NCBI GenBank assembly: GCA_035936835.1
Contig: DASYVT010000189.1
Coordinates: 1 to 40,262 of the forward strand
Reading direction: 5' to 3'
Source of the DNA: Candidatus Methylomirabilota bacterium
Lineage (GTDB): Bacteria > Methylomirabilota > Methylomirabilia > Rokubacteriales > CSP1-6
DNA: 40,262 bases
Both the position numbers and the translations under genes were made by a program. The notes beneath the pieces were generated by a model, which was not told the origin of the DNA, did no database searches, and worked only from the letters and a program-made list of their open reading frames with translations. Positions 1-40,262 of this stretch are shown here, one piece after another; position 1 is the stretch's first letter, and every line of letters begins with the position of its first letter.

Positions 1-621
1 ACTCCCGAGGAGTCGGCCGAGGCGGCCGCCGCGATCAACCGGATCCACGACCGCGTGCACGGCCGGCTGCCCCAGCCCGCCGGCGCGTTCGCGTCCGGCT
101 CCCCCTACAGCGCTCACGATCCGACCCTGCTGGCTTGGGTCCACGCGACGCTGGTGGACACCTTCCTCCTCACCTACGAGCGCTTCGTGGCGCCACTCAC
201 GCCGGCCGAGCGCGACCGCTACTGCCGCGAGGCCGGTGGCACCGCGCCGCTCTTGGGCATTCCGCCGGATACGCTGCCCCGGAGCGCGGACGAGCTGACG
301 GCCTACATGGAGCGGATGCTCGCGAGCGGCGAGATCGTGGTCACGGGCGCCGCGCAGGCGCTCGCGAGCGAAGTGCTCTCTCCCGGGTTCCCCTGGCCCG
401 CGCGCCCCCTCCTTGCACTCGCGCGGCTGACTACCGTGGGTCTGCTGCCGCCGCCGATCCGCGAGGCCTACGGCTTCAAGTGGTCGCCGCGCAAGGAGCG
501 GGCGCTATGCCTGCTGAGTGCCGCGACGCGGCGTAGCCTACCTCTCCTCCCACCCCTTGTGCGCCACTGGCCCCCCGCGCGTCGCGCGGCACGGCGCGAG
601 CGGACCATCCACTCTCGGTGA
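1..621 (+). CDS. MpaB/rubber-oxygenase-type (DUF2236) protein, 5' partial
   Basis: This reading frame is open from the first base and ends at TGA 619-621, so the N-terminus lies outside the window and 206 residues are visible. The visible part matches the catalytic domain of the MpaB/Latex-clearing-protein (DUF2236) family: an INRIHDRVHG stretch near visible residue 12, then WVHATLVDTFLLTYERF, then a segment on Pro-rich loops and a second helix pair. Family members are heme-b oxygenases or relatives of unknown substrate; the histidines in RIHDRVHG and WVHAT are the expected heme-region residues. The last ~20 residues are Arg-rich and unlike the family. It converges with the cyclase gene on the other strand with only ~10 nt between them. 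The family is clear, the substrate unknown. Confidence 0.8.
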   Translation, partial: TPEESAEAAAAINRIHDRVHGRLPQPAGAFASGSPYSAHDPTLLAWVHATLVDTFLLTYERFVAPLTPAERDRYCREAGGTAPLLGIPPDTLPRSADELTAYMERMLASGEIVVTGAAQALASEVLSPGFPWPARPLLALARLTTVGLLPPPIREAYGFKWSPRKERALCLLSAATRRSLPLLPPLVRHWPPARRAARRERTIHSR

Positions 622-631
622 CACATCACAG

Positions 632-1597
632 CTAGAAAACCGCGATGGGGTTTACGGGCGAGCCGGTGACGTTCTTGAGGCGGAGCGGCGCGACCGTCAG
701 CAGGAACTCCCAGCGCGTGCGCTCGGTTGCCGCGCGCGCCACGTCTTCGAGGTTCATGTTGTCGATGAGCCAGAGCCCCATGGCGACGAGCGAGATAACG
801 TGGAAGGAGTTGCCGAGGGCCGGGTACGGCAGGGGCGCGATGTCGTTGTGCGTGTCGGTGCCGATCATGGCGACTCCGCGCTGGCGGAGCCACGGGCAGC
901 AGGCGACGTGGAGCGCCGGCGTCCCGGCCTCCATTGGATTGACCGGCCCCTCGGCCAACCGCCGCGCGTAGTAGCCCGTCCGCACAAGGAGAATATCGCC
1001 CGACTCGACGCGCAGGCCCTGCGCCTTCTCCGCGGCCTCGAGGTCCTCGGGCATCACGCCCTCGCCTGGGCCCATCCAGCGAACGCTCTTCGCGCGCGCC
1101 ACGTCCAGCAGGACACCGCGGCTGACCACGCCGTCGCGGAGCACCTCGACTGAGTTGACCGTGGCGCCCTCGCGGGAGGTGACGAGATTGGACGAGCGGC
1201 CGTTGTAGAACTGCCCCTGCCAGAAGTAGTGCGGCGGCGCGTCCACGTGCGTGATGGCGTAGCCGTGGAAGACCATGCCGATGAACTCGGCGGCGCCGCG
1301 CCGTTGGAGGATCCGCTCGTTCGAGTCGTGATCCCTGCCCTCGCCCGAGTCCACCATGAAGCGCATGGGCTGGATCGTCGTCTCGGCGGTGATCTCGGTG
1401 GACCAGGGGCGCGCGCAGGTGACGCTGACGCCGTCGCGCACGAGCTTTCCGGCCGCGATCCTCTTCTGGGGAGTGATCAGGTTGATCGTGCCCAGCTCGT
1501 CGTCCTTGCCCCAGCGCCCCCAGTTGGACAGGGTGCGCATGTACTCGCGCACCTGCGCCTCTGTCGGAGTGATCGCAACTGGCGGAGCGGTCGCCAC
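632..1597 (-). CDS. Cyclase-family (kynurenine formamidase-like) metal hydrolase
   Basis: The 321-residue protein belongs to the cyclase family (PF04199), whose members hydrolyse amide or lactone-type bonds using a divalent metal. The diagnostic motif HVDAPPH is at residues 117-123, preceded by the WGRWGKDDELGTINLIT block (26-42) and followed by LLVRTGYYARR and GTDTHND. The open frame runs far upstream, but that part overlaps the aldolase gene and has no family resemblance. I therefore start at GTG 1597, nine bases after the aldolase stop; an internal ATG at VREYM is the alternative. It is the third gene of the FBPase-aldolase-cyclase run. The substrate cannot be read from sequence; aromatic-amide, isatin or cyclic-ester hydrolases are all possible. 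Confidence 0.82.
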   Translation of the reverse strand: MATAPPVAITPTEAQVREYMRTLSNWGRWGKDDELGTINLITPQKRIAAGKLVRDGVSVTCARPWSTEITAETTIQPMRFMVDSGEGRDHDSNERILQRRGAAEFIGMVFHGYAITHVDAPPHYFWQGQFYNGRSSNLVTSREGATVNSVEVLRDGVVSRGVLLDVARAKSVRWMGPGEGVMPEDLEAAEKAQGLRVESGDILLVRTGYYARRLAEGPVNPMEAGTPALHVACCPWLRQRGVAMIGTDTHNDIAPLPYPALGNSFHVISLVAMGLWLIDNMNLEDVARAATERTRWEFLLTVAPLRLKNVTGSPVNPIAVF

Positions 1598-1605
1598 GAG
1601 GTTAG

Positions 1606-2532
1606 CTACTTGAGCTCGCCGGAGTAGATCTTCATCACCGTCGACAGGAACTCCAGCGCGTGGGGCTTCTGGCGCTGGAACGAGTTCCGCCCGATGATGG
1701 AGCCGAAGCCGCCGCCGTCGCGGATGGCCCGGTACTCGTCGTACAGCGTCTCGTCGTTCTCCTTGGTCGCCCCGCCGGAGAAGATCACGATGCGCTGCCC
1801 GTCGAATGCCGACTGGACGACGTGGCGCACGCGCTCCGACAGCGTGGAGATCGGGACACCGGTTTTCTCGTAGACCTTTTTGGCCTCCGGCTGTTCGATG
1901 AACTGAGTGGGCGGCTTGACCTTGATGACGTGCGCGCCCAGCTGCGCGGCGATCTGCGCCGCATAGGCCACGACGTCGATCGCGGTCTCGCCCTCCTTGC
2001 TGATGTCGGTGCCGCGAGGGTACGACCAGACCACGGCGACCAGCCCATTGGCCTTGGCCTCGGCGACCATCTCGCGGCACTGCTGGTACATGGTCTGCGC
2101 GCTGGCCGAGCCCGGATAGATCGTGAATCCCACGGCGACACAGCCCAGCCGTACCGCGTCCTTGACCGAGCCTGTCACGGCCGAGAGCGGGTCCTTCTCG
2201 TCGTGGAGGAGGTCATGATCGTTGATCTTGAGGATGATCGGGATCTCGCCGGCGAACTCGGCCGCGCCCGCCTCGATGAAGCCCAGCGGCGCCGCGTAGG
2301 CGTTGCAGCCGGCCTCGATGGCGAGACGGAAATGGTACGCGGGATTGTAGGCCGGCGGGTTGACGGCGAAGCTCCGCGCCGGCCCGTGCTCGAAGCCCTG
2401 GTCCACCGGCAGGATGACGAGGCGGCCCGTGCCGGCCAGGCGTCCGTGGTTAAGCAGCCGGGCCAAGTTGGTGCGGGTGCCCGGGTTGTCGCTGGCGTAC
2501 CAGGAGAGGATCTCGCGAATGCGCGGTTCCAT
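1606..2532 (-). CDS. fbaB: Class I fructose-bisphosphate aldolase (DhnA/FbaB type)
   Basis: The 308-residue protein is a Schiff-base (class I) aldolase of the bacterial/archaeal DhnA type. It interconverts fructose-1,6-bisphosphate with dihydroxyacetone phosphate and glyceraldehyde-3-phosphate. Visible landmarks are DQGFEHGP (44-51), the lysine-bearing strand HVIKVKPP (K204/K206, one being the expected Schiff-base lysine) and the phosphate-binding loops FSGGATKEN and GGGFGSIIGRN near the C-terminus. An AAGGAC-like ribosome site precedes ATG 2532. It starts 20 nt after the FBPase stop and stops just before the cyclase. The pairing with FBPase suggests gluconeogenic use, or a sugar-phosphate cycle. 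Confidence 0.93.
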   Translation of the reverse strand: MEPRIREILSWYASDNPGTRTNLARLLNHGRLAGTGRLVILPVDQGFEHGPARSFAVNPPAYNPAYHFRLAIEAGCNAYAAPLGFIEAGAAEFAGEIPIILKINDHDLLHDEKDPLSAVTGSVKDAVRLGCVAVGFTIYPGSASAQTMYQQCREMVAEAKANGLVAVVWSYPRGTDISKEGETAIDVVAYAAQIAAQLGAHVIKVKPPTQFIEQPEAKKVYEKTGVPISTLSERVRHVVQSAFDGQRIVIFSGGATKENDETLYDEYRAIRDGGGFGSIIGRNSFQRQKPHALEFLSTVMKIYSGELK

Positions 2533-2552
2533 TGGGGTCCCCGTCCTTTCTC

Positions 2553-3545
2553 TCAGTTGCCGGCGTAGAACTTTTCGGCGAGGGCGACGTCGTCGGGGCT
2601 GCCGACGATGATCGCCGCCCGCTGGTGGTATTCGCTCGCCTTGAGGTCGAGCACGCGCTCGGTGCCCGTGCTGGCGCGTCCCCCCGCCTGCTCGACGATC
2701 ATGCCCATCGGCGCCACCTCATAGAGAAGCCGGAGCTTGCCCTTGGGCTTGGCTGGGTCGCGCATGTCGGCGGGGTACATGAAGAGCCCGCCTTCCAGCA
2801 GCGTCCGGTGCACGTCGGCGACCATGGCGCCGGAATAGCGCAGCGAATAGGGGCGCCCGGTCGCCTTGTCGGGCGTGCGCAGGTATTCCACGAACGCGCG
2901 CTGCCCCGGATGCCAGGTCGAGATGTTGCCCTCGTTGATGCCGTAGACCTTGCCCTTCTTCGGGATGCGGATGTCCGGGTGCGTCAGGAAGAACTCGCCC
3001 GTGGCGCGGTCCATCGTGAAGCCGTGCGTGCCGCTGCCCGCCGTGTACACGAGCGTTGTCGCGGGCCCGTACATGACATAGCCCGCGGCGATCTGCTCCG
3101 TGCCGGGGCCGAGCGCCGCCGGCCCCGCCGGATCCCACCCTCGGCTCGGGCGCAGGGAAAAGATCGTGCCGACCGTGCCGTTGACGTCAAGGTTGGAAGA
3201 GCCGTCCACCGGATCGCAGGCGACCACGAGGCCGGTCGACCCCTTGCCTTCGCGCATCTCGATGGGCTCGGGCGCCTCCTCGGAGACGAGCGCGGCGCAC
3301 GCCCCGCTCTTGCGAAGCGCAGCCGTCACGATCTCGTGGCCCCAGACATCGAGCTTCTTGACCTGATCGCCCGTGACGTTGGTGCCGCCCGCGTAGCCGA
3401 GCTGGTCTCGCAGCGCCGCGTGGGCCAGCTCCTGTGCGATGACGGCTGCGACGCTGCCGATGCGGCTGACGACCAGGGCCATGCCGCGGGCCTGATCCGA
3501 GGCGAGCGTGGCCTGCTGCCGGGCAAGGTGCTCGTCGAGCGTCAT
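2553..3545 (-). CDS. fbp: Fructose-1,6-bisphosphatase class I
   Basis: The 330-residue enzyme hydrolyses fructose-1,6-bisphosphate to fructose-6-phosphate with Mg2+. The metal-binding signature DPVDGSSNLDVN is at residues 111-122, with the acidic SEEAPEP block at 88-94 and the C-terminal GMIVEQAGGRAS block; length is normal for the family. I chose ATG 3545. GTG 3560 is a serious alternative, because a TTGACT-17-TAGCAT promoter (3568-3596) places transcription start at about that codon, giving a leaderless message. The gene leads a run with class I aldolase, so the two consecutive gluconeogenic steps are co-expressed. Confidence 0.94.
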   Translation of the reverse strand: MTLDEHLARQQATLASDQARGMALVVSRIGSVAAVIAQELAHAALRDQLGYAGGTNVTGDQVKKLDVWGHEIVTAALRKSGACAALVSEEAPEPIEMREGKGSTGLVVACDPVDGSSNLDVNGTVGTIFSLRPSRGWDPAGPAALGPGTEQIAAGYVMYGPATTLVYTAGSGTHGFTMDRATGEFFLTHPDIRIPKKGKVYGINEGNISTWHPGQRAFVEYLRTPDKATGRPYSLRYSGAMVADVHRTLLEGGLFMYPADMRDPAKPKGKLRLLYEVAPMGMIVEQAGGRASTGTERVLDLKASEYHQRAAIIVGSPDDVALAEKFYAGN

Positions 3546-3567
3546 CTTTGACGGGGCCACGTTTGGG

Positions 3568-3596
3568 ATGCTAGGCGAAGGCCGGCGTTTAGTCAA
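3568..3596 (-). promoter_or_regulatory. Sigma70-like promoter of the fbp operon
   Basis: On the minus strand TTGACT (3596-3591) and TAGCAT (3573-3568) are separated by 17 nt. The -10 box ends 7 nt before GTG 3560 and 22 nt before ATG 3545, so the transcript has little or no leader. Confidence 0.6.
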
Positions 3597-3681
3597 CCCG
3601 GAGCCTCGAGGCGGCGGGCGGGAGCCGTCCACCGGGGCGCTCCACACAGACCGCCGCGATCGCCCGGGCGCCCGGCACCTG

Positions 3682-3909
3682 TTACATGATCATGTCAGGG
3701 AGGGCCTGCTGCTCGGGTCGTGCCGCAGCACAGGAGGACGGGGACGGCGGGCCGGCCCTCGCACCTGAGAGCCCGAGATGGGCGAGGATCCGCTGGATGA
3801 CGGCGGGGTCATCGATCGTGGCCGTCAGCTGCATCCGCCCGGCGCAGCGCGGACAGCGTAGGACATCCAAGCCGAAGGCCCGGCGCATCAGCGCCGTCCA
3901 CGTCCAGTA
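3682..3909 (-). pseudogene. C-terminal remnant of an IS91-like transposase
   Basis: About 75 residues read YWTWTALMRRAFGLDVLRC, then PRCAGRM and ATIDDPAVIQRILAHLGL. This is the characteristic tail of IS91-type (zinc-binding) transposases, with a CxxC pair and the 'LxCPRCGGRM..ATIxDPxVIxxILxHLGL' pattern. Nothing of the N-terminal zinc domain or the catalytic tyrosine region is present upstream, where sequence turns into a C-rich tandem repeat and a solute-binding-protein fragment. It is therefore a dead fragment left by an insertion. A more decayed relative lies at about 35180-35319. Confidence 0.7.
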
Positions 3910-3935
3910 GCCGGGCCGGTCCGCGCCCGGGCGTC

Positions 3936-3968
3936 CCGCCCCCGCCCTCCCCGCCCCCGCCCTCCCCG
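3936..3968. repeat. Short C-rich tandem repeat
   Basis: Two adjacent copies of a ~15-nt unit resembling CCCGCCCCCGCCCTC lie at the junction between the transposase fragment and the solute-binding-protein fragment. This looks like a rearrangement scar. Confidence 0.45.
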
Positions 3969-4004
3969 TTGGTTCGTTCCACTCCGTCGCTGGGTCACCC
4001 TCGG

Positions 4005-4238
4005 TGCGGCAAACGCCGGGAATCGCTCGATCTTCCCCTCCGCCGCTCGGATTTCAAGCTCGATGTTCTTCCCGTCCACCCAGCCCAACTCGCGCAATCC
4101 CTGCCGGAATGCGTCGAGGAGGTGCGCGGCGGCCGAAATGGAGCTGCTGATCATCACGCCTATCCGGTAGACCTTCCCAGGCTGCTGCGCATCGGCGATC
4201 AGAGGCGCGGTAAGGAGAACCGCACCACCTACCAGCAA
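4005..4238 (-). pseudogene. Truncated ABC-type solute-binding protein (PF04392-like)
   Basis: About 78 residues from a TTG at 4238 show a signal peptide (VGGAVLLTAPLIADAQQ), then the start of the mature domain with KVYRIGVMISS, FRQGLRELGWVDGKNIELE and AEGKIERFPAFAA. This is the N-terminal quarter of the ABC_sub_bind family, periplasmic proteins very numerous in soil bacteria. After that the frame becomes Gly/Arg-rich sequence unrelated to the family, at the C-rich repeat, so some three quarters of the gene is missing. It has no visible ribosome site. Non-functional remnant. Confidence 0.7.
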
Positions 4239-4447
4239 GGAACGTGCGCCGGTTTATGACTGGGTCCTCCCGCCGGGGTCTGGGAGCCCTCCTTACAGGC
4301 TGGGCAGGAGTCTGGCAGAGCCTTCCTATCCGCTGCGCGTGGAGTCAGCTGCTGCCAGCGGAGGGCGTTGGACGCATATCCAGCGAACAGGTAGTAGCCG
4401 GCAGGAAAGCCGCCGATGACTAAGATGGCGATCGCGACTCCAAGCAT
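4229..4447 (-). CDS. Small single-span membrane protein with CPAC motif, unrecognised
   Basis: ATG 4447 is preceded by a very strong ribosome site (GGAGGTGACGAC directly before it), which is the main reason for calling this 72-residue ORF. Residues 2-24 (LGVAIAILVIGGFPAGYYLF and onward) form a probable membrane helix, followed by a polar tail with SCPAC (residues ~50-54). It has no family I recognise. Its 3' end runs ten bases into the truncated solute-binding-protein remnant, so the original C-terminus may have been replaced. It could be a real small protein or a surviving 5' end of a larger broken gene. Confidence 0.45.
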   Translation of the reverse strand: MLGVAIAILVIGGFPAGYYLFAGYASNALRWQQLTPRAADRKALPDSCPACKEGSQTPAGGPSHKPAHVPCW

Positions 4448-4673
4448 GTCGTCACCTCCAGCGCGGATTGTCGGTAGCCGTCGGGCGCGACGCTTCGGGT
4501 CGCGAACCCTAGGTCGGGGCGAGGGGGGCGGGGGCAGCAGCCCGCGGTCAACTCCCGACGTCGGGAGCGCGCCATGACCGCCCCCCGTGTCAGCTCCGCT
4601 GTGCCCACAAATGTGCCCGCCAGCTCCTAGTTCCTGCCCCGCACCAGCTACCACGAGCCAAGACAGCAAACGA

Positions 4674-4710
4674 AAACCCCCCGGCAAGCTGCGAACTTAC
4701 CGAGGGGCTT
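4674..4710 (-). terminator. Strong hairpin followed by T-run downstream of the tRNA fragment
   Basis: On the minus strand AAGCCCCTCGGTAAG pairs with CTTGCCGGGGGGTTTT around a 7-nt loop. All 15 positions pair when G-T is allowed, and the 3' arm ends in TTTT. It has the form of a Rho-independent terminator for leftward transcription and lies 16 nt beyond the tRNA-like segment. Confidence 0.6.
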
Positions 4711-4725
4711 CTGTGGGCGCCCGAG

Positions 4726-4764
4726 CTTATGAGACCCCTGCTCTGCCACCTGAGCTACGCCGCC
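4726..4764 (-). pseudogene. 5' half of a tRNA-Met(CAT) gene
   Basis: Reading leftward from 4764, the sequence begins with acceptor strand GGCGGCG, TA, a perfect D-stem GCTC/GAGC around an AGGTGGCA loop, and an anticodon arm with loop CTCATAA (anticodon CAT at 4731-4729). From there the match stops. The 3' anticodon strand pairs only at four of five positions with two G-T pairs, no GGTTCGA-type T-arm follows, and nothing complementary to GGCGGCG is found before the terminator hairpin. I read this as a tRNA gene broken by a rearrangement or an integration event. Confidence 0.6.
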
Positions 4765-4774
4765 GAAAATCGCG

Positions 4775-4801
4775 TTGACACGAAAAACGCTTTGCTATAA
4801 T
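4775..4801 (+). promoter_or_regulatory. Consensus-hexamer sigma70 promoter for the acidic-protein gene
   Basis: Exact TTGACA (4775-4780) and exact TATAAT (4796-4801) are separated by 15 nt, two short of optimal. GCGTT (4773-4777, overlapping the -35) is repeated inverted as AACGC (4786-4790), so a regulator site is possible. About 70 nt of leader follow before ATG 4876. Confidence 0.6.
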
Positions 4802-4875
4802 CCCGCCGAACGACGTCCACCAGTAACGACTCCCGTCTCGCAAGTCAAGGCGGGGAAGGTCCGGAGGAGCTTTTC

Positions 4876-5115
4876 ATGGCGTGGCTCGGCGATCGGCCAT
4901 GGATCGAAGACGAGGAGAATCCCGTGTACGCGCAGGACGACGCCGAAGTCGAGAAGGAAGAGGACGACGAGGACGACGAGGACTTCGACGAGGATCCCGA
5001 CGACCTCGATGACGACGACGACGAGGACGACCTGGACGACGAGCTCGACGACGAGGACGAGCTCGAGGACGACAAAGAGGAGGATGAGGACCTCGACGAC
5101 AAAGGCGACAAGTGA
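4876..5115 (+). CDS. Extremely acidic Asp/Glu-rich small protein
   Basis: Fifty of the 79 residues are Asp or Glu. After a short N-terminus containing MAWLGDRPWIEDEENPVYAQ, the rest is almost only D, E, L and a few K, so it is surely disordered. It is called as a gene because an exact-hexamer promoter lies upstream, GGAGGAGC precedes ATG 4876 at good distance, and a membrane-protein gene with its own ribosome site follows 39 nt later in the same direction. No enzymatic fold is possible. Candidate roles are metal or cation buffering, nucleic-acid mimicry, or binding a basic partner; none is shown by the sequence. Long antisense frames here are by-products of the GAC/GAG repeats. Confidence 0.7.
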   Translation: MAWLGDRPWIEDEENPVYAQDDAEVEKEEDDEDDEDFDEDPDDLDDDDDEDDLDDELDDEDELEDDKEEDEDLDDKGDK

Positions 5116-5154
5116 CAGCAGCGCCGTATCTCTAGTCTCTCGAAGGAGAATTCG

Positions 5155-5862
5155 ATGGTATTGATGACCGACGCAGGCATTCCGTTCCTCTTGCGGTGGA
5201 TCCATTTCCTGGCCGGGATCACCTGGATCGGACTTCTCTACTACCTCAATTTCGCCCAGACCCCGTTCTTCGCGGAGACCGAGGCCCCGGTGCGCAGCGG
5301 CGTCCAGCAGAAGCTCCTGCCCCGCGTCATGTGGTGGTTCCGCTGGGGCGCCATGATCACCTTCCTCAGCGGCTGGCTCTATCTCCTGGAGTACTGGCTC
5401 CACCGGGTCGGCGTGACAAATGCGCAGACCTGGGTCATCCTGCTGGGCGGTATCCTCGGCAGCGTCATGTGGTTCAATGTCTGGTTCGTGATCTGGCCGA
5501 GGCAGAAGCTGGTCATCCAGAACGCGCTCGATACGGCGGCCGGCAAGCCCGCCAATCCGGCGGTCGCGGCCGCCGGAGCCCGCGCGGGCCTGGCGTCGCG
5601 CACGAACGTCGTGTTCTCGATCCCGATGCTCTTCATGATGGGCTCGGCCAGCCACCTGCCCATGCCGATGCCCGGCTCAGGCGGGGCCTTCTGGCTGATC
5701 GCGCTGATCATCATCGCGCTCGTGGAGTGGAACTGCCTCGCCTTCGCCCCCGGCAAGCCCACGACGAAGTCGCTCGGCACCGTCAAGGGCACCCTCTGGT
5801 TCGGCTTCATCCTGACGGCGGTCTTTTATCTGCTCTTCGAGGTAATGAAGAAGAGCGGGTAG
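5155..5862 (+). CDS. Urate-oxidase N-terminal-like (PF06181) membrane protein
   Basis: The 235-residue protein has about five to six membrane helices and the look of the PuuD N-terminal membrane domain: LLRWIHFLAGITWIGLLYYLN at the start, RVMWWFRWGAMITFLSGWLY, then WVILLGGILGSVMWFNVWFV and a conserved WPRQK. Conserved His/Trp residues in the first helix suggest heme or cofactor contact. Full PuuD proteins carry a C-terminal cytochrome c domain for urate oxidation; it is absent here, so urate oxidation is not supported. GAAGGAG precedes ATG 5155. It probably shares a transcript with the acidic protein, and a 12-bp hairpin terminator follows. Confidence 0.82.
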   Translation: MVLMTDAGIPFLLRWIHFLAGITWIGLLYYLNFAQTPFFAETEAPVRSGVQQKLLPRVMWWFRWGAMITFLSGWLYLLEYWLHRVGVTNAQTWVILLGGILGSVMWFNVWFVIWPRQKLVIQNALDTAAGKPANPAVAAAGARAGLASRTNVVFSIPMLFMMGSASHLPMPMPGSGGAFWLIALIIIALVEWNCLAFAPGKPTTKSLGTVKGTLWFGFILTAVFYLLFEVMKKSG

Positions 5863-5887
5863 GCAGCAAGAAGCGGCGCGACTCACA

Positions 5888-5918
5888 GGCCGGGCGGGGC
5901 GTGATACCCCGCCCGGCC
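5888..5918. terminator. Bidirectional hairpin between convergent genes
   Basis: GGCCGGGCGGGG (5888-5899) and its perfect complement (5907-5918) form a 12-bp stem with a 7-nt loop. It lies between the convergent membrane-protein and DUF3501 genes. There is only a short T-rich tail. Confidence 0.7.
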
Positions 5919-5926
5919 TTCGTCTG

Positions 5927-6529
5927 TCAGCCGCGAAGATCCTCGAGCAACTGCGCCTTGCTCTCGGCCTGGAGCTCGACGCGCGCGCGCACGGCGGGGT
6001 GGTCCACCACCAGATGGACGGGCGAGCTCGCGAAGGCACGGACGGCCTCGGGCGGGAACGCGAAGCGGACGAAGTGGACGGCGGAGAGCTTGCCCTTCTC
6101 CTCGTCGGAGTGTCCGGCCTCGAACTCGCCTGGGAGGGCGAAGTCCTTGCCCACCTGGATCCAGACCGTCGGCCCCGCGTCGATACCAATGAACCGGTCG
6201 AGCACGGCCTGGATCTGGTCCTTGTCGGTGATCTCGATGAAGAGCGTGGCGCTGAGCTCGCCCGGGCCCGGGAGGAGGGCGTTGTAGACGTCGAGCTCGT
6301 CCTGGACGCGGGCGTCGGCCGTGATCCGTTCGACGCGGCACATCTCCTGAATCTGCAAGAGCACGGTGTCGCGGTTCTCGAAGACGAAGCTCAGGTGCTC
6401 GCCCACGGGCACCCGGCGCACGCGCTTGAGATCGATCACCCTCCGCCGCATTTCGGCGCGCACCTTCTCGTATTCGAAGAAGTTCAGGACGTCCTTCAGT
6501 TGGATCTTGTCATGACCCGCCGGGCTCAT
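5927..6529 (-). CDS. DUF3501 family protein
   Basis: The 200-residue protein starts at ATG 6529, overlapping the Fe-S protein stop (ATGA), and shows the DUF3501 pattern: KIQLKDVLNFFEYEKVRAEMRR near residue 8, RRVPVGEHLSFVFENRDTVLLQIQEM, and a C-terminal VHFVRFAFP block. The function of DUF3501 is not established; it recurrently accompanies rubrerythrin and the two-cluster Fe-S protein found here, so a role in peroxide or redox defence is inferred from context only. It is the last gene of the leftward stress operon. Confidence 0.85.
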   Translation of the reverse strand: MSPAGHDKIQLKDVLNFFEYEKVRAEMRRRVIDLKRVRRVPVGEHLSFVFENRDTVLLQIQEMCRVERITADARVQDELDVYNALLPGPGELSATLFIEITDKDQIQAVLDRFIGIDAGPTVWIQVGKDFALPGEFEAGHSDEEKGKLSAVHFVRFAFPPEAVRAFASSPVHLVVDHPAVRARVELQAESKAQLLEDLRG

Positions 6530-7788
6530 GGTTCTTCGATTCCGTAGGCTTCGGCGAGGACCTGGATCGGGTGCCGTGCTGGGAGCCCAGTGCCTTGCTT
6601 GATCTGGAGCGCCGCCAGCGGACAGTCCGTCGCGACGCGGTCCGCGCCGGCCTCCCGGATGCCTTTGAAGAGCGGCTCGGCCAGCTTCATGGACAGCTGG
6701 AAGTATTCCTTCTTCATCCCCCACGTGCCGTCGACGGCGGAGCATTTCTCTATGGTCTCGACCTCCGCGCCCGTCAGGCGCAGCACGTCGGCCGACTTCG
6801 TGCCCATGTTCTGCGCCTTCAGGTGACAGGGCAGCTGGTAGGCGATCTTCCTCGGAGGATTCGGGAACCGGGTATCGAGCTGTCCGGCGGCGTGGAGCCC
6901 CGAGAGGTACTCGAAGAGATCGCGCGTGTGGCCGGCGACCAGATTGGCGTCCTCGGAGCCGTCGAGCCAGGGGTACTCCTGCTTGAGCATGTAGGAGCAG
7001 GTCGGCCCCGGCACCACGATCTCGCGTCCCTGCCTGACGGCTTCAGCCAGCGACTTGACGTTGTCGGCGATGAGACCTTTCGCCTCCTTCACCGCCCCGC
7101 CGTCGAGGTACGGCATGCCGCAGCAGCGCTGCGCCGGCAGCGAGACGTCCACCCCGTTTCGCTCGAGCACGGCGACGGCGGCCTTGCCCGTCGCGGGGTC
7201 ATTGAACTCGACGGAGCACGTGGCGAAAAGCGCCACCCGAGCCCGAGGATGGAAGGACGGCGAGCGTCGCCGGTCGAACCAGGCCGAGAAGGTCTCGCGG
7301 TGGAAGGGCGGCAGCTGCCGGTCCTTGTGGATGCCGACGACGGCCTGCATGAGCGCGCGCTGCGGCGGCAGCGAGGACGCCCAGTTGGACAGCGGCGCCG
7401 TCAGGCTCCCGAGGCGCCCGACCAGCTCGGTGTTGCCGAGGAACCGGTCCTGGAGCGTCACGCCCTTCTGCCTGGCTTCCGCCGAGCGAGAGCGGAGCAT
7501 GAGCCGCGGAAAGTCCACCTGCCAGCGGTGCGGCGGCGTGTACGGACAGTGGTTGTAGCAGAGCTTGCACTGGTAGCAGAGATCGACGACCTCCTTGACG
7601 TCCTTGGCCGGCAACTTCTCGACGTCGCCGTCCACCGCCTCCGTGTCGAGCCGGTCGAACATGACCTTGAACGACGGGCAGAGCGGCAGGCAGCGCCGGC
7701 AGCCGCTGCAGATGTCGTAGACGCGGCGAAGCTCGTGATCGACCAGTTCCAGGTTCCAGAATCCGGGCTGCCGAATGTCCAGCGTCAT
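6526..7788 (-). CDS. Two [4Fe-4S] / CCG-domain oxidoreductase (GlpC/HdrD-like)
   Basis: The 420-residue protein has two N-terminal [4Fe-4S] motifs, C27-C30-C33-C37 and C71-C74-C77-C81. Two cysteine-rich domains follow: C191...C222-C223-G...C264, and C321...C349...C389. In the second domain the usual CCG is CS(AVDGTWGM), a variant that may affect its cluster. Such proteins pass electrons between a flavin or quinone partner and a disulfide or peroxide acceptor. Flanked by rubrerythrin and DUF3501, it is plausibly the electron donor of the peroxide-reducing system. It has no membrane segments. Start ATG 7788 has a GAGGT site. Confidence 0.88.
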   Translation of the reverse strand: MTLDIRQPGFWNLELVDHELRRVYDICSGCRRCLPLCPSFKVMFDRLDTEAVDGDVEKLPAKDVKEVVDLCYQCKLCYNHCPYTPPHRWQVDFPRLMLRSRSAEARQKGVTLQDRFLGNTELVGRLGSLTAPLSNWASSLPPQRALMQAVVGIHKDRQLPPFHRETFSAWFDRRRSPSFHPRARVALFATCSVEFNDPATGKAAVAVLERNGVDVSLPAQRCCGMPYLDGGAVKEAKGLIADNVKSLAEAVRQGREIVVPGPTCSYMLKQEYPWLDGSEDANLVAGHTRDLFEYLSGLHAAGQLDTRFPNPPRKIAYQLPCHLKAQNMGTKSADVLRLTGAEVETIEKCSAVDGTWGMKKEYFQLSMKLAEPLFKGIREAGADRVATDCPLAALQIKQGTGLPARHPIQVLAEAYGIEEP

Positions 7789-7806
7789 GTTGACCTCGTG
7801 ACGTAC

Positions 7807-7836
7807 GGCGGGGCGGCGCTCTTATGCCGCCCCGCC
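7807..7836. terminator. Hairpin between rubrerythrin and the Fe-S protein gene
   Basis: GGCGGGGCGGC (7807-7817) pairs perfectly with GCCGCCCCGCC (7826-7836) across an 8-nt loop. No T-run follows on the minus strand, so it may attenuate or stabilise the message rather than end it. Confidence 0.5.
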
Positions 7837-7854
7837 AACCAAAGAAGAAACAGG

Positions 7855-8304
7855 CTAGATCGCCTCGGCCGGGTCCTTGCCCGCGATCTGTTTCAGCCCC
7901 TTGGCGAAGCGGCCCGCGTGCGACTTCTCAGCCTTGGCCAGCGTCTCGAACCACTCCGCCAGCTCGGCGAAGCCCTCGTCGCGCGCGGTCTTGGCCATGC
8001 CCGGGTACATCTGCGTGTACTCGTAGGTCTCACCCGCGACGGCCGACTTGAGGTTCGCCTCGGTCTTGCCGAACGGCTCCCCCGTCGCCGGGTCGCCGAC
8101 TTCCTTCAGGAAGTCCATGTGCCCGAAGGCGTGGCCGGTCTCGGCGTCGGCAGTGTCCTTGAAAAGGCCTGCCATGTCCGGGAAACCCTCGATGTCCGCC
8201 ACGCGGGCGAAGTAGACGTACCGGCGGTTCGCCTGCGATTCGCCGGCGAACGCTTCCTTGAGGTTCTCGTGGCTCTTGGTGCCCTTGAGGCTCTTGCCTG
8301 CCAT
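7855..8304 (-). CDS. Rubrerythrin-family di-iron protein without rubredoxin domain
   Basis: The 149-residue protein has the four-helix ferritin-like core of rubrerythrin. Expected di-iron ligands are visible as E22 (AGESQAN), E55-x-x-H58 (DAETGH), E92 (GETYEY) and E126-x-x-H129 (AEKSHA). The ~35-residue C-terminal rubredoxin domain with two CxxC motifs is missing, as in sulerythrin-type proteins, so electrons must come from a separate donor; the neighbouring Fe-S protein is the obvious candidate. It probably reduces hydrogen peroxide to water in the cytoplasm. The start is ATG 8304 with AAGGAG upstream. Confidence 0.9.
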
Positions 8305-8346
8305 GGTGTGGCTCCTTATTAATGAAATGAGACCGTTGGGAAAACC

Positions 8347-8811
8347 CTACGGTGAACGTCGCGGCCGGTGCGGCCGGGCCTTCGCGGACCGGCACTGCGG
8401 ACAGCGGCCGAAGAACTCGATGCGGTGGTGCGTGATGGCGAGTCCGGTGCGCGCCGCGATCCGCACGCGGAGCGCCTCGGCGTGGGGCTCGGCCAGCGGG
8501 CCGTCGACGTCCACGATCCGGCCGCAGCGCACGCACGTGAAGTGGTGGTGCGCGTCCATGTTGGCGTCGAACCGGGCGTGGGGACCCGGAATCTCGGCCG
8601 CCAACCCTTCGGCGACGAGGAGACGCAGGTTGCGGTAGACCGTGCCGAGGCTGACGCGGGGCAGCCGGCGGCGCACGAGGCGGTACACCCACTCGGCCGT
8701 CGGGTGCGACTCCGTGTCGCGCAGCACCTCGAGGATCACCCGCCGCGGGCCCGTCAGCCGGAGACCGTGGGCGCGGAGGGCCGCATCGGGACTCTTAGGA
8801 ATGGTTCTCAT
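8347..8811 (-). CDS. Fur/PerR-family peroxide or metal regulator
   Basis: The 154-residue protein has an N-terminal winged helix (LRLTGPRRVILEVLRDTESHPTAEWVY, with SLGTVYRNLRLL as recognition helix, ~54-65) and a dimer domain with HHHFTCVRCG. Structural zinc cysteines are C93/C96 and C137/C140, and H36 and H88-90 are candidate regulatory metal ligands. I place the start at ATG 8811 rather than a longer upstream frame, because a TTGACA promoter ends ten bases before it. Its position at the head of a rubrerythrin operon fits a PerR-like peroxide sensor, but Fur or Zur cannot be excluded by sequence. Confidence 0.88.
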   Translation of the reverse strand: MRTIPKSPDAALRAHGLRLTGPRRVILEVLRDTESHPTAEWVYRLVRRRLPRVSLGTVYRNLRLLVAEGLAAEIPGPHARFDANMDAHHHFTCVRCGRIVDVDGPLAEPHAEALRVRIAARTGLAITHHRIEFFGRCPQCRSAKARPHRPRRSP

Positions 8812-8820
8812 TACGAAATG
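8809..8820. promoter_or_regulatory. Candidate PerR/Fur operator at the regulator start codon
   Basis: CATT-ACGA-AATG is a small palindrome covering the start codon of the regulator and lying directly after its -10 box. A related AT-rich string, CATTTCATTAAT, stands upstream of the rubrerythrin gene (about 8320-8331, minus strand). The sites are the only AT-rich islands in this area. Assignment to the regulator is inference. Confidence 0.4.
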
Positions 8821-8821
8821 G

Positions 8822-8850
8822 AGGCTACACGCCCGCCGCCGGGCTGTCAA
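8822..8850 (-). promoter_or_regulatory. Promoter of the PerR/rubrerythrin operon
   Basis: Minus-strand TTGACA (8850-8845), 17-nt spacer, TAGCCT (8827-8822). The -10 ends ten bases before ATG 8811. Confidence 0.6.
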
Positions 8851-8861
8851 GGGCGACCCAG

Positions 8862-8891
8862 TTGCCGCGCCGGTGCCGCCTCGGGTAAACT
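8862..8891 (+). promoter_or_regulatory. Probable promoter of uvrA
   Basis: TTGCCG (8862-8867), 18-nt spacer, TAAACT (8886-8891), then AGGAGGACCT before ATG 8916. No LexA-type box is visible in the divergent gap. Confidence 0.45.
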
Positions 8892-8915
8892 TTCCATCTC
8901 AGGAGGACCTATCGG

Positions 8916-11741
8916 ATGGCGCAGCCCCTCTGGCTTCGGATCGAGGGAGCCAGGCAGAACAACCTGAAGAACGTCACGCTCGCCATCCCGCACGACCGGG
9001 TGACGGTCGTGACCGGCGTGTCGGGCTCGGGCAAGTCCTCCCTCGCCTTCGACACGATCTTCGCCGAGGGGCAGTGGCGCTACATCGAATCCCTGTCGGC
9101 CTACGCCCGCATGTTCCTCGAGCGGCTCGACCGGCCCGACGTGGATCGCATCGAGCACATCCGCCCGGCGATCGCGCTCGAGCAGAAGAACCCGGTACGC
9201 ACCGCGCGCTCCACCGTCGGCACGGCGACCGAGCTCCACGACTACCTGCGCCTGCTCTTCGCGAAGGTCGGGCGCGTCCACTGCCCCACATGCGGCAGCG
9301 AGGCGAGGAGCGACTCGGCCGAGCGCGTGGCGGACGAGCTGATCCGCGACCACCCGGGCGCGGGCGCCCTGGTCTGCTTTCCCCTGCCGGCCGCGCCGCG
9401 CCCCGATCCGAAGGCATTCGTGGCCGCCCTCGTGCAGCGCGGCTTCGCCCGCATCAAGGTGGGAGAGACGCTGCTCGACCTGGCCGAGGCGCAGTCGCCG
9501 GCGGTCACTCTGCCTGCCCTCGACGGCCAGCCCGTCCAGGTCGTGCTCGACCGCGTGACGCTTTCGCCCGGGAGCCGGCGCCGCATTACCGAGTCGCTCG
9601 AGACGGCTCTCGGCGAGGGCGACGGGCGCGCCGCCGTGGAGATCGTGGGACATGGCCCGCTGACGGTGAGCCGCGAGTTCCGCTGCCCGCGCTGCGAGAT
9701 GCCCCTCGCGCGGCCCCAACCCCTCCTCTTCTCGTTCAACCATCCGCTCGGCGCCTGCCCCGAGTGCAAGGGCTTCGGTAACATCCTGCGTTACGACGAA
9801 GCGCTCGTCGTGCCCGACCCCTCGCGCAGCCTCGGCGAGGGCGCCGTCGCGCCCTGGTCGCAGCCCTCGGGGCGCCGGTACCAGAAGCAGCTCCTGAAGG
9901 CGGCCAAGAAGCGGGGCGTGGACATCTCGCGCCCCTACGCCCTACTCGCCCAGAAGGACCGCGACTGGATCTATCAGGGCGGCGACGACTTCCCCGGGAT
10001 CCAGGGCTTCTTCGAGGAGATCGAGGGCTACCGGTACAAGCTCCACGTTCGCGTCTTCCTCTCCCGCTACCGCAGCCAGTGGCCCTGCCCGCGCTGCGGC
10101 GGGGCGCGGCTCCGTCCCGAGGCGCTGACGGTCACGGTCGGGGGCGCCACCATCGCCGACTGGAACGCCAAGACCGTCGAGGACCTCAACGCCTTCCTGG
10201 AGTCCATCAGCTTCACGCCGTGGGAGGCGGCGGTGGGGCGCGAGGCGCTCAAGCTGCTGCGCGCCAAGCTCTCCTTCCTCCAGCGAGTCGGGCTCGGCTA
10301 CCTGACCCTCGGCCGCCAGACGCGCACGCTCTCGGGCGGCGAGGCCCAGCGCATTAACCTCGCCAACCAGCTGGGGGCGCAGCTGGTGGGCACGCTGTAC
10401 GTGCTCGACGAGCCCTCGATCGGGCTCCACGCGCGCGACACCGAGCGGCTGGCCGAGCTCTGCCGCGAGCTGGCGCAGGCGGGCAACACCGTCATCATCG
10501 TCGAGCACGACCGGTCCTTCATCGAGTCCGCCGACTACCTGGTCGAGATGGGGCCGGGATCGGGCGAGCGTGGCGGCGCGGTCGTCTTCGCGGGTACCCA
10601 GGCCGAGTTCGCCAAGGACCCGCGCTCGCTCACCGCCGCGTACCTGACCGGCCGGGAGAGCATCCCGCTGCCCCTGACGCGGCGTGAGGGGCGTCGTGCC
10701 CTCGTGATCCGCGGCGCGCGTGAGCACAACTTGAAAAATCTGACCGTGCGCATCCCGCTCCATACCCTCACCTGCGTCACGGGCGTCTCGGGCTCCGGCA
10801 AGTCCACGCTCGTCCACGACACGCTCTACCGCGTGCTGGCGCGCCACTTCAAGATCGAGCCGGCGCGTCCCGGCGCCCATGACGAAGTCCGCGGGGTGGA
10901 GTTCGTCAAGGGCATCCACCTGATCGACCAGGAACCCATCGGCCGCACGCCGCGCTCGAACCCCGTCACCTACGTCAAGGCCTTCGACGAGATCCGCAAG
11001 CTCTTCGCCGGGCTGCCGCGGGCCAAGGCGCTTGGGCTCGCCGCGGGCGCCTTCTCCTTCAACGTGCCCGGCGGACGCTGCGAGGCCTGCCAGGGCGACG
11101 GCCTGCAGAAGCTCGAGATGTACTTCTTCGAGGACGTCTACGTCACCTGCCAAGAGTGCGAAGGACGGCGGTACCGCCCGGACGTGCTGCAGGTCACCTA
11201 CAAGAACCGCAACATCAGCCAGGTGCTGCGGCAGACGGTGGACGAGGCCGTCGAGTTCTTCGCGGCGCAGCCGGTCCTCGCGCGGCGGCTCAAGGGGCTG
11301 CAGGAGGTGGGCCTGGGCTATCTCCGCCTCGGCCAGCCGGCGACGACGCTCTCCGGCGGCGAGGCCCAGCGCCTCAAGATCGCGGCGGAGCTCTCCGCCA
11401 AGCTCGCCTCGGACATGCTCTACATCCTCGACGAGCCGACGACGGGCCTGCACCTGGACGACGTGAAGAAGCTCCTCGTGGTGCTCAACCGCCTCGTGGA
11501 CGCGGGCAACACGGTCCTCGTGGTGGAGCACCATCTCGACGTCGTCAAGACGGCGGATTGGGTCATTGACCTCGGCCCCGAGGGCGGCGCGGCCGGCGGC
11601 GAGATCGTCGCCGAAGGCACGCCTGAGCAGGTCGCCCAAAGCGTCGGCTCGTACACCGGCAAGTTCCTGCGCGATCTCCTGCCGCGGCCCAACGGCCTGC
11701 CGCGGCCCAATGGAAGGACGGCGCCGGGCGCCACTGAGTGA
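8916..11741 (+). CDS. uvrA: Excinuclease ABC subunit A
   Basis: The 941-residue protein is the damage-recognition ATPase of nucleotide excision repair. It has two ABC modules: first Walker A GVSGSGKS at 34-41 with signature LSGGEAQRINLANQLG, and second Walker A GVSGSGKS near 626 with signature LSGGEAQRLKIAAEL. Zinc-finger cysteines include CPTC and CPRC in the first half and CEAC...CQEC in the second. AGGAGG precedes ATG 8916. Length equals that of the E. coli protein. The last residues repeat LPRPNG twice owing to an 18-bp tandem duplication. It is followed at a four-base overlap by an MFS gene, an unusual operon partner. Confidence 0.97.
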   Translation: MAQPLWLRIEGARQNNLKNVTLAIPHDRVTVVTGVSGSGKSSLAFDTIFAEGQWRYIESLSAYARMFLERLDRPDVDRIEHIRPAIALEQKNPVRTARSTVGTATELHDYLRLLFAKVGRVHCPTCGSEARSDSAERVADELIRDHPGAGALVCFPLPAAPRPDPKAFVAALVQRGFARIKVGETLLDLAEAQSPAVTLPALDGQPVQVVLDRVTLSPGSRRRITESLETALGEGDGRAAVEIVGHGPLTVSREFRCPRCEMPLARPQPLLFSFNHPLGACPECKGFGNILRYDEALVVPDPSRSLGEGAVAPWSQPSGRRYQKQLLKAAKKRGVDISRPYALLAQKDRDWIYQGGDDFPGIQGFFEEIEGYRYKLHVRVFLSRYRSQWPCPRCGGARLRPEALTVTVGGATIADWNAKTVEDLNAFLESISFTPWEAAVGREALKLLRAKLSFLQRVGLGYLTLGRQTRTLSGGEAQRINLANQLGAQLVGTLYVLDEPSIGLHARDTERLAELCRELAQAGNTVIIVEHDRSFIESADYLVEMGPGSGERGGAVVFAGTQAEFAKDPRSLTAAYLTGRESIPLPLTRREGRRALVIRGAREHNLKNLTVRIPLHTLTCVTGVSGSGKSTLVHDTLYRVLARHFKIEPARPGAHDEVRGVEFVKGIHLIDQEPIGRTPRSNPVTYVKAFDEIRKLFAGLPRAKALGLAAGAFSFNVPGGRCEACQGDGLQKLEMYFFEDVYVTCQECEGRRYRPDVLQVTYKNRNISQVLRQTVDEAVEFFAAQPVLARRLKGLQEVGLGYLRLGQPATTLSGGEAQRLKIAAELSAKLASDMLYILDEPTTGLHLDDVKKLLVVLNRLVDAGNTVLVVEHHLDVVKTADWVIDLGPEGGAAGGEIVAEGTPEQVAQSVGSYTGKFLRDLLPRPNGLPRPNGRTAPGATE
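11678..11713 (+). repeat. 18-bp tandem duplication in the uvrA 3' end
   Basis: Two adjacent 18-bp units beginning CCTGCCGCGG differ at one base and encode LPRPNG twice in the non-conserved UvrA tail. Confidence 0.8.
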
Positions 11742-12976
11742 GGCCCGCTCCGTTCTACGGCTGGGTGGTCGTGGGGGCGGCCTTCTCCGTCCTCTTCATG
11801 GCCTACGGCGCCCAGTTCTCCTTCGGGGTCTTCTTCTCCGCGCTGCTCGAGGAGTTCGGCTGGAGCCGCGGCGCGCTCTCCGGCGCCTTCGCGCTCTACG
11901 CCTTCGGCTACAGCGGCCTGGCCGCCGTCTCGGGCCGGTTGACGGACCGCTGGGGGCCGCGCGCCGTCATCGCCACGGGCGGCGTGTTCCTCGGCGCGGG
12001 CTGGATCGCCATGAGCGCGACCAGCGCAATCTGGCACCCCTACGTCTTCTACGGCGTCGTGGCCGCCGTCGGCATGTCCACGGCGAACGTCCCCTGCACC
12101 GCCACGGTGGCTCGCTGGTTCGCCAGACGGCGGGGGCTCGCCACGGGCCTGGCCTCGGCGGGCGGCAGCTTCGGCGCCTTCTGCCTGCCGCCGATCGCCC
12201 AGCTCCTCGTGTCGGGCGTCGGCTGGCGCCGAGCCTACGTCATCTTCGGCACGGCTATCCTCCTGATTGTCAACCTGCTAGCCCCGCTCATGAAGCGCGA
12301 TCCCGAGGGACTCGGCCTCACGCCCGATGGCGACCCACCCAGCGAGCACACCGGCGCCGTGGCCGCACGGGGCACGGATTACACGATGAGCCAGGCCATG
12401 CGGACACGGGCCTTCTGGGTGCTCTTCGCCCTCTTCGCGGCCACGTGGATCCCGATCTTCGCGCCTTTGGTCCATCTGGTGCCCCTGGCCCGTGGGCTGG
12501 GTGTCGACCCGCTCGTGGCGACGACGCTCGTGAGCGCGCTCGGCATGGCGGGCATCGTCGGCCGCCTCATCATGGGCAGCCTCTCGGACCGCATCGGCCG
12601 CCGGCCGGCGATCGGCATCGGGCTCGTCCTTCAGATTTTGGCCTTTCTCGGGTTCGCGGTGGCCGACGCCCTGCCCGGCCTCTACGCCGCATCGATCGCG
12701 TTCGGGTTCTCTTACGGCGCTGTCGCGTCGCTCTTCCCCGCGATCGTGGCGGATTTCTTCGGTCGCGAGCGGGCCGGCAGTCTCGTCGGCCTGCTCTTCG
12801 CGATGTCGGGCTCGATGGCGGCCTTGGGCCCGCTGGGGGCCGGCTTCATTTATGATCGCACCGGCAGCTACGGCCCGGCCTGGGTCGGCAGCGCGGCGCT
12901 CAACGTGGTAGCGCTGGGGCTCCTTGCCTGGGCCCGGCCGCCGCGTCGGCTCGAACTCTCTCTCAAGGAGGCGTGA
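11738..12976 (+). CDS. MFS transporter (monocarboxylate/oxalate-formate antiporter-like)
   Basis: The 412-residue protein has about twelve membrane helices and opens with FYGWVVVGAAFSVLFMAYG, typical of the monocarboxylate/oxalate-formate branch of the major facilitator superfamily. The loop motif SGRLTDRWGPR after helix 2 and its half-repeat MGSLSDRIGRRPA after helix 8 are the MFS loop motifs. A central cytoplasmic loop carries KRDPEGLGLTPDG. Start GTG 11738 overlaps the uvrA stop (GTGA). The following genes encode a thiolase-like/DUF35 pair, so import of an organic acid for CoA-dependent breakdown is a reasonable inference; the substrate is unknown. Confidence 0.9.
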   Translation: MRPAPFYGWVVVGAAFSVLFMAYGAQFSFGVFFSALLEEFGWSRGALSGAFALYAFGYSGLAAVSGRLTDRWGPRAVIATGGVFLGAGWIAMSATSAIWHPYVFYGVVAAVGMSTANVPCTATVARWFARRRGLATGLASAGGSFGAFCLPPIAQLLVSGVGWRRAYVIFGTAILLIVNLLAPLMKRDPEGLGLTPDGDPPSEHTGAVAARGTDYTMSQAMRTRAFWVLFALFAATWIPIFAPLVHLVPLARGLGVDPLVATTLVSALGMAGIVGRLIMGSLSDRIGRRPAIGIGLVLQILAFLGFAVADALPGLYAASIAFGFSYGAVASLFPAIVADFFGRERAGSLVGLLFAMSGSMAALGPLGAGFIYDRTGSYGPAWVGSAALNVVALGLLAWARPPRRLELSLKEA

Positions 12977-14190
12977 TGGCTGGGCTCAAGGACAAGTACT
13001 GCATCGTGGGCGTGGGCGAGACGGAGTACAGCAAGCATTCGGGCCGGAGCACGCGGGCCATGGCGGTCGAGGCCGTGAAAACGGCCATGGCCGACGCGGG
13101 GCTCAAGGCCGCCGCCGTGGACGGCATGATGTCCTACCAGAGCGGTGACTCGACGCCGGCCAACTGGGTCGCCCCCGACCTGGGCATCCGCCTCAACTTC
13201 TACATGGACGTGTTCGGCGGCGGCTCCTCGACCGAGGCGCTGGTGGGCCTGGCGATGGGCGCGATCGAGTCGGGCATGTGCAACACGGTGGCGATCTTCC
13301 GCTCCATGAACGGCTACTCTGACTTCCGCATCGGCGGCACGGGCGCGCGGGCGGCCCAGCCCGTGCGCGGGCTCGACCTGGCGCAGGTGCCCTTCGGGAT
13401 GCGCAGCGCCGGGCAGAACTTCGCGCCCACGTTCATGCGCCACATGTACGAGTACGGCACGACCTCCGAGCAGGTGGCGCGCGTGCGCGTGGCGCACAGC
13501 AAACACGCCTCGCAGAACCCCAAGGCGCTCCTGAAGGACCGCGTCACGGTCGAGGACGTCGTCGGCTCGCGCTGGATCACGAAGCCTCTCCATCTCCTCG
13601 ACTGCTGCGTCGAGACGGACAACGCGACCTGCATCATCGTCACCTCGGCCGAGCGCGCGCGCGACCTCAAGCAGAAGCCCGCCTACGTCATGGGCGTGGC
13701 CGGCCGGGTCAACAAGGCGCGCACCGACTTCCACTGGGCCGCCGGTCCCATCTCCCGCGTCGCCGGCTACTACGCCAAGGACATCGTCTTCGGCCAGGCC
13801 GGCATCAAGCCCGAGGACGTGGACGTCACGGGCTCCTACGACGCCTTCACCTTCACGACCATGCTCCAGCTCGAGGAGTACGGCTTCTGCAAGAAGGGCG
13901 AGGGCGGGCAGTACGTGTCGAGCGGCATCATCGAGCTGGGCGGCAAGCGGCCGAACAACACCTCGGGCAGCCACCTCTGCGAAGGCTACACCCACGGCAT
14001 GAGCATGGTCATCGAGAACGTCCGACAGCTGCGCGGGCGCGTGGACGACTACTGCCCAGGCTGGGCGGAGGGTAAGCACAGCTACGACTACTCCCCGGGC
14101 AAGTGCCGGCAGGTCAAGGACGCGAAGATCACGATGAACCTCGGATGGGCGATGCCGCCGACGGGCTCAGCCCTGATCCTCCATAGTTAG
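12976..14190 (+). CDS. Thiolase-like (lipid-transfer/SCP-x type) protein lacking the usual nucleophile
   Basis: The 404-residue protein has the thiolase fold of the lipid-transfer-protein branch: VGVGETEYSK at the start, a GSYDAFTFTTMLQLEEYGFC block and a GEGGQY motif, and a C-terminal TPTG-like MPPTGSALIL. Where thiolases carry the acyl-accepting cysteine, this protein has VFGGGSSTEAL (residues 79-88), with no Cys. This matches the Ltp2-like aldolase branch, which works with a DUF35 partner in side-chain retro-aldol cleavage of CoA thioesters. The gene directly downstream encodes such a partner. AAGGAGG precedes ATG 12976, which overlaps the MFS stop. Confidence 0.85.
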   Translation: MAGLKDKYCIVGVGETEYSKHSGRSTRAMAVEAVKTAMADAGLKAAAVDGMMSYQSGDSTPANWVAPDLGIRLNFYMDVFGGGSSTEALVGLAMGAIESGMCNTVAIFRSMNGYSDFRIGGTGARAAQPVRGLDLAQVPFGMRSAGQNFAPTFMRHMYEYGTTSEQVARVRVAHSKHASQNPKALLKDRVTVEDVVGSRWITKPLHLLDCCVETDNATCIIVTSAERARDLKQKPAYVMGVAGRVNKARTDFHWAAGPISRVAGYYAKDIVFGQAGIKPEDVDVTGSYDAFTFTTMLQLEEYGFCKKGEGGQYVSSGIIELGGKRPNNTSGSHLCEGYTHGMSMVIENVRQLRGRVDDYCPGWAEGKHSYDYSPGKCRQVKDAKITMNLGWAMPPTGSALILHS

Positions 14191-14201
14191 GAGCGATAGA
14201 A

Positions 14202-14705
14202 ATGGCCAACGTCGAATACCGCGGTATGAACCTGGTGATCCCTGAGAATGACTCGGAGTGGCGCGAGCACTTCAAGCTGGCGCGCGGTCACAAGCTGATG
14301 CTGCGCGCCTGCAAGGCTTGCAGCCTCCTGCGCTACCCGCCAAGCCACGCCTGCCCCTGGTGCGCCGCCCTCGAGTGGGAATGGAAGGAGGTCAGCGGCA
14401 AGGGGCACATCTATTCCTACGAGGTGGTGCACCACGCCATCCAGCCGGGCTTCAAGGAGTGGACGCCCTACGCGGTTGTGCTGGTGGAGCTCGACGAGCA
14501 GCGCGGCAAGCCCACAGCGGACGAGGCGCTCAGGATCATCGCCAACCTCGTAACCCCGGACGGAAAGCCCGAGGCCGAGGCCAAGGTCGCCATCGGCAAG
14601 CGCGTGCGCGTGGTCTTCCAGGACCTCGCGGCGGACTTCGCCCTGCCCCAGTTCACGCTGACAGACGAGCCCCCCGTCGGCCGCGTCTGGAGCCTTCCGA
14701 CCTAG
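14202..14705 (+). CDS. Zn-ribbon OB-fold protein (DUF35 family)
   Basis: The 167-residue protein has an N-terminal rubredoxin-like zinc ribbon with C37-x2-C40 and C51-x2-C54, then an OB-fold (GHIYSYEVVHHA..., VRVVFQD). DUF35 proteins bind acyl-CoA and form obligate complexes with thiolase-like partners, including Ltp2-type aldolases and HMG-CoA synthase/thiolase assemblies. Here it begins eleven bases after the thiolase-like gene and should be its subunit. AGGAGCG precedes ATG 14202. Its stop overlaps that of the convergent selenoprotein gene by three bases. Confidence 0.9.
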   Translation: MANVEYRGMNLVIPENDSEWREHFKLARGHKLMLRACKACSLLRYPPSHACPWCAALEWEWKEVSGKGHIYSYEVVHHAIQPGFKEWTPYAVVLVELDEQRGKPTADEALRIIANLVTPDGKPEAEAKVAIGKRVRVVFQDLAADFALPQFTLTDEPPVGRVWSLPT

Positions 14706-15229
14706 CCCCGCGTGAGGCGCGAGACGATCTCGTCGAAGACCTTGTCGGCCAGCGCCCTGACCTCTTCGCGGGTGAGAGTCTGGATCGGGTGCTGCACCAT
14801 GATGGTCTTGTAGGCGTCGGCGCCCAAGGCGGATGCCTGGGCGCGCGCGGCCTTGGCGAACTCGGTCGAGATCACCGTCGCCGTCGGAAGCCCCTGGTCC
14901 TCGAAATACACGCCGTCGTGCACACTGCACGTTGTGCAGGACCCTCAGTCGGCGAGCGCCTCGATGACGGCGTCGCTCGTCTTCAGGATCTCCGCGCGCA
15001 GGTCCTCCGGCGCGGGCCGCGCGAATGTCGGCTTCTTCTTCCTCACAATGGCCTTGGGCTTGGCGCGCTCGCGCAGCAGCTCCTCCACGCGGTCGAGCAG
15101 GTGGTCGCCCTTGGCCTTGGAGATGTCGAGGAGCGTGATCACCTTGCCGTCGAGCGTGGCCAGGCGCGCGGCGGTCTTGCGCGGCACCGCGACGGAGTCG
15201 GTCGGATCCAGGAACTCTTCGGTCATCAT
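14702..15229 (-). CDS. UGSC-family selenoprotein with in-frame TGA (Sec95)
   Basis: Two abutting minus-strand frames (15229-14945 and 14944-14702) are in the same phase and separated only by a TGA at 14947-14945. Read as selenocysteine, the junction is ALAD-U-GSCTTCSVHDGVYFE, the hallmark of the UGSC family of (seleno)proteins. The N-terminal part (LDPTDSVAV, LATLDGKVITLLD..KAKGDHLLDRVEELL) and C-terminal part (GLPTATVISTEF, VQHPIQTLTREEVRALADKV) both fit that family, giving one 175-residue protein. A small hairpin suited to a bacterial SECIS follows the TGA. U95/C98 and the CTTC motif suggest redox chemistry; the substrate is unknown. It starts at ATG 15229, overlapping the 353-residue gene. 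No selA/B/C/D genes are in the window. Confidence 0.88.
14917..14939 (-). promoter_or_regulatory. Candidate bSECIS element after the UGA codon
   Basis: Downstream of the TGA two overlapping, mutually exclusive hairpins can form: CTGCAC-AAC-GTGCAG (14939-14925) and CGTGCA-GTG-TGCACG (14931-14917). The second puts a G-first apical loop 20 nt after UGA, within the distance usual for bacterial SECIS elements. It lies inside the coding sequence, as expected. Confidence 0.5.
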
Positions 15230-16287
15230 AGGCCCTCCCGGGGCGATTGTACCTTCTTAATGACCAGGCGCGACATCTTCGGGAAGGTCCAGCCCGGGAT
15301 GACGGCCGAGAAGCGGCCCGCGGTGCCGCCCGCCACCACGAACTTGAGGTTGCCCGGCTCGCGGAACTTCGGGATCAGCGTCGCGTCGGTCTCCGGGTGC
15401 GGGAACTTGGCCATCACGTGAGCGGGCAGCCCATCGCCGCCGTCCAGCCCTGGGATCAGCTCGCTGACGGGCTTGCGCAGCCGGTGCCAGAGGAAATCGC
15501 GCATGTCGGCCTTGCTCCAGCCGTCGCCCGCGACCGTGCGCGCGTGCTCGGGCGAGAGCACGACCAGCGTGTCGCCGTGGTGCGTGGACTTGTGGTGCGA
15601 GATGACTTCCAGCGAGCGTGAGATGGTGATGAGGAGGTCCTTGGCCGTCAGGCTCCGGTGGTCGTAGACGCCATGGGGCGCCTCTGCTGCGAACGCCGCG
15701 ACCGTGCTCTCGTCCTGGGCGAAGCCGTGTTCGACGGCCAGCGAGTCCCAGGGGTTTTCTTCCTCGTGCTCGCCGATGCAGTAGGTGTAGCGCCCCGGGT
15801 GCGCCATCGTGGACATGCTCATGGTTCGGGCCGACGCTCCACCCACATTGGCGACGATGAGTCGCAGCGCCCGCCCGATCGTCGCGTTGGCGCGCCAGCC
15901 AGGCCCGAAAGCTCCAGCGGCGCAGTTGATGTCGAGCGCTGCACGCGCGGGGCCGTTGACGATGAAGAGCGGCGAGTGAAAGTTGGTCGTGGCGGAGACG
16001 CCGTGAAGATCGAAGGCGTCGTCGCACATGGCCTCGACCCCGGCGATCACGACGGGCAGGTACTCGGGGCGACAGCCGGCCATGACCGCGTTGACCGCGA
16101 TCTTCTCGACGGTGGCGCGGCCGAAATTCGGCGGCACCAGCGCGACCAGCTCGCCGGCCTCACGCCCCGAACCCGCGACCATCGCGGCGACGCGCTCGCG
16201 CGTGGGAGGAACGACGGGAAGGCCGTCGGTGACGCCGCGCTCGAAGAGAGTCTCGAAGGGATCCTGCTCAGGCTGAGGCACAGGCAC
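15226..16287 (-). CDS. Unrecognised 353-residue protein, partner of the UGSC selenoprotein
   Basis: I do not recognise a named family. Visible blocks are FERGVTDGLPVVPPTRERV (15-33), PPNFGRATVEKIAVNAVMAG with C72, a second Cys at 88, a Gly/Asn-rich segment with N121-C122 followed by GRALRLIVANVGG, and KDLLITISRSLEVISHHKS. It has no signal peptide and no membrane helix. The open frame extends upstream, but that part overlaps DUF3047 and is not conserved-looking; GTG 16287 lies five bases after the DUF3047 stop. Its stop overlaps the selenoprotein start (ATGA), so the two are translationally coupled. Conserved Cys and His residues would suit a redox or metal enzyme, which is only a guess. Confidence 0.8.
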   Translation of the reverse strand: MPVPQPEQDPFETLFERGVTDGLPVVPPTRERVAAMVAGSGREAGELVALVPPNFGRATVEKIAVNAVMAGCRPEYLPVVIAGVEAMCDDAFDLHGVSATTNFHSPLFIVNGPARAALDINCAAGAFGPGWRANATIGRALRLIVANVGGASARTMSMSTMAHPGRYTYCIGEHEEENPWDSLAVEHGFAQDESTVAAFAAEAPHGVYDHRSLTAKDLLITISRSLEVISHHKSTHHGDTLVVLSPEHARTVAGDGWSKADMRDFLWHRLRKPVSELIPGLDGGDGLPAHVMAKFPHPETDATLIPKFREPGNLKFVVAGGTAGRFSAVIPGWTFPKMSRLVIKKVQSPREGL

Positions 16288-16292
16288 CCCGC

Positions 16293-16946
16293 TCAGGGCT
16301 TGCAGAGGCGGAAGTTGGCGTAGTCGCCCTGCGCGGTCGACTTCGTGTCGTCGGAGTCGGTGAGGACGGCGATCCCGGAGGCCTTCGGCGTCTCGGTCTC
16401 GTCGAAGAACTTCTTGTAGTCCTCGAAGATGTTGACCCGCTCCTCCATCCACGAGCCCTTCCGGTCGGTGCCGCTCCGAATCACCAGCCCCTGGGTCAGG
16501 CCGCCGCTCGAGGAGAGACGCGTGCCCACCGGCACGACCGCGCTCCAAATGTACTTGAGCGACTTCACCGACCAGGGTGTGTGGGGGAAGACGGCGTAGA
16601 CGGAAACCGCGCTGTCGTTGGTCTTCGACTGCCGTTCGTCCGACCCGGCGGGGAACTCGACCGGACGCCAGGCCCAGGCAAGCATCGGGTATGCCTTCGG
16701 GTCCCACTCGTACTGCTTGGCGGCCTGGATACCGAGGCCCTTGGCGATGGCGTGGAGGAAGCGCAGGCCGTCCATCTCCTGAACCGAGTAGACCTCGCGC
16801 CCGGCGTCCTTGCGCGCCTTCCAGTCCGACGGGAATTCGCCGACCTTGCCCTTGGAGAAATTCTCGACGGTGATGCACTCCTGGGCACCCGCCGGCTCCA
16901 CCAGGAGCGCGGCGGCGAGAAGGGCAATGACGAGACGCAGCGGCAC
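16293..16946 (-). CDS. DUF3047 family exported protein
   Basis: The 217-residue protein begins with a signal peptide (residues 1-21, ending GAQ), followed by a DUF3047-like beta-rich domain: VENFSKGKVGEFPSDWKARKD, LGIQAAKQYEWDPKAYPMLAWAWRP, VYAVFPHTPWSVKSLKYIWS, and a C-terminal SGIAVLTDSDDTKSTAQGDYANF. The end resembles carbohydrate-binding or laminin-G-like sandwich edges. The function of DUF3047 is unknown. It sits between the CoxE-like gene and the 353-residue gene with 4-5-base gaps, so it belongs to the same operon although it is exported. Confidence 0.85.
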   Translation of the reverse strand: MPLRLVIALLAAALLVEPAGAQECITVENFSKGKVGEFPSDWKARKDAGREVYSVQEMDGLRFLHAIAKGLGIQAAKQYEWDPKAYPMLAWAWRPVEFPAGSDERQSKTNDSAVSVYAVFPHTPWSVKSLKYIWSAVVPVGTRLSSSGGLTQGLVIRSGTDRKGSWMEERVNIFEDYKKFFDETETPKASGIAVLTDSDDTKSTAQGDYANFRLCKP

Positions 16947-16950
16947 GGCG

Positions 16951-18360
16951 CTATCGCCCGCGGCGCCACCAGGAGTGGACGAGCTGGTCCACCACCTGTA
17001 CCAGCTGGCCGACGGTGCGGCATTCCTTGACGATGTCGCACGCGGGCGAGTAGAGCGGCATCACGCTGTCGCCGATGCCCCAGCCCCACTGCCCCTCCGG
17101 GTTCAGCCAGATGATGCCCTTGACGCGCTCCCGGATCTGACGGATCGCCCACGCCTGGGGGTCGTTGTAGTTGTTGCGCGCGTCGCCCAGGACGAGCACC
17201 GTGGTCTTCCGATCGAGCGAGTCTATCTCCGTGCGCACGAAGCGGCTGAAGGCGTAGCCGAAGTCCGATCGGCAGTGATAGTCCACCGGCGAGGACTTGA
17301 GCGCCCACTCGATCGCGTGGTCCACCGGGTAGGTCTTGAATGCCTGGGTCACCTCGGCGATCTCCGAGACGAAGACGTACGAGCGCATGCGCGAGAAGCA
17401 CTCCTGCAGGCTCCAGACCAGCTGGAGCATGAAGCGCGAGGCGTTGCGCACCGAGTCGGACACGTCGCAGAGCGTGACGAGCTTGGGCTTTTCGCGATGG
17501 CGCCGCCGGAAGCGCAACTCCATCGGGACTCCACCATACTGGAGGCTCTTCCGGATGGTCCGGCGCGAGTCGAGCCGCCCCTTCTCCTCCTGGCGCTGGC
17601 GCAGGGCGAGGGCGTCCTTGATCTTGCGTGCGAGGCGCGCGACCACCGCCTTCATCTGCGCCACCTCGTCCGGCGAGAGCGCGAAGAGCGGCTTGTCGGT
17701 CAGCACCTCGCGCGTGAGCTTCTCGCCCTGCCGGTAGGCCCGGCGCTCGAGCTCGCGCTCGACGTGCTGGCGGATCATGCGCCGGAAGGCCTCGAGGCGC
17801 AGGTCGAGGTAGTTGCGGATCCGCGCGAGCATACCCGGGTCCATGCCCTGGGCCTCGAGCAGCTGCATGATGCGCGAAAGATCGCGCTCGATGGCCTCCC
17901 AATCGAACTTGTCGTAGATGCGCCGCGAGAAGTAGCCGATCTGCAGGAAGTACATCAGCCGCTCGAGCCCGGCGCCCTGCCCCTGGCCGCGGATGGCCAT
18001 CTCCATGTCCGTGCCCTCGCCGCGGAGCATGAGCTCGGTCAGCTCGTCCATCTCCATGTTCTCCTGCGCCATGAGCTGGTCGAGCATCTGCTGGATGCGC
18101 GGGTCCTCCGGTCCGAGCGCCTTCTTGAGGCCGGCGCCGAGCGCCTCCAGGTCGAGGAAGTAGAGATCGAAGAGGCGGTCGAAGGTCGGCAGGTCCCGCG
18201 ACTCCTTGACGAGCGTGGATGCCAGGGCGGCCTTGAAGGTGTCGCGGTGCTCGAGACCGATTTCCGAGGTGGCCGACAGCGCGTCCATCGCCTCGCTCGG
18301 GGAGATGCGAAGCTCCGCCCTCCGAAGATCGCCAATAAATTCCAGGATCCGCTGGTCCAT
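16951..18360 (-). CDS. CoxE-like VWA-domain protein
   Basis: The 469-residue protein has a long helical N-terminal half (about 1-285, acidic then Arg-rich) and a C-terminal von Willebrand A domain. The metal-ion-dependent adhesion site DxSxS is D299-S301-S303 (CDVSDSVRN), with the later MIDAS threonine/aspartate region at TTVLVLGDARNNY. It matches the CoxE group, which with MoxR-type AAA ATPases inserts metal cofactors or remodels enzyme complexes. The MoxR gene is two genes upstream in the same operon. Start ATG 18360 comes three bases after the preceding stop. Confidence 0.9.
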   Translation of the reverse strand: MDQRILEFIGDLRRAELRISPSEAMDALSATSEIGLEHRDTFKAALASTLVKESRDLPTFDRLFDLYFLDLEALGAGLKKALGPEDPRIQQMLDQLMAQENMEMDELTELMLRGEGTDMEMAIRGQGQGAGLERLMYFLQIGYFSRRIYDKFDWEAIERDLSRIMQLLEAQGMDPGMLARIRNYLDLRLEAFRRMIRQHVERELERRAYRQGEKLTREVLTDKPLFALSPDEVAQMKAVVARLARKIKDALALRQRQEEKGRLDSRRTIRKSLQYGGVPMELRFRRRHREKPKLVTLCDVSDSVRNASRFMLQLVWSLQECFSRMRSYVFVSEIAEVTQAFKTYPVDHAIEWALKSSPVDYHCRSDFGYAFSRFVRTEIDSLDRKTTVLVLGDARNNYNDPQAWAIRQIRERVKGIIWLNPEGQWGWGIGDSVMPLYSPACDIVKECRTVGQLVQVVDQLVHSWWRRGR

Positions 18361-18363
18361 CGG

Positions 18364-18909
18364 CTACCTAGAAAACGTGACCCAGGAGGATTTGAAAACG
18401 TCTTCGCCGCCGTCGCGGGTGATGGGGCAGAGCCGCCCGTCCTCGAGGCGCAGGAGACCGTGGAAGGACCCGGGGGCGATGAAGTGCGTCATCTTGAGCT
18501 TCCACCCCAGCCCCTCCCCCGGCGCTTCTTCCTCGCGCTCAGCGACGCGGGTGACGTCGGGCGCGTCGCCGACGAGGTGCAGGACGCGCACCGGCCCCTC
18601 CGAGCAGCGGAGCCCCAGCACAACCTTGTAGGCCGGATCCTGGCGGGAGGTCTCCACGGTCATCTCGCCGGGCTGCAGCAGGTGCGGCACTGCCTCGGGC
18701 ATGGCGGCGCGAAAGAACTCCCGAGGGGCCGGGTGCGTGTAGTAAAAGTGCCAGCGCCCGGCCGCGTAAATCCAGAGCTTGGAGTACTCTCCGAGCGCCG
18801 CCGAGACGCACCGCCCGCCCTCGATGAAGACGGGCCCGCCCGGCCCGAGCTCGGGCAGCCGGATGCGTGGGCATGGAAACCACAGCTCGCGAAACTCGGT
18901 GAGGCTCAT
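18364..18909 (-). CDS. Unrecognised 181-residue protein between MoxR and CoxE genes
   Basis: From ATG 18909, five bases after the MoxR stop, the frame gives SLTEFRELWFPCPRIRLPEL and a domain with GGRCVSAALGEYSKLWIYAAGRW, followed by HLLQPGEMTVETSRQDPAYKVVLGLRC and TRDGGEDVFKSSWVTF. It has no membrane helix or signal peptide. I do not recognise the family. Its place inside a MoxR/VWA operon suggests an accessory or substrate-adaptor role. Upstream extension of the frame into the MoxR gene is not real coding. Confidence 0.8.
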   Translation of the reverse strand: MSLTEFRELWFPCPRIRLPELGPGGPVFIEGGRCVSAALGEYSKLWIYAAGRWHFYYTHPAPREFFRAAMPEAVPHLLQPGEMTVETSRQDPAYKVVLGLRCSEGPVRVLHLVGDAPDVTRVAEREEEAPGEGLGWKLKMTHFIAPGSFHGLLRLEDGRLCPITRDGGEDVFKSSWVTFSR

Positions 18910-18914
18910 GTCGC

Positions 18915-19829
18915 CTAGTCGATGTCGCTCAGCACTTTGTCGAGCGCGCCCTTGACCCGCTCGAGGTCCTTTTCGTGCTTGACCAGCATCGTCAGCGTGG
19001 ATTCGACCAGGTCGCGGTCCAGGCTGTCGGCATTCAGAATGATGAGCGAACGCGCCCAGTCGAGGCTCTCCGACACGGAGGGCGCCTTGCGCAGGTCGAG
19101 CCCGCGGATGCGCTGCACGGTTGTCACGACGGTCTGGGCCAGCCGCTCGGAGATCTCCGGCACCTTCAGGCGGATGATGGCCAGCTCCTCGTCCGGCGGC
19201 GGGAAGTCGATGAAGAGGTGCAGGCACCGACGCTTGAGCCCGTCGGAAAGCTCGCGCGCGTTGTTCGAAGTCAGCACCACCAGCGGGATGTTCGTCGCCT
19301 TGATGGTGCCGAGCTCCGGCACCGACACCTGGAAGTCCGAAAGGACTTCAAGCAAGAACGCCTCGAATTCCGGCTCGGCCTTGTCGATCTCGTCGACCAG
19401 CAGGACGACGGGGTCGGGGGACTCGATGGCCTGAAGCAGCGGCCGCGGCGCGAGGAAGCGGTGAGAGAAGAAGGCATCGTCCTGGCCCGAGATCCTGGCG
19501 ACGGCATCCGGCAGCGACGGCGCGTCGGCGATCAGCTCGCCGATGCGCTCGCGCAGCAGCTGGGTGTAGAGGAGCTGCTTGGCGTACTTCCACTCGTACA
19601 GCGCCTTGCCCTCGTCGAGCCCCTCGTAGCACTGCAGGCGGATCAGCCGCCGGTTGGTGATCTCGGCCAGGGTCTTGGCCAGCTCCGTCTTGCCGACGCC
19701 CGCTGGGCCTTCGACGAGCACCGGCCGTCCCATGCGCTCCGCCAGAAAGATCACGGTGCAGATTCGGCGGTTGGCGATGTAGCGAGCGTTCTTGAAGTGC
19801 TGCTGGACATCCTCCGGAGACTGGAACAT
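18915..19829 (-). CDS. MoxR-family AAA+ ATPase
   Basis: The 304-residue protein has Walker A GPAGVGKTE at 41-49, Walker B VVLLVDEIDK at 141-150, sensor 1 LVVLTSNNARE and an arginine-finger region LKRRCLHLFIDFP, all typical of MoxR ATPases. Such proteins pair with VWA proteins to activate or load cofactors into enzyme complexes. The CoxE-like partner is two genes on. CAGGAGCCC precedes ATG 19829; the longer frame upstream has no support. It is the first gene of the six-gene operon that ends with the selenoprotein. Confidence 0.93.
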   Translation of the reverse strand: MFQSPEDVQQHFKNARYIANRRICTVIFLAERMGRPVLVEGPAGVGKTELAKTLAEITNRRLIRLQCYEGLDEGKALYEWKYAKQLLYTQLLRERIGELIADAPSLPDAVARISGQDDAFFSHRFLAPRPLLQAIESPDPVVLLVDEIDKAEPEFEAFLLEVLSDFQVSVPELGTIKATNIPLVVLTSNNARELSDGLKRRCLHLFIDFPPPDEELAIIRLKVPEISERLAQTVVTTVQRIRGLDLRKAPSVSESLDWARSLIILNADSLDRDLVESTLTMLVKHEKDLERVKGALDKVLSDID

Positions 19830-19858
19830 GTGGGCTCCTGTATGAGTGAATTGGCGTG

Positions 19859-19873
19859 AAGTGTAGCACACTT
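19859..19873. promoter_or_regulatory. Inverted repeat over the putative MoxR-operon -10 box
   Basis: AAGTGT-AGC-ACACTT is a perfect 6-bp inverted repeat with a 3-nt centre. On the minus strand it includes TACACT (19865-19860), a fair -10 box about 30 nt before the MoxR start. It looks like an operator for the six-gene operon; the cognate regulator is unknown. Confidence 0.45.
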
Positions 19874-19903
19874 GCGCGCCGCCGAAACCCTTGGGCCGAT
19901 CGC

Positions 19904-19932
19904 TTGGCTCTTCCGTCTCCCAGGGCGATACT
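19904..19932 (+). promoter_or_regulatory. Promoter of the M48 protease gene
   Basis: TTGGCT (19904-19909), 17-nt spacer, GATACT (19927-19932), which ends seven bases before ATG 19940. Confidence 0.5.
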
Positions 19933-19939
19933 CGAAGGC

Positions 19940-21061
19940 ATGAGTGAAATCGAGCAGAACGAAGGCGAGGCCCGCTCCTATCATCGGTGGCAGTTCAGGC
20001 TGGGCGCGCTCGGCATGTTCCTCACGGCGGGCTATCTCGTCGCGCTCCTCGTCACGGGAGCGGCCGCGCATCTCCGGGATCTGCTCGCCGCACTGACGCT
20101 CCACTGGTGGCAGGTCGTGCCGTCGGCCGTGCTGATCCTGGGGGCGGGTCATCAGCTCCTGACGCTCCCGGTCTCCTGGCTCGGCGGATTCTGGCTGCCG
20201 CGGCGCTATGGGCTGAGCCACCAACGGCTCGTCTCATGGCTGCGGGACAGGGCCAAGGGCGGTCTCATCGGAGTCGCGCTTGCGACGGCAGGGTCCCTCG
20301 TCGTGTACGGACTGCTCCGCTCGACGCCGTGGTGGTGGCTGTGGGCGGCAGCCGCCTTCTTCGCCGGCTACGCGCTACTGGCCTTCGTGACACCCGTCTG
20401 GCTCGTGCCCCTCTTCTACCGGCTGACACCGCTTGCCGACGGTGATCTCCGGTCGCGGCTCCTCCGGCTTGCCGAGCGCGCCCGCGTACCCGCCGTCGGC
20501 GTGTGGATCGCGGACCAGTCCCGCCGGAGCCGCACCGCCAATGCCGCCGTGACAGGTCTCGGCAGAACACGGCGCATCCTTCTCTTCGACACGCTCGTGA
20601 GCCGCTTCGAGCCGGAGGAGGTCGAGGCGGTGCTCGCCCACGAGCTCGGCCACCACGTCGCGGACGATCTCTGGCGTGGGCTTGCCGTTCAGGGCGCGGT
20701 CACGCTTGCGGCGTTCTGGGTCGCCGATCGCGCGCTCGCCGCGGGCGCGGGAGCGCTCGGGCTCTCGGGGCCGGCCGACATCGCGGGGCTCCCGCTCCTC
20801 GGCCTCGTGACGATGGCTGTCGGTCTGATCGCGCTCCCTGTCATCAACGGCTGGTCCCGGCGGGTCGAGACGCGGGCCGACGACTTCGCTCTCAGGCTGA
20901 CTCAAAACGCCGCCGCATTCATCGCGGCCATGGAGCGGCTGGCCGACCTCAATCTTGCGGAGCGCGACCCACATTTTTTGAAGGAGCTGCTCTTGTATTC
21001 TCACCCTTCTGTGGGCCGACGGATAGCCCGCGCCAGAAATCGAGCGTGGTCAGAAGGCTGA
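19940..21061 (+). CDS. M48-family (Ste24-like) membrane metalloprotease
   Basis: The 373-residue protein has several membrane helices before and after the catalytic site. The zinc motif HELGHH is at 234-239, with the third ligand expected in RVETRADDFALRL (E~311). The preceding block VWIADQSRRSRTANAAVTGLGRTRRILLFDTL is typical of CAAX-protease-1 (Ste24) relatives. In bacteria such proteins take part in membrane-protein quality control. I start at ATG 19940 (MSEIEQNEG), not at the longer frame, because of the ribosome-site-like GAAGG and the promoter. Membrane N-terminal helices are complete. Confidence 0.88.
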   Translation: MSEIEQNEGEARSYHRWQFRLGALGMFLTAGYLVALLVTGAAAHLRDLLAALTLHWWQVVPSAVLILGAGHQLLTLPVSWLGGFWLPRRYGLSHQRLVSWLRDRAKGGLIGVALATAGSLVVYGLLRSTPWWWLWAAAAFFAGYALLAFVTPVWLVPLFYRLTPLADGDLRSRLLRLAERARVPAVGVWIADQSRRSRTANAAVTGLGRTRRILLFDTLVSRFEPEEVEAVLAHELGHHVADDLWRGLAVQGAVTLAAFWVADRALAAGAGALGLSGPADIAGLPLLGLVTMAVGLIALPVINGWSRRVETRADDFALRLTQNAAAFIAAMERLADLNLAERDPHFLKELLLYSHPSVGRRIARARNRAWSEG

Positions 21062-21075
21062 CACTGTTCGATTTC
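21036..21075 (+). terminator. Imperfect hairpin over the M48 stop codon
   Basis: GAAATCGA...GTCAG and CTGAC...TCGATTTC form an imperfect 18-bp stem with a 4-nt loop, spanning the stop. A short TTT tract is not evident, so termination is tentative. Confidence 0.4.
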
Positions 21076-21186
21076 TTGCGCTGACACTTTGGCGGAGCGC
21101 CTGCGCCGGCCCTCCAACGTCCGCTGGCCACAGCCTGAAGCACCCCCCTAGCCTAGTGGCACCGGACTTGCTACCCTTGGGTCCTC

Positions 21187-22482
21187 ATGCGCAACCACGA
21201 GCCCACGTCCCTGATCCGGCATCTCCAGGTCCTCCGCGCGGTCTCCGAAGCCGTGAGCCGGTCCCTCGACCTCAACGAGGTCGTGCAGCGCTCACTGGCG
21301 GCCCTCACCCATGTGACGGGACACGAGATCGCGAGCCTTCATCTGATCTCCGCCGACGGGAACAACATGCTTCTCCGTGGAGACCGTGGGCTCAGCGATA
21401 AGCTGCGCCGGGTCAACCTCGAGCTGCCCTTGGGCGAAGGTTTGATCGGCCGGGTGGCGCTGTCGGGGACCGCGCGGCGGGTGGACGACGCAAGCCTGGA
21501 AGAAGACCTGCTGCCGGCCGCCCGCGCGGCGGTTAGCTCCGACGGTATCCGCGGCTTCGTCTGCGTGCCGATCCGGGCCCGCCACCGCATCCTGGGCACC
21601 CTCTCGCTGGGCCGCCAGACGGAGGACCGCTTCACCGACGAAGAAGTCGCGCTGCTCGAGTGCGTCGCCGACCAGATCGGTCTCGCGATCGACAACGCGC
21701 GGCTCTACGGCGAGATCAACCACCAGCTGGACGACCTCCGCCGCGCCCAGGTCGAGGTGGTCAGGGCGGAGCGGCTGGCCGCCGTGAACGGCTTGGCGGC
21801 TGGCGTGGCGCACGAGATCAACAACCCGCTGACCATCATCATGGCCCAGCTGCACCTGCTGGCCCAGGGCGAGCTGGACCCGCAGATCGAGGAGGGGATG
21901 GGAGTCATCGACGCCGCCGCCAAACGCGCCGCCTCCATCGTGCGCGACTTGATCCTCTTCGCCGAGCACCGCCCGCCGCGGCGCTCGCGCTGCCAGGTGA
22001 GGGAGCAGGTCCGGGAGGTGGTGGCCTTCGAGGAGGCGCGGCTCGAGGCCGAAGGCATCACGGTGCGCGTGCACCTCGAGCCGGTGCCCGACATCTGGGC
22101 CGACCACAACCACCTTCAAGAGGTGCTGCTGCACGTGCTTCAGAACGCCCAGCATGCCGTGCGCGAGGCGCACACCGGCGGGGTCCTCTCGATCAGCGTC
22201 AAGCCGACGGCGACGGGCGTGCGCATCGAGGTAAAGGACGACGGACCCGGCATCCCGCCGGAGCACCTGCCCCGCATCTTCAACCCGTTCTTCACCACCA
22301 AGCAGCCGGGCGACGGGCGCGGCCTCGGCCTCTCCGTGGCGCACAGCATCATCACCGAGCACGGCGGCCGCATCTGGGCCGAGAACATCCCGGAGGGCGG
22401 CGCGGTCTTCACCATTGATCTGCCGATCGGCGAGCCCGAGCCGGCCCGCGAGCCCCTCCGCTTCGAATCCCGCCGCCTGTAG
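21187..22482 (+). CDS. Soluble GAF-domain sensor histidine kinase
   Basis: The 431-residue protein has an N-terminal GAF domain (about 20-175, ending in CVADQIGLAIDNARLYGEI), a coiled linker, a dimerisation domain with phospho-acceptor H209 (AAGVAHEINNPLT), and a C-terminal HATPase_c with DDGPGIP, FNPFFTTK and GRGLGLSVAHSI boxes. No membrane helix is present, so it senses a cytoplasmic signal. No response-regulator gene is adjacent, making it an orphan kinase. A TGC-TACCCT extended -10-like box ends nine bases before ATG 21187. The hairpin repeat begins six bases after its stop. Confidence 0.92.
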   Translation: MRNHEPTSLIRHLQVLRAVSEAVSRSLDLNEVVQRSLAALTHVTGHEIASLHLISADGNNMLLRGDRGLSDKLRRVNLELPLGEGLIGRVALSGTARRVDDASLEEDLLPAARAAVSSDGIRGFVCVPIRARHRILGTLSLGRQTEDRFTDEEVALLECVADQIGLAIDNARLYGEINHQLDDLRRAQVEVVRAERLAAVNGLAAGVAHEINNPLTIIMAQLHLLAQGELDPQIEEGMGVIDAAAKRAASIVRDLILFAEHRPPRRSRCQVREQVREVVAFEEARLEAEGITVRVHLEPVPDIWADHNHLQEVLLHVLQNAQHAVREAHTGGVLSISVKPTATGVRIEVKDDGPGIPPEHLPRIFNPFFTTKQPGDGRGLGLSVAHSIITEHGGRIWAENIPEGGAVFTIDLPIGEPEPAREPLRFESRRL

Positions 22483-22488
22483 CGGTCC

Positions 22489-22608
22489 GGCCGCCGATAA
22501 GGGCCCATCTGCTTCGTTGACGCCCTCGGCTGCGGGCTCAACGTACAGGAGTACGCCTCGCCCGCAGCCTTCGGGCGTCGCCTCGCATCTGGACCCTTCT
22601 CGACGGCC
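22489..22608 (+). repeat. ~120-nt palindromic repeat, copy 1 (3' of the kinase gene)
   Basis: This segment folds nearly end to end on itself. Outer arms starting GGCCG and ending CGGCC pair at about 16 of 19 positions. Inside are GACGCCC (22519-22525) with GGGCGTC (22573-22579), GGCTGCGGGC (22528-22537) with GCCCGCAGCC (22560-22569), and the tip CGTAC-AGGA-GTACG (22542-22555). A second copy lies inverted at 27175-27294. It begins six bases after a stop codon and has no ORF. Confidence 0.85.
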
Positions 22609-22625
22609 TTCACGGTAGCGGGTCC

Positions 22626-22654
22626 TCGACAAAGCTCAGCCCGGGCGGTAGAGT
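22626..22654 (+). promoter_or_regulatory. Possible promoter of the first M20 gene
   Basis: TCGACA (22626-22631), 17-nt spacer, TAGAGT (22649-22654), about 47 nt before ATG 22702, which has its own GGAGG. Confidence 0.35.
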
Positions 22655-22701
22655 GGGCGCGCGTTGCCCCTGCGCGAACCCTCTCACCCCCGGAGGCCCG
22701 G

Positions 22702-23868
22702 ATGAGCACAGTCAAAGACGCCATCTCGCAGGCGGTAGACCGCCTCGCTGACGAGCTGGACACCCTGTCGAAGAAGATCCACGACAACCCGGAGCTCGCG
22801 TACCAGGAAGTCAAAGCCTGCGCCTGGCTCTCGGAGTTCCTCGGCAAGCAGGGCTTCAAGGTCGAGCAGGGCGTGGGCGGCGTGGAGACGGCCTTCCGTG
22901 CCACGATCGAGACCGGCGAGGGGCCGACCGTCGCGATCCTCTGCGAGTACGACGCGCTCCCCGGCATCGGGCACGCCTGCGGCCACAATGTCATCGCGAC
23001 CTCGGGCGCGGGCGCCGGCGCGGCGCTCGCGGCCGTCAAGGGCCAGCTGCCCAAGGGGCGCGTCCAGGTGATCGGGACTCCGGCGGAGGAGGGCGGCGGC
23101 GGCAAGATCAAGCTCATCAAGGCGGGCGTGTTCAAGGACGTGGATGCCGCCATGATGATCCACGGCTTCGACCGCACGCTGCTACACCAGGACCTGCTCG
23201 GCATCGCGCGCGCGACGTTGGAGTTCAGGGGCAAGGCCTCGCACGCGTCGGCCGACCCGTGGGAGGGCGTCAACGCGCTGGATGCCTGCGTTCAGACGTA
23301 CAACGCCGTCTCCATGCTGCGCCAGCAGGTGCGCCCCGATTGCCGAATTCACGGCATCATCACGAGCGGCGGAGCGGCTGCCAACATCATCCCCGAGTAC
23401 GCGTCGGCGGTTTTCTACGTCCGCGCCCCGAGCATCGACACGATGTGGGACCTCTACCGGCGAGTCATCGCCTGCGCCGAGGGCGCGGCCAAGGCCTCCG
23501 GCTGCGAGCTGAAGGTGACCCAGCACGACAGCGTCTACGAGCCGATGAAGTCGAGCCGCGTGCTCCTCGATCTCTTCAAGGCCAACATGACGGCCGTCGG
23601 CCTCAAGGAGGGTGAGCCGATCCCCGACCGGAAGGGTTCTTCCGACGTCGGCAACGTCAGCCAGGTGCTGCCGACCATCCAGCCGATGATCGGCATCGCG
23701 CCCGAGGGCATGGCCATCCACACGCGCGACTTCGCCGACGCGGCCGTCAAGCCGCTGGCACGGCAGGGCATGATCGCCGCCGCGAAGACCATGGCCATGA
23801 CGACCTTCGATCTCCTCGCCGAGCCCGCGCGGATCAAGGCCGCCAAGAAGGAGTTCATGCGGCCGTGA
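22702..23868 (+). CDS. M20-family amidohydrolase (AbgB/aminoacylase-like), paralogue 1
   Basis: The 388-residue protein is an M20D-type metal-dependent amidohydrolase that would remove an acyl or aminobenzoyl group from an amino acid. Metal-binding landmarks are CEYDALPGIGHACGHN (81-96, with H91, C93 and H95) and TPAEEGGGG (126-134, E129/E130), then the dimerisation domain with KASHASADPWEGVNALDA. Strong GGAGG precedes ATG 22702. It closely resembles the gene at 25903, the pair probably arising by tandem duplication; an ATPase/DUF4276 cassette now stands between them. Confidence 0.92.
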   Translation: MSTVKDAISQAVDRLADELDTLSKKIHDNPELAYQEVKACAWLSEFLGKQGFKVEQGVGGVETAFRATIETGEGPTVAILCEYDALPGIGHACGHNVIATSGAGAGAALAAVKGQLPKGRVQVIGTPAEEGGGGKIKLIKAGVFKDVDAAMMIHGFDRTLLHQDLLGIARATLEFRGKASHASADPWEGVNALDACVQTYNAVSMLRQQVRPDCRIHGIITSGGAAANIIPEYASAVFYVRAPSIDTMWDLYRRVIACAEGAAKASGCELKVTQHDSVYEPMKSSRVLLDLFKANMTAVGLKEGEPIPDRKGSSDVGNVSQVLPTIQPMIGIAPEGMAIHTRDFADAAVKPLARQGMIAAAKTMAMTTFDLLAEPARIKAAKKEFMRP

Positions 23869-23904
23869 GTACGAGTAGAATTCGGTTGGCCAACAGGGTT
23901 CGTC

Positions 23905-25110
23905 GTGACAACTGATACCTCGAAATCCGCCTATATCCATGAGGCCCAGGTCAAGAATTACAAGAGCCTGGCTCAAGTGGTAGTGCCCCTACGCCCGCTG
24001 TCCGTCCTCGTTGGTCCGAACGGTGCGGGAAAGAGCAACTTTACGGATGCGCTTCGGTTCGTGGCGGACTCGCTCAACGGGACCCTGTCGCTTGCCCTCA
24101 AACAGCGCGGAGGCATCGGCGCGGTTCGCCGCATTTCGAGCGGTCATCCGAACAACTTTGGCGTTCGGCTCAAGCTGGCCCTACGTGATCACGTCTTTGC
24201 TGACTTCTCTTTCGAGATCACCGCCGCTGCAGCAGGCAACTTCCTCGTAAAGCGAGAGCGCTGCAGTGTTCGCGGGCTCATGAAACACGACGTCTACCAA
24301 GTCGAGAACGGGGAATTCACAACCCCGGTGCCTGGCATCAGAGCCAAGATTGAGCCAGATCGTCTTGCTCTCACCATCCTCTCTGCCGTAGAAGAGTTCC
24401 GGCCAGTGTTCGACTTCCTCAGTCGGATGCGATTCTACTCAATCGCTCCAGAGATGATCCGCGAGATTCAGGATCCAGATGCGGGAGACGTGCTCCGGCG
24501 AGACGGGAGCAATGCAGCCGCAGTGCTTCGGGAAATGAGTAGAAAATCGAAGGACACCTACGACAAAGTCTGCCGTCTTCTGTCAAAGGTAGTCCCCGGT
24601 GTGAGCGCCGTTGAATACCGATCGTTGGGACAAAAGGAAACTCTGACCTTCAAGCAGGACATTGGCGCCAATTGGCCTTGGAACTTTGATGCTCTCAACA
24701 TGTCAGATGGAACGCTTAGGGCACTTGGCATTCTCTTGGCCGTTTATCAGCCTTCTGTGCCAGCCCTGGTCGTTATTGAGGAACCTGAGGCAACCATTCA
24801 TCCTGCTGCTATGGATGTGCTCGTACAGATCCTCAAAGATGGTCAACATCGCACTCAAGTTCTCGTAACTACACATAGCCCCGATGTCCTAGATAACAAG
24901 GCAATCCCGGAGGATTGTATCCTTGCCGTGGAGAACCACCGAGGGAAGACGCTGATTGGAACGCTAGGCCGGCTCTCTCGCGAGAGCATCAGGCGCAGGC
25001 TCTACAGCGCTGGCGAGCTAATGAGGGTTGGTGAGTTAGAGGTTGACCGAGCTCACGCCGAGGAGCTAGGAGAGCAGCTCGACCTATTCGGCCCACTTAA
25101 CACACTGTGA
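23905..25110 (+). CDS. AAA ATPase (AAA15/OLD-like), putative defence-module component
   Basis: The 401-residue protein is a RecF/OLD-type ABC-fold ATPase: N-terminal VKNYKSLAQVVVPLRPLSVL, Walker A GPNGAGKS at 37-44, a signature-like NMSDGTLRALGI, Walker B LVVIEEPEATIHP and the H-loop TTHSPDVLD. No TOPRIM domain is fused. Start is GTG 23905 with a weak ribosome site. It overlaps the DUF4276 gene by four bases (GTGA). Codon use and base composition are visibly less GC-rich than either neighbour, pointing to recent transfer. Paired ATPase and TOPRIM-like genes of this layout are usual in phage-defence islands; the role here is inference. Confidence 0.9.
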   Translation: MTTDTSKSAYIHEAQVKNYKSLAQVVVPLRPLSVLVGPNGAGKSNFTDALRFVADSLNGTLSLALKQRGGIGAVRRISSGHPNNFGVRLKLALRDHVFADFSFEITAAAAGNFLVKRERCSVRGLMKHDVYQVENGEFTTPVPGIRAKIEPDRLALTILSAVEEFRPVFDFLSRMRFYSIAPEMIREIQDPDAGDVLRRDGSNAAAVLREMSRKSKDTYDKVCRLLSKVVPGVSAVEYRSLGQKETLTFKQDIGANWPWNFDALNMSDGTLRALGILLAVYQPSVPALVVIEEPEATIHPAAMDVLVQILKDGQHRTQVLVTTHSPDVLDNKAIPEDCILAVENHRGKTLIGTLGRLSRESIRRRLYSAGELMRVGELEVDRAHAEELGEQLDLFGPLNTL

Positions 25111-25697
25111 TTGTTCCGATCGTCGAGGGGCACGCGGAACGTGAGTCCATCCCCGTTTTTGTCCGGAGACTCCTGAATGACCAAGGAGTCCACAACATCC
25201 CAGTTCGTTCAGGATTCCGTGTGCATCGAGACAAAGTCGTTAAACCTGGAGAGCTCGAAAGGACAGTTGAGACAGCGCTGAGCGAGGCAAACGCAAGAGC
25301 GCTCATACTCATTCTGGACGCTGATGACGATTGTCCGGCAACCCTCGGCGCGACGCTCCTGGGCCGCGGAGTCGTCAGCGCCGCAGGCCACCCCCTCGGT
25401 GTGGTCTTGGCCAAGAAAGAGCTCGAGGCGTGGTTCATAGCCGGCATTGAGTCCCTCCGGGGGCAGCGCGGCATTCGGGACGATGCTACGTGCCCGGCAG
25501 ATCCCGAGAGCATCCAGGGAGCGAAGGGCTGGCTGACACAGCACATGGAAGGTGGTCGAACCTACGTCGAAGTGGACGATCAACCCGCACTCATTACCAT
25601 CTTTGACTACGTGACGGCCGCACCCAGATCGCGATCGTTGAGGAAGTTCTTGGCGGAGGTAACGTCACTTCGTCATGCGCTTGCGGTTGAGCCATAG
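25107..25697 (+). CDS. DUF4276 family protein (TOPRIM-like), partner of the AAA ATPase
   Basis: The 196-residue protein starts VPIVEGHAERESIPVFVRR, where E7 of VEG is the position of the catalytic acid in TOPRIM-like folds, and has ILILDADDDCP with D71/D73 as the paired acids. KKELEAWFIAGIESLRG at 103-119 is a further DUF4276 hallmark. It lacks a membrane helix. A nuclease or nucleotide-binding effector role is probable by fold, not shown. GTG 25107 overlaps the ATPase stop, so the two are translationally coupled. It shares the lower GC content of its partner. Confidence 0.85.
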   Translation: MIVPIVEGHAERESIPVFVRRLLNDQGVHNIPVRSGFRVHRDKVVKPGELERTVETALSEANARALILILDADDDCPATLGATLLGRGVVSAAGHPLGVVLAKKELEAWFIAGIESLRGQRGIRDDATCPADPESIQGAKGWLTQHMEGGRTYVEVDDQPALITIFDYVTAAPRSRSLRKFLAEVTSLRHALAVEP

Positions 25698-25902
25698 GCT
25701 CAGCACCCTATATCTTCCACAACTATTACTATGACATCACACAGGAACACACGGGGCCAAGTTCATGCTCGGCCAGAACCGGCCGCCAGCGGGGCGCGCC
25801 CGCGTCATCGAAGAGCAGCACAAGCGCGCCAGATCAATCACCTCCGTACCGCTGAGGTGCAGCGGTCGACGCTCGACCACGCCCCAACACGAGGAGCCAC
25901 GC
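25698..25902. other. Intergenic region before the second M20 gene
   Basis: This 205-nt gap holds an AT-rich stretch with a possible promoter (TTGAGC, 16 nt, TATATC at about 25690-25717), then GC-rich sequence with two overlapping inverted repeats. No convincing ORF with a ribosome site is present. Confidence 0.5.
25848..25878. promoter_or_regulatory. Overlapping inverted repeats upstream of the second M20 gene
   Basis: ACCGCT (25848-25853) and AGCGGT (25861-25866) are 7 nt apart, and GGTCGA (25864-25869) and TCGACC (25873-25878) 3 nt apart, all perfect. Being 25-55 nt before ATG 25903, they may be regulator sites or a leader hairpin. Confidence 0.45.
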
Positions 25903-27099
25903 ATGGCACGTGAGACGCTCGACCAGGCGAAGACCAAGGTCGCGGAGGCGGTGGACCGCCTGGCCGACGACCTCGAAAAGATGTCCCACCAGATCCACGG
26001 CAACCCGGAGCTTTGCTTCAAGGAGGAGAAGGCGGCGGGCTGGCTCAGCGACTTCCTCGAGAAGCACGGCGCCCGCGTCGAGCGCGGTGTCGGCGGGCTG
26101 CCGACGGCCTTCCGCGCGAGCATCGAGGGTAGCGGGCCGGGGCCGACCGTCGCCATCATGGCGGAGTACGACGCCCTGCCCAACATCGGGCACGCCTGCG
26201 GGCACAACGTGATCGCCACCGCGGGCGCCGGCGCGGGCGCGGCCATCGCCGCGGCGCTTGGCAAGGTGCCCTTCGCGGGGCGCATCCAGGTCATCGGGAC
26301 GCCGGCCGAGGAGGGCGGCGCGGGCAAGGTCAGGCTCATGGAGGCGGGAGTCTTCAAGGACGTGGACGCCGCCATGATGATCCACGGCCGCTGCGGCACG
26401 CAGGTGTGGCGGCCGAGCCTCGGCATCATCAAGGTCACGTGCGAGTTCTTCGGCAAGGCCTCGCACGCCTCGTCCTGGCCCTGGCGCGGCGTCAACGCGC
26501 TCAACGCCATGATCCAGCTCTTCGTCTCGCTCGATCTGATGCGGCAGCAGATCAAGCCGGACGCGCGCGTGCACGGCATCATCACCAAGGGCGGCGACCA
26601 GGCCAATATCATCCCCGAGCACACGTCGGCCGAGTTCTACCTGCGGGCGCCCACCAAGGACTACTGCAAGGAGCTGCTGCGGCGTTTCGAGGGGTGCACC
26701 CAGGGCGCGGCAACCGCGACGGGCTGCACGGCCAAGGTCACGGCGGACGCGACCATCCACGACCCGCTTAAGGCAAACTTCACGATGGCGGACCTGTTCT
26801 GCAAGAACCTCGAGCGGATCGACTTCCCCGTCGATCCCGACGATGGCGAGGCGGGCTACGGCTCGACGGACTGCGGCAACGTCAGCCAGGCCATCCCGAC
26901 CATCCATCCGTACATCCGCATCTCGCCCGACGGCATTCCGGGGCACTCACGCGAGTTCGCCGAGTGGGCGAAGTCGCCGCTGGCGCGCATCGGCATGGTC
27001 GCAGGAGCGAAGGCGCTGGCGCTGACGGCGCTCGACCTCCTGGCCAGGCCCGCGGAGCTCAAGAAAGCGAAAGACGAGTTCGCGAAGACCCAGGGCTGA
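25903..27099 (+). CDS. M20-family amidohydrolase (AbgB/aminoacylase-like), paralogue 2
   Basis: The 398-residue protein aligns over its whole length with the gene at 22702. AEYDALPNIGHACGHN, TPAEEGGAGK and KASHASSWPWRGVNALNA are at matching positions, with the same metal ligands. Differences cluster in the dimerisation domain (CGTQVWRPSLG, THDPL region), which may mean a different acyl group. GAGGAG precedes ATG 25903; the frame extends upstream to 25765 without support. The gene ends just before the second repeat copy. Confidence 0.92.
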   Translation: MARETLDQAKTKVAEAVDRLADDLEKMSHQIHGNPELCFKEEKAAGWLSDFLEKHGARVERGVGGLPTAFRASIEGSGPGPTVAIMAEYDALPNIGHACGHNVIATAGAGAGAAIAAALGKVPFAGRIQVIGTPAEEGGAGKVRLMEAGVFKDVDAAMMIHGRCGTQVWRPSLGIIKVTCEFFGKASHASSWPWRGVNALNAMIQLFVSLDLMRQQIKPDARVHGIITKGGDQANIIPEHTSAEFYLRAPTKDYCKELLRRFEGCTQGAATATGCTAKVTADATIHDPLKANFTMADLFCKNLERIDFPVDPDDGEAGYGSTDCGNVSQAIPTIHPYIRISPDGIPGHSREFAEWAKSPLARIGMVAGAKALALTALDLLARPAELKKAKDEFAKTQG

Positions 27100-27128
27100 A
27101 GGCCCGGCGGGCTACTGAACGACTCGTA

Positions 27129-27178
27129 GGCCGCTCAAAAAGGGTCCAGATGCGAGACGGCGCCCAACGCCGCAGGCC
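27129..27178 (-). repeat. Partial extra unit of the palindromic repeat
   Basis: A ~50-nt duplicate of one end of the repeat (GGGTCCAGATGCGAG followed by a GGCGCCC-type stem) abuts copy 2 in the same orientation. Confidence 0.75.
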
Positions 27179-27294
27179 GGCGAGAAGGGTCCAGATGCGA
27201 GGCGGCGCCCGAAGGCCACACGCGAGGCGTACTCCTGTACGTCGAGCGTGCGGCCGAGGGTGCCAACGAAGCAGATGGGCCCTTATCGGCGGCC
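27175..27294 (-). repeat. ~120-nt palindromic repeat, copy 2 (3' of the DinB-like gene)
   Basis: On the minus strand this copy begins two bases after the DinB-like stop, the same arrangement as copy 1 behind the kinase gene. By eye it is about 85-90% identical to copy 1. The central stem here is GGCCGCACGC/GCGTGTGGCC around the identical CGTAC-AGGA-GTACG tip. Three stem positions change as pairs relative to copy 1 (T-A to C-G, G-C to A-T, G-C to C-G). Confidence 0.85.
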
Positions 27295-27296
27295 TG

Positions 27297-27866
27297 CTAG
27301 CCGCGCAAGGCGCGCAGGACCTTGCGCGCCTGCCCCAGGTGGTCCATGACGTGGAGCCTGAAGATGACGGCGTAGGCCTTCCAGTCGAGCTCTTCGATCC
27401 AGTGCAACGGCGTCTCGCGACCGTCCGGCTCCTTCACGTTGATGACCATGACGACCGGCGCGCGCGCCTCGTTGAGTCTGTCGGGCGCCGCGCCGAGGGC
27501 CGCCACGACCTCCGCCTGGAGCCTCTTGAGCTCGCCCAGGAGTTCCGGCCACGGGCGAGCCAGCGGGTCGCGAGACTGAAGCCCCGCCGGGATGGGCTCA
27601 CCCGGGGGCCGTCTCCCCGCGAGCAGATCGCGGAGCTCCTCGAGGCTCGGCCGATGGGTTTCCACGAGGTGATCCGCCACCTCCTGGATGCTCCACTCGC
27701 CGGGAAGGGCCCGGACCGGCGCCTCCGCCTCCGTCACCCCGTCGAGGAACGCCTCAAGGGCGGCGAAGCCTGCCGCGACGCGTTCGTGAACTTTGGCCGC
27801 CGTGAGATGGGTGCCCTTGTCGTCCAGGTACTCCCTCGCCTTGACCTGCTCAGGTCTCACGGTCAC
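27297..27866 (-). CDS. DinB-like four-helix protein
   Basis: The 189-residue protein resembles DinB/YfiT metal-binding proteins, with helices containing WSIQEVADHLVETH (two histidines spaced for metal) and HVMDHLGQARKVL at the C-terminal end. These three histidines would form the usual site. Members include thiol-transferases for bacillithiol or mycothiol, or have no known function. GTG 27866 overlaps the ThyX stop (GTGA), so it is translationally coupled to thyX. A mid-protein loop RRPPGEPIPAG separates helices two and three. Confidence 0.75.
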   Translation of the reverse strand: MTVRPEQVKAREYLDDKGTHLTAAKVHERVAAGFAALEAFLDGVTEAEAPVRALPGEWSIQEVADHLVETHRPSLEELRDLLAGRRPPGEPIPAGLQSRDPLARPWPELLGELKRLQAEVVAALGAAPDRLNEARAPVVMVINVKEPDGRETPLHWIEELDWKAYAVIFRLHVMDHLGQARKVLRALRG

Positions 27867-29455
27867 GCAGTCTCCTGGCCGCCGGCGCGCCTCCGCTCGG
27901 CGGCGCGCTCGGACGCCAGGCGCCCTTCTTCGGCGTCCGAAAGATCGGCGAAGGACATGGACGCCGCGATGGCGCGGTGGCCGGCCTGCTCGGCGATGAG
28001 CCGGTGCATGGCCTGGCAGATCCGCCTGTACGCCGGGTGACCCTGGGGTGTCGTCCGCAGCTCGATCATGTGCATGGCCTCGCGCGCGTTGAGTTCCATG
28101 TAGAAGCGCACGCGGTACGCCATGGCCACGGCATACGGTGCCACCTCCGGGAGGCCCGCGGCCACGAGCGCCTCATAGAGCCCCGCCGCGTCGTCCATGA
28201 CCCGCCGCCAGTCCGGGAGCGCCCCGACCGTCTCGATCTCCTCGGAGACGACCCAGCCGTGGCGCATGGACAGGGGCTGCCACTCCAGAGTCAGCAGGCG
28301 GTGGCGCTGGAGATCGCGGAAGGCGCCGTAGTCGCCGAGCACGTCGAAGCGATACGCAGTGCGCTCGAAGGCGCGGCCCGGCTTGTGCCGCCGGTTGGCG
28401 CGCGCGCCCACGTAGGCCTCAAGCACCTGGCGCCGCTCCTCGGCCCCGAGCTTGCGCGCCACCGCCAGCAGCTGGTCGTCGGGAAGCCGCGAGGACGAAT
28501 ACAGCGCCGCCGCCACGACCTTGACCTCGCCCTCGGGATCGAAATCCGTCAGCGTCACCTCGTCGCGCGGCTCGGGCTCGAGCCCGGCGAGAAGACATCC
28601 GGCAACGTCGGCCGTCTCCCGCCGCGCCGCCTCGAGGTAGCGACTCCAGGCCCCGCCGCGCTCGGGCCGGTCCACGCGCGTGAGGAAGGCCGGGATGACC
28701 TTCCGGAGCTCCACCAGCATGAGCGAAGCATAGTCGCGCACCTCAGCCAGCGGGTGGATGCGCATGCGGAGCAGCAGCGCCTCGTAGCCCTGCCCTGTGC
28801 CGAAGATGCCGACGCTCGAGCGCGTGGCCGCCGGCAGGAGGCCGCGCAGGCTGTCGAGCGCCTTGGCGCGGATGGTCGCGCGCCAGGCGACGTCGCTGTC
28901 TCCGGCGGGCTTCGGGAAGCGCGGCGTCCAGTGCTCGCGCATCGGGTCGATCCAGCGGGCGTACGTCTCGAACGCGCGGTCGAGGACCTCGGTGTAGCGC
29001 TGGTACAGAGGCTGGCCGTCGAGCTCGGCCGGGATGTGGTACTTCCAGCGCCCGCCCGGCCTGTCCGTATAGGGGATGTAGCGCGTGGACTGCTCGAGGT
29101 AGGCCATGAGCCGGCCCCATTCGAGTACCTTGGTCAGGATGTTCGACGCGCCCTCGCAGGCCAGGTGTACGCCGCCCAGCTGCGCCACCGAGTCGTCGCC
29201 GTACTCGGAGAAGACCCGCTCGTAGAGCTGCTCGGCCCGGGCCGTCCCGACGGTTCGCGCAGCGGCGCCGACGGGCGATTGTTCGACGAACTCGTCGAGG
29301 AAAAGGCGGCGGAGCGACTTGGCCGAGCGCGAGTAGCGGGCGAAGAGCGCGCCCTTGACTACCTCGGGCAGGTTGACGAGGGCGAAGACCGGCCCGTCGA
29401 GATTGGTGAAGTAGGGCGCGAGCGCGGCCCGCTCCTCGGGGCTGAACGTCTCCAC
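27863..29455 (-). CDS. thyX: FAD-dependent thymidylate synthase, twin-domain form
   Basis: The 530-residue protein is about twice the usual ThyX length and has two ThyX-like halves. The N-terminal half (about 30-290) has GALFARYSRSAKSLRRLFLD and YLEQSTRYIPY. The C-terminal half carries the signature R384-H385-R386 with PLS at 394-396, the dUMP/FAD-binding motif. The first half lacks a complete RHR motif. ThyX makes dTMP from dUMP using methylene-tetrahydrofolate and FAD. GTG 29455 follows a TGC-TAGGAT box by six bases, so the message may be leaderless. The cupin gene precedes it by 58 nt. Confidence 0.9.
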   Translation of the reverse strand: METFSPEERAALAPYFTNLDGPVFALVNLPEVVKGALFARYSRSAKSLRRLFLDEFVEQSPVGAAARTVGTARAEQLYERVFSEYGDDSVAQLGGVHLACEGASNILTKVLEWGRLMAYLEQSTRYIPYTDRPGGRWKYHIPAELDGQPLYQRYTEVLDRAFETYARWIDPMREHWTPRFPKPAGDSDVAWRATIRAKALDSLRGLLPAATRSSVGIFGTGQGYEALLLRMRIHPLAEVRDYASLMLVELRKVIPAFLTRVDRPERGGAWSRYLEAARRETADVAGCLLAGLEPEPRDEVTLTDFDPEGEVKVVAAALYSSSRLPDDQLLAVARKLGAEERRQVLEAYVGARANRRHKPGRAFERTAYRFDVLGDYGAFRDLQRHRLLTLEWQPLSMRHGWVVSEEIETVGALPDWRRVMDDAAGLYEALVAAGLPEVAPYAVAMAYRVRFYMELNAREAMHMIELRTTPQGHPAYRRICQAMHRLIAEQAGHRAIAASMSFADLSDAEEGRLASERAAERRRAGGQETA

Positions 29456-29461
29456 GCGGCT

Positions 29462-29498
29462 ATCCTAGCACGCGCCCCGCGCACGCGGCACGGGGCGC
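29462..29498 (-). promoter_or_regulatory. Extended -10 box and 8-bp hairpin before thyX
   Basis: GCGCCCCG (29472-29479) pairs with CGGGGCGC (29491-29498). It is followed on the minus strand by TGC-TAGGAT, whose last base (29462) is six bases before GTG 29455. The hairpin may end cupin transcription. Confidence 0.4.
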
Positions 29499-29513
29499 CC
29501 CCCGAACCGGGTT

Positions 29514-29879
29514 CTAGCGAGCCAGGTATGTATCCCCGCCCGTGAACATGTCCTCGCGCGGAGGCGCGAACACGTCGATGACCTCGGTGTCCTCCGGGAA
29601 GTAGGCCTCGTGCGGCGTGTTGCCGGGGATGACGCCAAGATCGCCCGCGACACACGTGCGCTTCTCCCCCGCCAGGTTGAACTCCATCTTCCCCGAGAGC
29701 ATCCAGAAGAGCTGCTCGTGCGGGTGCTGGTGCATGGCGGCGCGGGCGCCCGCCTTCATCTTCCAGAAGACCACCATCTCCTTCTCGCCCACGAGGATCT
29801 TGCGGCTGATCTTGTCGCCGATCTTCTCCTCGGGCAGGGTCTTGAGGCTGGCATACCCCTTCATGACGGGAATCGGCAT
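29514..29879 (-). CDS. Single-domain cupin protein
   Basis: The 121-residue protein has the two cupin motifs: H50-x-H52-x-H54-E55 (AMHQHPHEQLFWMLSGKMEF) and GDLGVIPGNTPHEAYF with H90. This gives the usual three-His/one-Glu metal site in a small beta barrel. Single-domain cupins may be isomerases, dioxygenases or sensors; the substrate is not evident. GGAGG precedes ATG 29879. A divergent promoter pair with the lipoprotein gene lies upstream. Confidence 0.85.
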   Translation of the reverse strand: MPIPVMKGYASLKTLPEEKIGDKISRKILVGEKEMVVFWKMKAGARAAMHQHPHEQLFWMLSGKMEFNLAGEKRTCVAGDLGVIPGNTPHEAYFPEDTEVIDVFAPPREDMFTGGDTYLAR

Positions 29880-29919
29880 ACGCGTGTGCCTCCTGGCATT
29901 TCTGACGTCGGGTGCCACG

Positions 29920-29948
29920 AGGCTAGCGGCAGCGTCCGGGCAAGTCAA
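29920..29948 (-). promoter_or_regulatory. Promoter of the cupin gene
   Basis: Minus-strand TTGACT (29948-29943), 17-nt spacer, TAGCCT (29925-29920), about 40 nt before ATG 29879. Confidence 0.55.
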
Positions 29949-29971
29949 GCCTCGTTGACCCCGGCGCCTCG

Positions 29972-30001
29972 TTGACCCAGCTGAAGGCCGCGTGTGATAA
30001 T
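29972..30001 (+). promoter_or_regulatory. Promoter of the lipoprotein gene
   Basis: TTGACC (29972-29977), 18-nt spacer, GATAAT (29996-30001), ending six bases before ATG 30008. The -35 lies in a short direct repeat (GCCTCGTTGACCC, twice, 29950-29978). Confidence 0.6.
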
Positions 30002-30007
30002 CCGTTC

Positions 30008-30337
30008 ATGCGTCCGGCCCTCGTGGCGGTTACGCTTCTCGTGGCGACGCTCTCGGCCGGCTGCATCTCGAGCAAGTTCGGCCGCGAGTTCCCGTCGCCG
30101 GAGCCCCGCGCGATCACCGTGGGCAAGACCGACAAGGCCGAGATCCAGCGCCTCTTCGGCGAGCCCTACCAGGTCGGCATCGACAGCGGCGATGCGACAT
30201 GGCGCTGGTTCTTCGGGCGGCGGAGCAGGAGCACGGAGCAGACCAAGGACCTCTCCGTGCGCTGGAACGCCGCCGGCACCGTCAAATCCTACGCGTTCAC
30301 ATCCAACTTTCCCGACGACATGAAACGGCTCAAGTAG
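30008..30337 (+). CDS. SmpA/OmlA (BamE)-like lipoprotein
   Basis: The 109-residue protein has a lipoprotein signal peptide ending in LSAGC (lipid-bearing Cys at about 19). The mature domain shows the BamE-like pattern ITVGKTDKAEIQRLFGEPYQVG, DATWRWFFGRRS and DLSVRWNAAGTVKSYAF. BamE-like proteins belong to the outer-membrane assembly machine, or form related small periplasmic domains. This implies a diderm cell. I start at ATG 30008; an earlier in-frame start would put residues before the signal peptide. A tautomerase gene follows 12 nt later. Confidence 0.85.
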   Translation: MRPALVAVTLLVATLSAGCISSKFGREFPSPEPRAITVGKTDKAEIQRLFGEPYQVGIDSGDATWRWFFGRRSRSTEQTKDLSVRWNAAGTVKSYAFTSNFPDDMKRLK

Positions 30338-30349
30338 AAAGGACACCCC

Positions 30350-30532
30350 ATGCCCAACATCACCGTGCAGTGGTACGCCGGCCGCACCCCGCAGCAGAAG
30401 CGCGAGATCACGGCCGCCATCACCGAAGCGATGGTCAGGATCGGCAAGACCACGCCCGAGCAGGTGCACATCGTCTTCCAGGACGTGGAGAAGTCGGACT
30501 GGGGCGTGAACGGGAGATTGGCCTCCGACTAG
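30350..30532 (+). CDS. 4-oxalocrotonate tautomerase-family protein
   Basis: The 60-residue protein starts MPNITVQW, exposing the catalytic Pro1 after Met removal, and has the normal length of the small tautomerase family with TPQQKREITAAITEAMVRI and PEQVHIVFQDV. Such enzymes form hexamers and interconvert keto and enol acids in aromatic breakdown. AAAGGA precedes ATG 30350. The stop overlaps the GTG of the LLM oxidoreductase by one base, suggesting related catabolic roles. Confidence 0.88.
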   Translation: MPNITVQWYAGRTPQQKREITAAITEAMVRIGKTTPEQVHIVFQDVEKSDWGVNGRLASD

Positions 30533-31521
30533 TGGCCAAGCTCAAGGTCGGTTTCATCCCCGTCGAGGGTGGCCACTACTACAAGGACGCCCTCGAGGAG
30601 GTCGTCCGCGGCGAAGACCTCGGGTTCGACTCCGTCTGGATGGAGGAGCACCACTCGGTCGTCAACCACTACTGGCCTTCCCCGCTGCCGGTGCTGGCCG
30701 GCTTCGCGACGCGCACCTCGCGCGTCCTCCTCGGCACGGACATCCTGGTGGCGCCCTTCTACCACCCGGTGCGGCTCGCCGAGGACGCGGCGCTGATCGA
30801 CGTCATGTCGGGCGGCCGCTTCGTGCTGGGCGCGGCCATCGGCTACAAGCCCGACGAGTTCGCCCTGTACGGCGCCGAGCTCGAGAAGCGCGGCGCGCGC
30901 TTCGAGGAGCAGCTCCAGATCGTCAAGGGCCTGTGGACCCAGGACGGGATCGCCTTCAAGGGCCGGTACTACCAGGTCGAGGGCACGCTCGAGCCGAAAC
31001 CCGTCTCGAAGCCCCACCCGCCGATCTGGATCGGGGGCTGGGGCGACATCACGCTCAAGCGCGCGGCCACGCTCGCCGACAACTGGATCCCGGGACCGAC
31101 CGCCGACCTGCCGCGCCTGCTCAACGGCAAGCGGCAGTTTCGCGACAACCGCGCGGCGGCCGGCCTCACAGCGCCGATCACGGAGTGGCCCCTGACCCGC
31201 GACGTCATCATCGCCGACACCGACAAGGAGGCGCGCGAGCTGGCGGAGCGGCACATCATGGTGTCATATCGCAGGGAGTACGCAGGGGGCTGGAAGCATC
31301 CCTTCATCGACGCCTCGATCGCGACCGACCTCGACGGGCTCATGAAGGATCGCTTCCTCATCGGCGGGCCGGACCAGGTACGGAAGGCGCTCGAGCCGTT
31401 CGTGAAGGAGTACGGCCTGACGCACCTCATCTGCCGGCTCTTCTTCCCCGGCATGCCGCACCGGCACATCATGCGCGAGCTGGAGCTCATCGCCAAAGAG
31501 GTCATGCCGGCATTCCAGTAA
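30532..31521 (+). CDS. LLM-class (luciferase-like) flavin-dependent oxidoreductase
   Basis: The 329-residue protein has the luciferase-like TIM-barrel pattern: GFDSVWMEEHHSV near residue 34, LLGTDILVAPFYHPVRLAEDAALIDVMSGGRFVLG and KPHPPIWIGGWGD. These proteins use FMNH2 or F420 as monooxygenases or dehydrogenases. Start is GTG 30532, sharing one base with the tautomerase stop. The substrate is unknown; pairing with a tautomerase suggests a catabolic oxidation. A fragment of an enolase-family gene follows directly. Confidence 0.88.
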   Translation: MAKLKVGFIPVEGGHYYKDALEEVVRGEDLGFDSVWMEEHHSVVNHYWPSPLPVLAGFATRTSRVLLGTDILVAPFYHPVRLAEDAALIDVMSGGRFVLGAAIGYKPDEFALYGAELEKRGARFEEQLQIVKGLWTQDGIAFKGRYYQVEGTLEPKPVSKPHPPIWIGGWGDITLKRAATLADNWIPGPTADLPRLLNGKRQFRDNRAAAGLTAPITEWPLTRDVIIADTDKEARELAERHIMVSYRREYAGGWKHPFIDASIATDLDGLMKDRFLIGGPDQVRKALEPFVKEYGLTHLICRLFFPGMPHRHIMRELELIAKEVMPAFQ

Positions 31522-31523
31522 GA

Positions 31524-31652
31524 CTCTCGCTCAAGTCCGCCTCCTTTCACGTCCGGAACCTCGAAACGAGGCTGCCCTTCCGGTACGGCATCGTCACGCT
31601 CACGCGCTTCCCGCTGCAGTGGAGCTTCGACTCGCTGGAGGCAGAGCCCTGA
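31524..31652 (+). pseudogene. N-terminal fragment of an enolase-superfamily enzyme
   Basis: In the gap after the LLM gene one frame reads LKSASFHVRNLETRLPFRYG and then IVTLTRFPLQ. This is the typical start of mandelate-racemase/muconate-lactonising-type proteins. It turns to unrelated sequence and stops at 31652. No barrel domain follows; the next gene overlaps the fragment in another frame. So the locus lost an enolase-type gene by deletion. Confidence 0.6.
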
Positions 31653-32704
31653 TCGCCTGGCGCCTCAACCGCTCCTTCGCCTGGAACGCGGCGCACCCGC
31701 CCACGCTGCCTCCGCGCCCGCGCCGGCTGCCCGCGGCCCCTCCCCTTCGCCTCTTCGACCACGCGCTCGAGTGTCCCGTGGGCATCGCGGCGGGCCCGCT
31801 GCCGAACTCCAAATGGATCGAGGCGTACGCGCGGCTCGGCTACGGTCTCCTGACGTACAAGACGGTGCGCACGGTCGAGCGCGCCGCCTTCCCGGCGCCC
31901 AACGTGGCCTTCTGCCGGTTCGGCGACCCGGCGGTGCTCGAGCCGGCGCCTCGCCGCCTCGACCCCGCCGCGGTCACATGGATCGTCTCCTTCGGCCTGC
32001 CGTCGGCCAAGCCCGATCTCTGGCGCGCCGACGTCAAGCGGGCCCGGGGGAAGCTCCGGCCGGGGCAGATCCTGATCGTCAGCGTGGCGGGCACGCCCGC
32101 GCCCGGCGGGGACGGCGAGCAGCTCGCCGAGGACTACGCGCAGGCCGCGCGCTGGGCGGCCGAGGCGGGCGCCGACGTGGTTGAGGTCCACCTTTCCTGC
32201 CCGAACACGGTCGCCGCGCGCCCGCAGATGGTCTTCGAGGACCAGGCGCTCTCCGCGCACATCGTCGCGCGGGTGCGCCGCGCCGTGGGGTCGCGGCCGG
32301 TCGTCGCCAAGCTCGGCGCCGCGCGGAGCCCGCGCGCGCTCCACGACCTGGCGACCGCCATCGCGCGCTGGGTCGACGGCTTCGTGCTCGTCAACGGACT
32401 CCAGCGCCGCGTGGTCAAGGCCGACGGGACGGCGGCACTGCCGGGCGCGGCGCGCGAGCTGGCAGACATCTCGGGTGACGCGGTCTGGGACGCCTGCCGG
32501 GTCCAGGTGGAGGAGCTCTGCGCCTGGCGCAAGGCGGGTGCGTGGAACAAGGCGATCCTCGCCGTGGGTGGCATCACCACGGTCGAGCGCGCGCGCGAGA
32601 CGCTCGCTGCCGGCGCCAACGCGGCGCTCGTGGCGACAGCGGCGCTCGTCGACCCGCTCCTAGCGGCGCGGTTCAGGACCGGCGTCAAGCGCCCGCGCGC
32701 CTAG
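31619..32704 (+). CDS. Dihydroorotate dehydrogenase-like flavoprotein
   Basis: The 361-residue protein has the FMN barrel of the DHODH family: PVGIAAGPLPNSKWIEAYARLGYGLLTYKTVR, then HLSCPNTVAARPQM as the substrate-binding NxxCPN-like block, KLGAARSP as the FMN lysine region, VNGLQRRVV, and AVGGITTVERARETLAAGAN as the phosphate site. It differs enough from PyrD classes that pyrimidine biosynthesis is not assured. The start is uncertain: GTG 31619 is the first in-frame one, but a GGAGG lies just after it, and later starts would also keep the barrel. The gene overlaps the enolase-type fragment. Confidence 0.82.
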   Translation: MELRLAGGRALIAWRLNRSFAWNAAHPPTLPPRPRRLPAAPPLRLFDHALECPVGIAAGPLPNSKWIEAYARLGYGLLTYKTVRTVERAAFPAPNVAFCRFGDPAVLEPAPRRLDPAAVTWIVSFGLPSAKPDLWRADVKRARGKLRPGQILIVSVAGTPAPGGDGEQLAEDYAQAARWAAEAGADVVEVHLSCPNTVAARPQMVFEDQALSAHIVARVRRAVGSRPVVAKLGAARSPRALHDLATAIARWVDGFVLVNGLQRRVVKADGTAALPGAARELADISGDAVWDACRVQVEELCAWRKAGAWNKAILAVGGITTVERARETLAAGANAALVATAALVDPLLAARFRTGVKRPRA

Positions 32705-32734
32705 CCCGCGCCGGGGATGTGCTAGGCTTCGGCC

Positions 32735-33730
32735 ATGCGTTGGGTCGTTGTCCTGCCCTTCGACCGGCCGGAGCACATGGGCGTGGACTTCCGCGACGAG
32801 CTCACGGCGATGGGCCACGAGGTCCGCACCTTCGCCTACCGGCGGGACAACCCGCTCTACAAGAACCGCGGCACCAAGGCGGCCTACCAAGTCTGGATTC
32901 TGCGGCGGCTCGAGCGACTCTGCGCCGAGTGGCGGCCGTCCTTCGTCCTCGTCATCAAGGGCGGGCCCATCACGCCGGGCCTGGTCCGGCGGGTCAAGGC
33001 GCGCCAGGACGTCCTCTTCCTCAATTTTTTCCCCGACAACCCGCTGTGGATGATGCCCTTCGACAGCATCGAGGCGTACGACGTCTTCTTCACCAAGGAG
33101 CGCTACGCGCTGCGCGCGCTCGAGGGCGTGGGGCTGCGCAACCTCCACTATCTGCCAATGTATTGCGTGCCGGCGATGCATCACCCGGTCGCGCTCACGC
33201 CGGAGGAGCAGTTACGCTACGCCAGGCCCATCAGCTTCGTCGGCAGCCGCTACCCTTACCGAGAGCGGCTGATCAAGGAGCTGCTCGAATTCCCGATCAA
33301 GCTGTGGGGCGGCGGCTGGCAGCGGGCGGACTCGCCGGACATCCGGGCGCTCGCGGCGGGCGGCCCCGTGTGGGGGCGCGCCAAGCTCGCGATCTACTCG
33401 GGCTCGACGCTCTCCCTCAACCACCATCATCCGATGAACGACATCGTGGGCGTCAACACGCGCGCCTTCGAGCTGGCGGCCGCGGGCGCCTGCCAGGTCG
33501 TGGACCTCAAGGAGGAGCTGCCCGCGCTCTTCAAGCCGGGGGAAGAGGTCGTGGCCTACCGGGACCTGGACGAGATGAAGAAGCACCTGGCGTACTACCT
33601 CGGGCACCCAGACGAGGCGCGCGCCATCGGGGAGAACGCGCGCACGCGCGCGCTCAAGGAGCACACGCTCCGCCACCGCATCGAGGAGATGCTGGCCGTC
33701 GTCGAGCAGCGCTTCGGCAAGCGATCCTAA
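32735..33730 (+). CDS. CgeB-like glycosyltransferase-fold protein
   Basis: The 331-residue protein has a GT-B-like arrangement. An N-terminal domain includes HMGVDFRDELTAMGHEV and FVLVIKGGPITPGLVRRVKA. A C-terminal CgeB-type domain has GSRYPYRERLIKEL, LKLWGGGW, LSLNHHHPMNDIVGVNTRAFELAAAGACQVVD and PGEEVVAYRDLDEMKKHL, the usual sugar-nucleotide half. The product might be a surface glycan or spore-type polysaccharide. A TGC-TAGGCT box ends six bases before ATG 32735. Its stop overlaps the threonine synthase start (TAATG). Confidence 0.85.
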   Translation: MRWVVVLPFDRPEHMGVDFRDELTAMGHEVRTFAYRRDNPLYKNRGTKAAYQVWILRRLERLCAEWRPSFVLVIKGGPITPGLVRRVKARQDVLFLNFFPDNPLWMMPFDSIEAYDVFFTKERYALRALEGVGLRNLHYLPMYCVPAMHHPVALTPEEQLRYARPISFVGSRYPYRERLIKELLEFPIKLWGGGWQRADSPDIRALAAGGPVWGRAKLAIYSGSTLSLNHHHPMNDIVGVNTRAFELAAAGACQVVDLKEELPALFKPGEEVVAYRDLDEMKKHLAYYLGHPDEARAIGENARTRALKEHTLRHRIEEMLAVVEQRFGKRS

Positions 33731-34965
33731 TGGAATCGCAGGCGCGCGAACTTCGCTGCATCGACTGCGGAGCGACCCAGCCTCTCGGCTACACGCTCCA
33801 GTGCCCGACATGCGGCGGGCTCCTCGAGCTCTCCTACGATGCCGGCGCGCTCCAGCGCCGCGGTCCCGCCGCCTTCACGGGCGGGGGTCTCTGGCGGTAC
33901 GCGCCCGTTCTGCCCATCGCGGACCCCGCGCACCGCGTCTCGCTCGGCGAGGGCCAGACGCCGCTCCTCGAGTGCCCGCGCCTGGGGAAGCAGCTCGGCG
34001 TCAAGCGCCTCCTTGTGAAGTTCGAGGGCTCGAACCCGACGGGCACGGTCAAGGACCGCACGTCGGCCACGGCCGTGGGCGCCGCGCTCCAGTTCGGCTT
34101 CCGCGCCACCTCGGTGGTCAGCTCGGGCAACGCGGGCTCCTCCATCGCCGCCTACTCGGCGCGCGCGGGGCTGCGCTCGCTGATCTTCTGCTACGAGCGC
34201 GCCTCGGCGCCCAAGATGCTCCACATGGCGGCGACGGCCAGCGACCTTGTCATCTACAAGGGCGTCTACGACGACCTGATCGCGCTCTGGGACCGCCTCG
34301 CCGAGGAGCGCCTCTTCTTCGACTGCGGCGCCTCGCGCAACCCGTACAAGCACGAGGGCAAGAAGACCATCGCCTACGAGATTGCCGAGCAGCTGGGCTG
34401 GCGCGCCCCCGACGTGGTGGTGGCGCCCGTGGCCGTGGGCGAGACCTTCATCGCCGCGCACCGAGGTTTCGCCGAGATGGAGCGCCTGGGCTTCATCCCC
34501 AAGCGGCCGCTGATGGCCGCCGCGCAGGCCGCGCGCGCCAACGCCATCACGAGGGCGTGGCGGGACAAGACCGCGATCGCCCCGCTCAAGATCGGCTACA
34601 CGGTCGCCGAGGGGCTCGCCGCGGGTAACCCCGGGCGCAAGGGCGACTGGGTCCTGCGGATCCTGCGAGAGACGGGCGGCGTGGCCGGCCAGGCCGAGGA
34701 CGAGGAGATCTTGGAGGCGCAGACGATGCTCGCGCGCACCGAGGGGATCTGGGCGGGACCGACCGGCTCGGCGTCGCTTGCCGTGCTGATGCGCCTGCTC
34801 GCCGACAGGCGGGTCGATCCCGAGTCCACCATTTGCGTCATCGTGAGCGAGACAGGCCTCAAGACGGAGGCCCCACCGCCGTCCCGCGAGGCCACCGCCT
34901 TCGATGAGGCCTCGCTCCGGCGCCTGGTGCTGGAGAAGCTCGGGACGGGCGCGTCGATGACATAG
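33730..34965 (+). CDS. thrC: Threonine synthase
   Basis: The 411-residue PLP enzyme would convert O-phosphohomoserine to threonine. It has an N-terminal zinc ribbon C10-x2-C13...C25-x2-C28, the PLP lysine K108 in GTVKDRTS, SSGNAGSSIAAYSARAG as phosphate clamp, and GPTGSASLAVL near the C-terminus. The zinc ribbon and domain order are typical of the threonine synthase branch with ribbon. ATG 33730 overlaps the preceding stop. The C-terminal ~35 residues are poorly conserved. Other beta-family PLP enzymes are possible but less likely. Confidence 0.9.
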   Translation: MESQARELRCIDCGATQPLGYTLQCPTCGGLLELSYDAGALQRRGPAAFTGGGLWRYAPVLPIADPAHRVSLGEGQTPLLECPRLGKQLGVKRLLVKFEGSNPTGTVKDRTSATAVGAALQFGFRATSVVSSGNAGSSIAAYSARAGLRSLIFCYERASAPKMLHMAATASDLVIYKGVYDDLIALWDRLAEERLFFDCGASRNPYKHEGKKTIAYEIAEQLGWRAPDVVVAPVAVGETFIAAHRGFAEMERLGFIPKRPLMAAAQAARANAITRAWRDKTAIAPLKIGYTVAEGLAAGNPGRKGDWVLRILRETGGVAGQAEDEEILEAQTMLARTEGIWAGPTGSASLAVLMRLLADRRVDPESTICVIVSETGLKTEAPPPSREATAFDEASLRRLVLEKLGTGASMT

Positions 34966-35335
34966 AGCCCGCTCTCAGTCGTTGTCTGCCTGGCAGCAGG
35001 CTGTTCGCCCTGGTCACGGCGCGGAAAACCCCGTCCCACCTCGCGCCGATCCTGCTTCAGCGTCTCGGAGAGAGGTCAGGCCGGCGCGTCGCCGCAGAGG
35101 GCGCGAGCCGTCCAGCGGGGCGCCAGACAGGGGCAGGGCGGATGTCCGCGGCTGCCCGGGCCATGGCACACCCAACAGGGTCGTGCAGGGGTGTGTCTGC
35201 TGCTCGGCTCCTGCCGCAGTCAGGGACGACGGGGGCGCGGGCCATCCCGCACGCCCGGGAGCCCGAGGGGCGCGGGGATCTGCGCAGGGGTACGGTGATT
35301 GTCGTCCTCCGGCCGCGCGCAGGCTCGAGGGGGGA
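34966..35335. other. Non-coding gap with decayed transposase remnant
   Basis: This 370-nt stretch has no gene with ribosome site. Its right half resembles the 3690-3790 region in sequence (shared CTGCTGCTCGG and GCCGCAG words) and is annotated separately as a transposase tail. The left half shows nothing I can assign. Confidence 0.6.
35180..35319 (-). pseudogene. Strongly decayed IS91-like transposase tail
   Basis: One minus-strand frame reads TPAQIPAPLGLPGVRDGPRPRRP, a stop, then LRQEPSSRHTP. It aligns by eye with ILAHLGLSGARAGPPSPSSC-AAARPEQQ of the remnant at 3682-3909. A stop and frame shifts make it non-functional. Confidence 0.5.
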
Positions 35336-36007
35336 TCAGCGCGTGCGCATCAGCTTCAGACGTCGCGCGGTGAGACGCGCCATGCGCGGGTCGCGCTCGA
35401 CGCCGATCCACTCGCGGCCGAGGCCGAGCGCCACGCGCCCGACGGTTCCCGCTCCGCAGAAGGGATCCAACACCGCCCCGCGCTTCCGGCTGGCGAGGAG
35501 CAGCGCGCGCAGCACGGGCTCGGGCGTGGCGTCCCAGATGCTCGCCGGGTGCGTGCGCGGCAGCGGCAGCATCCAGCAGAGCGTGGCGGCCGTCGGGCGC
35601 ACGCGGCTCCCGGCCTTCCGGAAGCGCAAGAGGTAGTTGATCCGGCTGTCCCACCGCTCGCGCGGGCGCGTCTGCACCCAGATGCCCTTGGACTGGAGCC
35701 GCCAGCCCGCGCGCCTGAGCCACGCAGCGATCAGCGCGTCGAAGCCCACCCACTCCCGGCCGTCGTGGCGGTCGCCCAGGACGAGCCAGAGGTCGCCGCC
35801 GGGCGCCAGCACGCGGCGCCACTCAGGGCCGAAGCCGACGGCCAGGTTTCGCGCGTAGTGGTCGGCGGCGGCGCGGCCGCTGTCTGCAATCCAGTAGGGC
35901 GGCGACGTCAGGATGACGCCGACGCTCGCCGTCGGGACCGGCGAGAGATCGCGGCTGTCGCCCTGGTAGAGCCGCGCTCGTCCGTCTCTGTTCTCGTAGG
36001 CGATCAC
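35336..36007 (-). CDS. Beta-class DNA methyltransferase (N4-cytosine or N6-adenine)
   Basis: The 223-residue protein has catalytic motif IV TSPPYW at 34-39 and the AdoMet motif DPFCGAG at 181-187. Motif IV before motif I defines the beta class, and TSPPY is commonest in N4-cytosine enzymes. The open frame extends upstream in the endonuclease V gene without support; GTG 36007 overlaps that stop (GTGA). No restriction gene is adjacent, so it is probably an orphan methyltransferase. The target-recognition segment between the motifs is short. Confidence 0.85.
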   Translation of the reverse strand: MIAYENRDGRARLYQGDSRDLSPVPTASVGVILTSPPYWIADSGRAAADHYARNLAVGFGPEWRRVLAPGGDLWLVLGDRHDGREWVGFDALIAAWLRRAGWRLQSKGIWVQTRPRERWDSRINYLLRFRKAGSRVRPTAATLCWMLPLPRTHPASIWDATPEPVLRALLLASRKRGAVLDPFCGAGTVGRVALGLGREWIGVERDPRMARLTARRLKLMRTR

Positions 36008-36669
36008 CGGCCGGCCTTGAGGCGCCAGCCGGCCTTGAGACGGTTGACGACCTGCTCGGCCAGGCGGATCGGCTCCGGCACGCGCGTGCTGCAGCAGGCG
36101 AGAGTCCACCGGACGGCCTGGCGGATGCCGATGCGGTGGCCGGGCGAGACCCAGAGCGGCTTGACGCCGTCCCGCGTGCGCACCACCGCCCCTACGCGCC
36201 GGCCCGCGAGCACGAGCGGCGCCCAGTCGCCGCGCCGCGGGCCAGGCTCGACATGCTCTCCCACCAGGCGCGATTTGGCGCAGCCGACGCTCGGCAGATC
36301 CAGCAGGACACCGAGATGCGAGGCGAGGCCGAGGCCGCGCGGGTGCGCGATGCCCTGCCCGTCGAAGAGGACGAGATCGGGCCGCCGCCGGAGACGCCCG
36401 AAGGCACGCAGGAGCAGCGGGCCCTCGCGGAAGGCGAGATAGCCGGGTACGTACGGGAAGCGCGGGCGACCGGCCGCAGTGACGGTCTCGAGGACGGCGC
36501 CGTCGCGGGGCGACCAGAGGACGACGGCGGCCCATGCGCGCGATCCGTCAGCGCGATAAGCCAGATCGGCCCCCGCCACGAGCCTCACGCGCCGGGGCCC
36601 GCCGCTGGCTCGGACGCGGGAGCGAAGCCGCGCCTGCACCGCCTGAGTGCGGGCGATGCGCGACGTCAC
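36004..36669 (-). CDS. nfi: Endonuclease V
   Basis: The 221-residue protein nicks DNA (or RNA) near deaminated adenine (inosine). Catalytic acids are visible as D35 (VAGADLAY), E82 (PYVPGYLAFRE, with the strand-separating PYVPGY wedge at 72-77) and D103 (FDGQGIAHPRG). K132 (GCAKSRL) is the further conserved Lys. The start at GTG 36669 overlaps the stop of the MBL-fold gene (GTGA); a longer frame exists but is not conserved. It is sandwiched between a hydrolase and a methyltransferase. Confidence 0.92.
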   Translation of the reverse strand: MTSRIARTQAVQARLRSRVRASGGPRRVRLVAGADLAYRADGSRAWAAVVLWSPRDGAVLETVTAAGRPRFPYVPGYLAFREGPLLLRAFGRLRRRPDLVLFDGQGIAHPRGLGLASHLGVLLDLPSVGCAKSRLVGEHVEPGPRRGDWAPLVLAGRRVGAVVRTRDGVKPLWVSPGHRIGIRQAVRWTLACCSTRVPEPIRLAEQVVNRLKAGWRLKAGR

Positions 36670-37439
36670 AGCGGGTACGGCACGAGCTCCCGGGCGATCT
36701 CCACCTCGCCGGGAAACCGGGCGCGCGCCTCCTCTCGGAGCGCGTCGAGCTCGCCGTGGAGGCCGGCATCGATGTGGGCGAGGATGAGCCGCGTCACGCC
36801 CGCACGAGCCGCGCACTCCCCGGCCTGGGCGGCCGTGGAGTGCGCGCCGATGCCGCGCGGCCATCGCTCTGAGAACGTCGCCTCGTGGATGAGCGTGTGG
36901 GCACCGCGCGCGAGCGCTTCAACGGCGGCGCAGGGCTCGGTATCGGAGGAGTAGACGACGGCGGGCCCGCCGGGCGCCTCGAAGCGCAGCGCCATGTTCG
37001 GCATGCCGCCGTGGGCATTCGGCGACGCCGTGATCGCGAAGTCTCCGGGCGTGCCGATGGTGAAGCGCTCACGCGGAGGCACCGGCTCCCACACGACGGG
37101 GAACAGCCCCGGGCGCTCCAGCAGGCCGAAGAGGCCCAGCAGCGCGCGGAGCGGCGCCTCGTGCTCTTCGCGGCACGCGAGGTGCAGCGGCGTCGTCCGG
37201 CCCAAGAGGAAGAGCGTCTGGACGAGGGACGGCAGCCCGTAGGCGTGGTCGGGATGGATGTGGGTGATCACCACGCGGCTCAGGGCGCGCGGGTCCGTCC
37301 CCGCCAGCATGAGCTTCTGGGCCGGGCTGCCACCGCAGTCCACGAGGACGGCGTCGCGCTCGCCGACGAAGACGAGGGATGTCGTGTCGCGGTTCCGCCC
37401 GGGGATGGCCCCCGAGCTGCCGAGAAAGACGAAGTGCAC
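36666..37439 (-). CDS. MBL-fold hydrolase, ribonuclease Z-like
   Basis: The 257-residue protein has the metallo-beta-lactamase motif THIHPDH (H60-x-H62-x-D64-H65), preceded by LGSSGAIPGRNRDTTSLVF, the RNase Z-like start, and followed by VYSSDTEPC, HTLIHEATFSE and LILAHIDAG for later ligands. RNase Z trims tRNA 3' ends; the flexible exosite arm is not evident, so a phosphodiesterase of another type is possible. I start at GTG 37439, four bases after the lgt stop, over an earlier in-frame start at 37472. Confidence 0.8.
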   Translation of the reverse strand: MHFVFLGSSGAIPGRNRDTTSLVFVGERDAVLVDCGGSPAQKLMLAGTDPRALSRVVITHIHPDHAYGLPSLVQTLFLLGRTTPLHLACREEHEAPLRALLGLFGLLERPGLFPVVWEPVPPRERFTIGTPGDFAITASPNAHGGMPNMALRFEAPGGPAVVYSSDTEPCAAVEALARGAHTLIHEATFSERWPRGIGAHSTAAQAGECAARAGVTRLILAHIDAGLHGELDALREEARARFPGEVEIARELVPYPL

Positions 37440-37443
37440 GGCG

Positions 37444-38229
37444 TCAGGCGGCGGCGCGGGCCCGGCGCACAAGCAGCGGGACGCCCACGAGCGCGAGCGC
37501 CACGCCGACGACGCTGGCCAGCTGTGCCACCCGAAGCGGCCCGAGCATGAGCGCGTCGGTGCGGAGAGCCTCGGTGATGAAACGGCCGACGGAGTAGAGC
37601 CCGAGGTAGGTCAGGAACAGCGCGCCCGGCGCCCGCTCGAGCCGGTCCCGGAAGACGCGGACCAGGACAAGGAAGACGAGGACGTCCCACACCGACTCGT
37701 AGAGGAACGTCGGGTGGAAGAACTCATCCTGGGCGTACTGGACGGGTCGGTGCGGCGCCGAGATGTAGAGCCGCCACGGCAGGTCGGTGGGCGTGCCGAA
37801 GGCCTCCTCGTTGAAGAAGTTGCCCCACCGGCCTATGGCCTGTCCCAGCGCGAGGCTCGGCGCGGCGATATCCAGGTAGGTGACGGCCGGCAACCCGCGC
37901 CACAGCGCGTAGCCGCCGCCGAGGAGGAGTCCGCCCAGCACGCCGCCGTGGATCGCGAGCCCGCCCTCCCACACCGCGAGGATCTTGGCCGGGAAGCGGA
38001 GGTAGTAGTCGAGGTTGAAGACGACGTAGTAGAGACGCGCGCCTACGAGTCCGCCGAGGAGCCCCAGCTCGGAGGCCTTGAGCAGGCTGTCGGGGTCCAC
38101 GTCTCGCCGCACAGCCTCGCGGTAGGCGAGCCAGAGGCCCAACGCCATGGCGCTGGCCATGAGGATGCCGTACCAGCGGAAAGTCAGGGGGCCCAGCTGC
38201 GCGACGATGGCGCCGGGGGAGTGGAACAT
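37444..38229 (-). CDS. lgt: Prolipoprotein diacylglyceryl transferase
   Basis: The 261-residue membrane enzyme transfers diacylglycerol from phosphatidylglycerol to the lipobox cysteine of prolipoproteins. It has about seven membrane helices; the signature GQAIGRWGNFFNEEAFG includes the catalytic arginine and conserved Asn, and LAIHGGVLGG holds the conserved His. The C-terminal helix pair LTYLGLYSVGRFITEALRTD is also typical. ATG 38229 is nine bases from the -10 box of a strong promoter. It leads the lgt-hydrolase-nfi-methyltransferase operon. Confidence 0.95.
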   Translation of the reverse strand: MFHSPGAIVAQLGPLTFRWYGILMASAMALGLWLAYREAVRRDVDPDSLLKASELGLLGGLVGARLYYVVFNLDYYLRFPAKILAVWEGGLAIHGGVLGGLLLGGGYALWRGLPAVTYLDIAAPSLALGQAIGRWGNFFNEEAFGTPTDLPWRLYISAPHRPVQYAQDEFFHPTFLYESVWDVLVFLVLVRVFRDRLERAPGALFLTYLGLYSVGRFITEALRTDALMLGPLRVAQLASVVGVALALVGVPLLVRRARAAA

Positions 38230-38238
38230 ACGCCTTTC

Positions 38239-38267
38239 CTTATACGGCCCGCTCCCAGCGCTGTCAA
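38239..38267 (-). promoter_or_regulatory. Promoter of the lgt operon
   Basis: Minus-strand TTGACA (38267-38262), 17-nt spacer, TATAAG (38244-38239), nine bases before ATG 38229. Confidence 0.65.
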
Positions 38268-38295
38268 ATAAATCGGGTATTTCTGGCCAAATTCG

Positions 38296-38325
38296 TTGAC
38301 ACTCATCGCGCTGCTTGGGTATCAT
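38296..38325 (+). promoter_or_regulatory. Promoter of the exbB/tolQ operon
   Basis: TTGACA (38296-38301), 18-nt spacer, TATCAT (38320-38325), divergent from the lgt promoter. A leader of about 40 nt follows. Confidence 0.6.
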
Positions 38326-38371
38326 CAATCGTGCCCCTTGGTATCACTCTTCGTCAATAAAGGAGTCCCGC

Positions 38372-39097
38372 TTGCCACCTCAGGCCGCGATGTCTTCCAA
38401 CGTCCTCGAGCCGATCCTTCAGGCGGGTCCTCTCGCCAGATTCGTCCTGGGCGTGCTCCTCTTCTTCTCGGTCATCTGCTGGGCCCTGATCGTCGAGAAG
38501 TGGTGGGAGTTCCGCGCCCTCAAGCGGGACGCGAAAGGCTTCACGCGGGCCTACCGCGAGGGGCGCCGATTCTCGATCATCTACGGCGCGGCGAAGAAGT
38601 TCCGCTCGAGCCCGCTCGCCCAGCTCTACTCGGCCGCGGGCCTCGAGCTGTCGAGCGTCTACGGCGGCGTGGACCAGGTGGACGCCGCGCTCGAGGATGG
38701 CGAAGGCCTGCCGCGTGACGCGCTCGACGCCGCGCACCGGGCGATGCGCCGCGCGACGGAGATCGAGGTGGCGCGCATGGAGCGCTACCTGCCCTTCCTC
38801 GCCACGACGGCCAGCGCCGCGCCCTTCATCGGTCTCTTCGGCACGATCGTCGGCATCATGAGCGCCTTCCACGGCATCGGGCAGCAGGGCTCCGCGAGCC
38901 TGGCCGTCGTGGCGCCGGGCATCTCCGAGGCGCTGATCGCCACGGCCGCGGGGCTGGGCGCGGCGATCCCGGCCGTCATGGGCTACAACTTCTTCATCAA
39001 TCGCACCCGGCGCCTGGCGACCGAGATGGACGGCTTCACGCTCGAGCTCGTGAACATCTTCGCGCGGCCCGCGCCCGCGAAGGCCGCGAGCCGGTAG
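38372..39097 (+). CDS. tolQ: MotA/TolQ/ExbB proton-channel family protein
   Basis: The 241-residue protein has three membrane helices: about 20-42 (FVLGVLLFFSVICWALIVEKW), the PFIGLFGTIVGIMSAF helix, and LIATAAGLGAAIPAVMGYNFF. The latter two contain the family's conserved Thr/Gly residues. It powers the Tol-Pal or TonB system from proton motive force. A TTG at 38372 is six bases after AAAGGAG and is the preferred start; ATG 38390 is the alternative. With the TolR/ExbD and TonB-like genes it makes one operon. ExbB versus TolQ is not decided by sequence. Confidence 0.9.
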   Translation: MPPQAAMSSNVLEPILQAGPLARFVLGVLLFFSVICWALIVEKWWEFRALKRDAKGFTRAYREGRRFSIIYGAAKKFRSSPLAQLYSAAGLELSSVYGGVDQVDAALEDGEGLPRDALDAAHRAMRRATEIEVARMERYLPFLATTASAAPFIGLFGTIVGIMSAFHGIGQQGSASLAVVAPGISEALIATAAGLGAAIPAVMGYNFFINRTRRLATEMDGFTLELVNIFARPAPAKAASR

Positions 39098-39099
39098 CC

Positions 39100-39540
39100 A
39101 TGGCTTTCACCATGGACCACGGGGACGGCGGCGGTGGAGGCCACCGCCGCAGCGGCGGCTCCCTGTCCGAGATCAACATCATCCCGCTCGTGGACGTCGT
39201 CCTCGTGCTGCTGCTGATCTTCATGCTGACGGCGCCGCTCATGTACCGGGGCATCGACGTCAACCTGCCCAAGACCGCCGGCAAGCCGACGGTGACGGAA
39301 GAGCGGATGGAGGTGACGCTCACCAAGGACCAGCAAATCTACTTCAACGGCAAGCCGCTGGCGCTCGCCTCGCTCGAGCAGACGCTGCGCGACGCCTTCA
39401 AGAACCGCACGGACAAGACGCTCTACCTCAAGGCGGACCAGGCCCTTCAGTACGGGTTCGTCGTCGAGACCATGGACAGGATCCGCAAGTCCGGCATCGA
39501 GAAGCTGGGCATGGTCACCGAACCCGTGCGAGGGTCATGA
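39100..39540 (+). CDS. tolR: ExbD/TolR biopolymer transport protein
   Basis: The 146-residue protein has a His/Gly-rich N-terminal tail (GGGGGHRRSGG), then LSEINIIPLVDVVLVLLLIF with the essential membrane Asp32 inside one helix, and a periplasmic domain ending in ALQYGFVVETMDRIRKSG. It functions with the upstream TolQ/ExbB channel. Start ATG 39100 is three bases after the preceding stop. It overlaps the next gene by four bases. Confidence 0.92.
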   Translation: MAFTMDHGDGGGGGHRRSGGSLSEINIIPLVDVVLVLLLIFMLTAPLMYRGIDVNLPKTAGKPTVTEERMEVTLTKDQQIYFNGKPLALASLEQTLRDAFKNRTDKTLYLKADQALQYGFVVETMDRIRKSGIEKLGMVTEPVRGS

Positions 39541-40262
39541 GGGCGTTGACCGTCTCCCGCGGGCTGCCCATGCCCTCTCCCCTTCACGCGACGCGCCGGC
39601 GGGCAGCGGCGGCTCCGGCGCAAGAGCCGGTGCCGGTCAAGGCGCTGGCCTTTTCTGTGGTGGGCCACGTCGTCTTCATCGCCGCGCTCGTGGCTGCGAC
39701 GCTTTCGGGAATCTGGGATCGCCCGCAGGTGCACGTGGTCAATCTCGTCGCGTCCATCGCCGCCGTCGGCAATCCGGCGGGGAGTGCGGCGTCCCTGCCG
39801 GCCCGCACGCTGAAGCCGGCCACGCGCGCGCTCGCGCCCGATCCGGAGCCGCAGGCGCGAGAGGCCCCGAAACCCACGGAGGCGGCCCTGCCCTCGCGCG
39901 CGGGGACGCCGCGCCCGGGCGAGCGCGACCTCCCACCGTTGGCTACGCCCTCGGAGCGGCGCGGCAAGACGGCGGTCGAGCCGGCCTCGCGGCCGTCGGT
40001 GGCGGCGCTCGGGCAGGCCACCGGCTCCGTCTCGGGGCAAGGCTCGCTCACGCTCGATGTGACCGATTTCCCCTACGCGTGGTACCTGCGGCAGGTGCTC
40101 CAGAAGGTCGAGGAGCGCTGGCAGACGCAGAACCGCTCCAGCGAGCCCGCCCAGAAGCCGCGCATCTACGTCGAGATCCGGCGGGACGGCTCCATTGCGC
40201 CCCCCCGCATCGAGCAGAGCTCCGGCAGCAGCTTCTACGACCGTGCCGCACTTCGCGCCATC
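39537..40262 (+). CDS. TonB/TolA-like energy-transducing protein, 3' partial
   Basis: The frame is open to the end of the window; 242 residues are visible. A membrane helix lies at about residues 36-60 (ALAFSVVGHVVFIAALVAAT), then a long Pro/Ala/Arg-rich linker (70-170). A C-terminal domain follows with LDVTDFPYAWYLRQVLQKVEERWQTQN and RIYVEIRRDGSI, the TonB/TolA C-terminal pattern. ATG 39537 overlaps the tolR stop (ATGA), so coupling is likely. Whether it serves Tol-Pal or TonB uptake depends on genes outside the window. Confidence 0.85.
   Translation, partial: MRALTVSRGLPMPSPLHATRRRAAAAPAQEPVPVKALAFSVVGHVVFIAALVAATLSGIWDRPQVHVVNLVASIAAVGNPAGSAASLPARTLKPATRALAPDPEPQAREAPKPTEAALPSRAGTPRPGERDLPPLATPSERRGKTAVEPASRPSVAALGQATGSVSGQGSLTLDVTDFPYAWYLRQVLQKVEERWQTQNRSSEPAQKPRIYVEIRRDGSIAPPRIEQSSGSSFYDRAALRAI

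Follow-up and report, generated by a model that had tools for sequence, protein, structure and literature searches.

We have analysed a window of DNA that is an entire contig (C189; 40,262 bases) of a 4.12-Mb genome, itself 99.94% complete, and we are nearly certain that it carries a true selenoprotein gene of the UGSC family (14702..15229, minus strand; 175 codons including Sec95, stop TAG). The broader explanation that we favour, with some reserve, is that Sec-decoded UGSC would act with a partner subunit, the product of the neighbouring gene, as a reductase working through a seleno-adduct. The UGSC family and its selenoprotein nature are already known (PMC2398784, NF041046, PF24696). No feature separates the window gene from the other members, with which it shares the full-length profile match, the Sec of U-G-S-C, the length and the SECIS element. 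Three points are new here: the partner is almost always present, UGSC genes have multiplied in the host family, and UGSC is related to GrdB.

The two frames that a first-pass annotation had seen split by a TGA, and had suspected to be a single gene, are indeed one. The minus-strand frame 15229-14702 has a sole internal TGA at 14947-14945 (U95) and its terminator is the TAG at 14704-14702; read through, it yields a product of 175 aa (MMTEEF...ALADUGSCTTCSVHDG...SRLTRG) with the exact UGSC signature in the form U-G-S-C-T-T-C. Joined, the two halves score 165.7 bits against NCBIfam NF041046 (cut-off 125) and 171.1 bits against Pfam PF24696 (cut-off 25), and both alignments cover almost the entire profile, hence both flanks of the TGA; with scores above the cut-offs and alignment on both sides, this frame is not a product of chance, and the family assignment made from the motif holds. 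The suspicion that gene callers would truncate the gene was also well founded, since the plain ORF list has only the N-terminal 94 codons in that frame. The UGSC start ATGATGACC overlaps the TGA stop (15228-15226) of the gene upstream, and UGSC thus appears to stand second in an operon.

The alignment at residue 95 was the place where the selenoprotein reading had been expected to fail if it was wrong, and it came out in its favour: in an alignment of homologues for which TGA was entered as Cys (n=86), this column corresponds to a TGA codon in 86 of 86. Cys homologues were absent from the homologue sets that we compared; PMC2398784 counts 21 Cys against 255 Sec forms of UGSC in ocean data. Some UGSC proteins lack the second Cys of the motif (UGSCSSG, UGSCTSW), and a copy in a Betaproteobacteria MAG (L112:3603-3653) reads U-G-S-S-T-P-W, with the Sec retained and the x-x-C cysteine gone; both tell against the enzyme reading that we favour. 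Seven UGSC genes are present in the window genome, each with one in-frame TGA. At the phylum level, 72 of the 95 genomes searched have UGSC, each of the 57 genomes sampled from the host family holds between 2 and 12 copies, and every match listed from about 95 relatives has exactly one in-frame TGA; an earlier census had recorded 33 UGSC proteins in 26 organisms (PMC5029168). Ordinary gene calling can split many selenoprotein genes, seven of the UGSC family alone in this 4.1-Mb genome.

The Sec machinery, which the first-pass annotation had wished to see sought in the rest of the genome, was found there in full (tRNA-Sec, selA, selB and selD). The tRNA-Sec scores 71.3 bits against a gathering score of 47, is called tRNA-SeC with anticodon tca by ARAGORN, and shares contig C235 with SelA and SelB. 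The selD gene (L018, G000:C183:11015-11956) has one in-frame TGA itself, and the selenophosphate synthetase SelD of this genome is thus probably a selenoprotein too. The same is probably true of a PrdB-like protein encoded elsewhere in the genome (L153, G000:C148:50628-51056), with an in-frame TGA, U146 and the motif U-P-I-C. Our literature search returned no paper tying Rokubacteria specifically to selenoproteins.

Downstream of the TGA lies a bSECIS-type hairpin with a 6-bp stem and a GUG loop (14917..14931, minus strand; loop 14925-14923), close to where an apical loop had been proposed at about 20 nt. We compared the 51 nt from the TGA on in 87 distinct relatives, which align without gaps. 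Counting the T of the TGA as 1, the stem joins columns 17-22 to 26-31 and the loop occupies columns 23-25, that is, 19 nt past the TGA. Pairing is kept in 96.7% of the 522 stem cells, and compensatory, both-sided changes occur in five of the six stem pairs (40 cells, against 8.2 in shuffles), although these sequences are kin and the counts are not independent events. Column pair 19/29 has gone from U-A to G-U in 21 sequences and 21/27 from C-G to G-C in 12; the covariation of the stem is 0.305, whereas shuffles give 0.103 and slid registers do not exceed 0.079. Wherever the loop codon specifies Ser (79 sequences) it is AGT, and in the six sequences with Cys it is TGT, so that the loop keeps its GU, while AGT accounts for 6.7% of serine codons elsewhere in those reading frames. 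Pairing, covariation and codon bias together are as predicted for a bacterial SECIS. The stem extended to column 14 is less conserved (85.1% of cells pair). A competing hairpin, TGCAC-AAC-GTGCA, is favoured by the minimum-free-energy fold of the single sequence and was set aside, as the alignment supports the conserved stem instead. At the gathering threshold, Rfam matched nothing in the window. The most divergent UGSC copy (L034/G000:C70), in which U-S-T-C replaces U-G-S-C and which is fused to the partner, is without the conserved AGT loop codon, and its SECIS may differ.

Machinery, SECIS covariation and the conserved codon all agree, and the TGA is almost certainly read as Sec here, as had been supposed from the sequence of this locus. 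It would be decoded by the organism's own SelA, SelB, tRNA-Sec and SelD, with the SECIS loop about 20 nt downstream as guide. Two other readings of the codon deserve to be weighed. TGA does serve as a normal stop in this genome, for instance where it closes the partner gene, and one could take it for a genuine stop or an error here, leaving two halves that are separate or dead ORFs; we consider this very improbable, because the TGA stands at the identical codon in the seven paralogues and in all listed relatives, the protein is conserved beyond it and the machinery is complete, and the shared TGA together with the covarying SECIS led us to reject a dead gene, a true stop and a sequencing error alike. 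A general reassignment of TGA to another amino acid in this organism has in its favour the in-frame TGA itself and nothing more. It is more improbable still, as TGA terminates the partner gene, on which ground it was rejected, as well as other genes of the genome, and as both SelB and a Sec-specific tRNA (anticodon TCA) were found.

The partner gene (15226..16281, minus strand), which the first-pass annotation had passed over, encodes a protein of 351 aa from an unnamed family, with a GTG start and a stop that overlaps the UGSC start. Among named records, Candidatus Rokuibacteriota come closest to this locus (partner 60-71% identical), and judged by this similarity the host is probably a Rokubacteria-type bacterium. 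A paralogue of it adjoins or is fused to all seven UGSC genes of the genome, in either gene order. There are ten partner genes in total, three of them with no UGSC nearby, so that in this genome a UGSC gene is always accompanied by a partner, whereas a partner may occur without UGSC. UGSC and partner form one continuous chain after the Sec in two cases (the first copy of L030, and L034). When species genomes were searched with the partner only, UGSC turned up at 70 of the best 80 loci, in 69 cases on the strand of the partner, and the matched regions lie a median of 58 nt apart; these 80 loci belong to records named Chloroflexi, Proteobacteria, Acidobacteria, Binatia and others. Six of the ten loci without UGSC are from Poribacteria (L063, L071, L072, L102, L104, L108), which have a shorter partner-type protein with no UGSC nearby, possibly a Sec-independent branch. 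The accompaniment of UGSC by the partner in most bacteria examined suggests that both form one selenium enzyme, and we hold it likely that they make up one physical complex. Fusion of UGSC to another domain was already reported in 2008 (to the conserved domain Unknown_1; PMC2398784), as we find here; Unknown_1 may be the partner family.

The partner itself resists classification. It has no match in Pfam or NCBIfam at E up to 10 and no useful match to PDB sequences, and its confidently predicted structure (pLDDT 94.5) matches no PDB fold at E<=0.001. Foldseek gave fumarate-hydratase-like matches, which are weak (best E 3.7e-3, probability 0.63) and on which we do not rely; kinship with the PF07355 part of GrdB was rejected, as the partner shows no similarity to it.

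The relation of UGSC to GrdB surfaced when the NCBIfam runner-up for two UGSC paralogues proved to be glycine reductase selenoprotein B, with E 0.04 and 0.076 at its Sec region. For the comparison set we drew GrdB-type and PrdB-like genes, with TGA at the expected place, from related genomes. Aligned by hhalign, the 86 UGSC sequences match the GrdB Sec domain with a probability of 93.8 and E 1.7e-7, Sec on Sec, and the PrdB-like proteins with E 5.3e-4. When the seven motif columns were masked in both UGSC and GrdB, the register held with the significance falling to E 7.7e-4; reversal gave 0.042, and none of 30 column shuffles did better than 0.052. Conversely, an HMM of the GrdB Sec domain run over 6,741 six-frame translations found, below E 1e-3, UGSC frames only. 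These comparisons support a relation that is remote but extends beyond the motif, and by such remote similarity UGSC has the Sec-bearing C-terminal domain of the GrdB/PrdB group. The region at and after the Sec aligns with the GrdB Sec domain (TIGR01917), U-G-[ST]-x is common to both, and the U-x-x-C-x-x-C pattern of GrdB (UxxCxxC in PMC13188914) is that of the window copy (UGSCTTC). PrdB and PrdB-like proteins have a Sec domain whose U-x-x-C occupies the corresponding position, as in UGSC. There are clear differences in the rest of the chains: GrdB has a PF07355 part, whereas UGSC has none and its partner is unrelated to it, and PrdB-type proteins carry U-P-x-C and a PF07355-like N-terminal half, unlike the U-G-S-C and the other N-terminal half of UGSC. 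PF07355 (GRDB) did not match N-terminal to the Sec in UGSC up to E 10 (hhalign probability 0.8), profile comparisons of UGSC with the partner or with the N-terminal part of GrdB gave nothing, and the UGSC profile found nothing meaningful among PDB sequences. In relatives whose genomes also have UGSC, full-length GrdB-type proteins show an in-frame TGA where the Sec is expected (L147-L150).

On this distant kinship with the Sec domain of GrdB and PrdB-like proteins we base a proposal for the mechanism. UGSC would be the Sec subunit of a two-protein enzyme whose other subunit is the product of 15226-16281; by analogy, both the Sec and the resolving Cys would come from UGSC, and the substrate would be held by the partner. 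The Sec of glycine reductase-type enzymes forms an adduct with a substrate carbon. Similarly, the Sec of UGSC, at the start of a helix, might attack the partner-held substrate and break a carbon-heteroatom bond, whereupon the seleno-adduct formed would be resolved by the Cys of U-x-x-C as a selenenylsulfide, to be reduced by thiols. Physical complex, catalysis, reaction type and substrate are all inferred, and GrdB/PrdB-type reductive cleavage by UGSC is a tentative suggestion. The substrate-binding role of the partner is a guess, as this protein resembles neither the other part of GrdB nor a solved fold (E<=0.001). In PMC10838667 the breaking of the carbon-fluorine bond of monofluoroacetate is ascribed to an operon that includes GrdB-related proteins, which shows that GrdB-type enzymes can act on other substrates. 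It is conceivable, although we would not yet wager on it, that UGSC and its partner represent a new class of two-subunit Sec reductases, cousins of GrdB/PrdB with another substrate-binding subunit, which in Rokubacteria-type bacteria would have diversified, with up to 12 UGSC genes in a genome, for the cleavage of varied organic compounds.

Our literature search found no paper giving UGSC a function. Earlier papers suppose a generic thiol or peroxide oxidoreductase, similar to thioredoxin or peroxiredoxin, for which the partner would be a target or a regulator, and PMC2398784 suggests a thioredoxin-like fold. The conserved U-x-x-C motif, a redox motif shared with thioredoxin-fold selenoproteins, speaks for this view, as does the occurrence of partner genes without UGSC. 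The model of UGSC (pLDDT 93.2), however, has a repeating beta/alpha order, with the Sec placed after strand 87-93 and before helix 96-111; the PDB structures that match it best have flavodoxin-like and similar folds (TM up to 0.53), and no thioredoxin appears among the 50 Foldseek PDB matches listed. The predicted fold is thus flavodoxin-like, not thioredoxin-like, and a thioredoxin fold finds no support in the model. Moreover, the partner fusions, the many paralogous pairs per genome and the nearby transporters better fit substrate-specific enzymes than a housekeeping redox protein. A generic oxidoreductase is therefore the less likely reading, and the two-subunit Sec reductase stays our favoured proposal. 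Partner linkage across phyla, fusions, GrdB homology and expansion make its function testable at the level of the complex, the substrate and the bond; the partner and the GrdB relation turn an abundant family with no assigned function into an enzyme hypothesis that can be put to the test.

The surroundings of UGSC modules are consistent with the catabolism of varied organic compounds. Convergent with UGSC in the window is an OB-fold/zinc-ribbon protein of the ChsH2 type (14202..14705, plus strand; PF01796, PF12172), relatives of which lie near the partner gene in three other loci (L037, L038, L040), and upstream of it is a thiolase-like protein (12973..14190, plus strand; PF22691 and several thiolase/lipid-transfer models). 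Thiolases are found near seven loci, and acyl-CoA dehydrogenases near six, in the UGSC modules of other genomes. One module (L033) neighbours an IclR regulator and a TRAP transporter, and the L034 module an NMT1-type solute-binding protein and a luciferase-like monooxygenase.

Elsewhere in the window (23905-25697), an overlapping pair of lower-GC3 genes encodes an AAA ATPase (AAA_21) and a DUF4276 protein, which match the two components of HEC-01, a candidate defence system in PADLOC (HEC-01A, E 1.1e-130; HEC-01B, E 3.3e-56). The pair is flanked by two genes of the M20-peptidase family (22702-23868 and 25765-27099), which gives the impression of an insertion between duplicated genes.
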